Source of the DNA: Evansella sp. LMS18
GTDB taxonomy: Bacteria > Bacillota > Bacilli > Bacillales > Salisediminibacteriaceae
Length of the DNA: 64,000 bases
Direction: 5' to 3'
Assembly: GCF_024362785.1 (NCBI RefSeq)
Contig: NZ_CP093301.1
Coordinates: 992,001 to 1,056,000 of the forward strand
The notes below the pieces were generated by a model. The model did not search any database and was not told where the DNA came from. It was given only the letters and a program-made list of their open reading frames with translations. This document shows, piece after piece, positions 1 through 64,000 of this stretch (position 1 is the first letter of the stretch; each line of letters begins with the position of its first letter). The translations under genes were made by a program, and so were the position numbers.

Positions 1-332
1 CTATTGTTCGGTCTTGTTCTTACTAGAATATCATAAAACCTCGCAAAATTTAGATAATTTTTTAGAATCGACAAAAAAGGTTAATTTCCGCCGGAGTTTT
101 CATGCTTCGGACTGCTATATTACTTAGTTTATATAATGATTTGTCACTCTTTTTCCGTGACATAAAAACTCAAAACACAAACCATCGACCCAGAGGTTAC
201 CTTCACTCCCCAGAACTCCCATCATTTCCTGTGACCTTTGAACCTTTTTTTCAGTCTATTTAAATTACAGGTTTAATTCGGAGCAATTCGCCACGACTTT
301 CAATTATTTTCACCTTCATATGTACTTAAAAG
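1..332. other. Intergenic stretch at window edge, no gene seen
   Basis: AT-rich non-coding sequence downstream of hom. I see no convincing reading frame, RNA gene or operator. One small GTCAC/GTGAC inverted repeat lies near 140-160. The gene to the left is outside the window. Confidence 0.5.
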
Positions 333-366
333 AAAAGCAGCTGCTTTAAATATAAGACAGCCGCTT
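333..366 (-). terminator. Terminator of the acs-hom unit
   Basis: On the minus strand an 8-bp stem (AGCGGCTG with CAGCTGCT, one wobble pair) is followed by TTTTCTTTT. It overlaps the last codons of hom, consistent with a compact intrinsic terminator. Confidence 0.6.
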
Positions 367-1650
367 CTTTTCCTCTTCTTTGCTTATGTCTGCTCTGATA
401 GTGTTGACAGGATTATTAGTGGAAAGTGGATAAACTCTTCCACCGTTCCGTTGAAATTTCTCCAGCCCTCTGGCAGAATCACCAGGAAAATGAACGATTG
501 CAGCAGAAGTGCCGAACTCATTTTCAGACTGCCATAACACAGCCTCCCCTGGTAATGCATTTATGCCACCGGATTCCTCCCATGCCAGAAAATACACGGT
601 ATTGCCCTCTCCTGCAGGGTCCCCTGCTTCTTTGTTCAGGCCATGGGGTAAAAATTCCGTTTCTTTACTTTCAAGCAGTTCATGCTTATTTTTCAACAGA
701 TTTACCAAATCTTCCACAACAGCGCTCGCTGTCGGGAATTTACCTGCTCCTGGCCCCTGAAGCAATACAGATCCTACAATACTTCCTTCTATATTAATAC
801 CATTGTTTACGCCCTCTACACTGTACAAAGGATGGTCGTCGAGGATGAAACAAGGTGATACGGAAGCATGCACTTCCGTCCCTCTTTTCACTAAAGAAGC
901 AATGTGTTTAATTCTTCCTCCTGCTTTTTCAGCGAGTTTAATATCCTCAGGAGCGACATTTCGTATTCCCAGCGGTGCATTGTCCTGCCAGACAGGAGAC
1001 TGCCCGTATATCCATCTGCTTAAAATCGTAGTTTTATAATAAGCATCCCAGCCATCAACATCTTTATCCGGTACTGCTTCCGCGTACCCTTTTTCCTGAG
1101 CCTCTTCCAAAGCAGAGGTAAATGGAGCTCTTTCTGCACGCATTTTTGTCAGGATATAATTTGAAGTTCCGTTAAGGATACCTTCAAGTTTGTCGATCGT
1201 ATTTGTTTTAAGCGTATGCCTGAGTGTGTTCAGTAAAGGAATCCCCCCTGCTACAGCGGCTTCGTAGAGTAAATCTGCCCCTGATAGTTCAGCGAGTCTT
1301 TGAAGCTCTTCCCCGTGCTTTGCTACAAGCTCTTTATTAGCGGTTATGACAGATACACCACTCTCCAAAAGGGCCGCTGTATAAGGATAGCCAGTAGCTG
1401 CATCTGGAGTAGCCTCCACCACCGCATCAATTTGCTTATTATTTAATATACCATCAAAAGAGGTGGTGATTACCGTCTTACTGCTGACCTGTCTCGGCTT
1501 TTCCCCGTTTTTCACGAGAACAACAGGAACTTCAACATGGCGCCCTAACAGTGAAGCGAGCTTTTCTGATTTTTTTTCGATTGTCTCATAAACTCCTTCG
1601 CCTACTGTCCCAAAACCGATGATCGCAATTTTATAAGGTTTCAAGGTCAT
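346..1650 (-). CDS. hom: Homoserine dehydrogenase
   Basis: NAD(P)-dependent cytosolic enzyme reducing aspartate semialdehyde to homoserine, the branch point to threonine and methionine. The 434-residue product has an N-terminal Rossmann motif (IGFGTVGEGVYE, residues 10-21), the NKELVAKHG segment near 105-113 and the family signature GILNGTSNYILTKM near 158-171. Length is normal for the family. The C-terminal 80 or so residues sit where many homologues carry an ACT domain, but I cannot confirm that fold. The start ATG overlaps the stop of the preceding ligase gene by 4 bases, so the two are probably translationally coupled. The nearby metX and metY would use its product. Confidence 0.93.
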   Translation of the reverse strand: MTLKPYKIAIIGFGTVGEGVYETIEKKSEKLASLLGRHVEVPVVLVKNGEKPRQVSSKTVITTSFDGILNNKQIDAVVEATPDAATGYPYTAALLESGVSVITANKELVAKHGEELQRLAELSGADLLYEAAVAGGIPLLNTLRHTLKTNTIDKLEGILNGTSNYILTKMRAERAPFTSALEEAQEKGYAEAVPDKDVDGWDAYYKTTILSRWIYGQSPVWQDNAPLGIRNVAPEDIKLAEKAGGRIKHIASLVKRGTEVHASVSPCFILDDHPLYSVEGVNNGINIEGSIVGSVLLQGPGAGKFPTASAVVEDLVNLLKNKHELLESKETEFLPHGLNKEAGDPAGEGNTVYFLAWEESGGINALPGEAVLWQSENEFGTSAAIVHFPGDSARGLEKFQRNGGRVYPLSTNNPVNTIRADISKEEEKKRLSYI

Positions 1651-3359
1651 TGCCCGGATGCTCCTTTCTCCTGCTGCAGCTTTTCTATCTCTCTGTCTTT
1701 CAGTACACGTCTTAATATTTTCCCGCTGATTTTCGTTTTCGGAAGCTCATCAAGCACTTCAATTTCTTTAGGTGCAGCATGAGCGGCAAGCTCTGTTTTA
1801 ACAAAGGCACGAATTTCCTGAACAAGCCCCGGCGATTCTGAATAACCTTCCCGCAGTGTAACGAAGGCTTTTATAATTGCGCCTCTTACTGGGTCTGGTT
1901 TACCAATAACGCCTGCTTCCGCAACAGCAGGATGCTCAATAAGCTTACTTTCCACCTCAAAGGGACCTACCCTTTCACCGGAAGTCTTGATTAAGTCATC
2001 ATCCCGTCCGTTGAAAAATACATAGCCGTCTTCGTCCTGATAAGCTGTATCACCGGAGATATACCAGCCGTTCTCTGTAAAATAAGAACGGTATTTCGCT
2101 TCATTTTTCCAAATCTCTTTCATCAGCCCTGGCCATGGAGCTTTTACAGCCAGCTTTCCTGTTTCTCCTCTTGGAAGGGGCTCATTGTTTTCATCAAGGA
2201 TTCCCACTTCAATCCCAGGAAAAGCACGTCCCATGGACCCTGGCTTAATTGGCTGGGAAGGAAGGTTGACGATCAGGTGGCCGCCGGTTTCCGTCATCCA
2301 CCATGTATCGTGAATCCGGACTCCGAATTTATCATAAGCCCAGTAAATCACCTCCGGATTGAGGGGCTCCCCAACACTTAAAATATGCCTTAATGAGGAA
2401 AGATCGTAGTTTTTGTATACTTCCCCCTGGCTCATTAACATCCTGAAAGCTGTGGGCGCGCTGTACCAGACAGATACTTTGAATTTTTCAATTAATCCGT
2501 ACCACTGCTCCGCGTCAAAACGTCCTCCGTGGATGACGACAGTTGCCCGGTTAAGCCATGGTGCAAAAACCCCGTACACACTTCCTGTCACCCAGCCTGG
2601 ATGTGATGTGCACCAGTAAACATCATCTTCCTGGATATCCAGCACCCACTTTCCGGTAATATACTGGTGGGGAATAGTCCGGTGAGCGTGCAGCACGCCT
2701 TTTGGTTTGCCAGTTGACCCGGATGTGTAGTGGATCAGCATCCCGTCTTCTTTATCCACCCATACAACAGGAGACTCTTCATCAGGCAAGCTTTCTGCTT
2801 CCTGCTGCAGTTCAGAGATTTCCCACGTTTTAATGAGGGATGGAATCTCCTCGTAAGGTACGCGTTTACCAAGCTCTGCGTCAGTAATCAAATACTGAGC
2901 CTCACAATCTGTCATTCTGTCTTTCACTGCGTCTTCCATAAATGCCTCAAAAAGAGGCCCTGCGATGGCCCCCACTTTTATGGCAGCCAGGATAGCGAAA
3001 TAGCAATCAGGCGATTTAGGAAGGAAGATGAAGACACGGTCACCTTTTTTGACTCCGTTCTTAAGTAAAACTCTCGCATAATTATCCGTTATCTGTTTAA
3101 CTTCTGAAAAGCTGTAACGTTCTTCTCTGTCTCCGTCAGTAAAGAGAAGGGCTGTTTTTTCTCCGTAACCCTCATCTGCATGGCGGTCGATACATTCGTA
3201 TGCGGCATTCCATTGTCCTGCAGGTGCCTTGGCAAGTTCGTTCAGGGCGTCATCCCAGCGGAAGTCGTTAATCGTTTTATCATAATCCTGAAGGTTTGCT
3301 TTGCTTGCTCTGACAGGAGGCAGAATCGTCCGCTTCTCTTTAGTTAATTGTGTTGTCAT
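1647..3359 (-). CDS. Acetyl-CoA synthetase-like acyl-CoA ligase
   Basis: AMP-forming acyl-CoA ligase of the ANL superfamily, 570 residues from the chosen start. Visible core motifs are the P-loop-like YTSGSTGKPKG, TWWMTETGG (A5 region), SGDTAYQDEDGYVFFNGRDDD with the hinge, and PKTKISGKILRR carrying the catalytic lysine near the C-terminus. The ATG at 3359 is preferred over an in-frame TTG at 3383 because AAAGGAGG sits 7 bases before it. It overlaps hom by 4 bases. Acetate is the likeliest substrate by similarity to AcsA, but the acyl chain is not proven. Pairing with hom suggests supply of acetyl-CoA for homoserine acetylation by MetX; that is inference. Confidence 0.85.
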   Translation of the reverse strand: MTTQLTKEKRTILPPVRASKANLQDYDKTINDFRWDDALNELAKAPAGQWNAAYECIDRHADEGYGEKTALLFTDGDREERYSFSEVKQITDNYARVLLKNGVKKGDRVFIFLPKSPDCYFAILAAIKVGAIAGPLFEAFMEDAVKDRMTDCEAQYLITDAELGKRVPYEEIPSLIKTWEISELQQEAESLPDEESPVVWVDKEDGMLIHYTSGSTGKPKGVLHAHRTIPHQYITGKWVLDIQEDDVYWCTSHPGWVTGSVYGVFAPWLNRATVVIHGGRFDAEQWYGLIEKFKVSVWYSAPTAFRMLMSQGEVYKNYDLSSLRHILSVGEPLNPEVIYWAYDKFGVRIHDTWWMTETGGHLIVNLPSQPIKPGSMGRAFPGIEVGILDENNEPLPRGETGKLAVKAPWPGLMKEIWKNEAKYRSYFTENGWYISGDTAYQDEDGYVFFNGRDDDLIKTSGERVGPFEVESKLIEHPAVAEAGVIGKPDPVRGAIIKAFVTLREGYSESPGLVQEIRAFVKTELAAHAAPKEIEVLDELPKTKISGKILRRVLKDREIEKLQQEKGASGQ

Positions 3360-3440
3360 CGTTATTGCCTCCTTTAGTCTCAAAATTGAATTGTTTTATA
3401 AGTCCGTAACACTGCCTTTAACTGCAGTTTTCTGATAGGG

Positions 3441-3470
3441 GAATCAACTGATTATTTCCAATAATCAATT
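3441..3470. other. Hairpin between ssuB and the acyl-CoA ligase gene
   Basis: A TGATTAT/ATAATCA inverted repeat with a 5-nt loop lies in the 113-bp gap. No clear T-run follows, so it may be a weak terminator or processing site rather than a full stop. Confidence 0.35.
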
Positions 3471-3472
3471 AA

Positions 3473-4213
3473 TTAAAAGGATGCTGCTTTCTTTTCCAGT
3501 TCAAGGGCTTTAAGAATTTCTCCCTTTAATTGAGCGAGCTCCGGATCAGCTTTGCTTCTCGGTTTTTGTTTGGTAATTTCAATATTTTTATGGACGCTTC
3601 CAGGCTGCCCTTTTAGAATGATAATCCGGTCGCAGAGATACAAAGCTTCATCAATATCATGTGTCACGATTACCATTGTCGGACGGTAACTGCTCCAGAG
3701 ATCAAGCAGCATATCCTGAAGCTGCAGCTTTGTGAACGCATCAAGAGCACTGAAAGGCTCATCGAGGAGCAGTGTTTCCGGTTCTGTCACAAGTGCTCTG
3801 GCGATAGCGGTTCTCTGCGCCATCCCACCTGACAGCTGTTTCGGATAATAATGCTCAAATCCATGGAGGCCAACTTGCTGCAGCAGGTTTAACGCTTTCG
3901 TTTTTTTCTCCTTTTTGTCCCCTTCCAGCCCGAAGCAGACATTATCAAGGACAGTGAGCCAAGGCATTAATCTCGGTTCCTGAAAAATGATCCCCAGATC
4001 CTTGTTCACAGACCTGCTCTTCAGGCCGTTAACTGTGATCGTTCCTTCATAACCAGTATCAAGCCCTGATATAGCACGGAGAACGGTGCTTTTTCCACAT
4101 CCGCTCGTACCGAGAAGCCCGATGATTTCCCCTTTCTTCGCAGTGAAGGATACATTATCAACTGCCTTATCCCCTGAAAAACTCCTGCTTACATTCTCTA
4201 CAGTTAAACTCAT
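3473..4213 (-). CDS. ssuB: Sulfonate/nitrate-type ABC transporter ATPase
   Basis: ATP-hydrolysing subunit of an importer of the SsuABC/TauABC/NrtABC family, acting at the inner face of the membrane. The 246 residues show Walker A (GTSGCGKST, near 35-43), the signature LSGGMAQRTAIARAL, Walker B LLLDEPFSALD and the switch histidine in IVTHDIDEAL. Start ATG follows AAGGAGGAAG. It is the last gene of the substrate-binding, permease, ATPase trio. The neighbouring S-box-controlled methionine genes favour aliphatic sulfonates as substrate, but taurine or another compound cannot be excluded. Confidence 0.85.
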   Translation of the reverse strand: MSLTVENVSRSFSGDKAVDNVSFTAKKGEIIGLLGTSGCGKSTVLRAISGLDTGYEGTITVNGLKSRSVNKDLGIIFQEPRLMPWLTVLDNVCFGLEGDKKEKKTKALNLLQQVGLHGFEHYYPKQLSGGMAQRTAIARALVTEPETLLLDEPFSALDAFTKLQLQDMLLDLWSSYRPTMVIVTHDIDEALYLCDRIIILKGQPGSVHKNIEITKQKPRSKADPELAQLKGEILKALELEKKAASF

Positions 4214-4226
4214 CGAATCTTCCTCC

Positions 4227-5096
4227 TTATGCTGCTTCGTTATTTTCCATCCGGTCCTGCCAGTGCAGTGCTTTGTCCTGCAGTTTTTTCAAAATAGAAT
4301 CAGTTATTTTTCCAAGCACCGCAAACAACAAGATACTTGCAAGAATAACTTCCGGCCGTACTGTATTTTGTCCCAGAACAAGAAGGAATCCAAGCCCCTG
4401 GCTCGCCCCCATCAGCTCTGCCGCCACAACGAACATCCAGCCTAAGCCAAGTCCGCTTCTGAGTCCTGTGAAAAATGACGGTAATGATGCTGGCAAGACG
4501 ATTCTTCTGATCAGCTGGAAAGTGGATAAACCGTAGGCCTTCCCAACTTCAATCAGTTTGCGGTCAACAGACTGTATGCCTCCGGTCACATTCAGGTAGA
4601 CCGGGAAAAACACACCTACCGCTATCAGGGTTACTTTGGAAACTTCTCCAATACCGAGCCAGAGAATAAAGAGCGGGACCCAGGCAAGAGATGGAATGGA
4701 ACGGAACGCCTGTATAAGCGGATCTACCATCAGTTCCACTTTTTTTGACATTCCGGTAATGGACCCTAGAATGACAGCTATCAATGTTCCCCAGATAAAG
4801 CCCCAGAACATACGGTACAAAGTCGCTCCTGTATGCTGCCATAAACTCCCGTCAGCGGCCATGGACCACAGGGTAATTAATACGACTGTTGGGGCAGGAA
4901 GAAGATGGGAATCGATTAACTGCAGCCTTGCTGCAGCTTCCCAGCTTAACAGGAGCAAAACAGGAAGAAGGAGGGAAAGACCAATCTTTCCCGCCGGCAC
5001 TTTTAAATTACTGTATCTGGATTTAACTTGAGCTGCTTTTTCTTTTTTCGCAAAAAATGCTGTGCTGTTATTTTGGTGTCTTTCTGAAACTGCCAC
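4227..5096 (-). CDS. ssuC: Sulfonate-type ABC transporter permease
   Basis: Membrane subunit of the same importer, 289 residues with about six hydrophobic segments between residues 38 and 275. The coupling-loop motif of binding-protein-dependent permeases is visible as VGKAYGLSTFQLIRRIVLPASLPSFFTGLRSGLG (cited here only in part: GKAYG...LPASLP). Translation starts at GTG, 5 bases after a strong GAAGGAGGGAA site. The N-terminal 30 residues are a charged cytoplasmic extension. Spacing to ssuB is 13 bases and to ssuA 15 bases, so the trio is one operon. Confidence 0.85.
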   Translation of the reverse strand: MAVSERHQNNSTAFFAKKEKAAQVKSRYSNLKVPAGKIGLSLLLPVLLLLSWEAAARLQLIDSHLLPAPTVVLITLWSMAADGSLWQHTGATLYRMFWGFIWGTLIAVILGSITGMSKKVELMVDPLIQAFRSIPSLAWVPLFILWLGIGEVSKVTLIAVGVFFPVYLNVTGGIQSVDRKLIEVGKAYGLSTFQLIRRIVLPASLPSFFTGLRSGLGLGWMFVVAAELMGASQGLGFLLVLGQNTVRPEVILASILLFAVLGKITDSILKKLQDKALHWQDRMENNEAA

Positions 5097-5111
5097 TTCC
5101 GTTCCCTCCTT

Positions 5112-6104
5112 CTAATCTTCGATGACCCGTTCTGCGTAAGAGGAGTCGATTAATTCATTAACAAGCTCTTCAATATCCAGGGATTCGTCTATATCACCAG
5201 AGCGCTGGAGAACGTCTCCCGCTTCTTTAAGGCTCTCCCTGTGTTCATCTCCAGGGACTGGATTTGAGAAGTCGTTTCTTTCCAGCTGCAAGGAAGCTAC
5301 CGAACCATCGATATCTGCTTCTTTTGCTAAAATTTCAGCTGTTTCTTCAGGATTTTCAAGGGCCCATACACGGGCTTTTTCATATGCTTCAATTACTTTA
5401 TCTACCGCTTCAGGATATTGCTCCGCGAAACTTTCGCGAACATTCAGGAAGCCGTAAGTATTGAATTCTGTATTTCTGTAAAACAACTCTGCGTCTGTTT
5501 CCAGCTCCTGCCTTGCCATGTGAGGATCAAGCCCGGCCCAGGCGTCCACCTGTCCTGTAGCCAGTGCGTTGGCTCCGTCACTGTGCTGCAGCGGCACCAC
5601 TTCGATATCATTGCTTGTAAGGCCGTGTTCATTCAGTGCTCTTATAAGGAAGATATAAGGGTCTGTTCCTAATGTTGCCGCGACTTTTTTACCTTCAAGA
5701 TCTGCTACAGACTGAATACCGGAATCTGCATTCGCCGCAAGAGCTGTCCATTCAGGCTGAGAATAAATATACACATTCTTTATAGGCGAATTATTACTCT
5801 TAGCCATTAAGGCTGCTGCACCTGCTGTCGACCCAAAGTCAATGCTTCCTCCTGAGAGGAACTCCAGTGCCCTGTTGCTTCCATGGCTCAGAACGTATTC
5901 AATCTCTGTTCCTTCTTCAAACGCTTCTTCCAGCCAGCCGAACTCTTTTAAAACGAGGCTGGTAGGTGAATAAAATGCGTAGTCTACTGTAATTTTGTCC
6001 GGATGAGAAGCATCTGCCCCGGAAGTAGACGTGCCGCAAGCTGTTAAAAAAGCTGCTCCCAGTATTGCGAATAGTAGTAGGCTGTAATTTTTAATGTGTG
6101 ACAA
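5112..6104 (-). CDS. ssuA: Sulfonate-type ABC substrate-binding lipoprotein
   Basis: Extracytoplasmic binding protein of the SsuA/NrtA family (330 residues). The N-terminus has a hydrophobic signal followed by the lipobox LTAC, so it should be lipid-anchored at about residue 23. The mature part starts with the family's KITVDYAFYSPTSLVLK pattern and carries the GSTAGAAALMAK ligand-loop region. Start is TTG, about 10 bases after AAAGGAG. It is first in the ssuABC trio, downstream of metY and separated from it by the 21-nt repeat array. Confidence 0.85.
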   Translation of the reverse strand: MSHIKNYSLLLFAILGAAFLTACGTSTSGADASHPDKITVDYAFYSPTSLVLKEFGWLEEAFEEGTEIEYVLSHGSNRALEFLSGGSIDFGSTAGAAALMAKSNNSPIKNVYIYSQPEWTALAANADSGIQSVADLEGKKVAATLGTDPYIFLIRALNEHGLTSNDIEVVPLQHSDGANALATGQVDAWAGLDPHMARQELETDAELFYRNTEFNTYGFLNVRESFAEQYPEAVDKVIEAYEKARVWALENPEETAEILAKEADIDGSVASLQLERNDFSNPVPGDEHRESLKEAGDVLQRSGDIDESLDIEELVNELIDSSYAERVIED

Positions 6105-6129
6105 GATACTTCTCTCCTTTTATATATAT

Positions 6130-6395
6130 TGGTTGCGTGGTACGCAGCCCTTGTTGCGATATTCACCTGTCTTGTTGCGAAATACGCAGTCCTTGTTGCG
6201 ATTTCGGCTTCCCTTGTTGCGACTTGAAATCTTTGTTGCGATTTCCACCTGTCTTGTTGCGAAATACGCGATCCTTGTTGCGATATCAGCTTCCCTTGTT
6301 GCGACTTGAAATCTTTGTTGCGATTTCCACCTGTCTTGTTGCGATATACGCGTTCTTTGTTGCGATATCAGCTTCCCTTGTTGCGATATCACCAT
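6130..6395. repeat. 21-nt-period array with TTGTTGCGA core
   Basis: Twelve clear copies plus one degenerate copy of a core TTGTTGCGA, each followed by a 10-12 nt variable tail. Most units are 21 nt and two are 19 nt. The tails come in a fixed order of four types (ending CACCTGTC, a TACGC type, CTTCCC, and GAAATCT) that repeats, giving a higher-order period of about 82 nt. Reading frames through it are low complexity and unlikely to be genes. Confidence 0.9.
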
Positions 6396-6406
6396 TTAAC
6401 TTACAG

Positions 6407-8224
<1,818 letters not shown>

Positions 8225-8296
8225 TTAAAATTATTGTTTTTCCTCCAGAATGCTCGCAGTCAGCTTTCTGTTTACAGACTTTTATAAAAATAAAAA

Positions 8297-8320
8297 CACC
8301 TTTCTCTGAAAGAAAGGTGC
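8297..8320 (-). terminator. Expression-platform terminator of metY S-box
   Basis: Minus-strand hairpin CACCTTTCT...AGAAAGGTG followed by TTTTTATTTTT. Position, 18 nt after the aptamer and ahead of the metY ribosome site, is that of an S-box terminator. Confidence 0.8.
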
Positions 8321-8337
8321 ATAAATAGTTATGTCCT

Positions 8338-8456
8338 TCCTCTCATCTTTCAAAGCTGTAACAGCTTTGCAGGATTTGGCACCTTCCGAGTATATGGATT
8401 ACTCAGTGGTTGCCGGGCTTCATCGGGCCAGTCCCTCTGCCTCTCTTGATAAGAGT
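8338..8456 (-). ncRNA. SAM-I (S-box) riboswitch for metY
   Basis: Minus strand shows the S-box core in order: CTTATCAAGAGAGGCAGAGG, GGACTGGCCC, GAAGCCCGGCAACC, then GGTGCCAAATCCTGC and a closing GATGAGAG that pairs with CTCTTATC. SAM binding should favour the downstream terminator and repress metY. It starts within 10 bases of the metX stop, so it sits inside a possible metX-metY transcript. Confidence 0.95.
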
Positions 8457-8463
8457 TAATCTT

Positions 8464-9564
8464 TTAAGTTGTCTCTGATTGTCTTTCCAGTGTCCGCTTT
8501 ACAATATCTCCCCATTTGTCAAACTCTGTTAAAAAACCATCATGGCCGAAAACTGTTTTAACATGGTGGACTGTTGCGTCCGCCCCGGCTTTTTTCCATG
8601 CGTTCCCAAGCTGTTCAATTTCATCTTGAGGATACAGCAAGTCGCTCTCGTATGAAATAAGCAAGACTTTCTTTTTGAAACGGGCCAGAACTTCAGCTAA
8701 TGGACCTCTGTTTTCTTCAATATCATGTCTGTCCATGGCTTTAAGTAGATACAGATAAGAATTAGGGTCAAACCTTTTGGTGAATTTATCTCCCTGGTAC
8801 AGTAAATATGATTCTACCTGATACGCCACTTCTGAATGGTCTTCACCCCATTCGTCTTTCGTTTCCCTGTGGAATCTCTGGCTGAACAGTCTGCCGGAAC
8901 GGTATGTGACCATTCCCACCATTCTCGCCAGCGACAAGCCGTTGACTGGAAAAGCTTCTTCAGTGTACACCCCGTTGTTCCAGTTTGGATCGTCCATAAT
9001 CGCTTTTCGGGCCATGGCGTTAAAGGCTATTCCGTAGTCTGACAACGATGGAGTTGCTGCCATTACTATTAACGAATCCACAATCTCCGGATACTGAAGA
9101 GCCCACTCATATGCCTGCATTCCGCCGAGGGAACCGCCGATTACCGCTTTAAGGTGCCTGATTCCCAGTTTATCGAGAGCCATTTTCTGTGCTCTTACCA
9201 TATCTCTTACACTTACAAAAGGAAAATCGGTTAAATAAGGTTTTCCTGTAGCTTCATTCCTGCTGGAAGGACCAGTGCTTCCATTACAGCCTCCAAGGAC
9301 ATTAAAGGTAATTGCCTGGTGTTCGGCTAAATCCACGAAGCCTCCATGATTGATAAGCCCACGCCACCAGCCAGGCTCTTTTTCTGTCCCGACAGTATGC
9401 TGATTTCCAGTTAGGGCGTGGCAGATTAGCACCGTTTCCCCATTATCAGCCCCTGCACGCTCATATGCTAATTCCAGGTTTCGAAGGGTTTCTCCCGACT
9501 CCAGGGTAAACTCTGGCAAAAATACCTTGCCGGTTTTCGTTTCTCCTTTTTCTTTCACTGTCAT
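8464..9564 (-). CDS. metX: Homoserine O-acetyltransferase
   Basis: Alpha/beta-hydrolase-fold acyltransferase that activates homoserine for methionine synthesis; 366 residues from the chosen start. The nucleophile serine is in GGSLGGMQAYEW, the acid aspartate in YESDLLYP and the histidine in FGHDGFLTEF near the C-terminus. The early ALTGNQH and GGCNGSTGPSS segments are typical of MetX. An upstream in-frame ATG at 9741 lies inside the riboswitch and is rejected; the ATG at 9564 has GGAGGTG 5 bases ahead. Acetyl versus succinyl specificity is assigned by family, not shown here. Two S-boxes lie upstream. Confidence 0.92.
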   Translation of the reverse strand: MTVKEKGETKTGKVFLPEFTLESGETLRNLELAYERAGADNGETVLICHALTGNQHTVGTEKEPGWWRGLINHGGFVDLAEHQAITFNVLGGCNGSTGPSSRNEATGKPYLTDFPFVSVRDMVRAQKMALDKLGIRHLKAVIGGSLGGMQAYEWALQYPEIVDSLIVMAATPSLSDYGIAFNAMARKAIMDDPNWNNGVYTEEAFPVNGLSLARMVGMVTYRSGRLFSQRFHRETKDEWGEDHSEVAYQVESYLLYQGDKFTKRFDPNSYLYLLKAMDRHDIEENRGPLAEVLARFKKKVLLISYESDLLYPQDEIEQLGNAWKKAGADATVHHVKTVFGHDGFLTEFDKWGDIVKRTLERQSETT

Positions 9565-9647
9565 TGCCTCACCTCCACCGTAAACTTTTTCCCGAACTAT
9601 TTCCGGATGCGGCCAGTGACGGAAGGACCATCTACAAAAATAAAAAA

Positions 9648-9671
9648 CTCTCTGTCTTTGGAGACAGAGAG
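9648..9671 (-). terminator. Expression-platform terminator of metX S-box
   Basis: Minus-strand hairpin CTCTCTGTCTCC...GACAGAGAG followed by TTTTTTATTTTT, between the aptamer and the metX ribosome site. Confidence 0.8.
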
Positions 9672-9691
9672 ACGAAATCAAATTACATTCC

Positions 9692-9810
9692 GCTCTCATC
9701 TCCCAAAGCTGCTGCTTTGCAGGATTTGGCACCTTGCACAATAAAGCTTCCGCTCATGTGCTGGTTGCCGGGCTTCAACGGGCCAGTCCCTCCACCTCTC
9801 TTGATAAGAG
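9692..9810 (-). ncRNA. SAM-I (S-box) riboswitch for metX
   Basis: Minus strand has CTCTTATCAAGAGAGGTGGA, GGACTGGCCC, GAAGCCCGGCAACC, GGTGCCAAATCCTGC and the closing GATGAGAG. All paired core elements of the S-box are present in order. Confidence 0.95.
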
Positions 9811-9857
9811 TAAAAAATATTTAATTAGCAAAACTAAGTATAATTTAACTATTTAGA

Positions 9858-9886
9858 ATACTAACACGTTAATTTAATGAAGTCAA
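9858..9886 (-). promoter_or_regulatory. Promoter of the metX S-box transcript
   Basis: TTGACT (-35, forward 9881-9886) and TAGTAT (-10, forward 9858-9863) are separated by exactly 17 bases on the minus strand. The start site would fall about 40 nt before the aptamer. Confidence 0.7.
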
Positions 9887-9989
9887 ACCATTATTTAGTA
9901 TTTTTATCAGATTACTTCGATTTTCAGGAAAAGTCCTGATGCTTTTAATAAAGTGGGAAGCATTTTTCATGCTTCCTAAAGCTAAAAAT

Positions 9990-10014
9990 CCCTCTGCCTG
10001 AAACAAGCAGAGGG
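9990..10014 (-). terminator. Terminator after the orphan S-box
   Basis: Minus-strand hairpin CCCTCTGC...GCAGAGGG followed by ATTTTTAGC. No reading frame of any size lies between it and the next promoter, so this terminator ends a non-coding transcript. Confidence 0.75.
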
Positions 10015-10057
10015 AAATGAGTACGATAAGTTACAGGAAATATTCCTGATTCTTCTC

Positions 10058-10176
10058 TGTCTCATCTTCCAAAGCTCGCAATAAGCTTTGCAGGAATTAG
10101 CACCTTCGGAAATGCAATGCAGTCTCCGTGGTTGCCGGGCTTCAACGGGCCAGTCCCTCCGCCTCTCTGGATAAGA
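10058..10176 (-). ncRNA. Third SAM-I (S-box) riboswitch, no gene of its own
   Basis: Minus strand has CTTATCCAGAGAGGCGGAGG, GGACTGGCCC, GAAGCCCGGCAACC, GGTGCTAATTCCTGC and a closing GATGAGACAGAG. The aptamer looks intact. Downstream, instead of a gene, come its terminator, two small hairpins (9924-9939 and 9956-9976), a fresh promoter and the metX S-box. Confidence 0.92.
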
Positions 10177-10212
10177 AAAATTTGATAATTAAAATTTATT
10201 AAGTTGAAAAGA

Positions 10213-10241
10213 ATTTTATCACTAGTTTTCTCAGTTGTCAA
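10213..10241 (-). promoter_or_regulatory. Promoter of the orphan S-box transcript
   Basis: Perfect TTGACA (forward 10236-10241) and TAAAAT (forward 10213-10218) with a 17-base spacer on the minus strand, ending about 37 nt before the aptamer. Confidence 0.75.
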
Positions 10242-10378
10242 AATAATTTTTCAATTAAGTATAACTTTTGCTCAGAATTATGGTTGTTACTTTAAAAGTG
10301 TGTTGAAGAGAACTATACTCTTCTGTAACAGGGATTATTAATCATTCTGAGCTAACGGCATACTCATTTTTTTACTTG

Positions 10379-10628
10379 AATGAATTTCATATATTAGTTT
10401 TGAATAAAGGATGACGAACCTTATTTTTCGATTGCAGCGTAAGACGGCGACTCTGGCGGGAAAAGCATGAAAAGCTGAAAATCCATTTTTGACGGCGTTA
10501 TGCCGTCAAAAATTAGTTGAAGCCGTGCCCGCAGAACGCGGCCGTCTGTAGCGTAAATCGAACAATAAAGTAACATGTTAAGATAGTGTTCGTATTAAAG
10601 ATGAATATCTTGAATTAAGAAATTCATT
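10379..10628. repeat. Dispersed palindromic element, copy 1
   Basis: The 136-bp core (10427-10562) starts TTCGATTGCAGCGTAAGACG and ends GTAAATCGAA. Its ends are complementary (TTCGATT/AATCGAA), with nested pairs GACGGC/GCCGTC and GCGGG/CCCGC and an inner TTGACGGC/GCCGTCAA hairpin, so it folds into one long rod. A 10-bp inverted repeat AATGAATTTC/GAAATTCATT brackets it at 10379 and 10619. A second copy of the core of identical length is at 25375-25510, with about 8 differences by my count. No coding potential. Confidence 0.85.
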
Positions 10629-10643
10629 GAGTTAAAAAACTAT

Positions 10644-11576
10644 TTATAGGTGCTTCTCGAGCCAGGCTAAAATATCCTGATGAACTTCTTCCCTATTTGT
10701 CTCGTTAAGCATTTCATGCCTGCCTCCCTCGTAAAACTTAAGTTCCACATTTTCCAGACCTGCCTCCTGGAAAGCTCCGTACACCTGGCGAATTCCCTTA
10801 GTATCATTGCCAACCGGGTCCTTATCCCCTGAAAAAATATAAACCGGAAGTGATTCAGGCGTTTTTCTGATGTTCTTTTTATCGTTTATAAGCTCGAGCC
10901 CTTCAAACAAATCGATGAAAAAACCTGCAGAACACTCTGAACCGCACAGAGGATCCTCTATATATTTTCTTACTTCCTCATTGTCTCTGCTCAGCCAGTC
11001 ATATTCTGTCAATGAGGGCTTAAATTTTTTATTGTAAGCTCCAAAAGTAAGCTTTGTCATAAGAGGGCTTGGAGCCTTTCTGCCTCTTATTCTGCTTTCG
11101 GCCCGTGCTATCATTTTTGCAACTTTTACTGAGACCCCCGAATCACCCCCAGTACCAGAAAGGATAACACCACTGAGTTTTTCTCCGTAAAGCTGTATAT
11201 ATCTCCTTGCCAGAAAAGAACCCAAACTATGGCCGAATAAAAAAACAGGAGTGTCTGGATTTTCTGACTGGATTCTTTCTGTCACCAAAAGCATATCGTC
11301 CACTACCTTGTCAAAGCCATTCTCATCAGAGAAGTAGCCATAAGTGCCGTTTCTTTCAGCCAGCCTCCCATGGCCCCTGTGGTCATTACCATAGACAGAA
11401 AAACCGTGCCGGACCAGAAACCTGGCGAAATTATCATACCTTTTTATATGCTCTGCCATTCCATGGGCGATTTGAATTACAGCCCTTGGCCTTCCAACTG
11501 ATTCCACTGTCCATTTATTTACATATAAACTCGTTCCATCATTGGCCAAATAGGTGAACTCCTCTGCTGCCGCCAT
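10644..11576 (-). CDS. Alpha/beta hydrolase, lysophospholipase / monoacylglycerol lipase type
   Basis: Serine hydrolase of the PldB/YtpA-like family, 310 residues. The oxyanion segment IQIAHGMAEHIKRYDNFA, the nucleophile elbow GHSLGSFLARRY, the acid in FSGDKDPVG and the histidine in EGGRHEMLNE are all visible. No signal peptide, so likely cytosolic. The ATG at 11576 is chosen because GGGAGGG precedes it by 6 bases; an in-frame alternative at 11591 has no such site. It stands alone, with the palindromic element downstream. The natural lipid substrate is not evident. Confidence 0.8.
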   Translation of the reverse strand: MAAAEEFTYLANDGTSLYVNKWTVESVGRPRAVIQIAHGMAEHIKRYDNFARFLVRHGFSVYGNDHRGHGRLAERNGTYGYFSDENGFDKVVDDMLLVTERIQSENPDTPVFLFGHSLGSFLARRYIQLYGEKLSGVILSGTGGDSGVSVKVAKMIARAESRIRGRKAPSPLMTKLTFGAYNKKFKPSLTEYDWLSRDNEEVRKYIEDPLCGSECSAGFFIDLFEGLELINDKKNIRKTPESLPVYIFSGDKDPVGNDTKGIRQVYGAFQEAGLENVELKFYEGGRHEMLNETNREEVHQDILAWLEKHL

Positions 11577-11710
11577 AGTTATCCCTCCCATTTATAGATA
11601 TTCCGTTTTAAATATACCTTCATTATAAAACCCAGTAATGCCTGATTACAAAAAAACGTTTATACTTTTACAAGACCAATTTTTTTAAAATCAAGGAAAG
11701 AGGAAACAAC

Positions 11711-12166
11711 ATGCGCTATTACACACATATCCTTACATCGTTTGCCGGGGTGACAGCTTTGGCCCCTCATCTTCATTTACATATTTCAGTACCTTTAGTG
11801 AGCGGTGTATTAATCGGTTCTGTTTTACCGGATATAGACGAAAGCCGTTCTTACATAGGAAAACGAATTCCCTTTTTATCCCGTCCGGTGAACCTTCTGT
11901 TCGGACACAGGGGACTAACCCACTCTGCGCTTGCCTGTACTGCTGCTGGCTTTATGGCCTTTACCTTTCAGCATGGTTTTACCACAGGGTTATTTTTAGG
12001 TTATCTCTTTCATGTGGCAGGAGATTTATTCTCAAGGGCGGGGGTTCCTTTGTTTTCACCGCTGACTAATAAAAGAACGACTATCCCTGTTTACCGGACA
12101 GGAAAGTTTTCTGAGTTACTTATTCTTGCCGCAGCCGCTTTATACCTTTACAAAGAGTGGTTTTAA
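11711..12166 (+). CDS. YdjM/DUF457-type membrane metal-dependent hydrolase
   Basis: A 151-residue integral membrane protein of the LexA-regulated YdjM-like family. The conserved polar motifs SVLPDIDESRS, HRGLTHS and YLFHVAGDLFSRAGV, rich in His and Asp, mark the putative metal site between hydrophobic helices. It starts at an ATG preceded by GGAAAGAGGAAAC. Molecular activity is unknown for most members; some are linked to membrane phospholipid hydrolysis. It is the first of a run of plus-strand genes and I see no LexA box. Confidence 0.75.
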   Translation: MRYYTHILTSFAGVTALAPHLHLHISVPLVSGVLIGSVLPDIDESRSYIGKRIPFLSRPVNLLFGHRGLTHSALACTAAGFMAFTFQHGFTTGLFLGYLFHVAGDLFSRAGVPLFSPLTNKRTTIPVYRTGKFSELLILAAAALYLYKEWF

Positions 12167-12347
12167 CTGCTGAGTTTTTTATCTTAAAGAAGGAATCTGG
12201 CTGTTCGTTATCGTATTCGTTATTTAACACGGCTCTGCAAATGACTTTAACCTGGCTGCCAGGCTGGCACCGGACAAGGCTATCTTTTGGATCTTGCTTT
12301 AGCAAGGTGCAGGGCAGAGTCGAAAAAACATAGCGAGGAGGCAGGAA

Positions 12348-12728
12348 ATGACAATAAGTGAAAAAGGAAAAGCCACAGAAACTAACCTTGAAGCTGCTGA
12401 AGACACAACTGGTATTTCTATTAAAGGACTGGTCGCAGGAACGATTATCGGCGGGGTGATTGGCGTCCTCGCAGCTTTACTGCTAACGCCAAAATCAGGA
12501 AGGGAAGTAAGGACAGAGCTTTCTGAACGGACTAATACAGTCATTGATTTAAGCCGGGTCCTCAGTGATTCCACCAAGGAAAAATACAATGAAATGAAAT
12601 CAGCAGCAGGTGAAAAGTCAAAAGGACTAGCAGGTAAAGTGAAGAATTCGCCCGAAAATGAGGAAGGCAGCACCCAGGATGAGAAGAGCACCAGCGAGGA
12701 TACTGCTTCTGAAAAACAAATAATTTAA
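12348..12728 (+). CDS. YtxH domain protein (small)
   Basis: A 126-residue protein with one glycine-rich hydrophobic segment (GLVAGTIIGGVIGVLAALLL, residues 28-47) followed by TPKSGREVR, the classic YtxH signature, then an amphipathic charged tail. YtxH proteins are general-stress membrane-associated proteins grouped in COG4980, which also covers GvpP/GvpT-like gas-vesicle accessory proteins. GAGGAGGCAGGAA precedes the ATG. A terminator follows, so it is transcribed apart from the larger YtxH gene downstream. Confidence 0.8.
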   Translation: MTISEKGKATETNLEAAEDTTGISIKGLVAGTIIGGVIGVLAALLLTPKSGREVRTELSERTNTVIDLSRVLSDSTKEKYNEMKSAAGEKSKGLAGKVKNSPENEEGSTQDEKSTSEDTASEKQII

Positions 12729-12756
12729 TGATACGAATGCCATGTTTGTCAAGGAT

Positions 12757-12787
12757 GCTCTCAAGGAATTGAGAGCGTTCTTTTTAT
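12757..12787 (+). terminator. Terminator after small ytxH
   Basis: GCTCTCAA, 4-nt loop, TTGAGAGC, then GTTCTTTTTAT. Confidence 0.75.
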
Positions 12788-12862
12788 ACTTATTTTTAAT
12801 CAGGACCATAAGACTACTTTCGTTCTCTTCTTATTGACTCTCTCATTTTCCATTGTTTTCAT

Positions 12863-12889
12863 GTTTGTCTGCTGACCAATGACGGGTAT
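12863..12889 (+). promoter_or_regulatory. Possible sigma-B promoter for the ytxH-gvpU unit
   Basis: GTTTGT (12863-12868) and GGGTAT (12884-12889) are 15 bases apart, close to the sigma-B pattern GTTTaa/GGGtAt. B. subtilis ytxH is a sigma-B stress gene, which fits, but the -35 box is imperfect. Confidence 0.5.
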
Positions 12890-12952
12890 TGGTTGATAGT
12901 CCTTAAACACAGGAACTTGCTAAAGGAAAAATTTTAACGGAGGTTGGTATGT

Positions 12953-14110
12953 ATGTCTAACAAAAACGAAGAACAAAAAAACAGCGGTGAAAGCCAGAAC
13001 AAGGGAGAGAATCAGAACAAGCAAGAGAAACAGGACAATAAGCAAAATCAAAACAAAAATGAAAAAACGGAAAACGGCAAAGGGAACGGTGGAGCTACAG
13101 GGAAAGTTGTCACTAGTGCTATCTTAGGCGCAGCTGCGGGTGCCGCAGCAGGGTTACTCTTCGCCCCGAAAGCAGGAAAGGAACTAAGGTCCGACATTTC
13201 CACCCAGACTAAATCCGGCTATGAAAAAGGCAAAAATCAGGTGATGGAAAAAAGTAAACAGCTTGGAGAAACAACGAAGACAAAATTTGACGACATAAAG
13301 TCTACGACATCCACTAAGTTTGACGACATAAAGTCCAGCACATCCACAAAGTTTGATGAGCTGAAAACTGCTACTTCAAGCAAGTTTGACGAGATTAAAA
13401 CAAATACATCAGAAAAATCAAAAGAACTTGCCGGCAAGCTGAAAAAATCGGATAAAGATTCTTCAGACGAAGAAGAAAACAATGAGAACTCCTCTGATGA
13501 TACGAACGAAAGTAAGCAACAGGATGACAGCGAGGAAAATACAAATAACGAGGAAAACAAGCAGGAAGAAAACGGCTCAGAAGAAAATTCTGAGGAAGAA
13601 GAAAATTCCGGCGAAAACGATAAGGATAACGAGGGAAAATCGAGCGAGGAAGATCAAGATAACGAAGAAAAGTCCTACGAAGGCAAGAAGAATAACGAAG
13701 AAAAGTCTGACGAAGACGATAAGGATAACGAAAGAAAGTCCGGCGAAAATAATAAGGACGATGAAGAAAAGTCCGGCGAAGAGCAGAACAAAGACGAGGA
13801 CGAAGATAAAGAACAAGGAAAAAACGATAAAAATAAGGAAGAGAAGTCATCAGACAAGGACAGCAATGCACCAGACAATCAGAAAGAGAAACAAAAATCT
13901 TCCAGTAAGGATAAAAACAAAAAGGACTCTGACAACAAGAAACAGCAAAAAAAGAAAGACAATGACAAAGAATCGAAGAGTAAGAAAAATAGCAAAAAAC
14001 AAAGCAAAGATGACTCCGGGAGCGAGGACTCCGAGGAAAAAGACGAGAATAAAAACGATGGCGGCAGCACTATTTTAACAATGGAAAATGAAGAGTCCGA
14101 CGACAAATAA
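12953..14110 (+). CDS. YtxH domain protein with long charged tail
   Basis: A 385-residue protein in three parts: an N-terminal Gln/Asn/Lys-rich stretch (about 1-45), a YtxH hydrophobic segment with LFAPKAGKELR, and four 11-13-residue repeats of the type TKFDDIKSSTS (about 105-155) ending in KSKELAGKLKK. The last 230 residues are almost entirely Glu, Asp, Lys, Asn and Ser, with EEKS-spaced repeats, and are probably disordered. The in-frame ATG at 12953 is chosen; the TTG at 12944 overlaps the ribosome site GGAGG. A GvpU-like gene follows 26 bases later. The tail resembles dehydration-protectant proteins in composition only. Confidence 0.75.
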   Translation: MSNKNEEQKNSGESQNKGENQNKQEKQDNKQNQNKNEKTENGKGNGGATGKVVTSAILGAAAGAAAGLLFAPKAGKELRSDISTQTKSGYEKGKNQVMEKSKQLGETTKTKFDDIKSTTSTKFDDIKSSTSTKFDELKTATSSKFDEIKTNTSEKSKELAGKLKKSDKDSSDEEENNENSSDDTNESKQQDDSEENTNNEENKQEENGSEENSEEEENSGENDKDNEGKSSEEDQDNEEKSYEGKKNNEEKSDEDDKDNERKSGENNKDDEEKSGEEQNKDEDEDKEQGKNDKNKEEKSSDKDSNAPDNQKEKQKSSSKDKNKKDSDNKKQQKKKDNDKESKSKKNSKKQSKDDSGSEDSEEKDENKNDGGSTILTMENEESDDK

Positions 14111-14136
14111 TCACTCGTCCAGAAGGAGAGTTTTAC

Positions 14137-14529
14137 ATGCCCTCAAAAAACGGTACAAAAGATTCCATGCTTGAGGTTTTTGTTTATGCAGCTCAGGACT
14201 ATGGTTATTCGATAGATATAACCCTAAACGTACACGGTTCCCTGGTAACAGGCAAAATTGTCGGGGAACAGGAATACTTCCAGCGGCTCAGCGAAAACTT
14301 TAAAGATGACAGCAGTGAAACTGCCGAAAAAATAAAGGATGAACTATTAAAGGCCAGTGAAGACGCCAAAAAATCTGACAACAATAATGTGGAGTTTATC
14401 CACTTAAAAAACGCACAAGTTTATGTTGGCGATACTCAACCTACTCCATCAGAGAATCACTTTCTCTGGCGGGGAAAAATTAATGATGTAAATGGCTTTT
14501 TCCTCGGCAGGATTAAACAGAAAAACTAG
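14137..14529 (+). CDS. gvpU: GvpU-like gas vesicle accessory protein
   Basis: A 130-residue soluble protein matching the pattern I recall for GvpU of Priestia megaterium: YGYSIDITLNVHGSLVTGKI, EYFQRLSENF, VEFIHLKNAQVYVGD and a C-terminal LWRGKINDVNGFFLGRI. In gas-vesicle clusters GvpU is the last gene, after GvpT, and is linked to vesicle clustering. Here no gvpA/B shell gene, gvpN or gvpF/L is visible; the partners are YtxH proteins. AGAAGGAGAG precedes the ATG. Family assignment is from memory and should be searched. Confidence 0.7.
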   Translation: MPSKNGTKDSMLEVFVYAAQDYGYSIDITLNVHGSLVTGKIVGEQEYFQRLSENFKDDSSETAEKIKDELLKASEDAKKSDNNNVEFIHLKNAQVYVGDTQPTPSENHFLWRGKINDVNGFFLGRIKQKN

Positions 14530-14533
14530 GCAT

Positions 14534-14572
14534 TAAAAAGGGACTATGCAAATGCATAGCCCTTTTTTTATT
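14534..14572 (+). terminator. Terminator after gvpU-like gene
   Basis: GGGACTATGC, AAAT, GCATAGCCC, then TTTTTTTA, with one bulged base. It lies between convergent genes and can serve the minus strand too. Confidence 0.8.
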
Positions 14573-14822
14573 GCTTCTTATTGAGCTCTCTCTGAGCCAT
14601 TTTGACCATTTCTTTCACCATACTGCCGCCGATTCTCCCGCCGATCTTACCTGCGTCCTTCGCCTGGATCTGGCCATTGTAGCCATTGTTCAGAGGTATA
14701 CCATGCTCTTTAGCAGCTTCAAATTTAGCAGCTTCAGGTGTCTCAGCATTAGTAACCTTCGCTTTAAGCCGATCCAGCCCTTCCCTCGCCTCAGGCACTA
14801 AAATTTTATTTCTGCGTGCCAT
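14568..14822 (-). CDS. Alpha/beta-type small acid-soluble spore protein
   Basis: Forespore DNA-binding protein of the SASP alpha/beta family, 84 residues. The conserved parts are KFEAAKEHGIPL (the region holding the germination-protease site) and KDAGKIGGRIGGSMVKEMVKMAQREL, the helix-turn-helix segment that coats spore DNA. The middle NNGYNGQIQAK replaces the usual sequence between the two helices, so it is a divergent member. It lies 21 bases after the YozQ-like gene and is preceded by ATGAGGT. It supports a sporulating host. Confidence 0.85.
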   Translation of the reverse strand: MARRNKILVPEAREGLDRLKAKVTNAETPEAAKFEAAKEHGIPLNNGYNGQIQAKDAGKIGGRIGGSMVKEMVKMAQRELNKKQ

Positions 14823-14843
14823 TTCTATACCTCATTTCGTATG

Positions 14844-15083
14844 TTATTCATTAAACCGGCCTCTGTCTTTTTCCAATCCATTGCTTTCTTTTAAAAATCC
14901 GTTCTCATCTGTCTCATCAATTTTACCGTCGATTGTTCCCTCGGTGTAATCATCAGACACTTGTTCATGTGTTAAGGCAAGACCCTTTTCAGTTACATCA
15001 TTGCTATTATAATATTCTGTTTGGTACGATTTTTCGGCAACCTTCTCAGCATCCTGATTTGAGACCTTCTTGTTTTGTGTCAT
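14844..15083 (-). CDS. YozQ/DUF4025-like small protein
   Basis: A 79-residue acidic, hydrophilic protein with the pattern NQDAEKVAEKSYQTEYYNS ... LALTHEQVSDDYTEGTID, which I recall from the YozQ family of Bacillus. No membrane segment or catalytic motif. Function is unknown. Its position directly ahead of a SASP gene suggests expression during sporulation; I could not find a clear sigma-G box. GGGAGGCG precedes the ATG. Confidence 0.65.
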   Translation of the reverse strand: MTQNKKVSNQDAEKVAEKSYQTEYYNSNDVTEKGLALTHEQVSDDYTEGTIDGKIDETDENGFLKESNGLEKDRGRFNE

Positions 15084-15443
15084 TTTTTCGCCTCCCGTTC
15101 AAGCATAGGATAATCTAATTCCCGAAAAATATGACTGTGCCTTGGCACTTTTTGAGTGTTAACATTTGCATATAAAGCTATTCTCTGGTATACAAGGACG
15201 TGAAGGGTCCTTATATCTTAAAAGCGGTCCAAGAATTTATTTTAATTAAACTAACCAAAAAATATTCTGTTTTTTTGACTAATTATGTTTATTAAGTAAA
15301 TTTAATGGGGATGTGTGAGTATGAAGCAGATTACTAACCAAGTAATCTGTTTTATTGGGCTAATGATAAAGCTGGATTTTTGAAACGCTATCATGACTTA
15401 CATCAGGATTTTTACAAAATCTTAGTGTTAGGAGTGTTGAAGA
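15084..15443 (+). promoter_or_regulatory. ectD leader region with promoter and terminator-like hairpin
   Basis: TTGACT (15275-15280) and TAAATT (15297-15302), 16 bases apart, form a plausible promoter. About 25 nt further a perfect 9-bp stem (CAGATTACT at 15327-15335, AGTAATCTG at 15341-15349) is followed by TTTTATT, a terminator-like structure inside the leader. A 20-codon ORF (ATG 15321 to TGA 15383) spans this hairpin. The rest of the 360-bp gap shows nothing clear. Confidence 0.5.
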
Positions 15444-16355
15444 ATGGAAGACCTCTATCCTTCACGTGTTGAAAGCAAACCGGAAATTACAGAAAGAAAA
15501 GACCCAGTCATCCATACTGACCGCTCTAAAGATCATGAATCTCCGTTATCGAAAAAACAACTGGATTTTTATGAAAAAAATGGTTATTTACAACTTGAAA
15601 ACATATTTTCAAATGATGAAGTTGCTGATATGCAAAAAGCAATTTTCGAACTGAGGGACTCTAACCGCGATGTTTCATCAGATAAGATTATCCGTGAACC
15701 TGACCATGATGAAATCCGCTCTATATTCGCAGTGGACCAGGACGACAATTTCTTTAAGGAAATAGCACAGGACCAGCGACTTCTGGACATAGTTAATCAC
15801 CTGTTGGGCAGCGACGTTTATGTCCATCAGTCCAGGATTAATTATAAGCCTGGATTTGCAGGGAAAGAATTTAACTGGCACTCTGACTTTGAAACATGGC
15901 ATGTAGAGGATGGTATGCCCAGAATGAGAGCGCTTAGCATGTCGATCGCCCTTTCGGATAACCATACATTTAACGGACCGCTTATGCTTGTGCCCGGTTC
16001 GCAAAACTACTACGTCAGCTGTGTAGGTGAAACGCCGGAAAACCATTTTAAAGAGTCCTTAAAGACTCAAAAATTTGGTGTGCCGGATAATGACAGTCTG
16101 AAATGGCTGGTGGAAAATGGGGGCGGCCTGGATGTCGCCACTGGAAAAGCAGGCACAATTACATTATTTGAATGTAACACAATGCATGCTTCCACAAGCA
16201 ATATAACACCATATCCGCGTAATAACCTGTTCATGGTTTATAACAGTGTAGAAAACAAACTTGTAGAGCCGTTTTCCGGCGCAAGCCCGAGACCAGAATA
16301 TATTGCTGTCAGAAACACGACAGAACCTCTTGGAAAAAAAGGAACGCTGGCTTAA
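15444..16355 (+). CDS. ectD: Ectoine hydroxylase
   Basis: Fe(II)- and 2-oxoglutarate-dependent dioxygenase converting the compatible solute ectoine to 5-hydroxyectoine in the cytosol. The 303 residues carry the EctD signature [19 protein letters not shown], which gives the His and Asp iron ligands, and the distal histidine in [28 protein letters not shown] and [10 protein letters not shown] are also typical. No ectABC genes lie in the window, so the ectoine substrate must come from elsewhere in the genome. AGGAGTG precedes the ATG. A shared terminator separates it from znuA. Confidence 0.95.
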
Positions 16356-16420
16356 ATTAAAAGTAAAGCAACTAATATTAAATTGAATATTTCCAGCTTT
16401 ATTCATAGCCCTGATATAGC

Positions 16421-16457
16421 AAAGGCACTTCAGAATTTGTCTGAAGTGCCTTTTTCT
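16421..16457. terminator. Bidirectional terminator between ectD and znuA
   Basis: AAGGCACTTCAGA, ATTTG, TCTGAAGTGCCTTTTT. The stem is flanked by A and T runs, so it can stop both convergent genes. Confidence 0.85.
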
Positions 16458-16461
16458 ATAT

Positions 16462-17745
16462 TTATTGAAGGGCGGTTCTTAATGTTTCGATGTTACTTCG
16501 CATAAGTGTAAAGTAATCTTCTCCCGCTTCAAGTTCTTCCTCTGTTAATGTTTCAAGGTTATGAAGCCAGAGAGACTCGGCTCCTGTCTCGCTTTGCACA
16601 GTCTGCGCAATATTCTGCGGGATATTCTGTTCAAACATCACATGGTTAATATCGTTTTCTTCCATATGAGAGATAACATCCTGCATTTGCTGGATGGATG
16701 GTTCATTTGTCGGGGAGATACCTGCAATTCCGATTTGATGAATACCGTATCTTTCTTCCCAGTAACCATAGCCAGCATGTGAAACAACAATTGTATTATT
16801 TGACACTTCCTCTGACATCTCGATAAATTCCTGGTCCAGCTCTTCCAATTCACTTCTGAGTGATTCAAAGTTTTCCGTAAAAGTTTCTTCAGCAGCCGGA
16901 TTTAATTCCACTAACGCACCCTTAATGTTTTCAGCTATTTCTATCGCTCTCAGGGGATCAAGCCAGATGTGCGGATCCTCATCTCCGTGTGCGTGGTCAT
17001 GGCCATGGTCATGATTATTTTCATCATCTTCATGATTATGGTTGTGATCGTTGTTATTGTGATCGTTATTGTTATTATGACCATGATTATGGTTATTATC
17101 TTCATCATTGTCATTGTCATTGTGATTATGGTTATGATTATCATTGTCATTGTGATCATGGTTATCATTGTGATCATGATTGTGATCGTCATTGTGATCA
17201 TGATTGTGATCGTCATTGTGATCATGATTGTGATCGTCATTGTGATCATGATTGTGATCGTCATTGTGATCATGATTGTGATCGTCATTGTGATCATGAT
17301 CATGATGATAATCAATTAAGTCAATTCCCTCAGCCGCAGTTAAAATAGTGACGTCATGAGAAGCAATGGTTTCTTCGATTCGTTCAGCAAAAGCCTCGAA
17401 CCCAGCTCCGTTATAAATAAATAAGTCTCCTTCGGCTATTTCAATCATCTGGTTGGCAGTTGGCTCAAAAGAATGTGCATCTGCACCTGCCGGGATAATA
17501 TTAGTTACTTCCACGTACTCGCCGCCAATACGGTTTGCAAAATCTTCTAGAGGATAAAGTGTAGTATATACCTTGATGGTTTCTTCAATATTTACATCTC
17601 CATCCTGGTTATTGTTTGCATTATTATTTTCCTCGTTAATTTCGTTGTTATTTACCTCATCTTCTTCAGGTTCGTTTGCGCCACAAGCTGCCAGTAGCAA
17701 AACAGCTGCAAAAATTAATGAAAATAAAACAGATAATTTCTTCAT
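16462..17745 (-). CDS. znuA: Zinc ABC transporter substrate-binding lipoprotein with giant His-rich loop
   Basis: ZnuA/AdcA-type cluster A-I binding protein, 427 residues. A signal peptide ends in LLAAC (lipobox near residue 20), followed by an Asn/Glu linker. The first lobe has YTTLYPLEDFANRIGG and the metal-ligand histidine in GADAHSFEPT. Residues about 145-260 are an extreme His/Asp/Asn stretch, including five to six exact HNDDHNHD repeats. The second lobe has DPHIWLDP, VVSHAGYGYWEERYG and the final ligand region. No permease or ATPase gene adjoins. Two Zur-type boxes lie upstream. Confidence 0.9.
   Translation of the reverse strand: MKKLSVLFSLIFAAVLLLAACGANEPEEDEVNNNEINEENNNANNNQDGDVNIEETIKVYTTLYPLEDFANRIGGEYVEVTNIIPAGADAHSFEPTANQMIEIAEGDLFIYNGAGFEAFAERIEETIASHDVTILTAAEGIDLIDYHHDHDHNDDHNHDHNDDHNHDHNDDHNHDHNDDHNHDHNDDHNHDHNDNHDHNDNDNHNHNHNDNDNDEDNNHNHGHNNNNDHNNNDHNHNHEDDENNHDHGHDHAHGDEDPHIWLDPLRAIEIAENIKGALVELNPAAEETFTENFESLRSELEELDQEFIEMSEEVSNNTIVVSHAGYGYWEERYGIHQIGIAGISPTNEPSIQQMQDVISHMEENDINHVMFEQNIPQNIAQTVQSETGAESLWLHNLETLTEEELEAGEDYFTLMRSNIETLRTALQ
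16990..17310. repeat. 24-bp coding repeats in the His-rich loop of znuA
   Basis: Period-24 copies of a GATCATGATTGTGATCGTCA-type unit run from about 17150 to 17300, with degenerate shorter repeats to 16990. Each unit encodes eight residues rich in His and Asp. Such arrays change length by slippage in frame. Confidence 0.85.
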
Positions 17746-17788
17746 AGTTAACTCCTCTCCTACATAACTCTATTAGACAAAAACGATT

Positions 17789-17809
17789 ATATCGTAACGG
17801 TTCCGATTT
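17789..17809 (-). promoter_or_regulatory. Zur-type box 2 upstream of znuA
   Basis: AAATCGGAA C CGTTACGATAT on the minus strand, a 21-bp near-palindrome matching the Bacillus Zur consensus AAATCGTAAT/ATTACGATTT with few changes. Confidence 0.65.
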
Positions 17810-17811
17810 GT

Positions 17812-17832
17812 AAACCGTAATAACTACGATTT
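17812..17832 (-). promoter_or_regulatory. Zur-type box 1 upstream of znuA
   Basis: AAATCGTAGT T ATTACGGTTT on the minus strand, 2 bases from box 2. The tandem pair suggests zinc repression of the His-rich ZnuA. Confidence 0.75.
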
Positions 17833-17903
17833 AGGAATTTATTTTTTCTAATTAAAAAATGAGCTGCCTTTAGTTTTCAGGCAGCTCATTTTCTGGCCGT
17901 GTT

Positions 17904-19268
17904 TTACAAATATTCCAGCAAAGCAGTTGCAATCGAGAAATAAATCAGTAATCCGAGTATATCATTGACAGTTGTAATAAAAGGTCCGGAAGCAATCGCC
18001 GGGTCAAGCTTAAGCTTATTAATTGCAACAGGTACAACTGCTCCAATAATTGTTGCTATGCTTAAAGTTAAGAAAATAGAAACAGCTACAATAAAACCGA
18101 GCATTAACTGGCCAGGATAAATAATAGGTACAATAACGATAAGAACCGCGGCACAGATAAGCCCAAGCATGAGTCCAGTACCGAATTCTCTTTTTATTGT
18201 GTGGCCAAGACCTTTTTTCTCAAAGGAGCCAGTAGCAAGAGAACGTACCATAACAGCTAGTGACTGTGTTCCCGTATTTCCTGCTGAATCCATAATTAAC
18301 GGGATAAATGCTGCCAGTAACACAATGTTTTCTAATGTTTCCTCAAACTGCCCTATTACCCCTGCTGTGATCATACCGAAAAACATAAGGAGGATAATCC
18401 ATGGCGAACGTCTTTTGGCTGCTGTAAACGAACTGATGTTTACATCAGTAGCACCTTTTGCTGCTGTAATTTCTCCAATATCCTCTGTAGCTTCTTCTTC
18501 AAGGACATCCATCACATCGTCGACTGTTACGATACCAACAAGTACGCCATCATTTGTTACTACTGGAGCTGCCAGAAAGTCATACTTCCTGATCAACTTT
18601 GCAACTTCTTCCTGATCCGTGTTTACAGTTACGGATACAACTCTGGTACTCATAATATTTTCTACAATTTCACTTGGATCTGCTACAATCAGATCTCTCA
18701 GGGACACTACTCCTACGAGCTTGTTTTGGTCATCCGACACATACAGGTAATAAACAGTTTCTGCATCCGGTCCTTCCTGCCGAAGGCGCTGGATGACGTC
18801 ACTGGCGCGGTCCATTGAGGCAATGCTGATGAACTCTTTTGTCATTATGGCACCGGCAGTTTCATCTTCATAGGAAAGAAGCTCTTTTACATCATCGGCT
18901 TCTTCCTGATCCATGGAAGTAAGGATTTCAAGTGCCTTGTTTTCCTGAACTTCCCCCAGGAAGTCGGCTACATCATCAGCATACATATTGTTGAAAACTT
19001 CATAAAGGTATTTCTTATCAGCTTCCTGTACCGTCTGCTTCTGTTCTTCCACTTCAAGCCCCTGGAAGACCTCTGCAAATTCTTCAGGAATAACATATTC
19101 ATAAACCCTTTTTCTCATATTACCTTCAAGCTTGACGAATATTTCCACCTGATCAGTAGGATGGAGTTCTAAAAAGGCATCACGAAATGCATCCTTATCA
19201 CCCTGATTTAAAACTTCAATAATATGGTTTTCATATTGTTTACGGTTGTGTTTGTTTAATCTCACCAT
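17904..19268 (-). CDS. mgtE: Magnesium transporter MgtE
   Basis: Mg2+-gated channel/transporter of the plasma membrane, 454 residues. The N-terminal superhelical domain (about 20-125) is followed by two CBS domains (about 130-250; MTKEFISI, VVSLRDLI, VSVTVNTDQEEVAKLI, GIVTVDDVMDVL). Five transmembrane segments then run from about 285 to the end, with the pore signature PLIMDSAGNTGTQSLAVMVR and the closing KLKLDPAIASGPFITTVND. Length and order are those of complete MgtE. GGAGGAATCAAC precedes the ATG. Its leader carries an M-box riboswitch and a 46-codon ORF that overlaps its start. Confidence 0.95.
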   Translation of the reverse strand: MVRLNKHNRKQYENHIIEVLNQGDKDAFRDAFLELHPTDQVEIFVKLEGNMRKRVYEYVIPEEFAEVFQGLEVEEQKQTVQEADKKYLYEVFNNMYADDVADFLGEVQENKALEILTSMDQEEADDVKELLSYEDETAGAIMTKEFISIASMDRASDVIQRLRQEGPDAETVYYLYVSDDQNKLVGVVSLRDLIVADPSEIVENIMSTRVVSVTVNTDQEEVAKLIRKYDFLAAPVVTNDGVLVGIVTVDDVMDVLEEEATEDIGEITAAKGATDVNISSFTAAKRRSPWIILLMFFGMITAGVIGQFEETLENIVLLAAFIPLIMDSAGNTGTQSLAVMVRSLATGSFEKKGLGHTIKREFGTGLMLGLICAAVLIVIVPIIYPGQLMLGFIVAVSIFLTLSIATIIGAVVPVAINKLKLDPAIASGPFITTVNDILGLLIYFSIATALLEYL

Positions 19269-19402
19269 GTTGATTCCTCCTCTAAGGAGTCCATTCCATC
19301 AACACATTTCAAGCGATGTGGAACGGTGTCCTTCTTATGTTTAGTATTTTTCTGAAACTTAAAGGTTATACACCTCGAACTGGGATCGGAACAGCCTCCC
19401 AT
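19262..19402 (-). CDS. Possible 46-residue leader peptide upstream of mgtE
   Basis: The ATG at 19402 lies 9 bases after GGAGG, an ideal ribosome site, and the frame stays open for 46 codons until a TGA that overlaps the mgtE start region. The product begins MGGCSDPSSRC and ends EEESTW, with three Cys and a Lys-rich middle. The start lies inside a GATGTGGAA/TTCCACATC inverted repeat (about 19316-19410) that could mask it. Chance ORFs of this length occur, so I treat it as a candidate for translational coupling with mgtE. Confidence 0.35.
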   Translation of the reverse strand: MGGCSDPSSRCITFKFQKNTKHKKDTVPHRLKCVDGMDSLEEESTW

Positions 19403-19439
19403 TCCACATCACCTCCATTTTTTCTACAAAATTACAAAA

Positions 19440-19466
19440 GCCACCCTCAACAAATGAAGGTGGCTT
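19440..19466 (-). terminator. Terminator of the mgtE M-box
   Basis: Minus-strand GCCACCTTC, loop, GAGGGTGGC (one wobble pair), then TTTTGTAATTTTG, directly after the riboswitch. Confidence 0.75.
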
Positions 19467-19484
19467 AATAAACAGTCCTGAAGA

Positions 19485-19678
19485 AGGCAATGTATCCAAC
19501 AGATACACTACTTCCTTGGTTCCTCCATTCGTAGAGCTTTAGCACTGTGCGGCATAGGATAAAATCCAGCTGCGTTAAAAACCACCTTATGTCGATGGTT
19601 CCTGTTGACCCATTGGCGTCTTTGGACGTTTTTGGGCAGCAGCGTATCTCCGTCACAGGAGCCTCACCTAACGAGGAA
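19485..19678 (-). ncRNA. M-box (ykoK) magnesium riboswitch
   Basis: The minus strand begins with the diagnostic TCGTTAGGTGAGGCTCCTGT and GGAGATACGCTGCTGCCC, followed by GCCAATGGGTCAACAG and a helix-rich tail ending near CAAGGAAGTAGTG. This is the conserved core of the ykoK/M-box leader, which terminates transcription when Mg2+ is high. It sits ahead of mgtE, the expected gene. Confidence 0.93.
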
Positions 19679-19744
19679 TATTTATTTGACAAAGTTAAGG
19701 ATAGTACATTAATAAAACATAAGTCAATGCTTTTTTTATAATTT

Positions 19745-20695
19745 TTAATCAGAAGTTAATCCATCAACAAATACCTCTACATTATGGCGGATCATATCAA
19801 TATAAGTTTCCGCCCCTGACCCCTCTTCTCCAACTGCATCAGTATATACTTCTCCTGCAATCGGTACTCCGGAGTTGTCAGCTACTGTTTCCATATAACG
19901 CTTATCTACTGTCGTTTCCACAAAAACAGCAGGCAGGCCGCTTTCACTCACAATATCAATAATCCGGTTAATCTGCTGCGGAGTCCCTTCTTCATGAGAA
20001 TTTATTTCCCAGACACCTTCCGTTTCAAAACCATAATCTTTACCAAAGTATTTAAAAGCATTTTCACTTACGATTATCTTTCTGTGTTCTTCCCGGATTT
20101 CAGCGACCTGCTCCTCAATCCATCCATCAAGCTCCTGAATTTCGTTCAAATAAGCTTCTGCATTATCACGATATTCTTCTTCTCCATCCGGATCCCGTTC
20201 AACAAGATCTTCCAATAAATTATTAACATATATGTTAATATTTTTTGGGCTCAGCCATGCATGGGGATCTGGTGCATCTTCTCCTTCAAGAGGAATTTCC
20301 TCCACTCCCGCACTCAAATCTACAATAGGGGTATCAGAAGCGTTCTCAACAATCTTTTCAAGCCATTCCTCAAGTCCTAAGCCATTAGTATAGAAGACAT
20401 CTGAATCACTTACCCGCGCAAAGTTGCTTGGTACAGGCTCATACTCATGTGGTTCTTCTCCAATTGGGACAATGTATTCTACTGAAGCCCTGTCACCCGT
20501 AATCTCTCCAATAATATCACCAAGTACGGAAAAACTGGTAGTTATCATTAGTTCTTCATTTTCATCTGCGTTGGCACTAGTATTTTCATTTGCCCCTTCA
20601 TTGATATTTGATTCATCATTTGTATTCTCTGCTCCGCAACCTGCAAACAATAAAAGTGAGCCTGTGACAAGCATTCCCTGTATAAATTTCTTCAA
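19745..20695 (-). CDS. mntA: Manganese-type ABC transporter substrate-binding lipoprotein
   Basis: Cluster A-I metal-binding lipoprotein (316 residues) closer to MntA/TroA than to ZnuA. The lipobox is LLFAGC near residue 19. Metal-ligand regions are GEEPHEYEPVPSNFARV, PDPHAWLSPKN, IIVSENAFKYFGKDYG and the C-terminal GEVYTDAVG. The start is TTG, preceded by AAGGAGGATGAC. No permease or ATPase gene adjoins it, so it must share a transporter encoded elsewhere. Two MntR-like boxes upstream support manganese as the ligand; iron cannot be excluded from the protein alone. Confidence 0.82.
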   Translation of the reverse strand: MKKFIQGMLVTGSLLLFAGCGAENTNDESNINEGANENTSANADENEELMITTSFSVLGDIIGEITGDRASVEYIVPIGEEPHEYEPVPSNFARVSDSDVFYTNGLGLEEWLEKIVENASDTPIVDLSAGVEEIPLEGEDAPDPHAWLSPKNINIYVNNLLEDLVERDPDGEEEYRDNAEAYLNEIQELDGWIEEQVAEIREEHRKIIVSENAFKYFGKDYGFETEGVWEINSHEEGTPQQINRIIDIVSESGLPAVFVETTVDKRYMETVADNSGVPIAGEVYTDAVGEEGSGAETYIDMIRHNVEVFVDGLTSD

Positions 20696-20786
20696 TTGTC
20701 ATCCTCCTTGTTCTTTGTCTCCATAAAATTTATATGCAAGAAGCCACAAAAAGTTCCTCAAAGACAAACATTTAACTTCAAGACAA

Positions 20787-20828
20787 TTATTTTCCTTGGT
20801 AAATAAAAGTTGCTCAAGGGAAACTTTT
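20787..20828 (-). promoter_or_regulatory. Two MntR-type boxes upstream of mntA
   Basis: On the minus strand AAAGTTTCCCTTGAGCAACT (forward 20805-20828) and TTATTTACCAAGGAAAATAA (20787-20806) both resemble the MntR operator TTTGCCTTAAGGAAAC. A TTTACA / TATAAT promoter with an 18-base spacer lies just upstream (forward 20845-20875). Repression by MntR at high Mn2+ is expected. Confidence 0.6.
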
Positions 20829-21062
20829 TATGTTCTAATGGAATTATATATTCCTGTAAATTGTCTTGTAAAGTATTTTCTATACTTTTTATTTAAACAC
20901 CAGAAAGATGGGTCTCAGGAAGGATAAAAAAAAGCATTAAATAGTATCTCATATAATTTATTATTGCTGGTTACAGTTTAAGCCTGGGATAAAAGGTTAA
21001 ATTTATACTAGACAACCTACGCAATTACAAAATAGAAATAATAACAAGAGAGGTTTAAAAAA

Positions 21063-22898
21063 ATGAAAGCTTTTTTCTCCAATCACAAATTTATGCTCCT
21101 TTGTTTATTACTTTTATGGATAAGTACATTATTTATTTCTTTAATAACATTTGAGGTTAATATAAATGATTTTTTTCAGCTCGTTATTTTTATGCTGAAC
21201 CCTTTATTGTTTTTATTCAGTGTTTTTTCTCTCGGGCTATTTTTCAGAGAACGTTTTCAGCCTTTTTATTTTATCCTGCTCAGTCTGATTCTTACTTCCC
21301 TGCTTTATGCAAATGTTGTTTATTATCGGGAATTTACGGATATAATTACTCTTCCAATGCTGATGATGAGCTCAAACGCCGGCGATTTAAGCACGAGCAT
21401 CTTTGCCTTAATAAACTGGTACGATGTTGTGTACTATTTTGCTGCTCTGATAATATCTGTTCTCGCTTATACAAGGCCACAGTCTTTAACAATAAACAGG
21501 ATTACTTTCCAAAAGGCGAAACCCGCTGTTATTACGCTGCTCGTTATGCTCACTGTCACTTTTGGCCAGATGAGGACACTGGACGAAGCCTATTCTTTTG
21601 ACCGGAATCATCTTATTCAGACGTTAGGCTTATATAACTTTTACATTTATGACAGCCTCCTTCATACCCAGACAACGGCACAGCCTGCTCTTTCTGAAGA
21701 AGAGGATTGGAATAATATAAAAAAACATTTGAATAATGGAGAAGTGCCTCCCGCCACCCATATGACAGGAATTGCAGAGGACATGAATGTCATTGTTGTT
21801 TCACTGGAGTCTGTGGAAAGTTTTGTTATCGGAGAAACTCTTCACGGAGAAGAGATTACGCCTTTTTTAAACGAACTGATTAACAATAGTTATTACTTTG
21901 ATAACTTTTATTATCAAACCGGACAGGGAAAGACGTCTGATGCTGAGTTTATAATCAATAATTCCCTCCACCCCCTGGGCAGAGGAGCAGTATTCCTGAC
22001 ACATTATGATAATGAATTTTATGCACTTCCTGAGATTCTGAATAGTAACGGCTATACTACTGCTGTTTTTCATGCAAATGATGAAACATTTTATAACAGG
22101 GATATTATGTACCCAAATCTAGGTTACGAAAACTATTACTCATTTAGCGATTATAAAATCTCCCTCCACAATTCTGTAGGCTGGGGAATGAAGGACATAG
22201 ATTTCGTGGAGCAATCAATGGATTATCTTACGGAGCTGCCTGAGCCGTTTTACACTACAATGATTACACTTACTAACCATTTCCCATATGACCTTGACGA
22301 AGAAGATCATTTTATAGAACCCTTTGACTCAGATAGCAGCATTGTCAACCAATACTTCCCAACAGTAAGGTACACTGACGAGGCAATGCGGATTTTAGTA
22401 AATAACCTAAAAGAAGCGGGTCTGTACGAAAATACTATCATCGTTATGTATGGAGATCATTATGGTATCGCGAACAGTCATTATGAGGAATTACGTAAAT
22501 TCCTGGGCAGAGAGATTGACCTGTACGAATCTGTAAAGCTTGAACGAGTGCCTCTTATAATCCATATCCCGGGTATGGAAGGAGAAAAAATAAGCACCGT
22601 TTCAGGTCAGATAGACGTTATGCCTACTTTATTGAATATACTGGGCCAGCCAGACGAAGGACAGGCCATGTTTGGGACTGATCTGTTTGCTGAGGAAAGA
22701 GAAGGTTATGCAGTTCTGCGGGATGGTTCCGTTGTGACAGACGAGCTGATTTTTTCAAACGAAACATGTCTCAGCTATGCAGACGGTTCTGAGTTTGCGC
22801 CAGAAATTTGTGAAGATATTAGAGAACAAGGTTTTAATGACCTTTATTACTCTGATAAAATCATATATGGAGATCTTTTTCGTTTTCTTAGTCAATAA
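21063..22898 (+). CDS. Lipoteichoic acid synthase family sulfatase
   Basis: Polyglycerol-phosphate LTA synthase-type enzyme (611 residues) like B. subtilis LtaS, YfnI, YqgS and YvgJ. About five transmembrane helices occupy residues 10-180; the extracellular sulfatase-fold domain follows. The Mn2+-site glutamate is in VVSLESVESF, the catalytic threonine in GQGKTSDAEF (family motif), and metal ligands in MYGDHYGI. It uses phosphatidylglycerol to extend the LTA chain outside the cell. Which paralogue it corresponds to is unclear. The family depends on manganese, and a Mn-type binding protein is the divergent neighbour. Confidence 0.88.
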   Translation: MKAFFSNHKFMLLCLLLLWISTLFISLITFEVNINDFFQLVIFMLNPLLFLFSVFSLGLFFRERFQPFYFILLSLILTSLLYANVVYYREFTDIITLPMLMMSSNAGDLSTSIFALINWYDVVYYFAALIISVLAYTRPQSLTINRITFQKAKPAVITLLVMLTVTFGQMRTLDEAYSFDRNHLIQTLGLYNFYIYDSLLHTQTTAQPALSEEEDWNNIKKHLNNGEVPPATHMTGIAEDMNVIVVSLESVESFVIGETLHGEEITPFLNELINNSYYFDNFYYQTGQGKTSDAEFIINNSLHPLGRGAVFLTHYDNEFYALPEILNSNGYTTAVFHANDETFYNRDIMYPNLGYENYYSFSDYKISLHNSVGWGMKDIDFVEQSMDYLTELPEPFYTTMITLTNHFPYDLDEEDHFIEPFDSDSSIVNQYFPTVRYTDEAMRILVNNLKEAGLYENTIIVMYGDHYGIANSHYEELRKFLGREIDLYESVKLERVPLIIHIPGMEGEKISTVSGQIDVMPTLLNILGQPDEGQAMFGTDLFAEEREGYAVLRDGSVVTDELIFSNETCLSYADGSEFAPEICEDIREQGFNDLYYSDKIIYGDLFRFLSQ

Positions 22899-23054
22899 CT
22901 TTCCATACTGACAATAAGACTTCAGTGGACGGGAACATATTGACAGGAAAGCAAAAGAAGGCAATCATTTCATTCTTGTAACAAAAGCCTTCAGGTGATG
23001 TACCAGATCCTTTTTATTTGATAGAATTTGACCAGCAAATAAATTTAAAGAAAA

Positions 23055-23072
23055 AATTCTGCTCCCAGAATT
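23055..23072. promoter_or_regulatory. Short perfect palindrome before ycgR-like gene
   Basis: AATTCTG CTCC CAGAATT lies about 17 bases before the ATG, just ahead of the CAGGAG ribosome site. It could be an operator or an RNA hairpin limiting translation. Confidence 0.35.
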
Positions 23073-23088
23073 CAGGAGATATAAAATT

Positions 23089-24135
23089 ATGCAAAATATG
23101 AAGTCCTCCGCTTGGAGATCATTCGGAAAAGATATACTGGGTATCGGCCTTCTCCTCATTTTCCTGCTTCTTTTTATGACAAATGACCGGATTAATGACA
23201 GTGAGCGCCTGAATAATATCCCGGACTCCATCATAAATGTTAATACAATCTTCCTTAGTATAGTTATTGAGGCCATTCCTTTTATTCTGCTTGGGGTGTT
23301 TATATCTTCCCTGATTCAAATCTATGTCTCTGAAGATACTATTCAGCGTTTTCTGCCTAAGAATGCTATAGCTGCCTTGTTTCCCGCTGCGATGTTAGGT
23401 GCGATTCTCCCCCTTTGCGAATGCGCAATTGTCCCAGTTGTCCGGCGGCTTATAAAAAAAGGGATGCCGCTTCATGTGGGGGTTGTCTTTATGGTGGGAG
23501 CGCCAATTTTAAACCCGGTAGTAGCTGCCTCCACCTATTTTGCTTTCAGCGGACAGCCTACAAATATTATTTTGTATTCAAGGATGGGACTAGCGTTTGT
23601 ACTGTCCATACTGATAGGTTTTATTCTGTATACCATCTTTAAAAACAAAACGAACCAGCTGAGGAATGATGTAACTTCTCCAGCAGCCAGCCACCCTCAT
23701 CACCCGCCAGAAAACACAGGCTTTTTCGGTCAGGTAAGAAATACGTTTTACCATGCGGTAGATGAATTTTTTATGATGGGAAAATATTTGATTCTTGGTG
23801 CTTTTGTCGCTGCATTATTTCAGACGTTCCTCGACAGGTCTGTACTGGAGGCAGTCGGTACAAATATGTACTCCTCCACGATAGTAATGATGGTTTTTGC
23901 TTACTTATTATCTCTTTGTTCAGAAGCAGACGCTTTTGTAGCCTCCTCTTTCGGAAACCAGTTTACCGATATGTCCCTTACGGCCTTTCTTGTATATGGC
24001 CCAATGCTTGACTTAAAAAATACTTTCATGCTGTTTGCATTCTTTAAAGCACGGTTTGTCATTGTATTTATGATAACTGTGACTCTGGTAGTCTTTACAG
24101 CGGTAATGCTGTTGTTTGGCGTATTTTTACAATAG
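23089..24135 (+). CDS. ycgR: YcgR-like permease (UPF0718/DUF318)
   Basis: Polytopic membrane protein of 348 residues, about eight to ten helices, in the DUF318 permease family that also holds ArsP. Family motifs are LGVFISSLIQ, LCECAIVPVVRRLIKKGMP with the conserved Cys pair, GAPILNPVV and LCSEADAFVASSF. A cytoplasmic His-containing loop (HPHHPPENTG, about 205-214) follows. CAGGAG precedes the ATG. It pairs with the YcgQ-like gene 20 bases downstream, the usual partner in Bacillus. Substrate is unknown; metal or metalloid transport is suggested only by family and neighbourhood. Confidence 0.8.
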   Translation: MQNMKSSAWRSFGKDILGIGLLLIFLLLFMTNDRINDSERLNNIPDSIINVNTIFLSIVIEAIPFILLGVFISSLIQIYVSEDTIQRFLPKNAIAALFPAAMLGAILPLCECAIVPVVRRLIKKGMPLHVGVVFMVGAPILNPVVAASTYFAFSGQPTNIILYSRMGLAFVLSILIGFILYTIFKNKTNQLRNDVTSPAASHPHHPPENTGFFGQVRNTFYHAVDEFFMMGKYLILGAFVAALFQTFLDRSVLEAVGTNMYSSTIVMMVFAYLLSLCSEADAFVASSFGNQFTDMSLTAFLVYGPMLDLKNTFMLFAFFKARFVIVFMITVTLVVFTAVMLLFGVFLQ

Positions 24136-24155
24136 TTAGGGGGGAAATACAGATT

Positions 24156-25121
24156 ATGAAACATTACGATCACGCTTTCCATGCTTTTCTTAAAGGAATT
24201 ATACTCCTTGGCTTTGCACTTCTGATGCTCAGCCTCATATTATCCGGAAACATTGTATATTATATTGCTCCGAAAATGATGCCGTTTATCTATTTTGCGA
24301 TGACTACCTTCTTTATGTTAGGTATTATGCAGGTTTTTCGCAGTACGAAAAAAGAGAGCACCGAAGAGCATGTTTGCAGCGGCCATTGCGACCATGACCA
24401 CGAAATAAGAGGGCCTTTCTGGTTGAAGGGATTGATATACAGCATTTTTATTCTTCCTGTTTTATTTGGCTTTATTATCCCTGACCAGATGCTTAACAGC
24501 TCGGTAGCTGCAAACAGGGGCATAAACTACGGCTCAGACCTGACTATTAATCAGGTGACCCCAGAGGAGAATTCAGGCGGCACTTCAAGGGCGGAAGCTT
24601 TTTTAGAGGATCCTGAAGGATATGTAAATAACCTGGAAGTCCAGGCATCCGCAGCTGTAGATTCCCAGGAGCATTACCAGGTAGAAGATTTTTACGGGGA
24701 AGACTGGTTTGACGAATTTTATGAAGAGTTTGCCGACGAATTGGAACAGAGTGAGGTTATTTTTGTTACGGAAGATAATTACCTCGATGTGATGACAGTA
24801 CTCGATCTTTATCTTGACCGTTTTGTTGGCAAAGAAATAGAAATGATTGGCTTTGTTTTCAGAGAACCAGACTTTGAAGATCATCAACTCGTTGCCGCCC
24901 GCTTCTCTATGACATGTTGTACTGCTGATGCAGGTGTATACGGCACTCTTGTCGAGTCAGAAGAAGCTTCCCAGTTTGAAGAAGATACATGGGTTTACGT
25001 GAATGGCACTATCAGAAAAGGGGAGTACGGGGATTATACGCTCCCTGTTATTGAAGACAGCTATATAGCCGAGGTAGATGAGCCAGACACACCGTATGTT
25101 TATCCAAGCTTTAACAGATAA
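24156..25121 (+). CDS. ycgQ: YcgQ-like TIGR03943 family protein
   Basis: Partner of the upstream permease, 321 residues. Two hydrophobic segments (about 13-36 and 42-62) precede a metal-binding-like CSGHCDHDHE loop, another membrane segment (about 90-110), and an acidic extracytoplasmic domain of 200 residues. That domain contains EMIGFVFREPDFEDHQLVAARF and the Cys pair in FSMTCCTADAGV, conserved in TIGR03943. The stop is followed by a strong terminator, closing a two-gene operon. Biochemical role unknown. Confidence 0.78.
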   Translation: MKHYDHAFHAFLKGIILLGFALLMLSLILSGNIVYYIAPKMMPFIYFAMTTFFMLGIMQVFRSTKKESTEEHVCSGHCDHDHEIRGPFWLKGLIYSIFILPVLFGFIIPDQMLNSSVAANRGINYGSDLTINQVTPEENSGGTSRAEAFLEDPEGYVNNLEVQASAAVDSQEHYQVEDFYGEDWFDEFYEEFADELEQSEVIFVTEDNYLDVMTVLDLYLDRFVGKEIEMIGFVFREPDFEDHQLVAARFSMTCCTADAGVYGTLVESEEASQFEEDTWVYVNGTIRKGEYGDYTLPVIEDSYIAEVDEPDTPYVYPSFNR

Positions 25122-25139
25122 GTAAATTAGTCCAAAATA

Positions 25140-25184
25140 AAGGAGGGTGCAAAAGCTAGTCTTTTGCACCCTCCTTTTTTTATC
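25140..25184 (+). terminator. Terminator of the ycgR-ycgQ operon
   Basis: AAGGAGGGTGCAAAAG, CTAGT, CTTTTGCACCCTCCTT, then TTTTTT. A 16-bp perfect stem. Confidence 0.95.
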
Positions 25185-25227
25185 TACACTTTAAGTAAAT
25201 GAATTTCATATATAGACTTTGCATAAA

Positions 25228-25548
25228 GAAAACTCGCCGATTGGCGAGCCTTAAGGCGAAGACAGAGGCGTAGTTGCACTTATACTATAGCCCTAAAAAT
25301 TTTCTCTGCGCCGAATCCACTTCCCTGCTAAAATTTTATACTTTCTTATAGTGTAAAAAAGACTAACATTACTTTTCGATTGCAGCGTAAGACGGCGACT
25401 CAGGCGGGAAAAGCATGAAAAGCTGAAAATCCATTTTTGACGGCATTCAGCCGTGAAAAATTAGTTGGAGCCGTGCCCGCAGAACGCGTCCGTCTGTAGC
25501 ATAAATCGAATAACATAATAACATTTTAAGCTAAATCGGCGAGATTTC
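25228..25548. mobile_element. Dispersed palindromic element, copy 2, in a possible MITE-like unit
   Basis: The 136-bp core at 25375-25510 repeats the element at 10427-10562. Here it sits in a longer unit bounded by 15-bp inverted repeats with one mismatch: GAAAACTCGCCGATT at 25228-25242 and AATCGGCGAGATTTC at 25534-25548. The left end also folds as CTCGCC/GGCGAG. Left-flank sequence TGAATTTCATATAT and the right TAACAT-TTAAG are shared with copy 1, but about 135 bp between left flank and core are unique to this copy. It ends 1 base before the ferric permease stop. No ORF inside. Confidence 0.55.
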
Positions 25549-25549
25549 T

Positions 25550-27238
25550 TTAATATTTTTTCAGCAAATAACGTAACGGTATACATGAAACAAGAATGAT
25601 TATTAATGCAGACGGTGCAGCCAGGTGATATAGCGCTTCTGACGCTTCAAAATACACACGGACAGCAAGCGTATCAAAGCCTGGCGGCCGGAGCATAAGC
25701 GTTGCCGGCAGCTCCTTGATGGAGCTCACAAACACAAGCGCACCACCGGCAAGCACACCTGGAAGAATACTAGGCAGGATCACCTTAAGCATCACTTTCC
25801 ATGGCGGATAACCAAGACTTCTAGCCGCTTCGTCAATCCTCGGTGAGACAAGGCTTAAGGAAGCTTCGCCAGCCTGCATTGCCTGCGGAAGAAAACGTAC
25901 AACAAATGCAAGAGCTACCATATAAAAAGTATTATAAAGGGCAGGAATATGGTTATTAAAAATAAACACCATCCCTAAAGCGACAATAACACCTGGAAGA
26001 GCATACCCTCCATAGCTTAATCGGTCTATCACGGTTGAAATAACAGACGGGTACCTGGATTTCAGGTAGATAATCGGCAGTGCAAGAAGCATACATAAAA
26101 TAGCAGCAAATCCTGACACCTGAAGGCTATTCCATGCAAAGCCAAAGAACCTTTCATCAATAGCTCCCATTCCAATACCGATGTATGACCAGTAAACCAA
26201 TACACTAATAGGCAGAATGACCGACAGGAAAAATACTAAACTAACATAAATTACCGTAATAACCTTCCATTTTCCAAGGGGAAGAATATCCGGCGGCCTG
26301 AAGGTGTTTGCTGTCTGGTAATACTTGCTTTTCTTCCTTGTTCTTGCTTCAATCCACAAGATGATAACCGTAAGTAAAATCAACACTAAACTTAATACGG
26401 AAGCAGCAGCAGTATCAAATCCAGCACGCTGAAAATAAATGGCTGCCGTAAAGGTTACATACCGGAGCATTGCAATTGCCCCAAAATCCGATAGAACATA
26501 TAACGATACGAGAATGGCTCCCGCCCCTATAGCCGGTCTCAGGAAAGGCAAGTTAACTTTCCAGAAAACCTGGGAAGCAGTGAGCCCCTGAGAACGGGCT
26601 ACCTCTTCATAGTTCCTGTTCATTTTCCGAAGGGATGCGCTCGCTATCAAAAAAACATATGGGTAGGTAAACATGGTTAAAACGAAGAAAACGCCCCAGA
26701 AAGAATAAATATTTAATGGATAATCCCCGATATTTGCCAGCCACGCTGTATCCCGCCAAATGTCCCTTACCCAGCCGCTGGGGCCAAATACAATAATATA
26801 GGTTACCGCCCCTACATAAGGAGGGATAACAAGTGGAAGCGCTAACAGCCATTGCCACAATTTACGTCCTGGTATATTTGTCCGGACAACAATCCATGCA
26901 AGAGATACTCCAAGAATAACCGCACATACAGTTACTGCAAAAGTAAGGGAAAAAGTATTCCATAATAATTGAGGAATTCTCTCGTCTAATAGACGCATCC
27001 ACCTGTCTGCTCCGGCAAACATGGAACGCCAGACAACATAAATTATTGGAACTGACATAATTAACCCAACAAAAAGACCGAACAACAACAATATTGTCCC
27101 AGGAGGGTTTCCGTTCCAGATTCTGTACCATCCGCTTCTGAAAAAATGGAGAATGGCTGGGGAAGTTTTTTCCCCAACCTCGGCATTTTTCCCATTATTC
27201 TGTTGTGCTTCAGATTCTCTGTTGTTACGACTGTCCAT
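25550..27238 (-). CDS. fbpB: Ferric-iron ABC transporter permease
   Basis: Membrane component of a FbpABC/FutABC-type Fe3+ importer, 562 residues. It is a tandem duplication: two sets of about six helices, each with a coupling-loop motif (ARSQGLTASQVFWKVNLPFL near 220 and AARSLGYPPWKVMLKVILPS near 495). The N-terminal 35 residues are hydrophilic. The ATG at 27238 is preferred to the TTG at 27271 because GGGAGAGGG lies just before it. It follows the binding-protein gene by about 37 bases. No ATPase gene is adjacent, so FbpC must be encoded elsewhere. Confidence 0.88.
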   Translation of the reverse strand: MDSRNNRESEAQQNNGKNAEVGEKTSPAILHFFRSGWYRIWNGNPPGTILLLFGLFVGLIMSVPIIYVVWRSMFAGADRWMRLLDERIPQLLWNTFSLTFAVTVCAVILGVSLAWIVVRTNIPGRKLWQWLLALPLVIPPYVGAVTYIIVFGPSGWVRDIWRDTAWLANIGDYPLNIYSFWGVFFVLTMFTYPYVFLIASASLRKMNRNYEEVARSQGLTASQVFWKVNLPFLRPAIGAGAILVSLYVLSDFGAIAMLRYVTFTAAIYFQRAGFDTAAASVLSLVLILLTVIILWIEARTRKKSKYYQTANTFRPPDILPLGKWKVITVIYVSLVFFLSVILPISVLVYWSYIGIGMGAIDERFFGFAWNSLQVSGFAAILCMLLALPIIYLKSRYPSVISTVIDRLSYGGYALPGVIVALGMVFIFNNHIPALYNTFYMVALAFVVRFLPQAMQAGEASLSLVSPRIDEAARSLGYPPWKVMLKVILPSILPGVLAGGALVFVSSIKELPATLMLRPPGFDTLAVRVYFEASEALYHLAAPSALIIILVSCIPLRYLLKKY

Positions 27239-27275
27239 TATGCCCTCTCCCGGTGAACTGACTAGCGTCAACTGT

Positions 27276-28406
27276 TTATTTTAATTCTAGATCAAGGCCT
27301 GAAGCTTCCACTAATTCTTTCGTCCCTTCAAAATAGTTACCAAGTTCCTTCAGCGGCATGTCCTGAATTTTCAGTTCGCCGAAAGGAATAACATGAGGTT
27401 CCACTTCTTCAGGATATTCTGCTTCGTACTCATCATTTATAAGAAGTTCAAGAGACTCACCTACAAATGCTACCTGGTTTTCAGGCTTTAATACCCACTC
27501 GAGGAAGGCATGCGCGTTCTCCTCGTTTGGCGCGCCGTTAATTAAGCCTACACCGGCTGCATTAGCAATAGCCCCCATCTCGTCATCACCCTGGTCAAGG
27601 TATATAAAGCCTACGTTATTGTCCGATGGCTCGAGGAGCTGCTGGTGATAGTAGTAATTATTTACAAGACCGAAGGAATGCTCGCCGGCACCTACCGCTC
27701 TGCGGATATCACCATGTCCGTCATAGATTCCCGCTGCGTTTTCTTTTATAGAAGCTACCCATTCAGCAGTTTTATCGTCACCCCACTCATATCGGAGCGC
27801 GGAAACATTACCAAGCATGCCCCCGTTACCACCTCTGGTGATAGCATAACCATTTTCTACATCTGCCCACTCTTCATCAAATAAATCTTCCATACTCGTT
27901 GGCATTTCGTCCTCAGAAATCAAATCTTTATTATAGATAAGGCCGCGGGATCTTGCTGAGATTGCGAAGTAAGAGTTATCGTCAGCGCGGAACTCCTCAG
28001 GAATGGATTCAATACCTTCAGGGTCCGATCCTGATAACAGGTCCTGGTTGTCCAGGTAACCTAGTGCACCCATATCGTTAGAGATAAAGATATCCGCCTG
28101 GACATTTCCGGCTTCCTCTTCAATTTGCAGAGCTTCCGCTCCATGAAGGGCCAGAACCTCCACGCCTGTTTCTTCTTCAAATTTCTGAAGAAGTGGATCT
28201 ACAAAGTTTTCATTACGAGACGAGTATACTACAAGTTGTCCGTCCAGTTCCACTGCTTCGCCATTTTCCGCATTATTAGTATTCTCGTTTTGGTCTCCGG
28301 CTGCTGCGTTTGTTTCACTGTTATTATCATTCGCACCACATCCTGCTGCTGTTACAAGCGCTAAAGTTAACGTGCCGAATAATAAAGGTTTCAAAGATTT
28401 TTTCAT
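27276..28406 (-). CDS. fbpA: Ferric-iron ABC transporter substrate-binding lipoprotein
   Basis: Fe3+-binding lipoprotein of the FbpA/FutA family, 376 residues. Signal peptide with lipobox TAAGC near residue 23, then an Asn/Glu linker. The mature protein begins LVVYSSRNENFVDPLLQKFE, and has ARSRGLIYNKDLI and VNNYYYHQQLLEP, whose paired tyrosines are the usual Fe3+ ligands. ATG follows GGGGGAAAAC. A consensus promoter overlapped by two Fur boxes lies upstream, so expression should rise under iron starvation. It is divergent from the encapsulin operon. Confidence 0.9.
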   Translation of the reverse strand: MKKSLKPLLFGTLTLALVTAAGCGANDNNSETNAAAGDQNENTNNAENGEAVELDGQLVVYSSRNENFVDPLLQKFEEETGVEVLALHGAEALQIEEEAGNVQADIFISNDMGALGYLDNQDLLSGSDPEGIESIPEEFRADDNSYFAISARSRGLIYNKDLISEDEMPTSMEDLFDEEWADVENGYAITRGGNGGMLGNVSALRYEWGDDKTAEWVASIKENAAGIYDGHGDIRRAVGAGEHSFGLVNNYYYHQQLLEPSDNNVGFIYLDQGDDEMGAIANAAGVGLINGAPNEENAHAFLEWVLKPENQVAFVGESLELLINDEYEAEYPEEVEPHVIPFGELKIQDMPLKELGNYFEGTKELVEASGLDLELK

Positions 28407-28445
28407 AGTTGTGTTTTCCCCCTGAAAATATAAATATTTTTTAAT

Positions 28446-28506
28446 TGATAATGATTATCATTTGCGTTGATAATTTTAGTATAAAGCGAATGAGAATCAT
28501 TGTCAA
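28446..28506 (-). promoter_or_regulatory. Fur-controlled promoter of fbpAB
   Basis: TTGACA (forward 28501-28506) and TATACT (forward 28478-28483) with a 17-base spacer on the minus strand. A perfect 7-1-7 Fur box TGATAAT G ATTATCA is at 28446-28460, and a second, TGAGAAT C ATTGTCA, at 28491-28505 overlaps the -35. Confidence 0.88.
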
Positions 28507-28550
28507 TGAGATTTCTAAATATTTTTATTTAATATGTAATTCGTGTGAAC

Positions 28551-28592
28551 AACTTTTGAACAGCACAATATAATTCAAGTTGTTTTCGGAAT
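28551..28592. promoter_or_regulatory. Inverted repeat upstream of the encapsulin operon
   Basis: AACAACTT-TT-GAA and TTCAAGTTGTT are complementary apart from a 2-nt bulge and are about 13 nt apart. A possible promoter for the operon, TTGTGC with TATACT 16 bases on, lies at about 28621-28648. No Fur box touches that promoter. Confidence 0.4.
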
Positions 28593-28675
28593 ATTGGCAT
28601 ATCATTTTAATTTTTTGTCCTTGTGCGTTACACTAAAAAAAATATACTTAAAAATCCAGTAAAGGAAGTGATTCA

Positions 28676-29293
28676 GTGGCTGCACACTTTTCTGATTTAA
28701 AAGATATGTTTATCAGAACAAGGGAAGCGATAAATGATTTTATGGCAATCCTCACCCCCAGGATCGAAAATGCAAAAGACGACCATGAACGGCTTTATTA
28801 CCATCATATTTACGAAGAAGAAGAACAGCGGCTCGACCGTCTGAATGCTTTAATTCCAAAGCTTGATTTCTATATCGATAACGACGGGGCAAGATCTGCT
28901 GATAACCTGGAATTTGTCCGCTTACTTCAGGATATAAGTCTTGAAAAATTCGGGCTGCATAATTTCCTGGAGCATCTGGATTTAGCATTATTTTCTTTTA
29001 AAGAAACTGAACATGCGGAAAACCTCACCCGCATGAGGAACATTACCGCTGACGATTACCAGTCGATAAAACCTATCTTAAATACTTTAAACGAAGAATT
29101 TGATGGAGCTGCCTCTGCCGCCGGATCTGTACCTACAGATGAAAAAGAAGATGTTGCAGATCATCTGAAAATCGAAAAATACACTTCTTCAGCTTCCGGA
29201 GACCATTCAGAAAAACACCAAAAGGAAGCTGCCGTTTCCAGCAGCAGTAAACCTGCAAAAAGACTCACGGTCGGAAGCCTGAAAAATTTATAG
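28676..29293 (+). CDS. IMEF iron-mineralising encapsulin cargo protein
   Basis: Cargo ferroxidase-like protein of Firmicute iron-storage encapsulins, 205 residues. The helical part has FMAILTPRIENAKDDHERLYYHHIYEEEEQRL (cited in part: DDHERLYYHHIYEEEEQRL), the His/Glu-rich stretch typical of IMEF. After a Ser/Ala/Lys-rich linker (about 150-192) it ends KRLTVGSLKNL, the encapsulin targeting peptide of TVGSL type. Start is GTG after AAAGGAAGTG. The shell gene follows 11 bases later. The protein should be packed inside the shell and oxidise Fe2+ for mineral storage; the role is known from Quasibacillus thermotolerans, not shown here. Confidence 0.9.
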   Translation: MAAHFSDLKDMFIRTREAINDFMAILTPRIENAKDDHERLYYHHIYEEEEQRLDRLNALIPKLDFYIDNDGARSADNLEFVRLLQDISLEKFGLHNFLEHLDLALFSFKETEHAENLTRMRNITADDYQSIKPILNTLNEEFDGAASAAGSVPTDEKEDVADHLKIEKYTSSASGDHSEKHQKEAAVSSSSKPAKRLTVGSLKNL

Positions 29294-29304
29294 GAGGTCA
29301 TATA

Positions 29305-30156
29305 ATGGACAAAGTTCAAAAATTCCACGATTCCCCACTTACAAACAAAGAATGGCAGATGCTTGATGAGACAGTAGTTGAAAATGCCCGACGTAATCTG
29401 ATTGGGCGCCGGTTCATGGATATATACGGCCCTCTCGGACAAGGCGTGCAATCAGTAATAAATGATATATATGAAGAATCCGAACAGGGAAGCCTCAGCC
29501 TTCATGGGGAAGAACTGGACACCTCAGACTCCACTAAAAGAGTTCATTTGACAATTCCCCTGCTTTATAAAGACTTCCAGCTTTTCTGGCGTGATATTGA
29601 ACAGGCAAGAACACTGGATATTCCAATTGATTTCTCACAGGCAGCAAATGCAGTTACTCAATGCTCCCTGCTGGAAGATGACCTGATTTTTAACGGCTCG
29701 GAAGAATTTAATATTCCAGGGCTGTCGAATGTTAAAGGCCATTTAACTCACGTAAGGTCAGATTGGCTTAAATCCGGCAACGCTTTTAAAGACATTGTGG
29801 ATGCCCGCAACAAGCTTTTGCAGATGGGACATAACGGGCCTTACGCTTTAGTGCTTTCACCAGACCTTTACGCTCTTCTTCACCGTGTTCATGAGGGGAC
29901 GAACGTACTGGAAATCGAGCATGTCCGGGAATTAGTTACCGACGGGGTGTTCCAGTCTCCAGTCCTGAAAGAAAACTCAGGATTACTGATAGCAACAGGC
30001 CGCCATAACCTTGACCTGGTCATCGCTGAAGACATGGACTCCGCTTATATGGACGTTGAAAATATGAACCATTTATTCAGGATTTACGAATGTATCGTCC
30101 CAAGGGTTAAACGCCCAAGTTCTATTTGTACTTTAGAGAACCCTGAACATAATTAA
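29305..30156 (+). CDS. Encapsulin shell protein (IMEF-associated type)
   Basis: HK97-fold nanocompartment shell protein, 283 residues. The N-terminus LTNKEWQMLDETVVENARR and GRRFMDIYGPLGQGVQSV are family hallmarks, followed by the VHLTIPLLYKDFQLFWRDIE segment, the E-loop to P-domain region, and the C-terminal LVIAEDMDSAYMDVENMNHLFRIYECIVPRVKRP. By analogy with the Quasibacillus system the shell should be T=4 with 240 copies. AGGAGGTCATATA precedes the ATG. It forms an operon with the IMEF cargo gene and ends at a strong terminator. Confidence 0.93.
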   Translation: MDKVQKFHDSPLTNKEWQMLDETVVENARRNLIGRRFMDIYGPLGQGVQSVINDIYEESEQGSLSLHGEELDTSDSTKRVHLTIPLLYKDFQLFWRDIEQARTLDIPIDFSQAANAVTQCSLLEDDLIFNGSEEFNIPGLSNVKGHLTHVRSDWLKSGNAFKDIVDARNKLLQMGHNGPYALVLSPDLYALLHRVHEGTNVLEIEHVRELVTDGVFQSPVLKENSGLLIATGRHNLDLVIAEDMDSAYMDVENMNHLFRIYECIVPRVKRPSSICTLENPEHN

Positions 30157-30168
30157 ACTGGCCAAAAC

Positions 30169-30205
30169 TTATCCCCTTTTGAAAATTCAAAAGGGGATTT
30201 TGTTT
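30169..30205. terminator. Bidirectional terminator after encapsulin
   Basis: ATCCCCTTTTGA, AAAT, TCAAAAGGGGAT, then TTTGTTTT on the plus strand; it also lies just after the stop of the convergent 158-residue gene. Confidence 0.85.
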
Positions 30206-30681
30206 TAAGCTATTTTCACCACTTTATTATTGAACATCGTCATAAACTCATAGCTTAATTCCTGTTTTTCGTTAATCAGCACATCGCTGCCGATGTCTTC
30301 AATAATAAGTCTCGCTTCTTCTACAAAAGGTTTCGTGAAAGCTCCCTGGTCTCCTTTTGCAAGACATTTTAAGTAACGCATTTTTTCTTTTATTTTTATT
30401 TCTTTAAAGTAGTGGTTTTTCATATCTTTAATTTTTTTGTGTGCTGGTGATTTAATCATGCTTATGTCATTCACATGGACGATAATATGTGAGCCATCAT
30501 TGGCGACAATAGCGGCAGTATAAAAAATTCCGCCTGAGTAATCAATATTTGTAAAAACAGGGTTTTTATAAATCTCACCGTTTTTAAGCTGTACTTCTTC
30601 AGCCTCTATAACTCCACCGATTTTTCTCTCGTTTTCAATTACAGTATAAAAATCTTTGTACCCGTTGATAAAATAACTCAT
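30205..30681 (-). CDS. Unrecognised 158-residue protein in the encapsulin locus
   Basis: I do not recognise this family. The protein is soluble, without signal peptide or membrane segment. The first half (MSYFINGYKDFYTVIENE ... GGIFYTAAIVANDGSHIIVHVNDI) looks beta-rich; the middle is Lys-rich (HKKIKDMKNHYFKEIKIKEK) and the end is helical (FVEEARLIIEDIG). No encapsulin targeting peptide is visible. It is the only gene between encapsulin and the ferredoxin cargo, convergent to the former. GGAGGGGTGTAA precedes the ATG, and a consensus promoter with Fur-type boxes lies upstream. Iron-responsive expression is therefore likely; its function is unknown. Confidence 0.8.
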   Translation of the reverse strand: MSYFINGYKDFYTVIENERKIGGVIEAEEVQLKNGEIYKNPVFTNIDYSGGIFYTAAIVANDGSHIIVHVNDISMIKSPAHKKIKDMKNHYFKEIKIKEKMRYLKCLAKGDQGAFTKPFVEEARLIIEDIGSDVLINEKQELSYEFMTMFNNKVVKIA

Positions 30682-30699
30682 TTACACCCCTCCATACAA

Positions 30700-30764
30700 T
30701 GAGAATAATTTTCATTATCATTGATATCCATTCTCATCATAAAGTATGCAGAAAGGTTCGTCAA
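30700..30764 (-). promoter_or_regulatory. Fur-controlled promoter of the 158-residue gene
   Basis: TTGACG (forward 30759-30764) and TATGAT (30736-30741) are 17 bases apart on the minus strand. Downstream lie TGATATC C ATTCTCA (forward 30722-30736) and TGAGAAT A ATTTTCA (30700-30714), both close to the 7-1-7 Fur box. Confidence 0.75.
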
Positions 30765-30823
30765 TACTGTTTTCTGTAAATTCAAACGTTTGTCACAATC
30801 GGTTTATATTAATTATAAATAAG

Positions 30824-31237
30824 TTAGTTGCATTCTACTACAGACTGGCATGCCAGCCGGAAGCCAGGGATCTTTTTCTTCTTTAGTGTTTCTTTTTCCT
30901 GGTCTGTCTTACCTGCCAGGCAATGTTCTCCTTTAATTATCTTCACCGCGCATTTTCCGCACGTCCCTGCCCGGCATTTAAAATTGACCGGTTTATTGGA
31001 CTGTAAAGCAGCATCCAGAAGAGTATGATTACCTTCGGAAGCTGTAATTGAATATACCTTATTGTTTTGGGTAAAAGTTATTGTTTTCGGCTCTGGTTTA
31101 ACTATTCCCTTGATGCTATTCGCAGAATAATCCTCGTGCTGCTTAACGGCAGATACTGTGTCGTTATAAGCGCCTGTCCTATGTCTTTCCTCGTTTCCAC
31201 TCTTCAATGAGCCAACGGTTAGTTTTTTTGTTCGCAC
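30824..31237 (-). CDS. 2Fe-2S ferredoxin with N-terminal encapsulin targeting peptide
   Basis: Plant-type ferredoxin, 137 residues from the chosen start. The cluster cysteines are in CRAGTCGKC and a distal FRLACQS (C-x4-C-x2-C ... C). The GTG at 31237 has GGAGG 6 bases ahead and is preferred to the ATG at 31261, which has no ribosome site. This puts KKLTVGSLK at residues 4-12, matching the C-terminal tag of the IMEF protein. A linker of about 45 residues separates tag and fold. The ferredoxin is thus expected to be targeted into or onto the shell and to move electrons for iron release, as proposed for this family. Confidence 0.88.
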   Translation of the reverse strand: MRTKKLTVGSLKSGNEERHRTGAYNDTVSAVKQHEDYSANSIKGIVKPEPKTITFTQNNKVYSITASEGNHTLLDAALQSNKPVNFKCRAGTCGKCAVKIIKGEHCLAGKTDQEKETLKKKKIPGFRLACQSVVECN

Positions 31238-31411
31238 CGTATTCCTCCCTTCGTCATTCATTGACCCCTTATTATTGGTCCTTCCGTTTTTTATAACATA
31301 TATTATATTTGATTATTCAGTCAACTGCACAATATAGTAAATGCCCCAAGCTGGTTTAACTCTGAATGAAAAAGGAATAATAAACTAAAGTACCTCTGGG
31401 AGGGATTTAAT

Positions 31412-31753
31412 ATGGGCAGTAAAGGACACACACATGAAGAGCACGAGCATCAGCACAGTATTGCATGCGGGCACACGAAAATCAGGCATGACGACCACAT
31501 TGATTATGTACACGATGGGCATCTTCATCATGAAAGCAATGGTGAATGGAAAGAATGCGCGCTTCCCGTAAACGGGGAAAATCCTGATGAATGTCAGCCT
31601 GTAGCTTGCGGATGTAACCATGAAGAAGATTGTGGACATGAACTTGTTCCACACGGCGACCATTATGACTATCTGGTAAACGGCCGGCTGCATCATCCCC
31701 ATGGCGATCATTGTGATGACCACGGTCCGGTGGAAATTGTTAAAGTGCAGTAA
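31412..31753 (+). CDS. His/Asp/Cys-rich small metal-binding protein
   Basis: A 113-residue cytosolic protein with no signal peptide. It has two homologous halves: ACGHTKIRHDDHIDYVHDGH followed by LHH, and CGHELVPHGDHYDYLVNGRL followed by HHPHGDHCDDHG. The second half carries the HGDHYDY pattern seen in histidine-triad zinc proteins. Six Cys and many His suggest zinc binding or buffering. GGGAGGG precedes the ATG and a terminator follows. I saw no Zur box upstream, but the next gene in the opposite direction is a YciC-type zinc GTPase. Function not assigned. Confidence 0.65.
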   Translation: MGSKGHTHEEHEHQHSIACGHTKIRHDDHIDYVHDGHLHHESNGEWKECALPVNGENPDECQPVACGCNHEEDCGHELVPHGDHYDYLVNGRLHHPHGDHCDDHGPVEIVKVQ

Positions 31754-31765
31754 TTAATAAAGAAC

Positions 31766-31803
31766 TCCTGATGGTGAAGGACACCTCAGGAGTTCTTTTC
31801 TTT
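31766..31803. terminator. Terminator shared by His-rich gene and yciC-like gene
   Basis: GAACTCCTGA, 14-nt loop, TCAGGAGTTC, then TTTTCTTTT on the plus strand. The two genes converge on it. Confidence 0.8.
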
Positions 31804-32988
31804 TCAGCTATGTGTAAAAGCAGGGAGGGGATCTTTAAAGCCAGACCAGTTTTCAGCCATTTCTTCATCTGTTAAAAGGCATCTATCAAGCGATGCTTCT
31901 ACTTCCTTCTTGTTCATATCTATTCCAATCATTACAAGCTCTGTTGTCCGGTCACCATACGCTGGATCCCATTTTCCCAGGAGCTCCGGCTCTTCTCTTA
32001 ATGTCTGTTCTCTTTCCTCTTCAGGATACGCGGCAACCCACTCGCCAGCTGCCTGGATTGTTAATGAAGATCCTGCCTGGGAAAGAAGGCCCGCCATGTC
32101 ATTCCGGCTGGCAAGCCAGAAAAAACCTTTTGCTCTTACAACATCACGGGGCCAGTCTTCCAGCCATTGCATCCACCTTTCCGGGTGAAACGGTCTGTTT
32201 CTTCTGTACACAAACGAACTGATTCCGTACTCATCTGTTTCAGGTATATGTTCTTCATTTAATTCCTTAATCCAGCCAGCTGACTGGCTCGATTTCTCAA
32301 AATCGAACAGGTTTGTATCCATGATTTTTTCAAGTGGAATTTCGGCAAAGCTGCTTTCAAGGATTGAGGCCTCTGCATTAAATTTTCTCAATACTGCTTT
32401 AAGCTCCTTCACATCATCTTCCCCGACTAAATCTATCTTGTTCAGAATAAGAACATTTGCGAATTCAATCTGGTCAATAAGCAGGTCTACCACTTCTCTT
32501 TGATCAGTTTCGTCATTCGCCTCTTTACGATCCAGCAGAGATTCCCCGGAAGCATAATCCTCCCAGAATCGGTTAGCATCCACGACAGTTACCATTGTGT
32601 CAAGACGGCACAACTCAGGAAGATTAATTCCAAGCTCTTCATCGATATATGTAAATGACTGGGCTACAGGCACAGGTTCGGAAATCCCAGTTGATTCAAT
32701 GACAATATAATCAATATCTCCTGAATGTACGAGCCTTTCCACTTCCTGAATCAAGTCTTCTCTTAGGGTACAGCAGATACATCCGTTTTGCAGTTCAACC
32801 AGCTTTTCATCTGTCCGGGTAAAACCACCTTGTTTTATCATTGAGGCATCTATATTTATTTCACTCATGTCATTTACAATTACCGCAACTTTCCTGTTCT
32901 CTCTATTAGCGAGTATATGGTTAAGCAATGTTGTTTTACCAGATCCTAAATAGCCGCTTAATACTGTTACTGGCACTCTGTTTTCCAT
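31804..32988 (-). CDS. yciC: CobW/ZNG-type GTP-binding zinc metallochaperone (YciC-like)
   Basis: G3E-family P-loop GTPase, 394 residues. Walker A is [15 protein letters not shown] (about 11-25), the metal motif CICCTLRED (CxCC) near 71-79, the switch region [15 protein letters not shown] near 100 and the base motif NKIDLVGED near 160. The C-terminal CobW_C domain begins near 255 ([18 protein letters not shown]). Such proteins insert zinc into client enzymes under zinc limitation; B. subtilis YciC is Zur-regulated. AAGGAG precedes the ATG. It lies 23 bases after a flavoprotein gene whose promoter has a perfect Zur box. Confidence 0.88.
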
Positions 32989-33011
32989 ATTAAAAACTCC
33001 TTAAATTTCTT

Positions 33012-34178
33012 TTAGATTATACTGGCTGCAATCCTTTCTGCAGCTTTTCTTGCACCGGCTATATTTCTCGACACAGGCCCAATCTCCAATTCTGCCAGCG
33101 GACCGGACACATATAAATGATCACACCATTCCAATGACTTTTTTACGATTGGATATCCACAATTCGCGCATTTTAACTGCTGCTCATTTATTAGTTGACG
33201 CAGCCACCCTCTGTCCGGGAGAGAAGGATTAAATCCAGTAGCAAGTATAACTGTACCTGCTTTTATCGCATCTCCGGTTTTAAAATGGAGCACTATTTTA
33301 TCTGCTTTCTCTTCTGCAAGCACTGCCTCCCCGTCTCTTACAGCCAGTTTATTGTTTTTTGTCAGCCGTTTGATGTTACAGAAGAGCTCTCGCGGAATAG
33401 ATCCTTTATTCCTGGCATTCTGAATTAATGCACGGCGCTTATCGTAATCCTCAATCTTTGAATAACAGGATAATTTCTTTGGCCCAAGCCAGCCAGGGTC
33501 ACTATCAAAGGAGTGCACTCTGAACGGATGTCTTTTAACCAAAGTAACCTCTCCGGGAAACAATCCGGCAAGCTTAATAGCCGAGTGAGCAGCCGTTATT
33601 CCTCCGCCTATTACCACTGCAGGCAATTTAATATCCTCCAGTTTTCCCAGTCTTTCTTCAAATACGTGGTATATATTTTTCTTCTCTTTATAAAATTGTT
33701 CCGCCCAGTTTGGAATCGAAAGCTGCCTGTTAATGCTTACCGCAATAACTATATTTTTGGATAAAATCTCCCTGCCTGCTTCTGTTTGAATAAGCCATAT
33801 ATTTTCACGTTTCGTTACCTGCGCCACTGTACCGGTATGCCATGACTCTAAAATTTCCTGACTTTCAATAATCCTGCTGCAGTGTTCGTTAAACAAATCC
33901 AGAGAGGGCCTGTCATACTGCCCGTAAAAACCTCTCTCCTCTTTTAATTGTGATGAGTAGTTATGGAGACTCATAGGATCCACATCAATGTGGTGGACAG
34001 AAGGAGAACGGAGAAACTCCATACCTATTTTCTCTGTGTTTCTCCTCCATTCGTACATTGGTTCCGGATGCGGGTCAATAATTAACAGCTTCTCTCTCGT
34101 TGTTTTACCGTTCTTCAGCAGAAAATTTGCTACTGTACAGCCATGTATTCCGCCTCCAATAATTACCCAGTCGAACAA
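33012..34178 (-). CDS. Zur-controlled FAD/NAD(P)-binding oxidoreductase
   Basis: Flavoprotein of 388 residues. The dinucleotide motif WVIIGGGIHGCTVANFLL (residues 4-21) and a second one, AVVIGGGITAAHSAIKLAG (near 190), show FAD and NAD(P)H binding, as in the N-hydroxylase/SidA-like monooxygenase group; TVILATGFNPSLP is the ATG motif. A late CANCGYP Cys pair could bind metal. The start is TTG after GGGGAGGGGG. It heads an operon with the yciC-like gene behind a perfect Zur box, so it should be made when zinc is scarce. Substrate unknown. Confidence 0.75.
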   Translation of the reverse strand: MFDWVIIGGGIHGCTVANFLLKNGKTTREKLLIIDPHPEPMYEWRRNTEKIGMEFLRSPSVHHIDVDPMSLHNYSSQLKEERGFYGQYDRPSLDLFNEHCSRIIESQEILESWHTGTVAQVTKRENIWLIQTEAGREILSKNIVIAVSINRQLSIPNWAEQFYKEKKNIYHVFEERLGKLEDIKLPAVVIGGGITAAHSAIKLAGLFPGEVTLVKRHPFRVHSFDSDPGWLGPKKLSCYSKIEDYDKRRALIQNARNKGSIPRELFCNIKRLTKNNKLAVRDGEAVLAEEKADKIVLHFKTGDAIKAGTVILATGFNPSLPDRGWLRQLINEQQLKCANCGYPIVKKSLEWCDHLYVSGPLAELEIGPVSRNIAGARKAAERIAASII

Positions 34179-34199
34179 ATTAATTCCCCCTCCCCACTT

Positions 34200-34251
34200 A
34201 AATCGTAACTGTTACGATTTGTATTGTAGTTTAATTCTTTACTAAATGCAA
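34200..34251 (-). promoter_or_regulatory. Zur-controlled promoter of the flavoprotein-yciC operon
   Basis: TTGCAT (forward 34246-34251) and TACAAT (34223-34228) with a 17-base spacer on the minus strand. A perfect 21-bp palindrome, AAATCGTAAC + centre base + GTTACGATTT, fills 34200-34220 around the start site and matches the Bacillus Zur consensus. Confidence 0.9.
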
Positions 34252-34347
34252 CATTTTTATTTCCTCCCTCAGTCCCTCCCAACAAGATATTGTTTTATAG
34301 AGAGGAATTAGTAACTACAGAGTGGTACACAATAGATTTTATCTGTA

Positions 34348-34385
34348 TATAATACAAAAATAGTTTTACTTAAGGAAACTTTTTT
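34348..34385 (+). promoter_or_regulatory. MntR-like box and -10 ahead of a 29-residue ORF
   Basis: TATAAT at 34348-34353 is followed by TTTTACTTAAGGAAACTTTT (34363-34382), very close to the MntR operator TTTGCCTTAAGGAAACT. A -35 box is not clear. Confidence 0.55.
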
Positions 34386-34420
34386 TCTTTAAGCAAAAAC
34401 ACTGAAAGGTGGGGCTTGTT

Positions 34421-34510
34421 ATGGGGAAAACATTAGCTGTATTATTCAGCGTCCTTTTAACTTCATCGTGTTCAAGAGCTAAGAAAACAATGATCAAAAA
34501 AATAAAGTGA
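34421..34510 (+). CDS. Candidate 29-residue secreted or lipid-anchored small protein
   Basis: ORF of 30 codons including stop. The product has a Lys near the N-terminus, a hydrophobic core LAVLFSVLLTSSC resembling a short lipoprotein signal, and a basic tail RAKKTMIKKIK. A weak GGTGGGG site lies 7 bases ahead. It lies between an MntR-like box with a -10 and a small terminator hairpin (34518-34540), so it looks like a separate transcription unit. It may be a true small protein or a decayed lipoprotein gene. Confidence 0.4.
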   Translation: MGKTLAVLFSVLLTSSCSRAKKTMIKKIK

Positions 34511-34517
34511 ACCTTCA

Positions 34518-34550
34518 ATCAGTGGGGGGATTCATCCCCACAGTATTTTT
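34518..34550 (+). terminator. Small terminator after the 29-residue ORF
   Basis: GTGGGG, 8-nt loop, CCCCAC, then AGTATTTTT. Weak stem but in the right place. Confidence 0.45.
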
Positions 34551-34557
34551 CCAGCAT

Positions 34558-34592
34558 AAAAAAATCCTCTGCTGGATTGCAGAGGATTTTCA
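34558..34592. terminator. Terminator of the NlpC/P60 gene
   Basis: AAAATCCTCTGC, loop, GCAGAGGATTTT followed on the minus strand by a T-run; A-run on the other side. Confidence 0.85.
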
Positions 34593-34595
34593 ATG

Positions 34596-36080
34596 CTATT
34601 CAATTATTCGCATTACCCGGCCATTAAATGTTTCCGCCCAGTAACCGCTGGACATATCAGCCACTGCTACTCCCGTAGAGCTCTGTGATCCGATAAATTT
34701 ATTTCCACCAAGATATATGCCTACATGACCGTCTGTTTTATAAGTATTAAAGAAAACAAGATCGCCTGGTTTTGCCTCACTGAAAGATACCCTGCGCCCC
34801 TGGTTCTTTTGCTGGTCTGTGCTCGCTCCAAGGCTGATTCCTGCCTGTGAGAAAGCCCAGCGTGTAAATCCTGAACAGTCAAATCTTCCATTCCTTACAT
34901 CGTAATCTGTACGGCCGCCACCAAATACATAAACAGAGTTGCCAATATAACGGTTACCCGCGTTTATTACAGTATTAATTTTGTCGCTGCCACTTCCACT
35001 TGAGCTCGAGGAGCTTCCTGAAGAAGTGCTGCTGGACGATGTCTTAGTAGTAACAGACTCCGAGCTTGTACCGGAATTTGAATTCGACGAACTATTTGAG
35101 CTGTTGCTGGATTCGGAAGAACTCTGGGATTGACTTGAAGAGCTTGATGATGAGTCGCTGCCAGAATTGGAATTAGAGCTGGCCGCCGCCTGAGCAGCTT
35201 GAGCTGCTTCAGCTGCTGCCGCTTCTTCAGCCTGGCGCTGTTCTTCTTCTTCACGTTCTCTTTCAAGTTGTCTTTGTCTCTCAAGTTCTCTTTCCTGTCT
35301 GATACGTTCTCTTTCCTGCTCAATTTCAGCTTTTATATCAGCTTCAAGTCCGGCAAGTTCGCCGTCCCTGTCAATCAGCTTCTGCATTAGTTGTTCTGTT
35401 TGTCTTTCTTTCTTCTCAAGTTCTTTGATTAATTCATCAATCTGGTTTTGCTGGTCAAGCAGGTGATGCTCCATTCCTTTAAGCTCTGTCATCATTTCCT
35501 GCAGGTCAGCCAGTTTACCTTCCACAGACTCCTGCTTTTCAGCAAGCTCTGTTTTTAGTTCATGGTGTCTTTCAAGGAAATCTGCATCTGCTTTAGCAAT
35601 TTGGGAGAGGGACATTACCCTCTCCAGAAAATCGCCAAAATCCTGTGATCCGAGAATTACTTCCAGATAGTCTATGCTTGTCCCGTTTTTCTGATAAGCT
35701 GAAGCTCTTTCTTTCAGAAGCTCGTTCCTTGCTTCAATTTCTTCCACGAGCTCCTCAATATTCTCTTCAAGCTCTGCAACCTCTTCTTCCGCAGCGTTAA
35801 TTTCCGCTTTCGTCTCTGCAATTAACTCCTGGTTATCGGTGATTGCTTCTTCCACTCGTTTGATCTGTTCATTCAGATCTTCCATTTCGTTTAATACTTC
35901 AGCCAGTTCTTCTTCAGCTTCTGATAAATCAGACTTTATTTCGGTCCGCTCTTCCTGTATCTCATTTTGTCTGTTCTCTAAGTCTTCTACGGATTCAGCA
36001 AAAACAGCGGGAGCTGAAAATAAAGTCCCCGTTCCTAACAGCAGTACTAAACCTGACGCTAATAGTTTCTTTTTAAACAC
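34596..36080 (-). CDS. CwlO-like NlpC/P60 peptidoglycan endopeptidase
   Basis: Secreted DL-endopeptidase, 494 residues from the chosen start. A signal peptide (FKKKLLASGLVLLLGTGTLF ... VFAES) is followed by a long Glu-rich coiled coil (about 28-290), a Ser/Gly/Asn low-complexity linker (about 300-370), and a C-terminal NlpC/P60 domain. That domain has the catalytic Cys in GRFDCSGFTRWAF, the His in DGHVGIYLGG and a third polar residue downstream. The GTG at 36080 is chosen because the signal peptide begins there; the upstream 47 codons lack signal character. The CwlO architecture implies FtsEX-controlled cell elongation; that is by analogy. Confidence 0.85.
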   Translation of the reverse strand: MFKKKLLASGLVLLLGTGTLFSAPAVFAESVEDLENRQNEIQEERTEIKSDLSEAEEELAEVLNEMEDLNEQIKRVEEAITDNQELIAETKAEINAAEEEVAELEENIEELVEEIEARNELLKERASAYQKNGTSIDYLEVILGSQDFGDFLERVMSLSQIAKADADFLERHHELKTELAEKQESVEGKLADLQEMMTELKGMEHHLLDQQNQIDELIKELEKKERQTEQLMQKLIDRDGELAGLEADIKAEIEQERERIRQERELERQRQLEREREEEEQRQAEEAAAAEAAQAAQAAASSNSNSGSDSSSSSSSQSQSSSESSNSSNSSSNSNSGTSSESVTTKTSSSSTSSGSSSSSSGSGSDKINTVINAGNRYIGNSVYVFGGGRTDYDVRNGRFDCSGFTRWAFSQAGISLGASTDQQKNQGRRVSFSEAKPGDLVFFNTYKTDGHVGIYLGGNKFIGSQSSTGVAVADMSSGYWAETFNGRVMRIIE

Positions 36081-36367
36081 TTTCTTCCCCACTTTCCATA
36101 AACCGTCTGTACTGCAAAAATATGTATTATGTATGTATATCTGAGGTTTTTCATATGCAGCAGTATGGTAAATTAGTAAACTAATATTATATGTATATAT
36201 GCTGACTACCTTCATAGTCAATTAGTAGTATATCAGTGGTAAATGACAAAAATATTATAGAAATGTTACAGTTTCATTTCAAAACGACAGAATTTTTCTT
36301 CAATATACTAGTCGAACATTGGTATATTTTAGCTAATCAGGTTAAAAATGCACCTATATCGCGGAAA

Positions 36368-36404
36368 AAAGCACTTTTCATTTCCAAAAAGTGCTTTTTT
36401 CGTT
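36368..36404. terminator. Bidirectional terminator after scrB
   Basis: AAAAAAGCACTTTTC, loop, AAAAAGTGCTTTTTT, able to stop transcription both ways. Confidence 0.8.
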
Positions 36405-36425
36405 ATGCTGCTAATTTACCATTTT

Positions 36426-37883
36426 TCAAATAAATTTTTTCTGTAGATTCCACTTTTTTATTTTGAAGTCCGTCTTTTGGGAAGCACCGAACGAAATCTC
36501 CTCGTTTTCCGTACCAGGGTAAAAACGGGCTGTAAATGTTTCTTCTCCCTCATTAACGAAAACTTCTACAGATGAGGTATCCACATACAGTTGCAAAGAG
36601 TGGAGAGATTCGAGCTGGCATTGTCTTTTCTCAACAACTCCATTCGTATAACTTTTTCGTTCCAGAGTAAGGGTTTTCTCGCGGGAGGAATACACCAGCC
36701 GTGCATTTCCCCTTATTGAAATTTCAAACCAGCCTCCTGGCACCTCAATATCTTCCATGAGTAATTCAACTGCCTTCCCGTGTACGCCATTAAGAGAAAT
36801 GGTTTCGTTGTTGAGTACAGCCGTATGCTCCACAGCCTCTCCTTCCCTTAATGCTTCCAGCTCCGGAACCGGCTGCTGATAAACTTTCCCGTTTTTTAAT
36901 GTCAGCTCTCTTGGCAGAGTCATATTATGCAGCCATTTATATTCTGTAGTAGGATGGTCCTGCTCATTCTGGTCCGGAACGCTCATCCAGGCAAATAAAA
37001 GCCTTCTTCCTGTACTATCCTCTGTTGTCTGAGGCGCATAGAAATCAAAACCCCGGTCAAGCTCATCAAAGTCCCCATGGGTATATTCCCCTGTCCCAGG
37101 GTTGAATTCTCCAGTCACATATCCGGCCTGATAAACATTTTGGTACTTCATCCCCTCTGCTTCAAGGCCTTGCGGGGAAAAGATCAGTACATCTTTATCT
37201 GAAAGACGGAACAAATCGGGACACTCGAACATATAACCGAAATCCTTTAGTTTTCCTGTGCCTCCGCCGGCAAGTATTCCATCGTGTTCCCAGTCTGTCA
37301 GGTTTTCAGAGCTGAATAAAGCAGCAGCCCCTTTCAAATCAGCCGTCTGAGCACCGACTACCATAAAATACTTTCCGTCCTGCTTCCATACTTTAGGGTC
37401 CCGGAAATGAGCGGTATACCCTTCAGGCAGTTCAACAACAGGCCCTTTTTTTTCAAAATGCAGGCCGTCCTCTGATACTGCCAGGCATTGGTATGTTTCT
37501 CTGTTCCCATGCTCGTCCTTCACATTGCCTGTATAAAAAACATATAGTTTCCCGTCATGTTCAATTGCACTTCCGGAATAGCAGCCATGCTTTTCAAACC
37601 ATTCCGAGGGGGCTAAGGCAATCTCCTCATGCTTCCAGTTCACAAGGTCGGCGGAAGAATAATGGCCCCAGAACTTAGCGCCGTGATCTGTTTTAAAGGG
37701 CATCCACTGATAATAAAGATGGTATTTCCCGCCAAACTGGATAAACCCATTCGGGTCGTTGAGCAATCCAGCAGGGGGCATAATATGGTAATGAAGCCGG
37801 TAAGGATCCTGCTCCGCAATCTGTTTATTTTTGTTTACTGTTTCCAAAGCTTCCTTCCTTAACTGTCCATCACGGTCCATCAT
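36426..37883 (-). CDS. scrB: Sucrose-6-phosphate hydrolase (GH32)
   Basis: Cytosolic GH32 invertase, 485 residues, cleaving sucrose-6-phosphate into glucose-6-phosphate and fructose. The nucleophile motif LLNDPNGFIQFGGKYHLYYQ lies near 37-56, the RDP motif in AHFRDPKVW near 165, and the acid/base ECPD motif in MFECPDLFRL near 217. The beta-sandwich C-terminal domain occupies about 340-485. ATG follows AAAGGACGGC. Its start overlaps the fructokinase stop by 4 bases. It is the last gene of the sucrose operon. Confidence 0.93.
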   Translation of the reverse strand: MMDRDGQLRKEALETVNKNKQIAEQDPYRLHYHIMPPAGLLNDPNGFIQFGGKYHLYYQWMPFKTDHGAKFWGHYSSADLVNWKHEEIALAPSEWFEKHGCYSGSAIEHDGKLYVFYTGNVKDEHGNRETYQCLAVSEDGLHFEKKGPVVELPEGYTAHFRDPKVWKQDGKYFMVVGAQTADLKGAAALFSSENLTDWEHDGILAGGGTGKLKDFGYMFECPDLFRLSDKDVLIFSPQGLEAEGMKYQNVYQAGYVTGEFNPGTGEYTHGDFDELDRGFDFYAPQTTEDSTGRRLLFAWMSVPDQNEQDHPTTEYKWLHNMTLPRELTLKNGKVYQQPVPELEALREGEAVEHTAVLNNETISLNGVHGKAVELLMEDIEVPGGWFEISIRGNARLVYSSREKTLTLERKSYTNGVVEKRQCQLESLHSLQLYVDTSSVEVFVNEGEETFTARFYPGTENEEISFGASQKTDFKIKKWNLQKKFI

Positions 37884-38842
37884 CGCTGCCGTCCTTTCTT
37901 TTCGAGATGTTTGTTCACTTCTTCAAGGCCGGGAAGAGCCGTCATTGCACCCTTAGTGGAGGCGGCAAGAGCTCCGGAGACGGAAGCGAATTCAGCCATT
38001 TCTGCCGCTTTTTCCAAAGTCAGCGATGGAATGTCCCCTCCATATTCATTCAATGAATAAAGCATCCCGGAAACAAAGGCATCGCCTGCTCCTGTTGTAT
38101 CAACAGCTTTTACAGCCATTGCTTCCACATGTGCTTTCCCTTCCGCTGTAAAAACATAGCTTCCTTCCGCTCCAAGTGTTACAACAATTAAAGGGATATT
38201 ATATTCCTTTAGCTTGTCTGCTCCTTTTTCAATGGACTGTTCACCAGTGATAAACTCCAGTTCTTCCTCTGAAATTTTCAGGAAATCTGTTTTATCCAGC
38301 ATAGAAACAATCGTCTCCCGAGCTTCATTTTCCGATTCCCAGAGTCCTAACCGTAGATTGGGATCATAAGAAACGAGCATCCCTTTTTGCTTTGCAAGCT
38401 GTACTGCATGCTGGGTAGCCTCTTTCGCAGGGCTGCTGATCATGGATATGGAACCAAAATGAAGAATCTTATTATCATCAAAAACCGGCTCAGGAATCTC
38501 ATCAGCATGGAGGAAACGGTCCGCACTCGGGTTAATATAAAAATCGAAGCTTCGTTCACCGTCAGCTGTATTAGTCACAAATACAACGCCTGTCCGTACA
38601 TCATCTGTTAAAAACATCTGGTCCGTGTTCACCTTATATGAGTTGAGGGTTTCCTTAAGGAACCTTCCTAAAACATCATTACCCACTTTGCCGATAAAAG
38701 CTGACTTTGCCCCTAATCTGGCAAGGCCGACTGCCACATTCGCAGGCGCTCCCCCCGGGCTCTTCTGGTAATTATTATTTTCCTGATCAAGGGGGATGAA
38801 ATCTATAAGTGCTTCTCCTAAAGAGATGATTCCTTTTTTCAA
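37880..38842 (-). CDS. scrK: Fructokinase (PfkB family)
   Basis: Ribokinase-fold sugar kinase, 320 residues, phosphorylating the fructose released by ScrB. N-terminal ISLGEALIDFIP and GGAPANVAVGLARLGAKSAFIG (cited in part: GGAPANVAVGLARLG) bind sugar; the C-terminal DTTGAGDAFVSGML holds the catalytic Asp and the anion hole. Start is TTG after AGGAGG. It lies between the PTS gene and scrB. Fructose is assigned from context; other PfkB substrates are excluded only by operon logic. Confidence 0.9.
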   Translation of the reverse strand: MKKGIISLGEALIDFIPLDQENNNYQKSPGGAPANVAVGLARLGAKSAFIGKVGNDVLGRFLKETLNSYKVNTDQMFLTDDVRTGVVFVTNTADGERSFDFYINPSADRFLHADEIPEPVFDDNKILHFGSISMISSPAKEATQHAVQLAKQKGMLVSYDPNLRLGLWESENEARETIVSMLDKTDFLKISEEELEFITGEQSIEKGADKLKEYNIPLIVVTLGAEGSYVFTAEGKAHVEAMAVKAVDTTGAGDAFVSGMLYSLNEYGGDIPSLTLEKAAEMAEFASVSGALAASTKGAMTALPGLEEVNKHLEKKGRQR

Positions 38843-38901
38843 AATAAACTCCTCCTAAGTATGGTTTTCTATCATTATCACCTATGAGAGTGAAAATACA
38901 A

Positions 38902-38950
38902 AAAACAAATCCCTGCCAGCAGAAGTTTTCCACTGACAGAGGATTTGCGT
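38902..38950 (-). terminator. Possible partial terminator between scrA and scrK
   Basis: Minus-strand AAATCCTCTGTCAG, loop, CTGGCAGGGATTT, then GTTTTTTG. It may reduce expression of the downstream kinase and hydrolase relative to the transporter. Confidence 0.6.
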
Positions 38951-38962
38951 GTAAAGCTTCAA

Positions 38963-40336
38963 TTATTTATTAGGCTCATCTTTCCAGCCTAATAAGAGAG
39001 TCGCTCCGAAAGCACCACCAATAGCAATCAGGAATCCAATACCGTAATTTAACGGATCCTGTGCAATTGCAAACATCGGTACACCAGTCAGGCCGATGCC
39101 GTTAGCCATTACCTGAGTGAAGACCACATATGCCCCTCCGAGAGCGCCACCGATAGCAGCACCAATAAATGGACGGCGATGTTTCAGGTTAACCCCGAAA
39201 ATAGCAGGCTCTGTAACACCAAGGAAAGCAGAAACAGCAGCTGGCATTGCAACCTCTTTTGTTTTCTTATTTTTTGTTCTGGTGAAAACAGCTAAAGTAG
39301 CTCCACCTTGTGCCACATTCGCCATTGCCCAAATAGGAAGCAGATAGTTTCCGCCGATCTGAGCAAGGATTTCCGCTTCTATTGCATGGAAGCTGTGGTG
39401 CACACCAGTCAGAACAATTGTTGAGTACAATCCTCCAAAAATCAGCCCCGCAATTGGCCCGGCCGTATCATAAAGGAAGCCAAGCGCTCCTGTAATACCG
39501 TTACCAAGCGCGCGGCCAAGAGGTCCGATAACTAACAGTGCAAAGAAACCAGTCATGATAACCGTTAAGAATGGCGTCAGAAGCAAATCTACCATATTTG
39601 GTATTACCTTGCGCAATGCTTTTTCAATCTTAGACATCACGTAAACAGTCAGTAATACAGGAATTACAGTTCCCTGGTATCCAAGCATTTCAACACCAAA
39701 CCCGAAAAAGTCAAGCGTCTCCGGCTGTGCATCAGAAAGCCCCCAAGGGTTCAGGAGAGCCGGATGGACCATAATTCCCCCGACAACGGCTCCCAAAAAC
39801 GGATTCCCGCCAAATTCCTTCGCAGCACTGTAACCGATTAATATCGGCAGAATAATAAATGCAGCGGAAGAAAACATATCCAGCATTACAAAGAGGGCGC
39901 TTTCAGGATCCACCCAGTTATAAGTATTCATCAGGCCAAGGAGCCCCATAAGCATACCTGAAGCTACAATCGCCGGTATAATTGGCACAAAAATATTAGA
40001 TAGTGTTCTTGCAAAACGGGCGAATGGATTCATTTTTTTATTCGCCGCTTCTTTATGAGCGTCGGAAGCTTCTTTATCTCCTCCGCTAATTCCAGCGAGT
40101 GGAGCAAAGTGAGTAAATACTTTATTTACTGTCCCTGTTCCGAAAATGACCTGAAACTGGCCAGAGCTTGAGAATGCTCCCTTCACTCCGTCAAGTTCCT
40201 CTATAGCGGCTTTGTCCACTTTGCTTTCATCTTCAATTACAAGGCGAAGACGTGTAGCACAATGGGCACCGCTCAGGATATTATCTTCTCCTCCTAAAAG
40301 AGGTACAAGCTGTTCAGCAACATCTTTATGATTCAT
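38963..40336 (-). CDS. scrA: Sucrose-specific PTS transporter EIIBC
   Basis: Phosphotransferase-system permease, 457 residues. The EIIB domain (1-85) has the phosphorylated cysteine in LSGAHCATRLRLVIED near 27. After a linker, the EIIC domain (about 108-455) has about ten helices with LTGVHHSFHAIEAEIL and the glucose-superfamily motif GVTEPAIFGVNLKHRRP. No EIIA domain is present, so EIIA-Glc must act in trans. ATG follows GGAGGAAAC. It is the first gene of the sucrose operon, behind a RAT/terminator leader. SacP/ScrA assignment rests on context with scrB and scrK. Confidence 0.92.
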   Translation of the reverse strand: MNHKDVAEQLVPLLGGEDNILSGAHCATRLRLVIEDESKVDKAAIEELDGVKGAFSSSGQFQVIFGTGTVNKVFTHFAPLAGISGGDKEASDAHKEAANKKMNPFARFARTLSNIFVPIIPAIVASGMLMGLLGLMNTYNWVDPESALFVMLDMFSSAAFIILPILIGYSAAKEFGGNPFLGAVVGGIMVHPALLNPWGLSDAQPETLDFFGFGVEMLGYQGTVIPVLLTVYVMSKIEKALRKVIPNMVDLLLTPFLTVIMTGFFALLVIGPLGRALGNGITGALGFLYDTAGPIAGLIFGGLYSTIVLTGVHHSFHAIEAEILAQIGGNYLLPIWAMANVAQGGATLAVFTRTKNKKTKEVAMPAAVSAFLGVTEPAIFGVNLKHRRPFIGAAIGGALGGAYVVFTQVMANGIGLTGVPMFAIAQDPLNYGIGFLIAIGGAFGATLLLGWKDEPNK

Positions 40337-40389
40337 TGTTTTGTTTCCTCCTGTGTTGAATTTTTCAAGGGAACTGCCCTGGGGAAAAC

Positions 40390-40496
40390 AAAAAAAGACC
40401 TAAAATATATAAAGTACACATAGGTAGGTCAAAATAGAGATCTGCCTATGTCTCCTTACACATTTTAGGTCTTGCCTGCTATACCAGTAACAATCC
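40390..40496 (-). promoter_or_regulatory. RAT antiterminator and terminator in the scrA leader
   Basis: The minus strand has GGATTGTTACTGGTATAGCA continuing GGCAAGACC (forward 40468-40496), an almost perfect ribonucleic antiterminator. Its 3' end overlaps the left arm of a long terminator (AGACCTAAAAT with ATTTTAGGTCT, forward 40396-40472, then TTTTTTTG). Binding by the BglG-family protein encoded next door should prevent termination. Confidence 0.92.
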
Positions 40497-40522
40497 CGCA
40501 CTATTAACTTTTAACTGTACTT

Positions 40523-40551
40523 AGTTTACCTTATGAAAGCGCTGCCGTCAA
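40523..40551 (-). promoter_or_regulatory. scrA promoter with cre site
   Basis: TTGACG (forward 40546-40551) and TAAACT (40523-40528), 17 bases apart on the minus strand. The spacer holds ATGAAAGCGCTGCC (forward 40533-40546), which fits the CcpA cre consensus. Carbon catabolite repression is expected. Confidence 0.75.
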
Positions 40552-40586
40552 CACGTATATACAAATTTTATCCCTGGTGAAATTTA

Positions 40587-41411
40587 CTAACTGATCAGCC
40601 GCTGCAAGTGAAGAGCAATGTAAGCTTTCTCCGAATCAGGGAAGTCGATTTCGTATTCCTCTTTCAATAATTCTGCTGATTTTTTTGCGCAGCTGTATGC
40701 TCTATCGTATTTTGTCTGGATGAGTAACAGCATATCTTCATCTATCGGTTCAAAGTCGCTTCCTTCTTCTATCCGATTGAGCGCGAAACGCAAGTGGGTG
40801 ACCAGCCGCTGATAGTTAATGCTCTCCTCATCGATTGTTATGCTGAGTTCTTCCTCGATAAGCCTGACGAAATCATGCAAAATCGTTGCCCTTTTCATCG
40901 TCTCAGCCATAGCTGGCGCATCAATTTTAGCTGTATGAATATGGAGTGCGATGTGAGCAGCTTCATCATCAGGTATTTCTGCCCCGAGCTCTTTTTTTAT
41001 TTCTTCTTTCGCCCAGATACCAACTTCATACTCTTTTTTATAAAGGAATTTAATTTCTTGTGTCAGTTTATTTTTTATAGGAATCCCCTGCCCAAGCCTT
41101 TCAAGCGCAAAAGAAAGGTGGTCTGTAAGCGCGATATGAATGTGGTCATTCAGGGGTACTTGCAGATGCCCCTCGGCAAAACTTATAATTTTTTCTGCGA
41201 TTTCTATATGCTTTTCAGGCAGAGTAGCAAGCAGCTGCTGAAACTTTTCTGATGAATTGCCGTGCAGCACAAAGATTTTTTCTATTTTATTTTTGGGAAT
41301 GATATCATTCTTTCTTTTTTGAAAGGCAATGCCGTTTCCCATAACTATTTTTTCCTCCGGGCCGTCTACTACGACAACCGCATTATTGTTCAAAATCCTG
41401 AATATACGCAT
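40587..41411 (-). CDS. sacT: Sucrose-operon transcription antiterminator (SacT/LicT family)
   Basis: RNA-binding regulator of the BglG family, 274 residues. The CAT RNA-binding domain (1-56; RILNNNAVVVVDGPEEKIVMG) is followed by two PTS regulation domains (about 65-165 and 170-274). PRD histidines are in FAEGHLQVPLNDHIHIALTDH (cited in part), AAHIALHIHTAK, LVTHLRFALNR and EKAYIALHLQRL. PTS phosphorylation of these should set its activity. ATG follows GATGGAGG. It is transcribed toward scrA, whose leader contains the RAT target. Confidence 0.9.
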   Translation of the reverse strand: MRIFRILNNNAVVVVDGPEEKIVMGNGIAFQKRKNDIIPKNKIEKIFVLHGNSSEKFQQLLATLPEKHIEIAEKIISFAEGHLQVPLNDHIHIALTDHLSFALERLGQGIPIKNKLTQEIKFLYKKEYEVGIWAKEEIKKELGAEIPDDEAAHIALHIHTAKIDAPAMAETMKRATILHDFVRLIEEELSITIDEESINYQRLVTHLRFALNRIEEGSDFEPIDEDMLLLIQTKYDRAYSCAKKSAELLKEEYEIDFPDSEKAYIALHLQRLIS

Positions 41412-41577
41412 AACGGTCCTCCATCAACGTAATATAATTAATATTACCACGAAAGGGCTTCAGCATAACAAATGTCTTTGCACAGGTCAATTATTCGGTC
41501 CTGTCCCCTTGCACATGCCGCTCAGGGACACTGCGTGTGAAGTTTCTTTCTTGACAGGGTGATGGTACCACCTTATA

Positions 41578-41616
41578 AGAAAACACCTCCTGAGATGTCC
41601 TCTCTGAAGGTGTTAC
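41578..41616 (-). terminator. Terminator after alaX-like gene
   Basis: Minus-strand AACACCTTC, loop, GAGGTGTTTTCTTAT. It stops transcription before sacT. Confidence 0.65.
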
Positions 41617-41626
41617 CTTTCTATGC

Positions 41627-42850
41627 TTAGCTTAGAAGAGCTTCCGCTGACTTAACAAGCCTTTCCATTAATTCTTCTGCTGGCATCATTTTTTCTCCTC
41701 CCCCTTGCGCGAAGGAGTCCTTTCCACCGCCTCTGCCATTAATAAGCGGCAATACTTCTAACATTAATTGATTCATATTTATGCCCGCATTGTCGCTCCC
41801 GGCACAGACAACCTGCAGTTTGCCGCCAGTTTCATTGACCAGGATAACAACAAAATCATTTCCTTCAGCGGCAGCAAGTTTAGCCAGCTGCTGTAATTCT
41901 GTAATCGGGCGTTCCTGGAAAACAGCCTGGACTAATCTTTTGCTCTTAAAGGGGGTCGCTTTCTTTACTAAGTCCCCCGCTTCAAATCCCATGAGCTGGG
42001 TTTTTAAATCAACTATGGTTTTTTCATAGTCTTTATTTTGCTGCAGAAGTTTTTTAGCCGCTGACTCCAGCCCCTCCTGAGGGGAGTTCAGTATGTCTGT
42101 TAATCCTTGAACAGCCTGATGTTTCCCGTGCAACTGATCCAGCACTCTCTGCCCGCAGACAAAGGAAACACGAATTTTCTTCTTCTCTTTTTCCCAGTGG
42201 AGAATTTTAAGGGCACTCGCCTGCCCTGATGAATCAGGATGGGTCCCACCGCATCCGTTATAGTCAAAGTCCGGTATGATAACAAGGCGGATATCTCCCG
42301 AGACGGCAACATCCTTCCTGAGACGATAGTCTGGCAGTTCTTCTTCTGTGATCCATTTAGTCTTTACAGGACGGTTCTCCAGAATGATTTTGTTCGCGAG
42401 TTTTTCAGCCTCCTTCGCCTCTTCCTCGGCTAAGGCGGAAGTCTCCAGGTCTATGGTGCAAATTTCCTTGCCTAAGTGAAAACTTACTGTTTTATAACCA
42501 AATGCCTCCTCAAATGCAGCGGATAAAATATGCTGGCCTGTGTGCTGCTGCATATGGTCGAACCGGCGCTCCCAGTCAATCTCCCCGATACATTCATTAT
42601 TTGTTAAATCAACCGCCTTCTCTGTATAATGGCGGATTTCTCCGTCCACCTCTTCCACATCCCGAACCCTGACGCCATTCAGTGCCCCTGTGTCATGAGG
42701 CTGGCCTCCTCCGGTGGGATAAAAGGCCGTTTCTTCAAGCACTATGTAAGGACGCCCGTTCTCCTCCTCACCTTGTCTCAAGACCTTTGTTGAAAAAGAA
42801 CGAGTATATTGATTATCATAGTAAAGTTTCTTCGTTTCCAATTCCTTCAC
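41627..42850 (-). CDS. Alanyl-tRNA editing protein with DHHA1 domain (AlaX-L type)
   Basis: Trans-editing hydrolase removing Ser or Gly mischarged onto tRNA-Ala, 407 residues. The N-terminal part resembles the AlaRS core (YPTGGGQPHDTGAL), and the editing zinc site is seen as HMQQHTGQHILS (HxxxH) and GCGGTHPDSSG (CxxxH). A coiled stretch (about 240-285) leads to the C-terminal DHHA1 domain ending in NGRGGGKDSFAQGGG. The start is taken as GTG, but its GGAG site is very close; a TTG three codons in is an alternative. It stands alone between dac and sacT. Confidence 0.88.
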   Translation of the reverse strand: MKELETKKLYYDNQYTRSFSTKVLRQGEEENGRPYIVLEETAFYPTGGGQPHDTGALNGVRVRDVEEVDGEIRHYTEKAVDLTNNECIGEIDWERRFDHMQQHTGQHILSAAFEEAFGYKTVSFHLGKEICTIDLETSALAEEEAKEAEKLANKIILENRPVKTKWITEEELPDYRLRKDVAVSGDIRLVIIPDFDYNGCGGTHPDSSGQASALKILHWEKEKKKIRVSFVCGQRVLDQLHGKHQAVQGLTDILNSPQEGLESAAKKLLQQNKDYEKTIVDLKTQLMGFEAGDLVKKATPFKSKRLVQAVFQERPITELQQLAKLAAAEGNDFVVILVNETGGKLQVVCAGSDNAGINMNQLMLEVLPLINGRGGGKDSFAQGGGEKMMPAEELMERLVKSAEALLS

Positions 42851-42913
42851 ACTCCAATGACAGCTAATATCTTTCTATAGCATACCGTGAAAGGGGAAAT
42901 TGAGCAAAAAGCA

Positions 42914-42952
42914 GAAAAAACACTTAGAAATTCTAAGTGTTTTTTCCTTGAC
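42914..42952. terminator. Terminator after dac gene
   Basis: AAAACACTTAGAA, ATTCTAAGTGTTTTTT; T-runs on both strands. Confidence 0.85.
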
Positions 42953-42988
42953 TTTCAGTGCTGAGCCTGAGCCTGGGGAAAACCTTGA

Positions 42989-44110
42989 TTAAAGATTAAA
43001 CAAGCTCAGAATTCTCTGGAGCCAGTTCGTTTGCTGGACTTCCACCTCTGCATCTTCTTCCTTATGCAATTCATCATTTTCCTCTTCAGTCTCAGAAGAA
43101 TCCTTAAGTGGAATCAATTCTTTTTCCAGAAGCACGGAGCCGTCTTCCCCCCGCACCACGAGAAATTCATCGTCTACTTCTTTTTCCATATTAGTATCGG
43201 CTGCGAGTGTGACGTAAGCCTCTGCACCAAGCTGATACTCAGTGCCATCAGTACTTTCGAATACTGCGTCCTCCGCAATTTCTTCGGTATAATAATTTTC
43301 AAAACCATAATCAAACAATTTAATTGTATCATCATAAGAGATTTCTGCTGTTGGAGCCTTTAAGGTTACAGCGATTAACTCTCTGCCGTCTTTATCCGCT
43401 GAGGTAACCAGTGTAAATCCTGCCTGGGATACGAATCCATTTTTCACTCCAGTGGTACCTTCATAATCCCATAACAAACGATGGTGATTATAAATCGTAG
43501 TTTCCCAGCCTTCTCCATTCCACTCCATCTCTTTTGTTCCGGCAATTTCTCTGAACGTTTCATTTTCCATCGCATACTTCGCAATCATCGCCATGTCATG
43601 GGCTGTTGTATAATGATCTTCATGATACAGGCCGTGAGGGTTTGTAAAATTAGAGTTCTCTGCGCCTATTTCTTCTTTCACAAACTGATTCATTTTTGCG
43701 GAAAATGCCTCTTCACTGCCTGCCATATGTTCCGCGATCGCTGTCCCTGCATCATTTCCTGAGTTAATCATAAGCCCCTGCACGAGACGCTCCAGATATA
43801 CTTCTTCATCTTCAACTAAATAAACCCTCGTCCCGTCTGCTGCTGTAGCGTTTTCACTGACAGTTACAGTTTCCAGTAAATTTCCTTGCTCGATTGCGAT
43901 AATGGCGGTGACAATTTTTGTGATGCTCGCCGGATACATTTTCTGTTCAGCATTCTTTTCGTATAGAACCTGTCCTGATTTCCCATCAATTAAAATGGCC
44001 GCTTCGCTGGTAAGCTGCGGGGTAGACACTTGATGTGCATGAACTGAAAACTGGCCTGCTGTAAAAAGAACCATAACGGTAATTAGCATCGATTGCAGTA
44101 TCTTATTCAT
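42989..44110 (-). CDS. D-alanyl-D-alanine carboxypeptidase (DacF-like)
   Basis: Low-molecular-weight penicillin-binding protein, 373 residues, trimming D-Ala from peptidoglycan stem peptides outside the membrane. After a signal peptide (1-26) come the SxxK motif PASITK (Ser62), the SGN motif INSGNDAG and TTGVKNGFVSQAG, where the usual KTG is KNG. The C-terminal PBP5-type domain (about 275-345) is followed by an amphipathic end, WLQRILSLFNL, that could anchor the protein. ATG follows GGAGGGGC. Sporulation-specific or vegetative role cannot be decided here. Confidence 0.88.
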   Translation of the reverse strand: MNKILQSMLITVMVLFTAGQFSVHAHQVSTPQLTSEAAILIDGKSGQVLYEKNAEQKMYPASITKIVTAIIAIEQGNLLETVTVSENATAADGTRVYLVEDEEVYLERLVQGLMINSGNDAGTAIAEHMAGSEEAFSAKMNQFVKEEIGAENSNFTNPHGLYHEDHYTTAHDMAMIAKYAMENETFREIAGTKEMEWNGEGWETTIYNHHRLLWDYEGTTGVKNGFVSQAGFTLVTSADKDGRELIAVTLKAPTAEISYDDTIKLFDYGFENYYTEEIAEDAVFESTDGTEYQLGAEAYVTLAADTNMEKEVDDEFLVVRGEDGSVLLEKELIPLKDSSETEEENDELHKEEDAEVEVQQTNWLQRILSLFNL

Positions 44111-44338
44111 TTATTCGGCTGCCCCTCCTGTAGTATTGGTAGAATAATCATGGTATTCTCCTGTCCGTTCTTCTACTATTTTTTTCGCAGAAAGGCAGGA
44201 TTTTTTGTACCATTATGAAGTTTAAGGGGTAAATGTGGAGATTGTATGAAGATAAGGAATCTGGTTAGTGAGAAAATAATCTCCGAAAAAATGAAAAAAC
44301 ATAAGTTTCCCGGTTGGAAAGCTTATGTTTAATAAAAC

Positions 44339-44367
44339 AAAAAAACCACCATAGATATGTATGGTGG
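44339..44367 (-). terminator. Terminator of ssrA
   Basis: Minus-strand CCACCATA, loop, TATGGTGG, then TTTTTTTG; the stem begins in the encoded CCA end. Confidence 0.8.
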
Positions 44368-44723
44368 AGACGGTGGGAATCGAACCCACGTCCAGAGATA
44401 ACGCAACTTAAGCGTCTACGAGCGTAGTCAGTTTATTAGCATTTCGCCGCCACTTCAGCCAGCTGACAGGCTTCCGTGAGGCTATCCTGATTGATCTCTT
44501 CCTCTTGTCCTCAGGCGGTGGACGCAAGGCGTATCCCACTATAAGTGAGTCCCTGATCCTTCACATGGGCGATGAAGGGAGGAACCGCTAGCAAGCTTTA
44601 CGCTGCTAAAGCGAAATTGTTTTCTTCTTTGCCAACTATAGGCGATGGGCGTTTTATACGAGGACACCCAGCTCGGCCCGCAACTTAAGCACGACCTACC
44701 CCTGTCGAATCCAGAACGTCCCC
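44362..44723 (-). ncRNA. ssrA: tmRNA
   Basis: The 5' end GGGGACGTTCTGGATTCGAC and the 3' end GTTCGATTCCCACCGTCTCC plus ACCA form the tRNA-like acceptor and T arm; GGGGACG pairs with CGTCTCC. About 90-110 nt into the RNA the tag frame reads GKEENNFALAA then TAA, the expected hydrophobic proteolysis tag. Total length is about 362 nt, usual for Bacillus. With SmpB it frees stalled ribosomes. smpB is just upstream in the same direction. Confidence 0.96.
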
Positions 44724-44925
44724 ATATAAATGGCATCGAATGAACGATCACCTTATGAAGCGTTACGGATAGATCATGTTAAATCACTTATATTTAATTG
44801 ATGTTTCCTAACGACAATTCCTATTATAGCATATCCGCGGAAAATTTCAAGTCCCATAGAAACGTTTGTTTGCATTTCGGTGAATGCAGTGATATTTACT
44901 ATTCCCGGAGATACACTATTTTAAA

Positions 44926-45393
44926 CTATCTGCCAAGCTGCTGATCTTTAAAGGCGCGCTGGATTTCTCTTTTTGCATCCTTCTTCTTCAGATCTTCCCG
45001 CTTGTCGTATTTCTTCTTACCTTTCCCAAGGCCAATCAATGCTTTTGCAAACCCGTTCTTGATATAAATCTTTAACGGCACGAGAGTATATCCTTTTTCT
45101 CTTGTAGCACCAATAAGCTGGTTAATCTGCTTTTTATGGAGCAGCAGTTTTCTCGCCCTTTCAGGCTCATGGTTGTACCGGTTCCCCTGCTCATAAGGGC
45201 TGATATGCATATTGTGAAGCCATACTTCCCCGTTACTTACCCGGGCGAAGGAATCTTTAAGATTTCCCCTGCCGTTACGAAGGGATTTAATTTCCGTTCC
45301 AGTTAAAACCATACCTGCTTCATACGTTTCTTCAATGTGGTAGTCATGCCGCGCTTTTTTATTCTGGGCAATGAGTTTTCCTTCTGTAGCCAT
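44926..45393 (-). CDS. smpB: SsrA-binding protein
   Basis: tmRNA partner protein, 155 residues from the chosen [41 protein letters not shown] and the basic tail [20 protein letters not shown] are signature segments. The ATG at 45393 ([10 protein letters not shown]) fits the family N-terminus better than the GTG at 45417. It lies about 200 bases before ssrA, the normal arrangement. In many Bacillus rnr is the immediate upstream gene; here a copper-binding protein and two repeat arrays separate them. Confidence 0.95.
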
Positions 45394-45518
45394 ATCCCCT
45401 GCATCCTTTCCTCTCACTCGTCCCTATATCATACCAAAAACTGGCCGCTGCTTCAATTTAACGGGCAGATGGCAGTACCTTTAAGAAAAGAAGTAGTGTA
45501 TTTTATATTGCTGTGAAA

Positions 45519-45615
45519 TTATCACGCGTGAATGAATAGTTATCGTGCGAAAATAGATAATTATCAAGCGTGGTCGAGTGGTTATCACGCGAAAACGACT
45601 TATTATCACGCCAGC
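45519..45615. repeat. 21-nt-period array with TTATCACGCG core
   Basis: Five units begin with TTATC(A/G)(C/A/T)GCG at 45519, 45540, 45561, 45582 and 45603, exactly 21 nt apart, each followed by an 11-nt variable tail. It has the same period as the TTGTTGCGA array at 6.1 kb but a different core. Confidence 0.85.
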
Positions 45616-45643
45616 AGCAAATATACACCACTAATCAATACAA

Positions 45644-45976
45644 TCATACATAAGCTTCACAAAACTCTGCGCATTCCATACAAGCCTGGGCACACATCTG
45701 GCAATGCTGGTGGTCATGCTTCTCACATTCCTCCTGGCATAATCTGCAGCTTTTTGCACAAAGTGATATTACTTCCTTCATGAGCGGGCTATTTGAGGAT
45801 ATCGCTTCTAAAGCAAGCTCACAAATGTCCGCACATTCTCTGTCCGTTCTGATGCAGTCTCTCAGATGAGAGATATCCTCCTCTTCCAGGCATGCATCAT
45901 AGCACTGGTTGCATGCCCTCAGGCAGTCTTCGATAGCTTCATAAACTTCTTCCAATGGTCCTGTCATATGATTCAC
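45644..45976 (-). CDS. Four-helix-bundle copper-binding protein (Csp/DUF326, YhjQ-like)
   Basis: A 110-residue Cys-rich protein with 13 Cys in CxxxC and CxxC spacing along predicted helices (CLRACNQCYDAC, CADICELAL, CAKSCRLCQEEC, CQMCAQACMECAEFC). This is the copper-storage protein Csp fold, where many Cys line the core and bind Cu(I). The absence of a signal peptide suggests a cytosolic Csp3-like form. The start is GTG after GGAGGTG, which fits well. No copper chaperone or CsoR gene is adjacent. Confidence 0.85.
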   Translation of the reverse strand: MNHMTGPLEEVYEAIEDCLRACNQCYDACLEEEDISHLRDCIRTDRECADICELALEAISSNSPLMKEVISLCAKSCRLCQEECEKHDHQHCQMCAQACMECAEFCEAYV

Positions 45977-46050
45977 TGTTTACACCTCCTGCGTTCTACA
46001 ACGAATTAATACCACAGAAAAGTGAATCGGAAACATTATTTCAGAATGAA

Positions 46051-46590
46051 ACAAGATACTCTTGCACTACTTGAGTTTGTGTTCTCCTCTTGCTCGTGGT
46101 ATGCAAGACGCTCTTGCACCACTTGAGTTCACCTTTTCCTCTCTTTGAAGGGATGCAAGATGCTCTTGCACCACTTGAGTTCATCCTTTCCTCTCTTTGA
46201 AGGGATGCAAGACGCTCTTGCACCACTTGAGCTTACCCTTTCCTCTCTTTGAAGGGATGCAAGACGCCCTTGCACCACTTGAGTTCACACTTTCCTCTCT
46301 TTGAAGGGATGCAAGACGCTCTTGCAACACTTGAGTTCACCTTTTCCTCTCTTTGAAGGGATGCAAGATGCTCTTGCACCACTTGAGCTTACCCTTTCCT
46401 CTCTTTCAAGGGATGCAAGACGCTCTTGCAACACTTGAGCTTACCCTTTCCTCTCTTTGAAGGGATGCAAGATGCTCTTGCACCACTTGAGTTCACGCAA
46501 CCAACTCGCTCATGGAATGCAAGACGTTCTTGCATCCCTTGAGTTCACCTTTTCCTCTCTTTGAAGGGATGCAAGACGCTCTTGCTGTCT
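46051..46590. repeat. 52-bp tandem repeat array with internal palindromes
   Basis: Ten complete 52-bp units plus a partial one begin at 46051, 46103 and so on to 46571. Each starts GCAAGACGCTCTTGCACCAC, whose first 15 bases form a GCAAGA/TCTTGC hairpin, then ACTTGAG, and ends TCTCTTTGAAGGGAT. Units differ at a few positions; the first and ninth have divergent second halves. There are no unique spacers, so this is not CRISPR. It occupies most of the 716-bp gap between rnr and the csp gene. Confidence 0.92.
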
Positions 46591-46635
46591 CTTCAAATAG
46601 TATAAACGTCTTATTGCAAGACTTTGATGCCAAAA

Positions 46636-46673
46636 ACAAACCAGACCCCCATTTACACGGGAGCCTGGTTTCC
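46636..46673 (-). terminator. Terminator of rnr
   Basis: Minus-strand AAACCAGGCTCCC, loop, GGGGGTCTGGTTT, then GTTTTT. It places the repeat array downstream of, not inside, the rnr message. Confidence 0.7.
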
Positions 46674-46692
46674 TTCAGCAATTAACACATTA

Positions 46693-49035
46693 TTATCGTT
46701 TCTTCCTGCCTTTTTTCCGCTTACTCTTTGGCGCATTGTCGTAAAATTTCTTCTTCCGGCCGCCATTACCGCCATTTCCTCCGCCGTTTTTAGCACCTTC
46801 AGGTTTGTTTGCACCTAAGCTGAGACCCTGACCCTTTCCTTTTTTACGGGTCGGCCGCTTGCCTCCTTCAATAACACGAGGAACTTCTTTCCGCTTCGCT
46901 TTGCGGGCCTTCATCCCTACTACTTCAAAATCAATCGCCCGTTCGTCCACGTTAACATTGACGACCCGTACTTCGATTTCATCGCCAATACGGAATACAT
47001 TCCCGGTCCGCTCCCCGATCATAGCGTAAGATGACTCATCGTAGTGATAGTAATCATCCGTTAAATAGCTTACATGGACGAGTCCTTCGATGGTGTTCGG
47101 AAGCTCCACAAACAAACCGAAGTTCGTAACACCTGAAATGATGCCTTCGTATTCTTCGCCAACCTTGTCTTCCATGTACTGAACTTTTTTCAGTTCATCT
47201 GTTTCACGGCTGGCATCCTCTGCACGGCGCTCCATTTCAGAAGAATGGCGGGCAATATCGCCAAGACGTTCATTCCATTTCTCCTTCGTTTTCTCGTCGA
47301 CTTTTCCTTCAATCAAATACGTCCGGATCAGTCGGTGAACGATTAGGTCCGGATAACGGCGGATCGGTGATGTGAAGTGAGTGTAAAAGTCAGCCGATAA
47401 TCCAAAGTGCCCGATGTTTTCCGGGTCATATTTCGCCTGTTTCATGGAACGGAGCATCACTGTGCTGATTACTGCTTCTTCCGGCTCCCCTTTAACTTCT
47501 TCCAGCAATTGCTGCAAAGCCCTTGGGTGGACCGTATTCGCCGCGCCCTTTACGACATAGCCGAAGTTTGTGATAAACTCCAGGAAAGTGTTCAGCTTTC
47601 CTTCATCAGGGTCTTCGTGGATCCGGTACATTGCCGGCACTTTCATCCAGTGGAAATGCTCCGCTACAGTTTCATTAGCTGCAAGCATGAATTCTTCAAT
47701 AAGACGCTCAGCTACAGACCGGTCGCGTATAGCGATTTCTGTCGGTGTGCCTTCCTCGTCCACGATTACTTTCGCTTCTTTAAAATCGAAGTCGATGGCT
47801 CCCCGTTCAAAACGTTTCCTGCGGAGGATTTCCGCAAGCTCTTCCATTAATTTAAAAAACGGTACTAACTCCTCATAACGCTTTGTAACTTCTTCGTCTT
47901 CTTCCTGAAGGATTTTCCTTACATACGTATATGTCATCCGTTCGTTAGTCCGGATCACACTCTGGTATATATCATGGTTAACTACTTCCCCGTTCGGTGT
48001 TATTTCCATATCACAGGACAACGTAAGCCGGTCCACCTGTGGGTTCAGTGAACAGATACCATTTGATAACCGGTGAGGAATCATTGGGATTACCCGGTCT
48101 ACGAGGTAAGCGGATGTTCCCCTGTCCAGTGCTTCCACATCGATTGGCGAGCCTTCTTTAACATAATAGGAGACATCTGCGATATGGACCCCTAACAGAT
48201 AGTTACCGTTATCCAGTTTCTTCACCTGGACAGCATCATCCAAATCTTTTGCGTCTGCCCCGTCAATAGTAACGATAGTTTCATCACGGAGATCCCGGCG
48301 GTTTTCCAGCTCCTCGGGAGATATTTCGTCCGGAACCTGGTTCGCCTGTTCAATTACCTCTTCCGGGAACTCTCCTGGAAGGCCATGCTTATGGATAACT
48401 GATAAAATATCCACTCCCGGATCGTTTTTATGGCCGAGAACTTCAAGGACTGTACCTTCAGCACTCATACGCCCTTCCGGATATTTTGTTATTTTAACAA
48501 GTACCTTGTGGCCGTCAACGGCACCGCCGTCTTCACCTTTTGGAATAAATATATCATTCGGGATCCGCTTATCATCAGAGATAACAAAACCGTAGTGCTT
48601 GTCATCTGCATAAGTACCGACTGTTGTTTTGACACCACGCTCAAGAATCCGGATGATCGTTCCTTCAGGGCGCGATCCGGAAGATTCAGGATTAAGGCGT
48701 ACAAGCACTTTATCTTTGTTCATTGCCGTATTCATATCCGATCCGGCAATATAAATATCATCCTCGTCAGGGCCGACCCTGACAAAAGCGAATCCTTTAG
48801 GATGCTTGATAACCTCACCTCTGCGAAGGTGCATTTTTTCCGGAATACCGTATCTGTTGCTGCGTGTCCTTACTAGCTCCCCTTCATCTTCAAGTTCGTT
48901 TAGTAGTTTTACGAAATCCTTGAACTGGCTTGAATCCTCCAGCCCCATAGCTTCTTCAAGTTCTTTAACAGAAAGAGGCTTGTCCGCTTCCTCTTTCATA
49001 TAGGTAAGTAATCTTTCCTTTGTCATTTCGCTCAT
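46693..49035 (-). CDS. rnr: Ribonuclease R
   Basis: 3'-5' exoribonuclease, 780 residues from the chosen ATG. An N-terminal winged-helix part is followed by cold-shock-like domains, then the RNB catalytic domain with [19 protein letters not shown] (cited in part: [11 protein letters not shown]), whose Asp residues bind Mg2+, and an S1 domain ([20 protein letters not shown]). The C-terminal tail is Lys/Arg/Gly-rich. The upstream in-frame ATG at 49164 lies in the preceding gene and is rejected; GAGG lies 6 bases before the ATG at 49035. RNase R assists tmRNA decay of nonstop messages, matching smpB and ssrA nearby. Confidence 0.95.
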
Positions 49036-49081
49036 CTTCAGCCTCGCTCCTTTCATTCCGGAATGTGTAAAAAAACGGTGA

Positions 49082-49831
49082 TCATTCGCTCCAGTCAAGC
49101 TCTTCCAGAAAAGCGGCAATATCTTCATGAAGCTTGTCCCGTTCTTTGTCCAGTGTAATGACATGGCCCGATTCTTCGTACCACTTTATATCCTTAAATT
49201 CAGCTTCAACTTCATTGTAGATAACATCGGCACTGTCAGTGTCTATCATATCGTCATTTCTGGCCTGGACGACAAAAACAGGGTTATAGATCATATCGAT
49301 ATTTTCTCTTACATCATCAATAAGACCATGCAGTTTCCTGATCAGAGGGCGGGGGATTTTTTCAAATTCCTTCATCTCCGCCTCTGTTTCTTCCTGGCTC
49401 TTCTTCTCCAGCCGCTTATATTCCCGGGCATATTCCAGCATTCCTCTGTAAAGTCTTTCTTCATTGTTTGAATATACAGGTGCGCACATAGGAATAATAC
49501 CCTTCACAGGTAAAGTGTACCCGAGCTTAAGGGAAAATACACCACCGAGGGAAAGGCCGGCTACCGCAATTTCTTCATAACCCAGTTCTTTCAGATGGTT
49601 ATAACCTTCCTGTACATCCTCCCACCAGTCTTCCGGTGTGTATTTAGCGAGGTTTTCCGGTGCCACTGCATGCCCCCTGTAATGAGGAGCGTGTGTGGTA
49701 TAGCCTTTTTTATTGAGGTAACGCCCCAGCATTCTTACATCAGCTGAGCTTCCCGTAAAGGCGTGCAGCAATAATACCGCCCTGTTCCCGGCTTCATTTG
49801 TAAATGGTTTTGGTCTTGAAACTTTTATCAT
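49082..49831 (-). CDS. Carboxylesterase (Est30/YvaK-like)
   Basis: Cytosolic alpha/beta-hydrolase of 249 residues. The oxyanion start [17 protein letters not shown], the nucleophile elbow [15 protein letters not shown], the acid in [10 protein letters not shown] and the histidine in [10 protein letters not shown] give a complete triad. In Bacillus this gene typically lies between secG and rnr, as here. The ATG at 49831 follows GAAGGAGAAG; the TTG upstream is within that site. Natural substrate unknown. Confidence 0.88.
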
Positions 49832-49911
49832 AACTGTCTTCTCCTTCAAATATATTTGCTTTGGTCACTGGTGCGATGCCCCGACGGCTGCCTTTTGTGA
49901 AAAACAAAGGT

Positions 49912-50595
49912 TCAGCCACAGAGAAAATCATCGATCTTCTGCAACAACTCTTCTTTTTCCTCTCCAAACCAGATATAATGCTTCGCTTTCGGGAAAAAAT
50001 AAAGGTCTTTTTCTTCCGACTGAATTTGTTCATATATATACTGGGCGCTTTTTGGAGGTACCAGACCATCACTTTCCCCCTGGATTATCAGGGTCGGAAC
50101 CTTTATGTTTTTCAAATGGCCCCTCAGTTCTTTAACCATTTTAGTAAACTGTTTAGTCGCTTCGAGGGGAGTTTCTAACACTTTCTGTTTATAAAACTGG
50201 TACAGCTTGTCATCCTCCAGTTCTCCCCTGAGGCCTTCCACTATCCACCCGCTGACCACCTCCAGAATCTGCTTCGGATTAAGGTAGTAGGCGGAGGAAC
50301 TTAGCAGCACAAGCTTTTCAACAGGGTATCTTGAGGCAATATAACTCGCTATCATCCCTCCCATGGAAAAACCGATAACGTACACTTTTTCACATCGTTT
50401 CAGCAGCTCTTCCACGGCTACTGTGGCTGCATATATCCAATGTTTATATGTTATACCCTTTAATGTATTGTTCTCTCCATGCCCTGGAAGTGTCGGTGTA
50501 TAAACAAGCCATTTCTTCTTCTCCAGATATGTGGTAATTGCATCTATTTCTTTAGGGTTTCCTGAAAAACCGTGAAGGCATAAACAACCTATCAT
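49912..50595 (-). CDS. Second alpha/beta hydrolase, Est30-like paralogue
   Basis: A 227-residue hydrolase clearly related to its downstream neighbour. It has CLCLHGFSGNPKEIDAI, VIGFSMGGMIASYIASRYP with the nucleophile, QGESDGLVPPKS with the acid and FPKAKHYIWFG with the histidine. The ATG at 50595 is chosen because the family begins just before CLCLHGFSG; AGAGGAAGTGGAG precedes it. The two esterases are probably a local duplication that diverged, cotranscribed toward rnr. Confidence 0.82.
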   Translation of the reverse strand: MIGCLCLHGFSGNPKEIDAITTYLEKKKWLVYTPTLPGHGENNTLKGITYKHWIYAATVAVEELLKRCEKVYVIGFSMGGMIASYIASRYPVEKLVLLSSSAYYLNPKQILEVVSGWIVEGLRGELEDDKLYQFYKQKVLETPLEATKQFTKMVKELRGHLKNIKVPTLIIQGESDGLVPPKSAQYIYEQIQSEEKDLYFFPKAKHYIWFGEEKEELLQKIDDFLCG

Positions 50596-50796
50596 CTTCT
50601 CCACTTCCTCTCGCGATGTCCCGATTCCACTGTTTATTCCCTCTTTACCTGTTCCGGCCGGTTCCACTGTATTACATCATATTGGAAATAACTGCAGGAT
50701 GTCACGTTCCTTGCTCAAGGTTTAACTTGTATTATTTTTCCCGCCCTTTATGTATTATTTTATTCCCTTGAACGACTGCCTTTAATCAATTTAAAA

Positions 50797-50828
50797 AAAG
50801 CAGCAGGCGGATGCGCCTGCTGCTTTGG
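50797..50828 (-). terminator. Terminator of secG
   Basis: Minus-strand AAAGCAGCAGGCG, loop, CGCCTGCTGCTTT, then TTTTAAA. A long GC-rich stem. Confidence 0.9.
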
Positions 50829-50850
50829 TCTGTTCATTTTGTTTAGTCTA

Positions 50851-51081
50851 TTACATGTAGAAAGCTACTGCAATTGTCAGCAAGAAAAAGATTACACCGA
50901 GAACGACTGTTATCTTGTTAAGTACAGCTTCCAGTCCACGTGCTTTCTGTTTCCCGACAATTTGCTCGGCACCTCCGGAAATAGCTCCTGAAAGTCCTGC
51001 GCTTTTGCCAGATTGAAGTACTACAACAGTAATTAGCAATAATGATACGATCACAAGTAAAACCTGAAAAAGTGTCAGCAA
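50851..51081 (-). CDS. secG: Preprotein translocase subunit SecG
   Basis: Small membrane subunit of the SecYEG channel, 76 residues. Two hydrophobic helices (4-21 and 54-74) flank the conserved VVVLQSGKSAGLSGAISGGA loop. Length and order are normal. It lies between eno and the esterase-rnr-smpB block, its usual place in Bacillus. A TACGTATGGAGGTGTAA-type ribosome site precedes the ATG. Confidence 0.95.
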   Translation of the reverse strand: MLTLFQVLLVIVSLLLITVVVLQSGKSAGLSGAISGGAEQIVGKQKARGLEAVLNKITVVLGVIFFLLTIAVAFYM

Positions 51082-51190
51082 AATTTTACACCTCCATACG
51101 TACGGTAAAAACCTTCTTAAAATATAACATGATTTATACCGCTTCGCAATAGGACATACGGGCTTGTTTTACAGAGTTTTCAGATATTAC

Positions 51191-51310
51191 GTCATAGTGA
51201 CAGTTGCGTCAGGGAAACTTTGCTGAAAGTATTGGTACATAAGGATTTCTTGTATTTCGGGAGGCTAAATACCGGTGATGTCACTATGACAGCTGTCATA
51301 GTGACAGTTG
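51191..51310. promoter_or_regulatory. 28-bp perfect palindrome and direct repeat upstream of secG
   Basis: TGTCACTATGACAG immediately followed by its exact complement CTGTCATAGTGACA (51279-51306). A 16-base copy, GTCATAGTGACAGTTG, occurs at 51191-51206 and again at 51295-51310. The three copies of GTCATAGTGACA look like a multi-site operator or a cruciform-forming element. No regulator is known to me for it. Confidence 0.7.
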
Positions 51311-51332
51311 ACTTAACCCAACTTCTCCCATA

Positions 51333-51364
51333 AAAAAACCCGGGAACCTAAGATTCCCGGGGTC
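51333..51364 (-). terminator. Terminator of the glycolytic operon
   Basis: Minus-strand CCCCGGGAATC, loop, GGTTCCCGGG, then TTTTTTTAT, directly after eno. Confidence 0.9.
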
Positions 51365-51389
51365 TGCATTTCACCATATAAACCTAAAC

Positions 51390-55038
<3,649 letters not shown>

Positions 55039-55078
55039 TTATTATTAAACGCTTTATTTTTCCATCTTTACCATGTTT

Positions 55079-56266
55079 TTATTCCTTATCGTTCAATGCA
55101 GCAACCCCTGGGAGTTCTTTCCCTTCCATGAATTCCAGGGAAGCACCTCCGCCAGTGGAAATGTGGTCCATTGCATCGGCAAAACCGAATTTTTCAACGG
55201 CTGCAGCGGAATCTCCTCCGCCAATTACCGTATAAGCACCTTCTGAATCGGCAAGGGCCTGGGCTACGGATACCGTTCCTTCAGAGAATGGCTTCAGTTC
55301 AAAAACACCCATCGGCCCGTTCCAGATCACCAGTTTTGAATTTCTGATAACATCGCGGTACGCGTCGATTGTCTTTGGACCGATATCAAGGGCTTCCCAG
55401 TCTGAAGGGATATTTTCAATATCAACAACTTTTGTGTTCGCGTCTTCACTGAAGTCATCTGCCACAGTCACATCAAGAGGCATATGGAACTTAACGCCTC
55501 TTTCCTCGGCCTTCTGCATGAATTCTCTCGCCAGATCGATTTTGTCTTCCTCCAGCAGAGACTTTCCAACCTCGTGTCCATTTGCTTTTACGAAAGTGTA
55601 GGCGAGTCCCCCGCCAATAATCAGGTTATCGACTTTTTCTAGAAGGTTATCGATGACGCCGATTTTATCTTTCACTTTCGCTCCGCCGATGATTGCAGTA
55701 AATGGACGGTCGGGGTCAGATAACGCTTTGCCGAGAACTTCAAGTTCTTTTTCCATCAGTAAGCCTGCAACCGCAGGAAGATGCTGTGCGATTCCTTCTG
55801 TTGAAGCATGTGCCCTGTGAGCTGCCCCGAAAGCATCGTTTACATAAACGTCTGCCATCTCTGCCAGCTGTTTTGCCAGTTCAGGGTCGTTTTTCTCTTC
55901 TCCAGCTTCGAAACGTACATTCTCAATCAGCAGAATCTCACCATCATTCAAGTCTGCGGCAGCATTCTTAGGTTCATCACCATAGACCTGGTCAGATTTA
56001 TAAACGTTTTTGTTCAACAGGTCACTGAGCCTTTTTGCTACAGGATCCAGGCGAAGTTCTTCGACTACTTCCCCTTTTGGCCTGCCCAGATGGCTTGCCA
56101 GGATCACTTTCGCCCCGTTTTCAGAAAGATACTGAATAGTTGGAAGGGCTGCACGGATTCTCGTATCGTCTGTGACTTCGCCGTCTTTCATAGGAACGTT
56201 AAAGTCGACACGGCAAAATACCCGTTTGCCTTGCACATCAATATCACGGACTGATTTCTTGTTCAT
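55079..56266 (-). CDS. pgk: Phosphoglycerate kinase
   Basis: Monomeric two-domain kinase, 395 residues, making ATP from 1,3-bisphosphoglycerate. [31 protein letters not shown] and [14 protein letters not shown] bind substrate, and [17 protein letters not shown] with [15 protein letters not shown] bind nucleotide. The ATG at 56266 follows AAGGAGG with 10-base spacing. Standard length. Confidence 0.98.
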
Positions 56267-56492
56267 GCGAGGGTAACCTCCTTTTGGTAACTGCATCTTA
56301 TGGATTTGTCAATCAAGGTTTTACTGTGCGCTAAGAGGCATTTATACATGCCATTATCCATCTTAACATCCCAGTGTCCTCAGATAAATGAAAGAGGAGA
56401 ACAGGACACTGATGCACTGTCTCCTCCATTTGTTTTTTGAGAAGTATTACTCAGGGGACGTCCGGATGGACTCTTTCCCCCTCATAAATTTA

Positions 56493-57515
<1,023 letters not shown>

Positions 57516-57544
57516 TTATTTAAAAAACAAAAAATCTATTTCCA

Positions 57545-57562
57545 AAGGGAGAATGCCCTTTA
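57545..57562 (-). promoter_or_regulatory. Hairpin in the cggR-gap intergenic region
   Basis: AAAGGG CATTCT CCCTTT on the minus strand, in the 212-nt leader of gap. B. subtilis cggR-gapA mRNA is cut near here and the gap part is protected by a 5' stem-loop; this hairpin may play the same role. Inference by analogy. Confidence 0.4.
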
Positions 57563-57712
57563 GTAAACTATCCATTTTGTACCTTTAACCTTTTTAAACG
57601 AATTTAAACTAAGCAAGTTACAATAAATTTCCCTTCGCTTCTCTCGTTTAATAATACACAGTTCCTGATCGATAATCCCCTGTATAAACAGGAAAAAAGT
57701 GACAGATTTGTT

Positions 57713-58738
57713 TCAGTTTTCAGCCAGAATCCGTAAAGCGGCGCCTTCATCAGTTACAAGCACCTGACTCGGGCCATGTTTCATGTATGCCTGGATTGCC
57801 CTGGCCTTGGAGCTGCCGCCTGAAACAGCAATAACATTAGGTATCTTTTCCAGGTCTTCCAGCTGCAAACCTATGGTTAAAACTTTATGAATAATATCCC
57901 CTGATTGATTAAAATAATAACCAAAGGCTTCTGCAACAGCAGCTTCTTTTTTCAGTCTTTCCATAACTTCAGGAGAAGAGTTTCTTCGCTGAGCCATTGT
58001 CTGCGCCTCTCCGACAGCGTGAATGACCATTGTCGCGGATCGTATTAGTTCCAGTACTTCCTTTACAGACGGCTCTTCCACCAGGGAGTGGTAAGTTTCT
58101 TTACTCAGTTCATCCGGTACATGCAGCAGACGGTAATTGCCCATTGCTTTTCTGGCCATCATGGCGCAAATTGTATTAGCCTGGTTTTCCACTTGTTCAC
58201 CAAGGCCGCCTCTGGCCGGGAGAAACAACGCCTCATTCGTCACACCGTCAGGGACCATCATTTCAGCAACTGCTGCTATAGAGGTTCCCCCGGTTACAGC
58301 AATGATATTACTGTTATTGAGCAATTTCTTTTTCATCACAGAAACAGCGGTCCTGCCCATCTCCTTTTTCACCCATGGATGTTCATCAGTGTCGCCGGGC
58401 AATATATGTACTTCATTGATTCCCAGCTTTTCTTTCAGCTGCTGTTCCATCGTACGAATGTCAAAAACTTCTTTCATCACTTCTTCAAGCTGGAGAAGAA
58501 TCCCGTTTCCTTCGTCCGTCAGAGTCATACCTGAGGACTTGATATCCACGAGTCCTTGTTCCTTCAGGAAAGTTACCTCACTTCTCAGTGTTCTTTCCGA
58601 CATTTCCACACTGCCGGCCAATGTTCTTCTTCCCACAGGCTCCATCACCCGGATAAAACGGAGCACACGATATCGTATACTCAATACATCAATGAGATCA
58701 GGGACTAACTTTTTTTGCAGTTCTATAAGCTGTCTCAT
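57713..58738 (-). CDS. cggR: Central glycolytic genes regulator CggR
   Basis: SorC-family repressor, 341 residues. An N-terminal winged helix (about 15-85; VGRRTLAGSVEMSERTLRSE) binds DNA and the C-terminal sugar-binding domain (about 90-341) senses fructose-1,6-bisphosphate. AVTGGTSIAAVAEMM, LPARGGLGE and AVSGGSSKARAIQAYM are phosphate-binding loops of the family. It heads the gap-pgk-tpi-pgm-eno operon. A matching operator lies just upstream. Confidence 0.95.
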   Translation of the reverse strand: MRQLIELQKKLVPDLIDVLSIRYRVLRFIRVMEPVGRRTLAGSVEMSERTLRSEVTFLKEQGLVDIKSSGMTLTDEGNGILLQLEEVMKEVFDIRTMEQQLKEKLGINEVHILPGDTDEHPWVKKEMGRTAVSVMKKKLLNNSNIIAVTGGTSIAAVAEMMVPDGVTNEALFLPARGGLGEQVENQANTICAMMARKAMGNYRLLHVPDELSKETYHSLVEEPSVKEVLELIRSATMVIHAVGEAQTMAQRRNSSPEVMERLKKEAAVAEAFGYYFNQSGDIIHKVLTIGLQLEDLEKIPNVIAVSGGSSKARAIQAYMKHGPSQVLVTDEGAALRILAEN

Positions 58739-58775
58739 AAGTAAAGCTCCTTTTCTCTCCTGAGTTTAAAATCGG

Positions 58776-58811
58776 GACATTTTTTGCCCCGTGTAGACAT
58801 ATTGTGTCCCA
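58776..58811 (-). promoter_or_regulatory. CggR operator
   Basis: Minus strand reads TGGGAC-6-TGTC-4-CGGGGC-6-TGTC, matching the known tandem CggR operator CGGGACN6TGTCN4CGGGACN6TGTC with two changes. It lies 37 bases before the cggR start, so the operon represses itself until sugar phosphate accumulates. Confidence 0.92.
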
Positions 58812-58916
58812 CCTGTGCGAAAAAAAAGACCATTCCTGCTAATGCATTAATTTGGAAAGGGGCTCCCTTTCAAACTAATCATAGCAAGGAAATGGTTCGT
58901 TAGCAAGATTAAAACT

Positions 58917-59159
58917 CTAAACTCGTTCATTAATTTTATTTTCAAGAGATGAAGAAGATATTATTCCTTCTTCAAGAACGTTGCCATTCTCATCTTCCAC
59001 TACAGGAATCCGGATTTGATATAATTCCAGCCACTCATCATTTGAATAAATATCACGCTCTATAATTTCAAAAGAATATTTTTCCTGAAGCCCTTTTGTG
59101 ACATCAAGACCTTTATCGCATAAAGGACATCCTGTTTTTGTATAAAAATATAATTTCAT
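58917..59159 (-). CDS. Glutaredoxin-like thioredoxin-fold protein
   Basis: An 80-residue thioredoxin-fold protein of the glutaredoxin/DUF836 group. The redox motif is CPLC near residues 11-14 (YTKTGCPLCDKG), and IRIPVVEDENG holds the cis-proline. It sits between rpoN and cggR, a common Bacillus order. Redox partner unknown. Confidence 0.85.
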   Translation of the reverse strand: MKLYFYTKTGCPLCDKGLDVTKGLQEKYSFEIIERDIYSNDEWLELYQIRIPVVEDENGNVLEEGIISSSSLENKINERV

Positions 59160-59177
59160 CTGTTACTTCTCCTTCAA

Positions 59178-60524
59178 TTAAGTGTACCTCTTCCGCTGGG
59201 AGGATGACTGAATATGCATTTCTTCCCGGTATTTAGCTACCGTCCTTCTGGATACAGTGATTCCATGCAGTTCTTTAAGCAGGTTTGCCAGCTTCTGGTC
59301 AGAAAGGGGCTTCTGCTTATCCTCTTCATCCACGAGTCTTTTCAAGTAGATTTTCACCCGCTCTGAAGAACTGGATTCCCCCGTATCTTTTCCGACCATA
59401 GAAGTGAAAAAGTATTTTAATTCAAACAACCCTTTTGGCGTCTGGATGTATTTTTTTGTGGTGGCCCGGGAAACTGTACTTTCATGCACATTCACTTCTT
59501 CCGCAATTGTTTTTAAAGTAAGCGGCCTTAAGTGGGATGGGCCGTGCTCAAAAAACGACTTCTGGTACCTCACAATTGCTTCCGATACTTTCAAAAGCGT
59601 CTCCTGCCTCTGTTCAATACTTCTTTTAATCCATTGAAACTGTTCGTATTTCCGCTTCAGATATTCGTTCACTTCAGCTTCTTCTTTATTTATTAACGCT
59701 TCATACTGTTTATTGACGGTCATTACAGGCATATAATCATCATTTAAATAAACGATATATTCACCGTTTATTTTATTTACTGTTACATCAGGTACAACGT
59801 ATTTTGCAGGCTCGTTGAAAAAATGGGCTCCTGGTTTCGGATTGAGCGTCTGGATAAAGTCAGCAATATACTGAACCTCCTGAACAGACACCTCTTCTTC
59901 TTTCGCAATTTTTTTGAATTGCTTTTTTGCCAGTGTATCAAGGTGATTTTCAACGATATTTTCAGCCAGCAAATCCCTGGTCTCCAATTGTCTCAGCTGA
60001 ATAAGCAGGCATTCCTTCAGGGAAAAAGCTCCTATACCCGCAGGCTCAAAGCCCTGCAGAACAGAAACCGCTTCTTTTACAGCCTCAATTGGTTCAACCA
60101 GCTCCCCGGCGAGCTCTTCGGCAGTATGTTTTAAATATCCGTTTTCGTCAACACTTAGTGCCAAATAGGTGAGGATCCGCCTCAGCCTGCTGTCCAGCTT
60201 CAGGTAACTGATTTGATTCAGCAGGTAATCCTGCAGGCCTTCTTCCTGTTCGCTTACGTGGTCTATCGCTGAATACTCATCATCCTGGTCATGCCTCACC
60301 CGGGAGTCATAGACGGGGGCAGCAGATTCTTCTTTATTTCGGGTTATCTCTTCCTGTTTATGGTTATCTTTCAGTTCAATCAGCGGATTCTCCAGCTGCT
60401 GTTCATGTAAGTAATTACTTAAATCAAGTGCGGAGTACTGCAATATTGTAATCGCCTGGCGAAGCTCGTTTGTCATCACCAGTTTCATTGACTGTTGCTG
60501 GTATAAACCAAAATCCATATTCAT
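59178..60524 (-). CDS. rpoN: RNA polymerase sigma-54 factor
   Basis: Sigma-L/sigma-54, 448 residues from the ATG at 60524, which has AAGGAGG 9 bases ahead. Region I (LYQQQSMKLVMTNELRQAIT) interacts with AAA+ activators, the core-binding domain covers about 80-300, the helix-turn-helix near 340-360 has EVNVHESTVSRATTKKY, and the RpoN box is SRRTVAKYREEM. No enhancer-binding activator is encoded in the window, so its regulon is not visible. The glutaredoxin-like gene follows 18 bases later. Confidence 0.96.
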   Translation of the reverse strand: MNMDFGLYQQQSMKLVMTNELRQAITILQYSALDLSNYLHEQQLENPLIELKDNHKQEEITRNKEESAAPVYDSRVRHDQDDEYSAIDHVSEQEEGLQDYLLNQISYLKLDSRLRRILTYLALSVDENGYLKHTAEELAGELVEPIEAVKEAVSVLQGFEPAGIGAFSLKECLLIQLRQLETRDLLAENIVENHLDTLAKKQFKKIAKEEEVSVQEVQYIADFIQTLNPKPGAHFFNEPAKYVVPDVTVNKINGEYIVYLNDDYMPVMTVNKQYEALINKEEAEVNEYLKRKYEQFQWIKRSIEQRQETLLKVSEAIVRYQKSFFEHGPSHLRPLTLKTIAEEVNVHESTVSRATTKKYIQTPKGLFELKYFFTSMVGKDTGESSSSERVKIYLKRLVDEEDKQKPLSDQKLANLLKELHGITVSRRTVAKYREEMHIQSSSQRKRYT

Positions 60525-60976
60525 AAGGTACTGCCTCCTTATGCGTATTATAACATGTTTACCTGTTCCATTTCTGCCGGGGTTTTCTGACCGGCTCATT
60601 CCCGCACCTACTATTTTAACATAGATAAGTAAGCGCTTTCTTTTAATTTAACATGTAAAAACTGGTGCTCCCTCTTTTACTCCAGGCTATGCACTTCATT
60701 ACTTGTTTGTTTTGGCTGAGTATGGAATGGAGTTTGAAATCCCGTAAATTAGGTTATGATGAAAGTGGTGCAAAAATTGGAGAAAAATATTAGCTTCTTT
60801 TACAGACAAATAATTTGACCTTCATTGACCATTAAAGTTATGATAAGGTGGAAATAGCATAAAAGAGTGTTCTTTTTTCACTGCCGGCACTGATCCCGGC
60901 CCTACTTTATGAATACTCTGAGCAGGCAGCTTTATACACATATTTTTCAGACAGTTATTAAAGGAGGAGTTATGAA
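60525..60976 (+). promoter_or_regulatory. clpP promoter region with CtsR box
   Basis: TTGACC (60815-60820) and TATGAT (60839-60844) are 18 bases apart. TTTGACCTTCATTGACC (60814-60830) overlaps the -35 and on the other strand reads GGTCAA-TGA-AGGTCAAA, one change from the CtsR heptad repeat. Heat-shock control of clpP is expected. A GCCGGC/GGCC-type stem lies in the leader near 60882-60900. The rest of this 452-bp gap shows no gene. Confidence 0.8.
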
Positions 60977-61576
60977 ATGAACTTAGTCCCTACAGTTATT
61001 GAACAGACAAACCGAGGAGAGCGGGCTTACGATATTTATTCCCGTCTTCTGAAAGACCGTATTATTATGCTTGGCAGCGCAATCGACGATAATGTAGCTA
61101 ACTCCATCGTTGCTCAGCTGCTGTTTTTAGCTGCTGATGATCCGGAAAAAGACATTTCCCTGTATATCAACAGCCCTGGAGGCTCTATAACTGCTGGTAT
61201 GGCAATTTATGATACAATGCAGTTCATTCAGCCAAAAGTACAGACAATCTGCATCGGTATGGCTGCATCTATGGGAGCGTTCCTTCTATCTGCAGGGGAG
61301 CCAGGCAAACGCTTTGCCCTTCCTAACAGTGAAGTAATGATCCATCAGCCTTTAGGCGGTACACAAGGCCAGGCTTCCGATATTGAAATTCATGCACGCC
61401 GCATTATCCAGATGCGCCAGAAGCTGAATGAAATCCTTGCAGAACGCACTGGACAGCCTATTGAAGTTATCGAAAGGGACACTGACCGCGACAACTTCAT
61501 GACCGCTGTCGACGCGAAAAAATATGGCCTTATTGACGAGGTAATGGAAAAGCGTCCTGACCAGGAAAAGAAATAA
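60977..61576 (+). CDS. clpP: ATP-dependent Clp protease proteolytic subunit
   Basis: Serine protease barrel subunit, 199 residues, working with ClpC, ClpX or ClpE. The catalytic Ser is in [11 protein letters not shown], His in [13 protein letters not shown] and Asp near [26 protein letters not shown] is the oxyanion strand region. AAGGAGGAGTT precedes the ATG. It is transcribed alone and ends at a strong terminator. Confidence 0.98.
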
Positions 61577-61617
61577 GGGGTTCTATGTATTGAGACTCTG
61601 GTACATGAACAACCATC

Positions 61618-61658
61618 AAAAAGCTCTATTGCACAAAGTGCAATAGAGCTTTTTATCG
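61618..61658. terminator. Terminator after clpP
   Basis: AAAAGCTCTATTGCAC, AAA, GTGCAATAGAGCTTTT; usable in both directions between clpP and crh. Confidence 0.92.
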
Positions 61659-61710
61659 TTAACCAACTAAATGTGTTCTGGCAGAAGGAAAAGTATCCTG
61701 CGACTTTATA

Positions 61711-61968
61711 TTATTCGTCTGCTTCCATAAAAGCAGTAAGTGTTTCGATTGCTGTCTCTTCATCATTTCCTGAAGCAGTAACGGTTATTTCTTTATTAGA
61801 GTTAATTGCAAGACTCATGATTCCCATAATGCTTTTGGCGTTTACTTTCTTTCCGTCTTTTTCAACGAAAATCTCTGAGTTGAATTTGTTCGCTTCCTGA
61901 ACAAATAATGCAGCCGGGCGTGCCTGTAAACCTGTTTTTCTTTTTACTACAACCTGTTTTTCGATCAT
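61711..61968 (-). CDS. crh: Catabolite repression HPr-like protein Crh
   Basis: HPr paralogue of 85 residues. The PTS phosphorylation His is replaced by Gln in KTGLQARPAAL, while the HPr kinase site Ser46 is kept in AKSIMGIMSL. That combination defines Crh, a CcpA co-effector that cannot take part in PTS transfer. It follows whiA, its standard neighbour. ACAGGAGGAAAAGAG precedes the ATG. It ties to the cre site seen in the sucrose promoter. Confidence 0.96.
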   Translation of the reverse strand: MIEKQVVVKRKTGLQARPAALFVQEANKFNSEIFVEKDGKKVNAKSIMGIMSLAINSNKEITVTASGNDEETAIETLTAFMEADE

Positions 61969-62052
61969 CTCTTTTCCTCCTGTCCCGTTTTAAATATCTT
62001 TTTTATTTTTTCTGTAGAAACGCTTTCATTTCTTTTTCTGAAAGGCAGGGGA

Positions 62053-62994
62053 TCAGATTTTTTCCCCTGCTCTTAGTTTGTTTGCGAATTCATCGATCTT
62101 CCTTAGACGGTGATTAACACCTGACTTACTTACTTTCCCACTCTGAACCATTTCGCCAAGTTCTTTCAGCGTAACATCCTGATGTTCAACCCTCAGTTCA
62201 GCGATTTCCCGGAGTTTATCCGGAAGTACTTCCAGTCCTGCCTGCTCTTTAATGAACTTAATATTTTCCACCTGACGCATAGCAGCGCCTACTGTTTTAT
62301 TTAAGTTCGCTGTTTCACAATTAACGAGACGGTTGACTGAATTCCTCATATCTTTCATGATTCTTACGTCTTCAAACCGCAGTAATGCTTGATGGGCACC
62401 AATAACATTTAAAAACTCGCTGATCTTTTCTCCCTCTTTAAGATACAGGATAAATCCTTTTTTTCGCTCCAGCATCTTAGCATTGAGCCCGAAATAGTTC
62501 ATTAAATCACATAAGGAACGATTATGCTCCTCATAGAAAGAGAATATCTCCAGATGATAGGAAGAAGTTTCCGGATGGTTTACCGAGCCTCCCGCAAGAA
62601 ACGCCCCCCGTAAATAAGCCCGTTTGCAGCAGCTTCTTTTTACAAGTTCCGGCGAAATTTCCCTCGTAAATGAAAAACTGCTGTCCACGATCCGCAGGTC
62701 TTCCAGCATAGAGCGTGCTTCCTTTGTTATGCGGGCAACATAAACGTTATTCTTTTTCAGGCGCATTTTCTTTCTCACCAGCAGCTCCACATGGACACTG
62801 TAGAGTTTTTTTATAAGTGTATAAATGCGCCTTGCGATAGCCGCGTTTTCGGTTTGAATATCAAGAGCTATCTGCATATTTCTTATGGAAACAGACCCGT
62901 TCATCCGGATAAGAGCAGCCAGCTCCGCTTTCGTGCAGCAGTCCTCTCCCTCAAGCTGAGTCAGTTCTTTTTTTGTCACAGAAGCAAAAGACAT
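62053..62994 (-). CDS. whiA: DNA-binding protein WhiA
   Basis: WhiA/YvcL, 313 residues: an N-terminal LAGLIDADG homing-endonuclease-like half (about 1-200) without nuclease residues and a C-terminal helix-turn-helix (about 225-310; [20 protein letters not shown] ... [14 protein letters not shown]). In Bacillus it affects division and chromosome segregation. TGGAGGTGAGAGGC precedes the ATG. It lies between yvcK and crh. Confidence 0.96.
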
Positions 62995-63101
62995 CTGCCT
63001 CTCACCTCCAGCCTCTGATCAATCATCAGACAGATGTTTTAGTTATCCAGCTTCAGCGACGAGCGCCTCGTCTATAAGGCGCTTCCGCTTATATTATTAT
63101 A

Positions 63102-64000
63102 TTAAAGCATAGAAACAATCCTTTGGGAAAGTTTCTGGCCATCATGCCTCAATAAATAATTATCAAAATAGAGAAGATCTTCCCCTAGTACTTTAAGACC
63201 CATATTTCTCAGCCGGTCTTCATCCACTGCGACTTCATAGGCGTTTTGCTCAGCGTAACGCTGGGCATAGGAGAAAGGGATCGGCTGTACGTTAACAAGA
63301 ATCGAATTCAGTATCCTGTCCCCTGCATGCTCATAAATCGCCTGTGCATGGTCTGCCGCAGTAAACCCTGTTGTCTCGCCTGGCTGGGTCATTACATTGC
63401 ATATATATACTTTACGCGCTTCACTTCTCTGTATTACCTCTGAAATTTGCGGTACAAGCAAATTTGGGATGACACTAGTATAAAGGCTGCCGGGGCCAAG
63501 TACAATTAAATCTGCTTCCTCGAGTGCTGTTAACGTTTCCTGGAGAGGCTCTGGCACAGCTGGCTCAAGAAAAACACGTTTTATTCTTTTCCCTGCTCTC
63601 GGGATACTCGATTCACCTTCAACCAATGTTCCGTCCTCCATTTCAGCATGGAGAATGATTTCCTGATTTGCAGCAGGAAGCACTTTCCCTTTCACGTTGA
63701 GTACCCGGCTAAGTTCCTGGACGCCCCTTGCAAAATCGCCGGTAATTGACGTCATTCCAGCTAAAAGAAGATTACCGAGGGAATGTCCCGAAAGGCCATT
63801 CCCATTCTTAAACCGGTGCTGGAACAGCTCTTCCACCAGGGGTTCCACCTCTGAAAGAGCAACGAGAACATTTCTCAAATCCCCCGGCGGTGGTATTTTC
63901 AATTCTTTTCTCAATATTCCTGAGCTTCCCCCGTCATCCGCTACCGTTACTATCGCAGTGATATCCACCGGAAAGGTTTTCAACCCACGGAGCAGTACGG
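63102..64000 (-). CDS. yvcK: YvcK / gluconeogenesis factor (partial, 5' end outside window)
   Basis: CofD-like UDP-sugar-binding protein needed for growth on gluconeogenic carbon sources and for proper PBP1 localisation. The frame stays open to the window edge; the last visible upstream codons read VLLRGLKTFPVD, so the usual N-terminal GGGTG motif lies beyond 64000. VTVADDGGSSGILRKEL, PPPGDLRNVLVALSE, GHSLGNLLLAGMTSITGDF and LGPGSLYTSVIPNLLV are characteristic. At least 299 of about 320 residues are present. First visible gene of the yvcK-whiA-crh run. Confidence 0.95.
   Translation of the reverse strand, partial: VLLRGLKTFPVDITAIVTVADDGGSSGILRKELKIPPPGDLRNVLVALSEVEPLVEELFQHRFKNGNGLSGHSLGNLLLAGMTSITGDFARGVQELSRVLNVKGKVLPAANQEIILHAEMEDGTLVEGESSIPRAGKRIKRVFLEPAVPEPLQETLTALEEADLIVLGPGSLYTSVIPNLLVPQISEVIQRSEARKVYICNVMTQPGETTGFTAADHAQAIYEHAGDRILNSILVNVQPIPFSYAQRYAEQNAYEVAVDEDRLRNMGLKVLGEDLLYFDNYLLRHDGQKLSQRIVSML

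Follow-up and report, generated by a model that had tools for sequence, protein, structure and literature searches.

IMEF proteins oxidize Fe(II) and mineralize iron within a large encapsulin shell, in which they are anchored via a C-terminal tag. The system of Quasibacillus (Bacillus) thermotolerans (6nj8, 6n63; PMC6668986) shares with the locus analyzed here, as far as the accessible part of that paper goes, the cargo, the shell, their order and the C-terminal TVGSL motif. The available parts of PMC6668986 and PMC8346489 list cargo, shell and ferredoxin, and PMC6668986 also a ferrochelatase-like gene; the trio of IMEF, shell and tagged ferredoxin is already published. In particular, the secondary-cargo ferredoxins described in the available text of PMC8346489 have in common with the ferredoxin of the present locus an N-terminal TVGSL motif and a 2Fe-2S domain. 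In the excerpts of PMC6668986 and PMC8346489, and in those of the 2024 review PMC11202242, the tagged ferredoxins are described as Bfd homologues.

The 64-kb window, that is, the whole stretch of Evansella DNA analyzed, contains the following components of such a system:

28676..29293, + strand: IMEF ferritin-like cargo protein (205 aa, GTG start; TIGR04536, PF24309)
29305..30156, + strand: family-1 encapsulin shell protein (283 aa; NF041155, PF04454)
30171..30198, + strand: terminator-like hairpin with a 12-pair stem (consensus scan only), between the shell gene and ORF158, whose 3' ends face each other
30205..30681, - strand: ORF158, unnamed family (158 aa; conservation, co-occurrence, structure model)
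30700..30714, no strand assigned: putative Fur box preceding ORF158, TGAGAATAATTTTCA (differs from the 7-1-7 consensus at 2 positions; conserved in relatives)
30824..31237, - strand: [2Fe-2S] ferredoxin, plant-type (Cx4Cx2C...C; PF00111), with N-terminal tag LTVGSLK

We consider it probable that this locus encodes an IMEF encapsulin for iron storage together with two accessory proteins, of which ORF158 would be the Fur-controlled starvation arm. The ORF158 gene, located between the shell and ferredoxin genes, falls inside the segment covered by the original prediction, in which it was not mentioned.

The identity of cargo and shell, for which HMM searches had been suggested, is borne out by four models, all matched above the cut-off: the IMEF protein scores 254 bits with TIGR04536 (cut-off 100) and 197.5 bits with PF24309 (cut-off 27), both curated cut-offs, and the shell protein scores 294 bits with NF041155 (cut-off 100) and 248 bits with PF04454 (cut-off 24.3). 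Among solved structures, IMEF matches 6n63 (phmmer, E 3e-41), and its blocks DDHERLYYHHIYEEEEQRL and LEKFGLHNF are identical to their 6n63 counterparts in an alignment-only check of the His/Glu di-iron ferroxidase site. The top solved chain for the shell is 6nj8, the T=4 shell of Q. thermotolerans (E 8e-121), with 9fy6 nearly equal (E 1e-120). By analogy with the close relatives 6nj8 and 6n63, the particle encoded in the window would be of T=4 size, with 240 subunits, a diameter of 42 nm and an iron core. The shell gene starts 11 bases 3' of the IMEF stop, the spacing given in the original prediction. A SigB-like promoter with at most one mismatch is seen upstream of IMEF in 20 of 80 loci, compared with 60 of 978 neighbour genes; the site before the IMEF gene of the window has 3 mismatches and is not among the 20.

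The tag proposed for both the C-terminus of IMEF and the N-terminus of the ferredoxin is present in each. The IMEF protein ends in ...KRLTVGSLKNL, with LTVGSLK encoded at 29264-29284, and the same motif of the ferredoxin is encoded at 31202-31222 on the - strand. A search with the exact degenerate LTVGSLK pattern, to which variant tags are invisible, gave only two matches in the 4.9-Mb genome, the IMEF and ferredoxin genes, and none with the reversed control. The ORF list starts the ferredoxin at ATG 31261; a GGAGG lies 6 bases ahead of GTG 31237, the coordinate originally given, and this start places the tag at residues 6-12, like in most homologues. Across IMEF loci, 69 of 72 ferredoxins are tagged according to a regular expression, and the remaining three have no visible tag (L015), TISSL (L038) or TVGTL (L081).

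The ferredoxin scores 53 bits with PF00111 (cut-off 21). This plant-type Fer2 family was matched by all 21 ferredoxin members scanned, none of which matched Fer2_BFD at E 0.1. The Cx4Cx2C spacing, which we take to be the plant-type pattern, occurs in 72/72 ferredoxins, and the spacing that we take to be that of Bfd in 0/72. Judged by sequence, the ferredoxins of IMEF loci thus classify as plant-type, contrary to the published Bfd-type label, and this assignment alters the choice of redox partners to try.

The original prediction further held that the window contains no ferritin or Dps gene and that the encapsulin stores iron in place of ferritin. Five proteins of the genome match the ferritin family PF00210: two of them, Dps-like proteins encoded outside the window, score below the curated NCBIfam cut-offs, a third is a manganese catalase, and the other two show weak similarity to encapsulin-associated ferritin-like models, far under the cut-off; none of the five matched a ferritin or bacterioferritin (Ftn/Bfr) model. 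The absence of ferritin and Dps thus applies to the 64-kb window but not genome-wide, and replacement of ferritin agrees with the lack of an Ftn/Bfr match but is qualified by the two Dps-like genes elsewhere.

The scan for Fur boxes with at most 2 mismatches gave six matches in the window, where 0.42 would be expected. Of these, three (17129-17167) fall within a His-rich coding repeat, leaving those at 28446, 28491 and 30700. The first two belong to a neighbourhood outside the conserved system:

28446..28460, no strand assigned: perfect Fur box of the fbpA divergent promoter (a 1-mismatch box in the same place in 3 encapsulin-less Evansella)
28491..28505, no strand assigned: second fbpA Fur box (identical box upstream of fbpA in 4 encapsulin-less Evansella)
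27276..28406, - strand: fbpA-like ABC substrate-binding protein (PF13416/PF01547)
25550..27271, - strand: fbpB-like ABC permease (PF00528)

The 28491 box overlaps the -35 element of a promoter-like - strand site (TTGACA 28506, TATACT ending 28478). Both boxes claimed for fbpAB exist, and together with the divergent arrangement they could suggest a single Fur-controlled unit in which fbpAB takes up iron and IMEF stores it, as originally proposed. This we regard as highly unlikely and reject, given that fbpAB occurs independently of encapsulin across the genus Evansella. Among 81 loci (the window plus L006-L085), fbpB adjoins IMEF in only two, the window and E. clarkii (L006), whereas four other Evansella genomes with no IMEF found retain fbpAB orthologues (72-85% identical) along with Fur boxes. 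In three of the four, both boxes precede fbpA; the fourth, for which the start of fbpA is only an estimate, has one. The boxes are most simply explained as belonging to fbpA itself because they are present upstream of this gene in the encapsulin-less Evansella.

The gene that does keep company with IMEF is ORF158, which is present at 78 of 80 IMEF loci in a public genome collection; the genome under study and two genomes of the same genus (L086-L088) were excluded from this count and from the alignments. The two exceptions are L035, a MAG contig, and L083, where IMEF has an in-frame stop and the retrieved stretch yields no shell match; with both dropped, the architecture count covers 79 complete loci. 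In an order-level sample of 397 genomes, ORF158 was found in 34 and IMEF in 35 (31 above the cut-off). All 34 ORF158 genomes encode IMEF, on one contig each and at most 3.4 kb away, and the sole IMEF lacking ORF158 is a fragment on a 13-kb contig without a shell gene. In a class-level sample of 299 genomes, which overlaps the former, ORF158 was found in 40, IMEF in 39 (36 above the cut-off) and both in 39. The 40th ORF158 genome has a diverged, tagged IMEF-like protein, matched at E 3e-4 with a custom-built model, and a shell gene adjoining ORF158.

Iron-uptake-like genes occur near some IMEF loci, among them, in 17/79, a family identified by eye as ABC ATPases, so that ORF158 might be thought to serve iron uptake or to belong to the general Fur regulon, and to hitch-hike with encapsulin as a mobile block. 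This appears very unlikely because ORF158 was not found in the IMEF-less genomes of the two overlapping samples (362 and 259, respectively) and stays with IMEF through rearranged gene orders and 26 family labels; in addition, the ORF158 protein of the window has no match in phage or plasmid collections. A phage origin was rejected on the latter result and on the lack of a viral fold match at E 0.001. No other neighbour family (ORFs of at least 90 aa) exceeds 17/79 loci, and ORF158 is retained where the ferredoxin is missing from the locus or unlinked. One such case is Bacillus methanolicus PB1 (L062), whose locus comprises IMEF, shell and ORF158 genes but yielded no ferredoxin. In all 79 complete loci ORF158 lies downstream on the opposite strand, with divergent and tandem orders in other families; because these orders exist, antisense control through convergent transcription was rejected as the conserved mechanism.

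The third Fur box lies immediately downstream of a promoter-like site of ORF158 (-35 at 30764, -10 ending 30736, - strand). A Fur box with at most 3 mismatches precedes ORF158 in 78 of the 79 complete loci, against a background of 240 in 3000 random 350-base stretches. A narrower search zone gave 77/82 at the same threshold, the lower fraction arising because wrongly early starts shifted the zone. Further loci gave 63/66, out of 67 rows that include L195, without upstream sequence, and L114, the window's own gene; the 66 are not all independent because four groups (three pairs and one trio) have the same protein end. Near IMEF, such a box is found in 14/79 loci, and near the ferredoxin in 25/72, these 25 being exactly the loci in which the ferredoxin and ORF158 genes point away from each other across a common region. 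These motif counts point to Fur control of ORF158, and the Fur control that accompanies the storage system would thus act on this gene. As ORF158 is almost as constant as shell and cargo, it might instead be an assembly or maturation factor for these proteins, without a specific role in starvation. We consider this improbable: under a Fur box, ORF158 would be scarce while the store fills, and, according to the available part of PMC6668986, the two-gene operon of Q. thermotolerans sufficed for shell, cargo and mineral in E. coli.

The ORF158 family matches no Pfam or NCBIfam model at E 0.001, only scattered weak matches being seen, and the protein encoded in the window matches no Pfam family even at E 10. 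Weak matches of A1 ORF158 members to GCM, RemA-like and PHROGs families are scattered and were judged to be due to chance. In a single-chain model, the N-terminal part (approximately residues 6-82) is predicted to form a helix and a five-strand Sm/Hfq-like beta-barrel, and the C-terminal part is predicted to be helical. The latter, modelled alone, has a pLDDT of 69, judged too poor for a fold search, and the designed-TPR matches of the helical part were attributed to helix similarity. Hfq/Sm entries are the majority among the 50 VIA matches listed for the ORF158 model and occupy the first two Foldseek rows (E 0.045 and 0.051).

This predicted fold, along with the Fur box, would be compatible with ORF158 being an Sm/Hfq-like RNA regulator that is made under starvation and either keeps the IMEF-shell mRNA from being translated or destabilizes it, a storage-dedicated iron-sparing response and a branch of the main explanation. 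The small number of IMEF genes with their own Fur box (14/79) fits as well, since another link to iron would therefore be useful. Nevertheless, we find this reading doubtful. The similarity of ORF158 to Hfq is no better than that of shuffled profiles (hhalign score 10.5 against a median of 10.9), and homology by sequence was rejected for lack of significance, whether two spurious rows were kept or removed. PF17209 (Hfq) is not among the 25 families listed, of 36, for other ORF158 members, and a PF17209 search of the genome at E 0.001 gave a sole match, an ordinary hfq gene elsewhere. Furthermore, the N-domain of ORF158 has a mean charge of -1.2, Sm-like barrels have non-RNA roles too, and no shared RNA element was noticed by eye in the 130 bases upstream of IMEF in 80 loci.

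Returning to ORF158 as a dedicated iron-starvation arm, this protein might either retrieve iron or stop storage. ORF158 would be the third constant gene of the IMEF system and the member preceded by the Fur box; the ferredoxin with its N-terminal tag is a second cargo, able to deliver electrons to the mineral. When iron is ample, Fur would silence ORF158 and the store would fill; when iron is scarce, ORF158 would be produced and the store would flip from filling to emptying, the ferredoxin presumably being co-produced in lineages with one common divergent Fur-box promoter region. If so, the most likely mechanism, with a chance somewhat short of even, is that ORF158 binds shell, cargo or ferredoxin, so that the mineral is reduced and iron exits; next, and on the same premises rather unlikely, ORF158 may be an Sm-like protein that binds RNA and represses the production of new shell and cargo. 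The chances seem evenly balanced that IMEF encapsulins are generally three-gene systems in which a Fur-repressed, Sm-like, near-universal ORF158 flips the store to emptying when iron is short, in many lineages together with a plant-type ferredoxin pulled into the shell via its N-terminal tag.

The consulted part of the 2024 review (PMC11202242) states that iron release from encapsulin stores is yet to be demonstrated. ORF158, near-constant and preceded by a Fur box, offers a single named target for this question and, if the proposal is true, would fill the place of the missing switch for iron retrieval from these stores. The case suggests that operon surveys may miss constant partners that lack a family name and are encoded on the other strand.

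Relative to the literature examined, in the parts available, ORF158 as a partner is new: the accessible text of PMC6668986 and PMC8346489 makes no mention of it or of the Fur box. The ORF158 gene lies downstream at the IMEF locus of Bacillus thermotolerans SGZ-8 as in the window, whereas, in contrast to the Q. thermotolerans system, the ferredoxin of the window is encoded on the opposite strand, past ORF158. From Hfq and other Sm-like proteins, ORF158 differs by its helical C-terminal part, slight acidity and lack of sequence-profile similarity. The release of iron from bacterioferritin by Bfd would be a functional analogy, electrons being passed to a ferric mineral under iron shortage, although the ferredoxin of the window belongs to another class and bears the encapsulin cargo tag.

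The IMEF cargo, encapsulin shell and tagged ferredoxin proposed in the original prediction hold up, each scoring above the cut-off of its curated model. A further gene, absent from that prediction's list, is located between the shell and ferredoxin genes:

15444-16355, + strand: dioxygenase-like protein, which we take to resemble ectoine hydroxylase
28676-29293, + strand: IMEF cargo protein
29305-30156, + strand: encapsulin shell, 11 bases after the IMEF cargo gene
30205-30681, - strand: ORF158, a 158-aa protein
30824-31237, - strand: ferredoxin with the targeting tag

No Pfam or NCBIfam model matched ORF158 at E 0.001, and the 56 family members scanned gave only weak, scattered matches. Nevertheless, among the IMEF loci of the public genome collection, ORF158 is present in 78 of 80 and the ferredoxin in 71 of 80; any other family among neighbour ORFs of at least 90 aa reaches 17 of 79 loci at most. 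As far as our searches go, ORF158 is an unnamed constant partner of IMEF encapsulins, undescribed in the portions of the literature covered. None of the 79 members carries a TVGSL-like tag and no cysteine is common to all 79, so that ORF158 is probably neither a cargo nor a redox carrier.

The order sample (397 genomes) contains ORF158 in 34 and IMEF in 35 (31 above the model cut-off); all 34 ORF158 genomes also encode IMEF, on one contig and 0.9-3.3 kb apart, and the lone remaining IMEF is a fragment on a 13-kb contig where neither shell nor ORF158 was found. The class sample (299 genomes) contains ORF158 in 40 and IMEF in 39 (36 above the cut-off; the G479 match is barely inside E 0.001), and the ORF158 genome beyond the IMEF set encodes a shell and a protein that is IMEF-like but diverged (E 3e-4 by a purpose-built model) and carries the tag SVGSL. 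Fisher p is ~1e-48 per sample, with the genomes non-independent through kinship and some common to both samples. Within Evansella, IMEF is present in 3 of 9 genomes. Order and orientation vary: in every complete locus of the first set (79 of 79), ORF158 lies downstream on the opposite strand; elsewhere, it is divergent (L183-L185), in tandem (L186, L187), separated by other genes (L188, L191, L194) or on a separate contig (G538). Linkage that persists through such rearrangement argues for a common function of ORF158 and IMEF.

The cargos of L183, L184 and L185, from three genomes of other families, are diverged and IMEF-like (105 aa in L185), yet they retain a terminal tag of the VGS type and adjoin shell and ORF158 genes; TIGR04536 scores two below the cut-off and misses one. 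In Neobacillus drentensis (L083:10001-10537), IMEF contains an in-frame stop and the fetched stretch has no shell or ORF158 match; this system is perhaps decaying. Two groups of genomes (L177, L178, L179, L181, L191) encode a small, presumably DUF2325-like protein close to IMEF on its 5' side.

Candidate Fur boxes were scored at up to three mismatches to a 7-1-7 sequence that we take as the consensus. Within the first set, 78 of 79 loci have such a box ahead of ORF158, as do 63 of 66 rows from further loci, mostly 20-90 bases before the start; among random 350-base stretches from the first set, 240 of 3000 contain one. Boxes are found near IMEF in 14 of 79 loci, two of these being the fbpA boxes of the window and Evansella clarkii, and near the ferredoxin in 25 of 72, namely the 25 loci where it is divergent from ORF158 with a common promoter region; the window ferredoxin has no Fur box of its own. 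These counts single out ORF158 as the constant candidate Fur target, the storing genes mostly lacking a box. Three Fur-box-like matches at 17129-17167 are artefacts of a His/Asp-rich coding repeat.

A SigB-like promoter (GTTTWW-N12-15-GGGWAW, presumed consensus, up to one mismatch) lies ahead of IMEF in 20 of 80 loci (positives among L007-L059); the corresponding counts are 60 of 978 for neighbour genes and 2 of 80 for shell genes. General-stress control of storage may thus operate in some lineages, the window excepted, as its IMEF has no such promoter at this threshold.

The proposal that the trio and the neighbouring fbpAB form a Fur-controlled uptake-plus-storage island was not borne out. 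Counting the window, fbpB adjoins IMEF in 2 of 81 loci, and fbpAB orthologues (72-85% identity) occur in four Evansella genomes in which IMEF was not found, with both upstream Fur boxes kept in three and one in the fourth (start estimated). Judging from these genomes, fbpAB and the encapsulin are a local neighbourhood, not a unit.

The ferredoxins are called Bfd homologues in the parts of PMC6668986, PMC8346489 and PMC11202242 consulted. This is unsupported here: Cx4Cx2C...C is present in 72 of 72 and Bfd spacing in none, and all 21 scanned matched Fer2 (PF00111) and none Fer2_BFD at E 0.1. Cargo and ferredoxin tags covary to a degree (position -1: L/L 30/69, F/F 18/69; position +1: K/K 22/69, I/I 27/69; others mixed), a pattern that common ancestry of the loci could also produce. 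Tagged ferredoxins lie ~250 kb from IMEF in G371 and on another contig in G390 and G558 (ferredoxin loci L202, L203, L204); retention of the tag on unlinked ferredoxins supports the ferredoxin as a real cargo.

In G082, G225 and G250, ORF158 is present and no tagged ferredoxin was found in the genome, so ORF158 is not merely a ferredoxin partner. The Fur boxes, which sit on the sole constant accessory gene and are shared with the ferredoxin in 25 loci, point to a starvation arm of the system. Going beyond sequence, motif and co-occurrence, we infer that ORF158 is probably a factor switching the store from filling to emptying; action on the particle is favoured over action on synthesis of shell and cargo.

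The window also contains a metal-homeostasis neighbourhood (16462-17745, - strand; 19745-20695, - strand; 31412-31753, + strand; 31804-32988, - strand), the metal being probably zinc rather than iron. It includes two lipoprotein-like proteins, the first very His-rich with HNDDHNHDH repeats, both resembling metal-binding proteins by eye, as well as a small His-rich protein of no Pfam/NCBIfam family. Its CobW/ZigA-like GTPase scores 545 bits against ZigA, under the 600 cut-off. Two more small four-helix proteins of the same genome (L003, L004) weakly match encapsulin-associated ferritin-like models, far under cut-off.

Across the 4.9-Mb Evansella genome, an exact degenerate DNA pattern for LTVGSLK was found only in the IMEF and ferredoxin genes. 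Among named relatives, the nearest found is E. clarkii, whose locus (L006) is identical in gene order. Of solved structures, those of Q. thermotolerans match best: 6n63 for the IMEF cargo and the T=4 particle 6nj8 for the shell, where 9fy6 is practically tied. In the parts consulted, PMC6668986 covers the cargo and shell and reports a 2Fe-2S ferredoxin in 70% of operons, and PMC8346489 describes an N-terminal TVGSL motif in many IMEF-locus ferredoxins, which co-purify with shells. Because these components are already described there, the window's trio adds one more member to a system already known.
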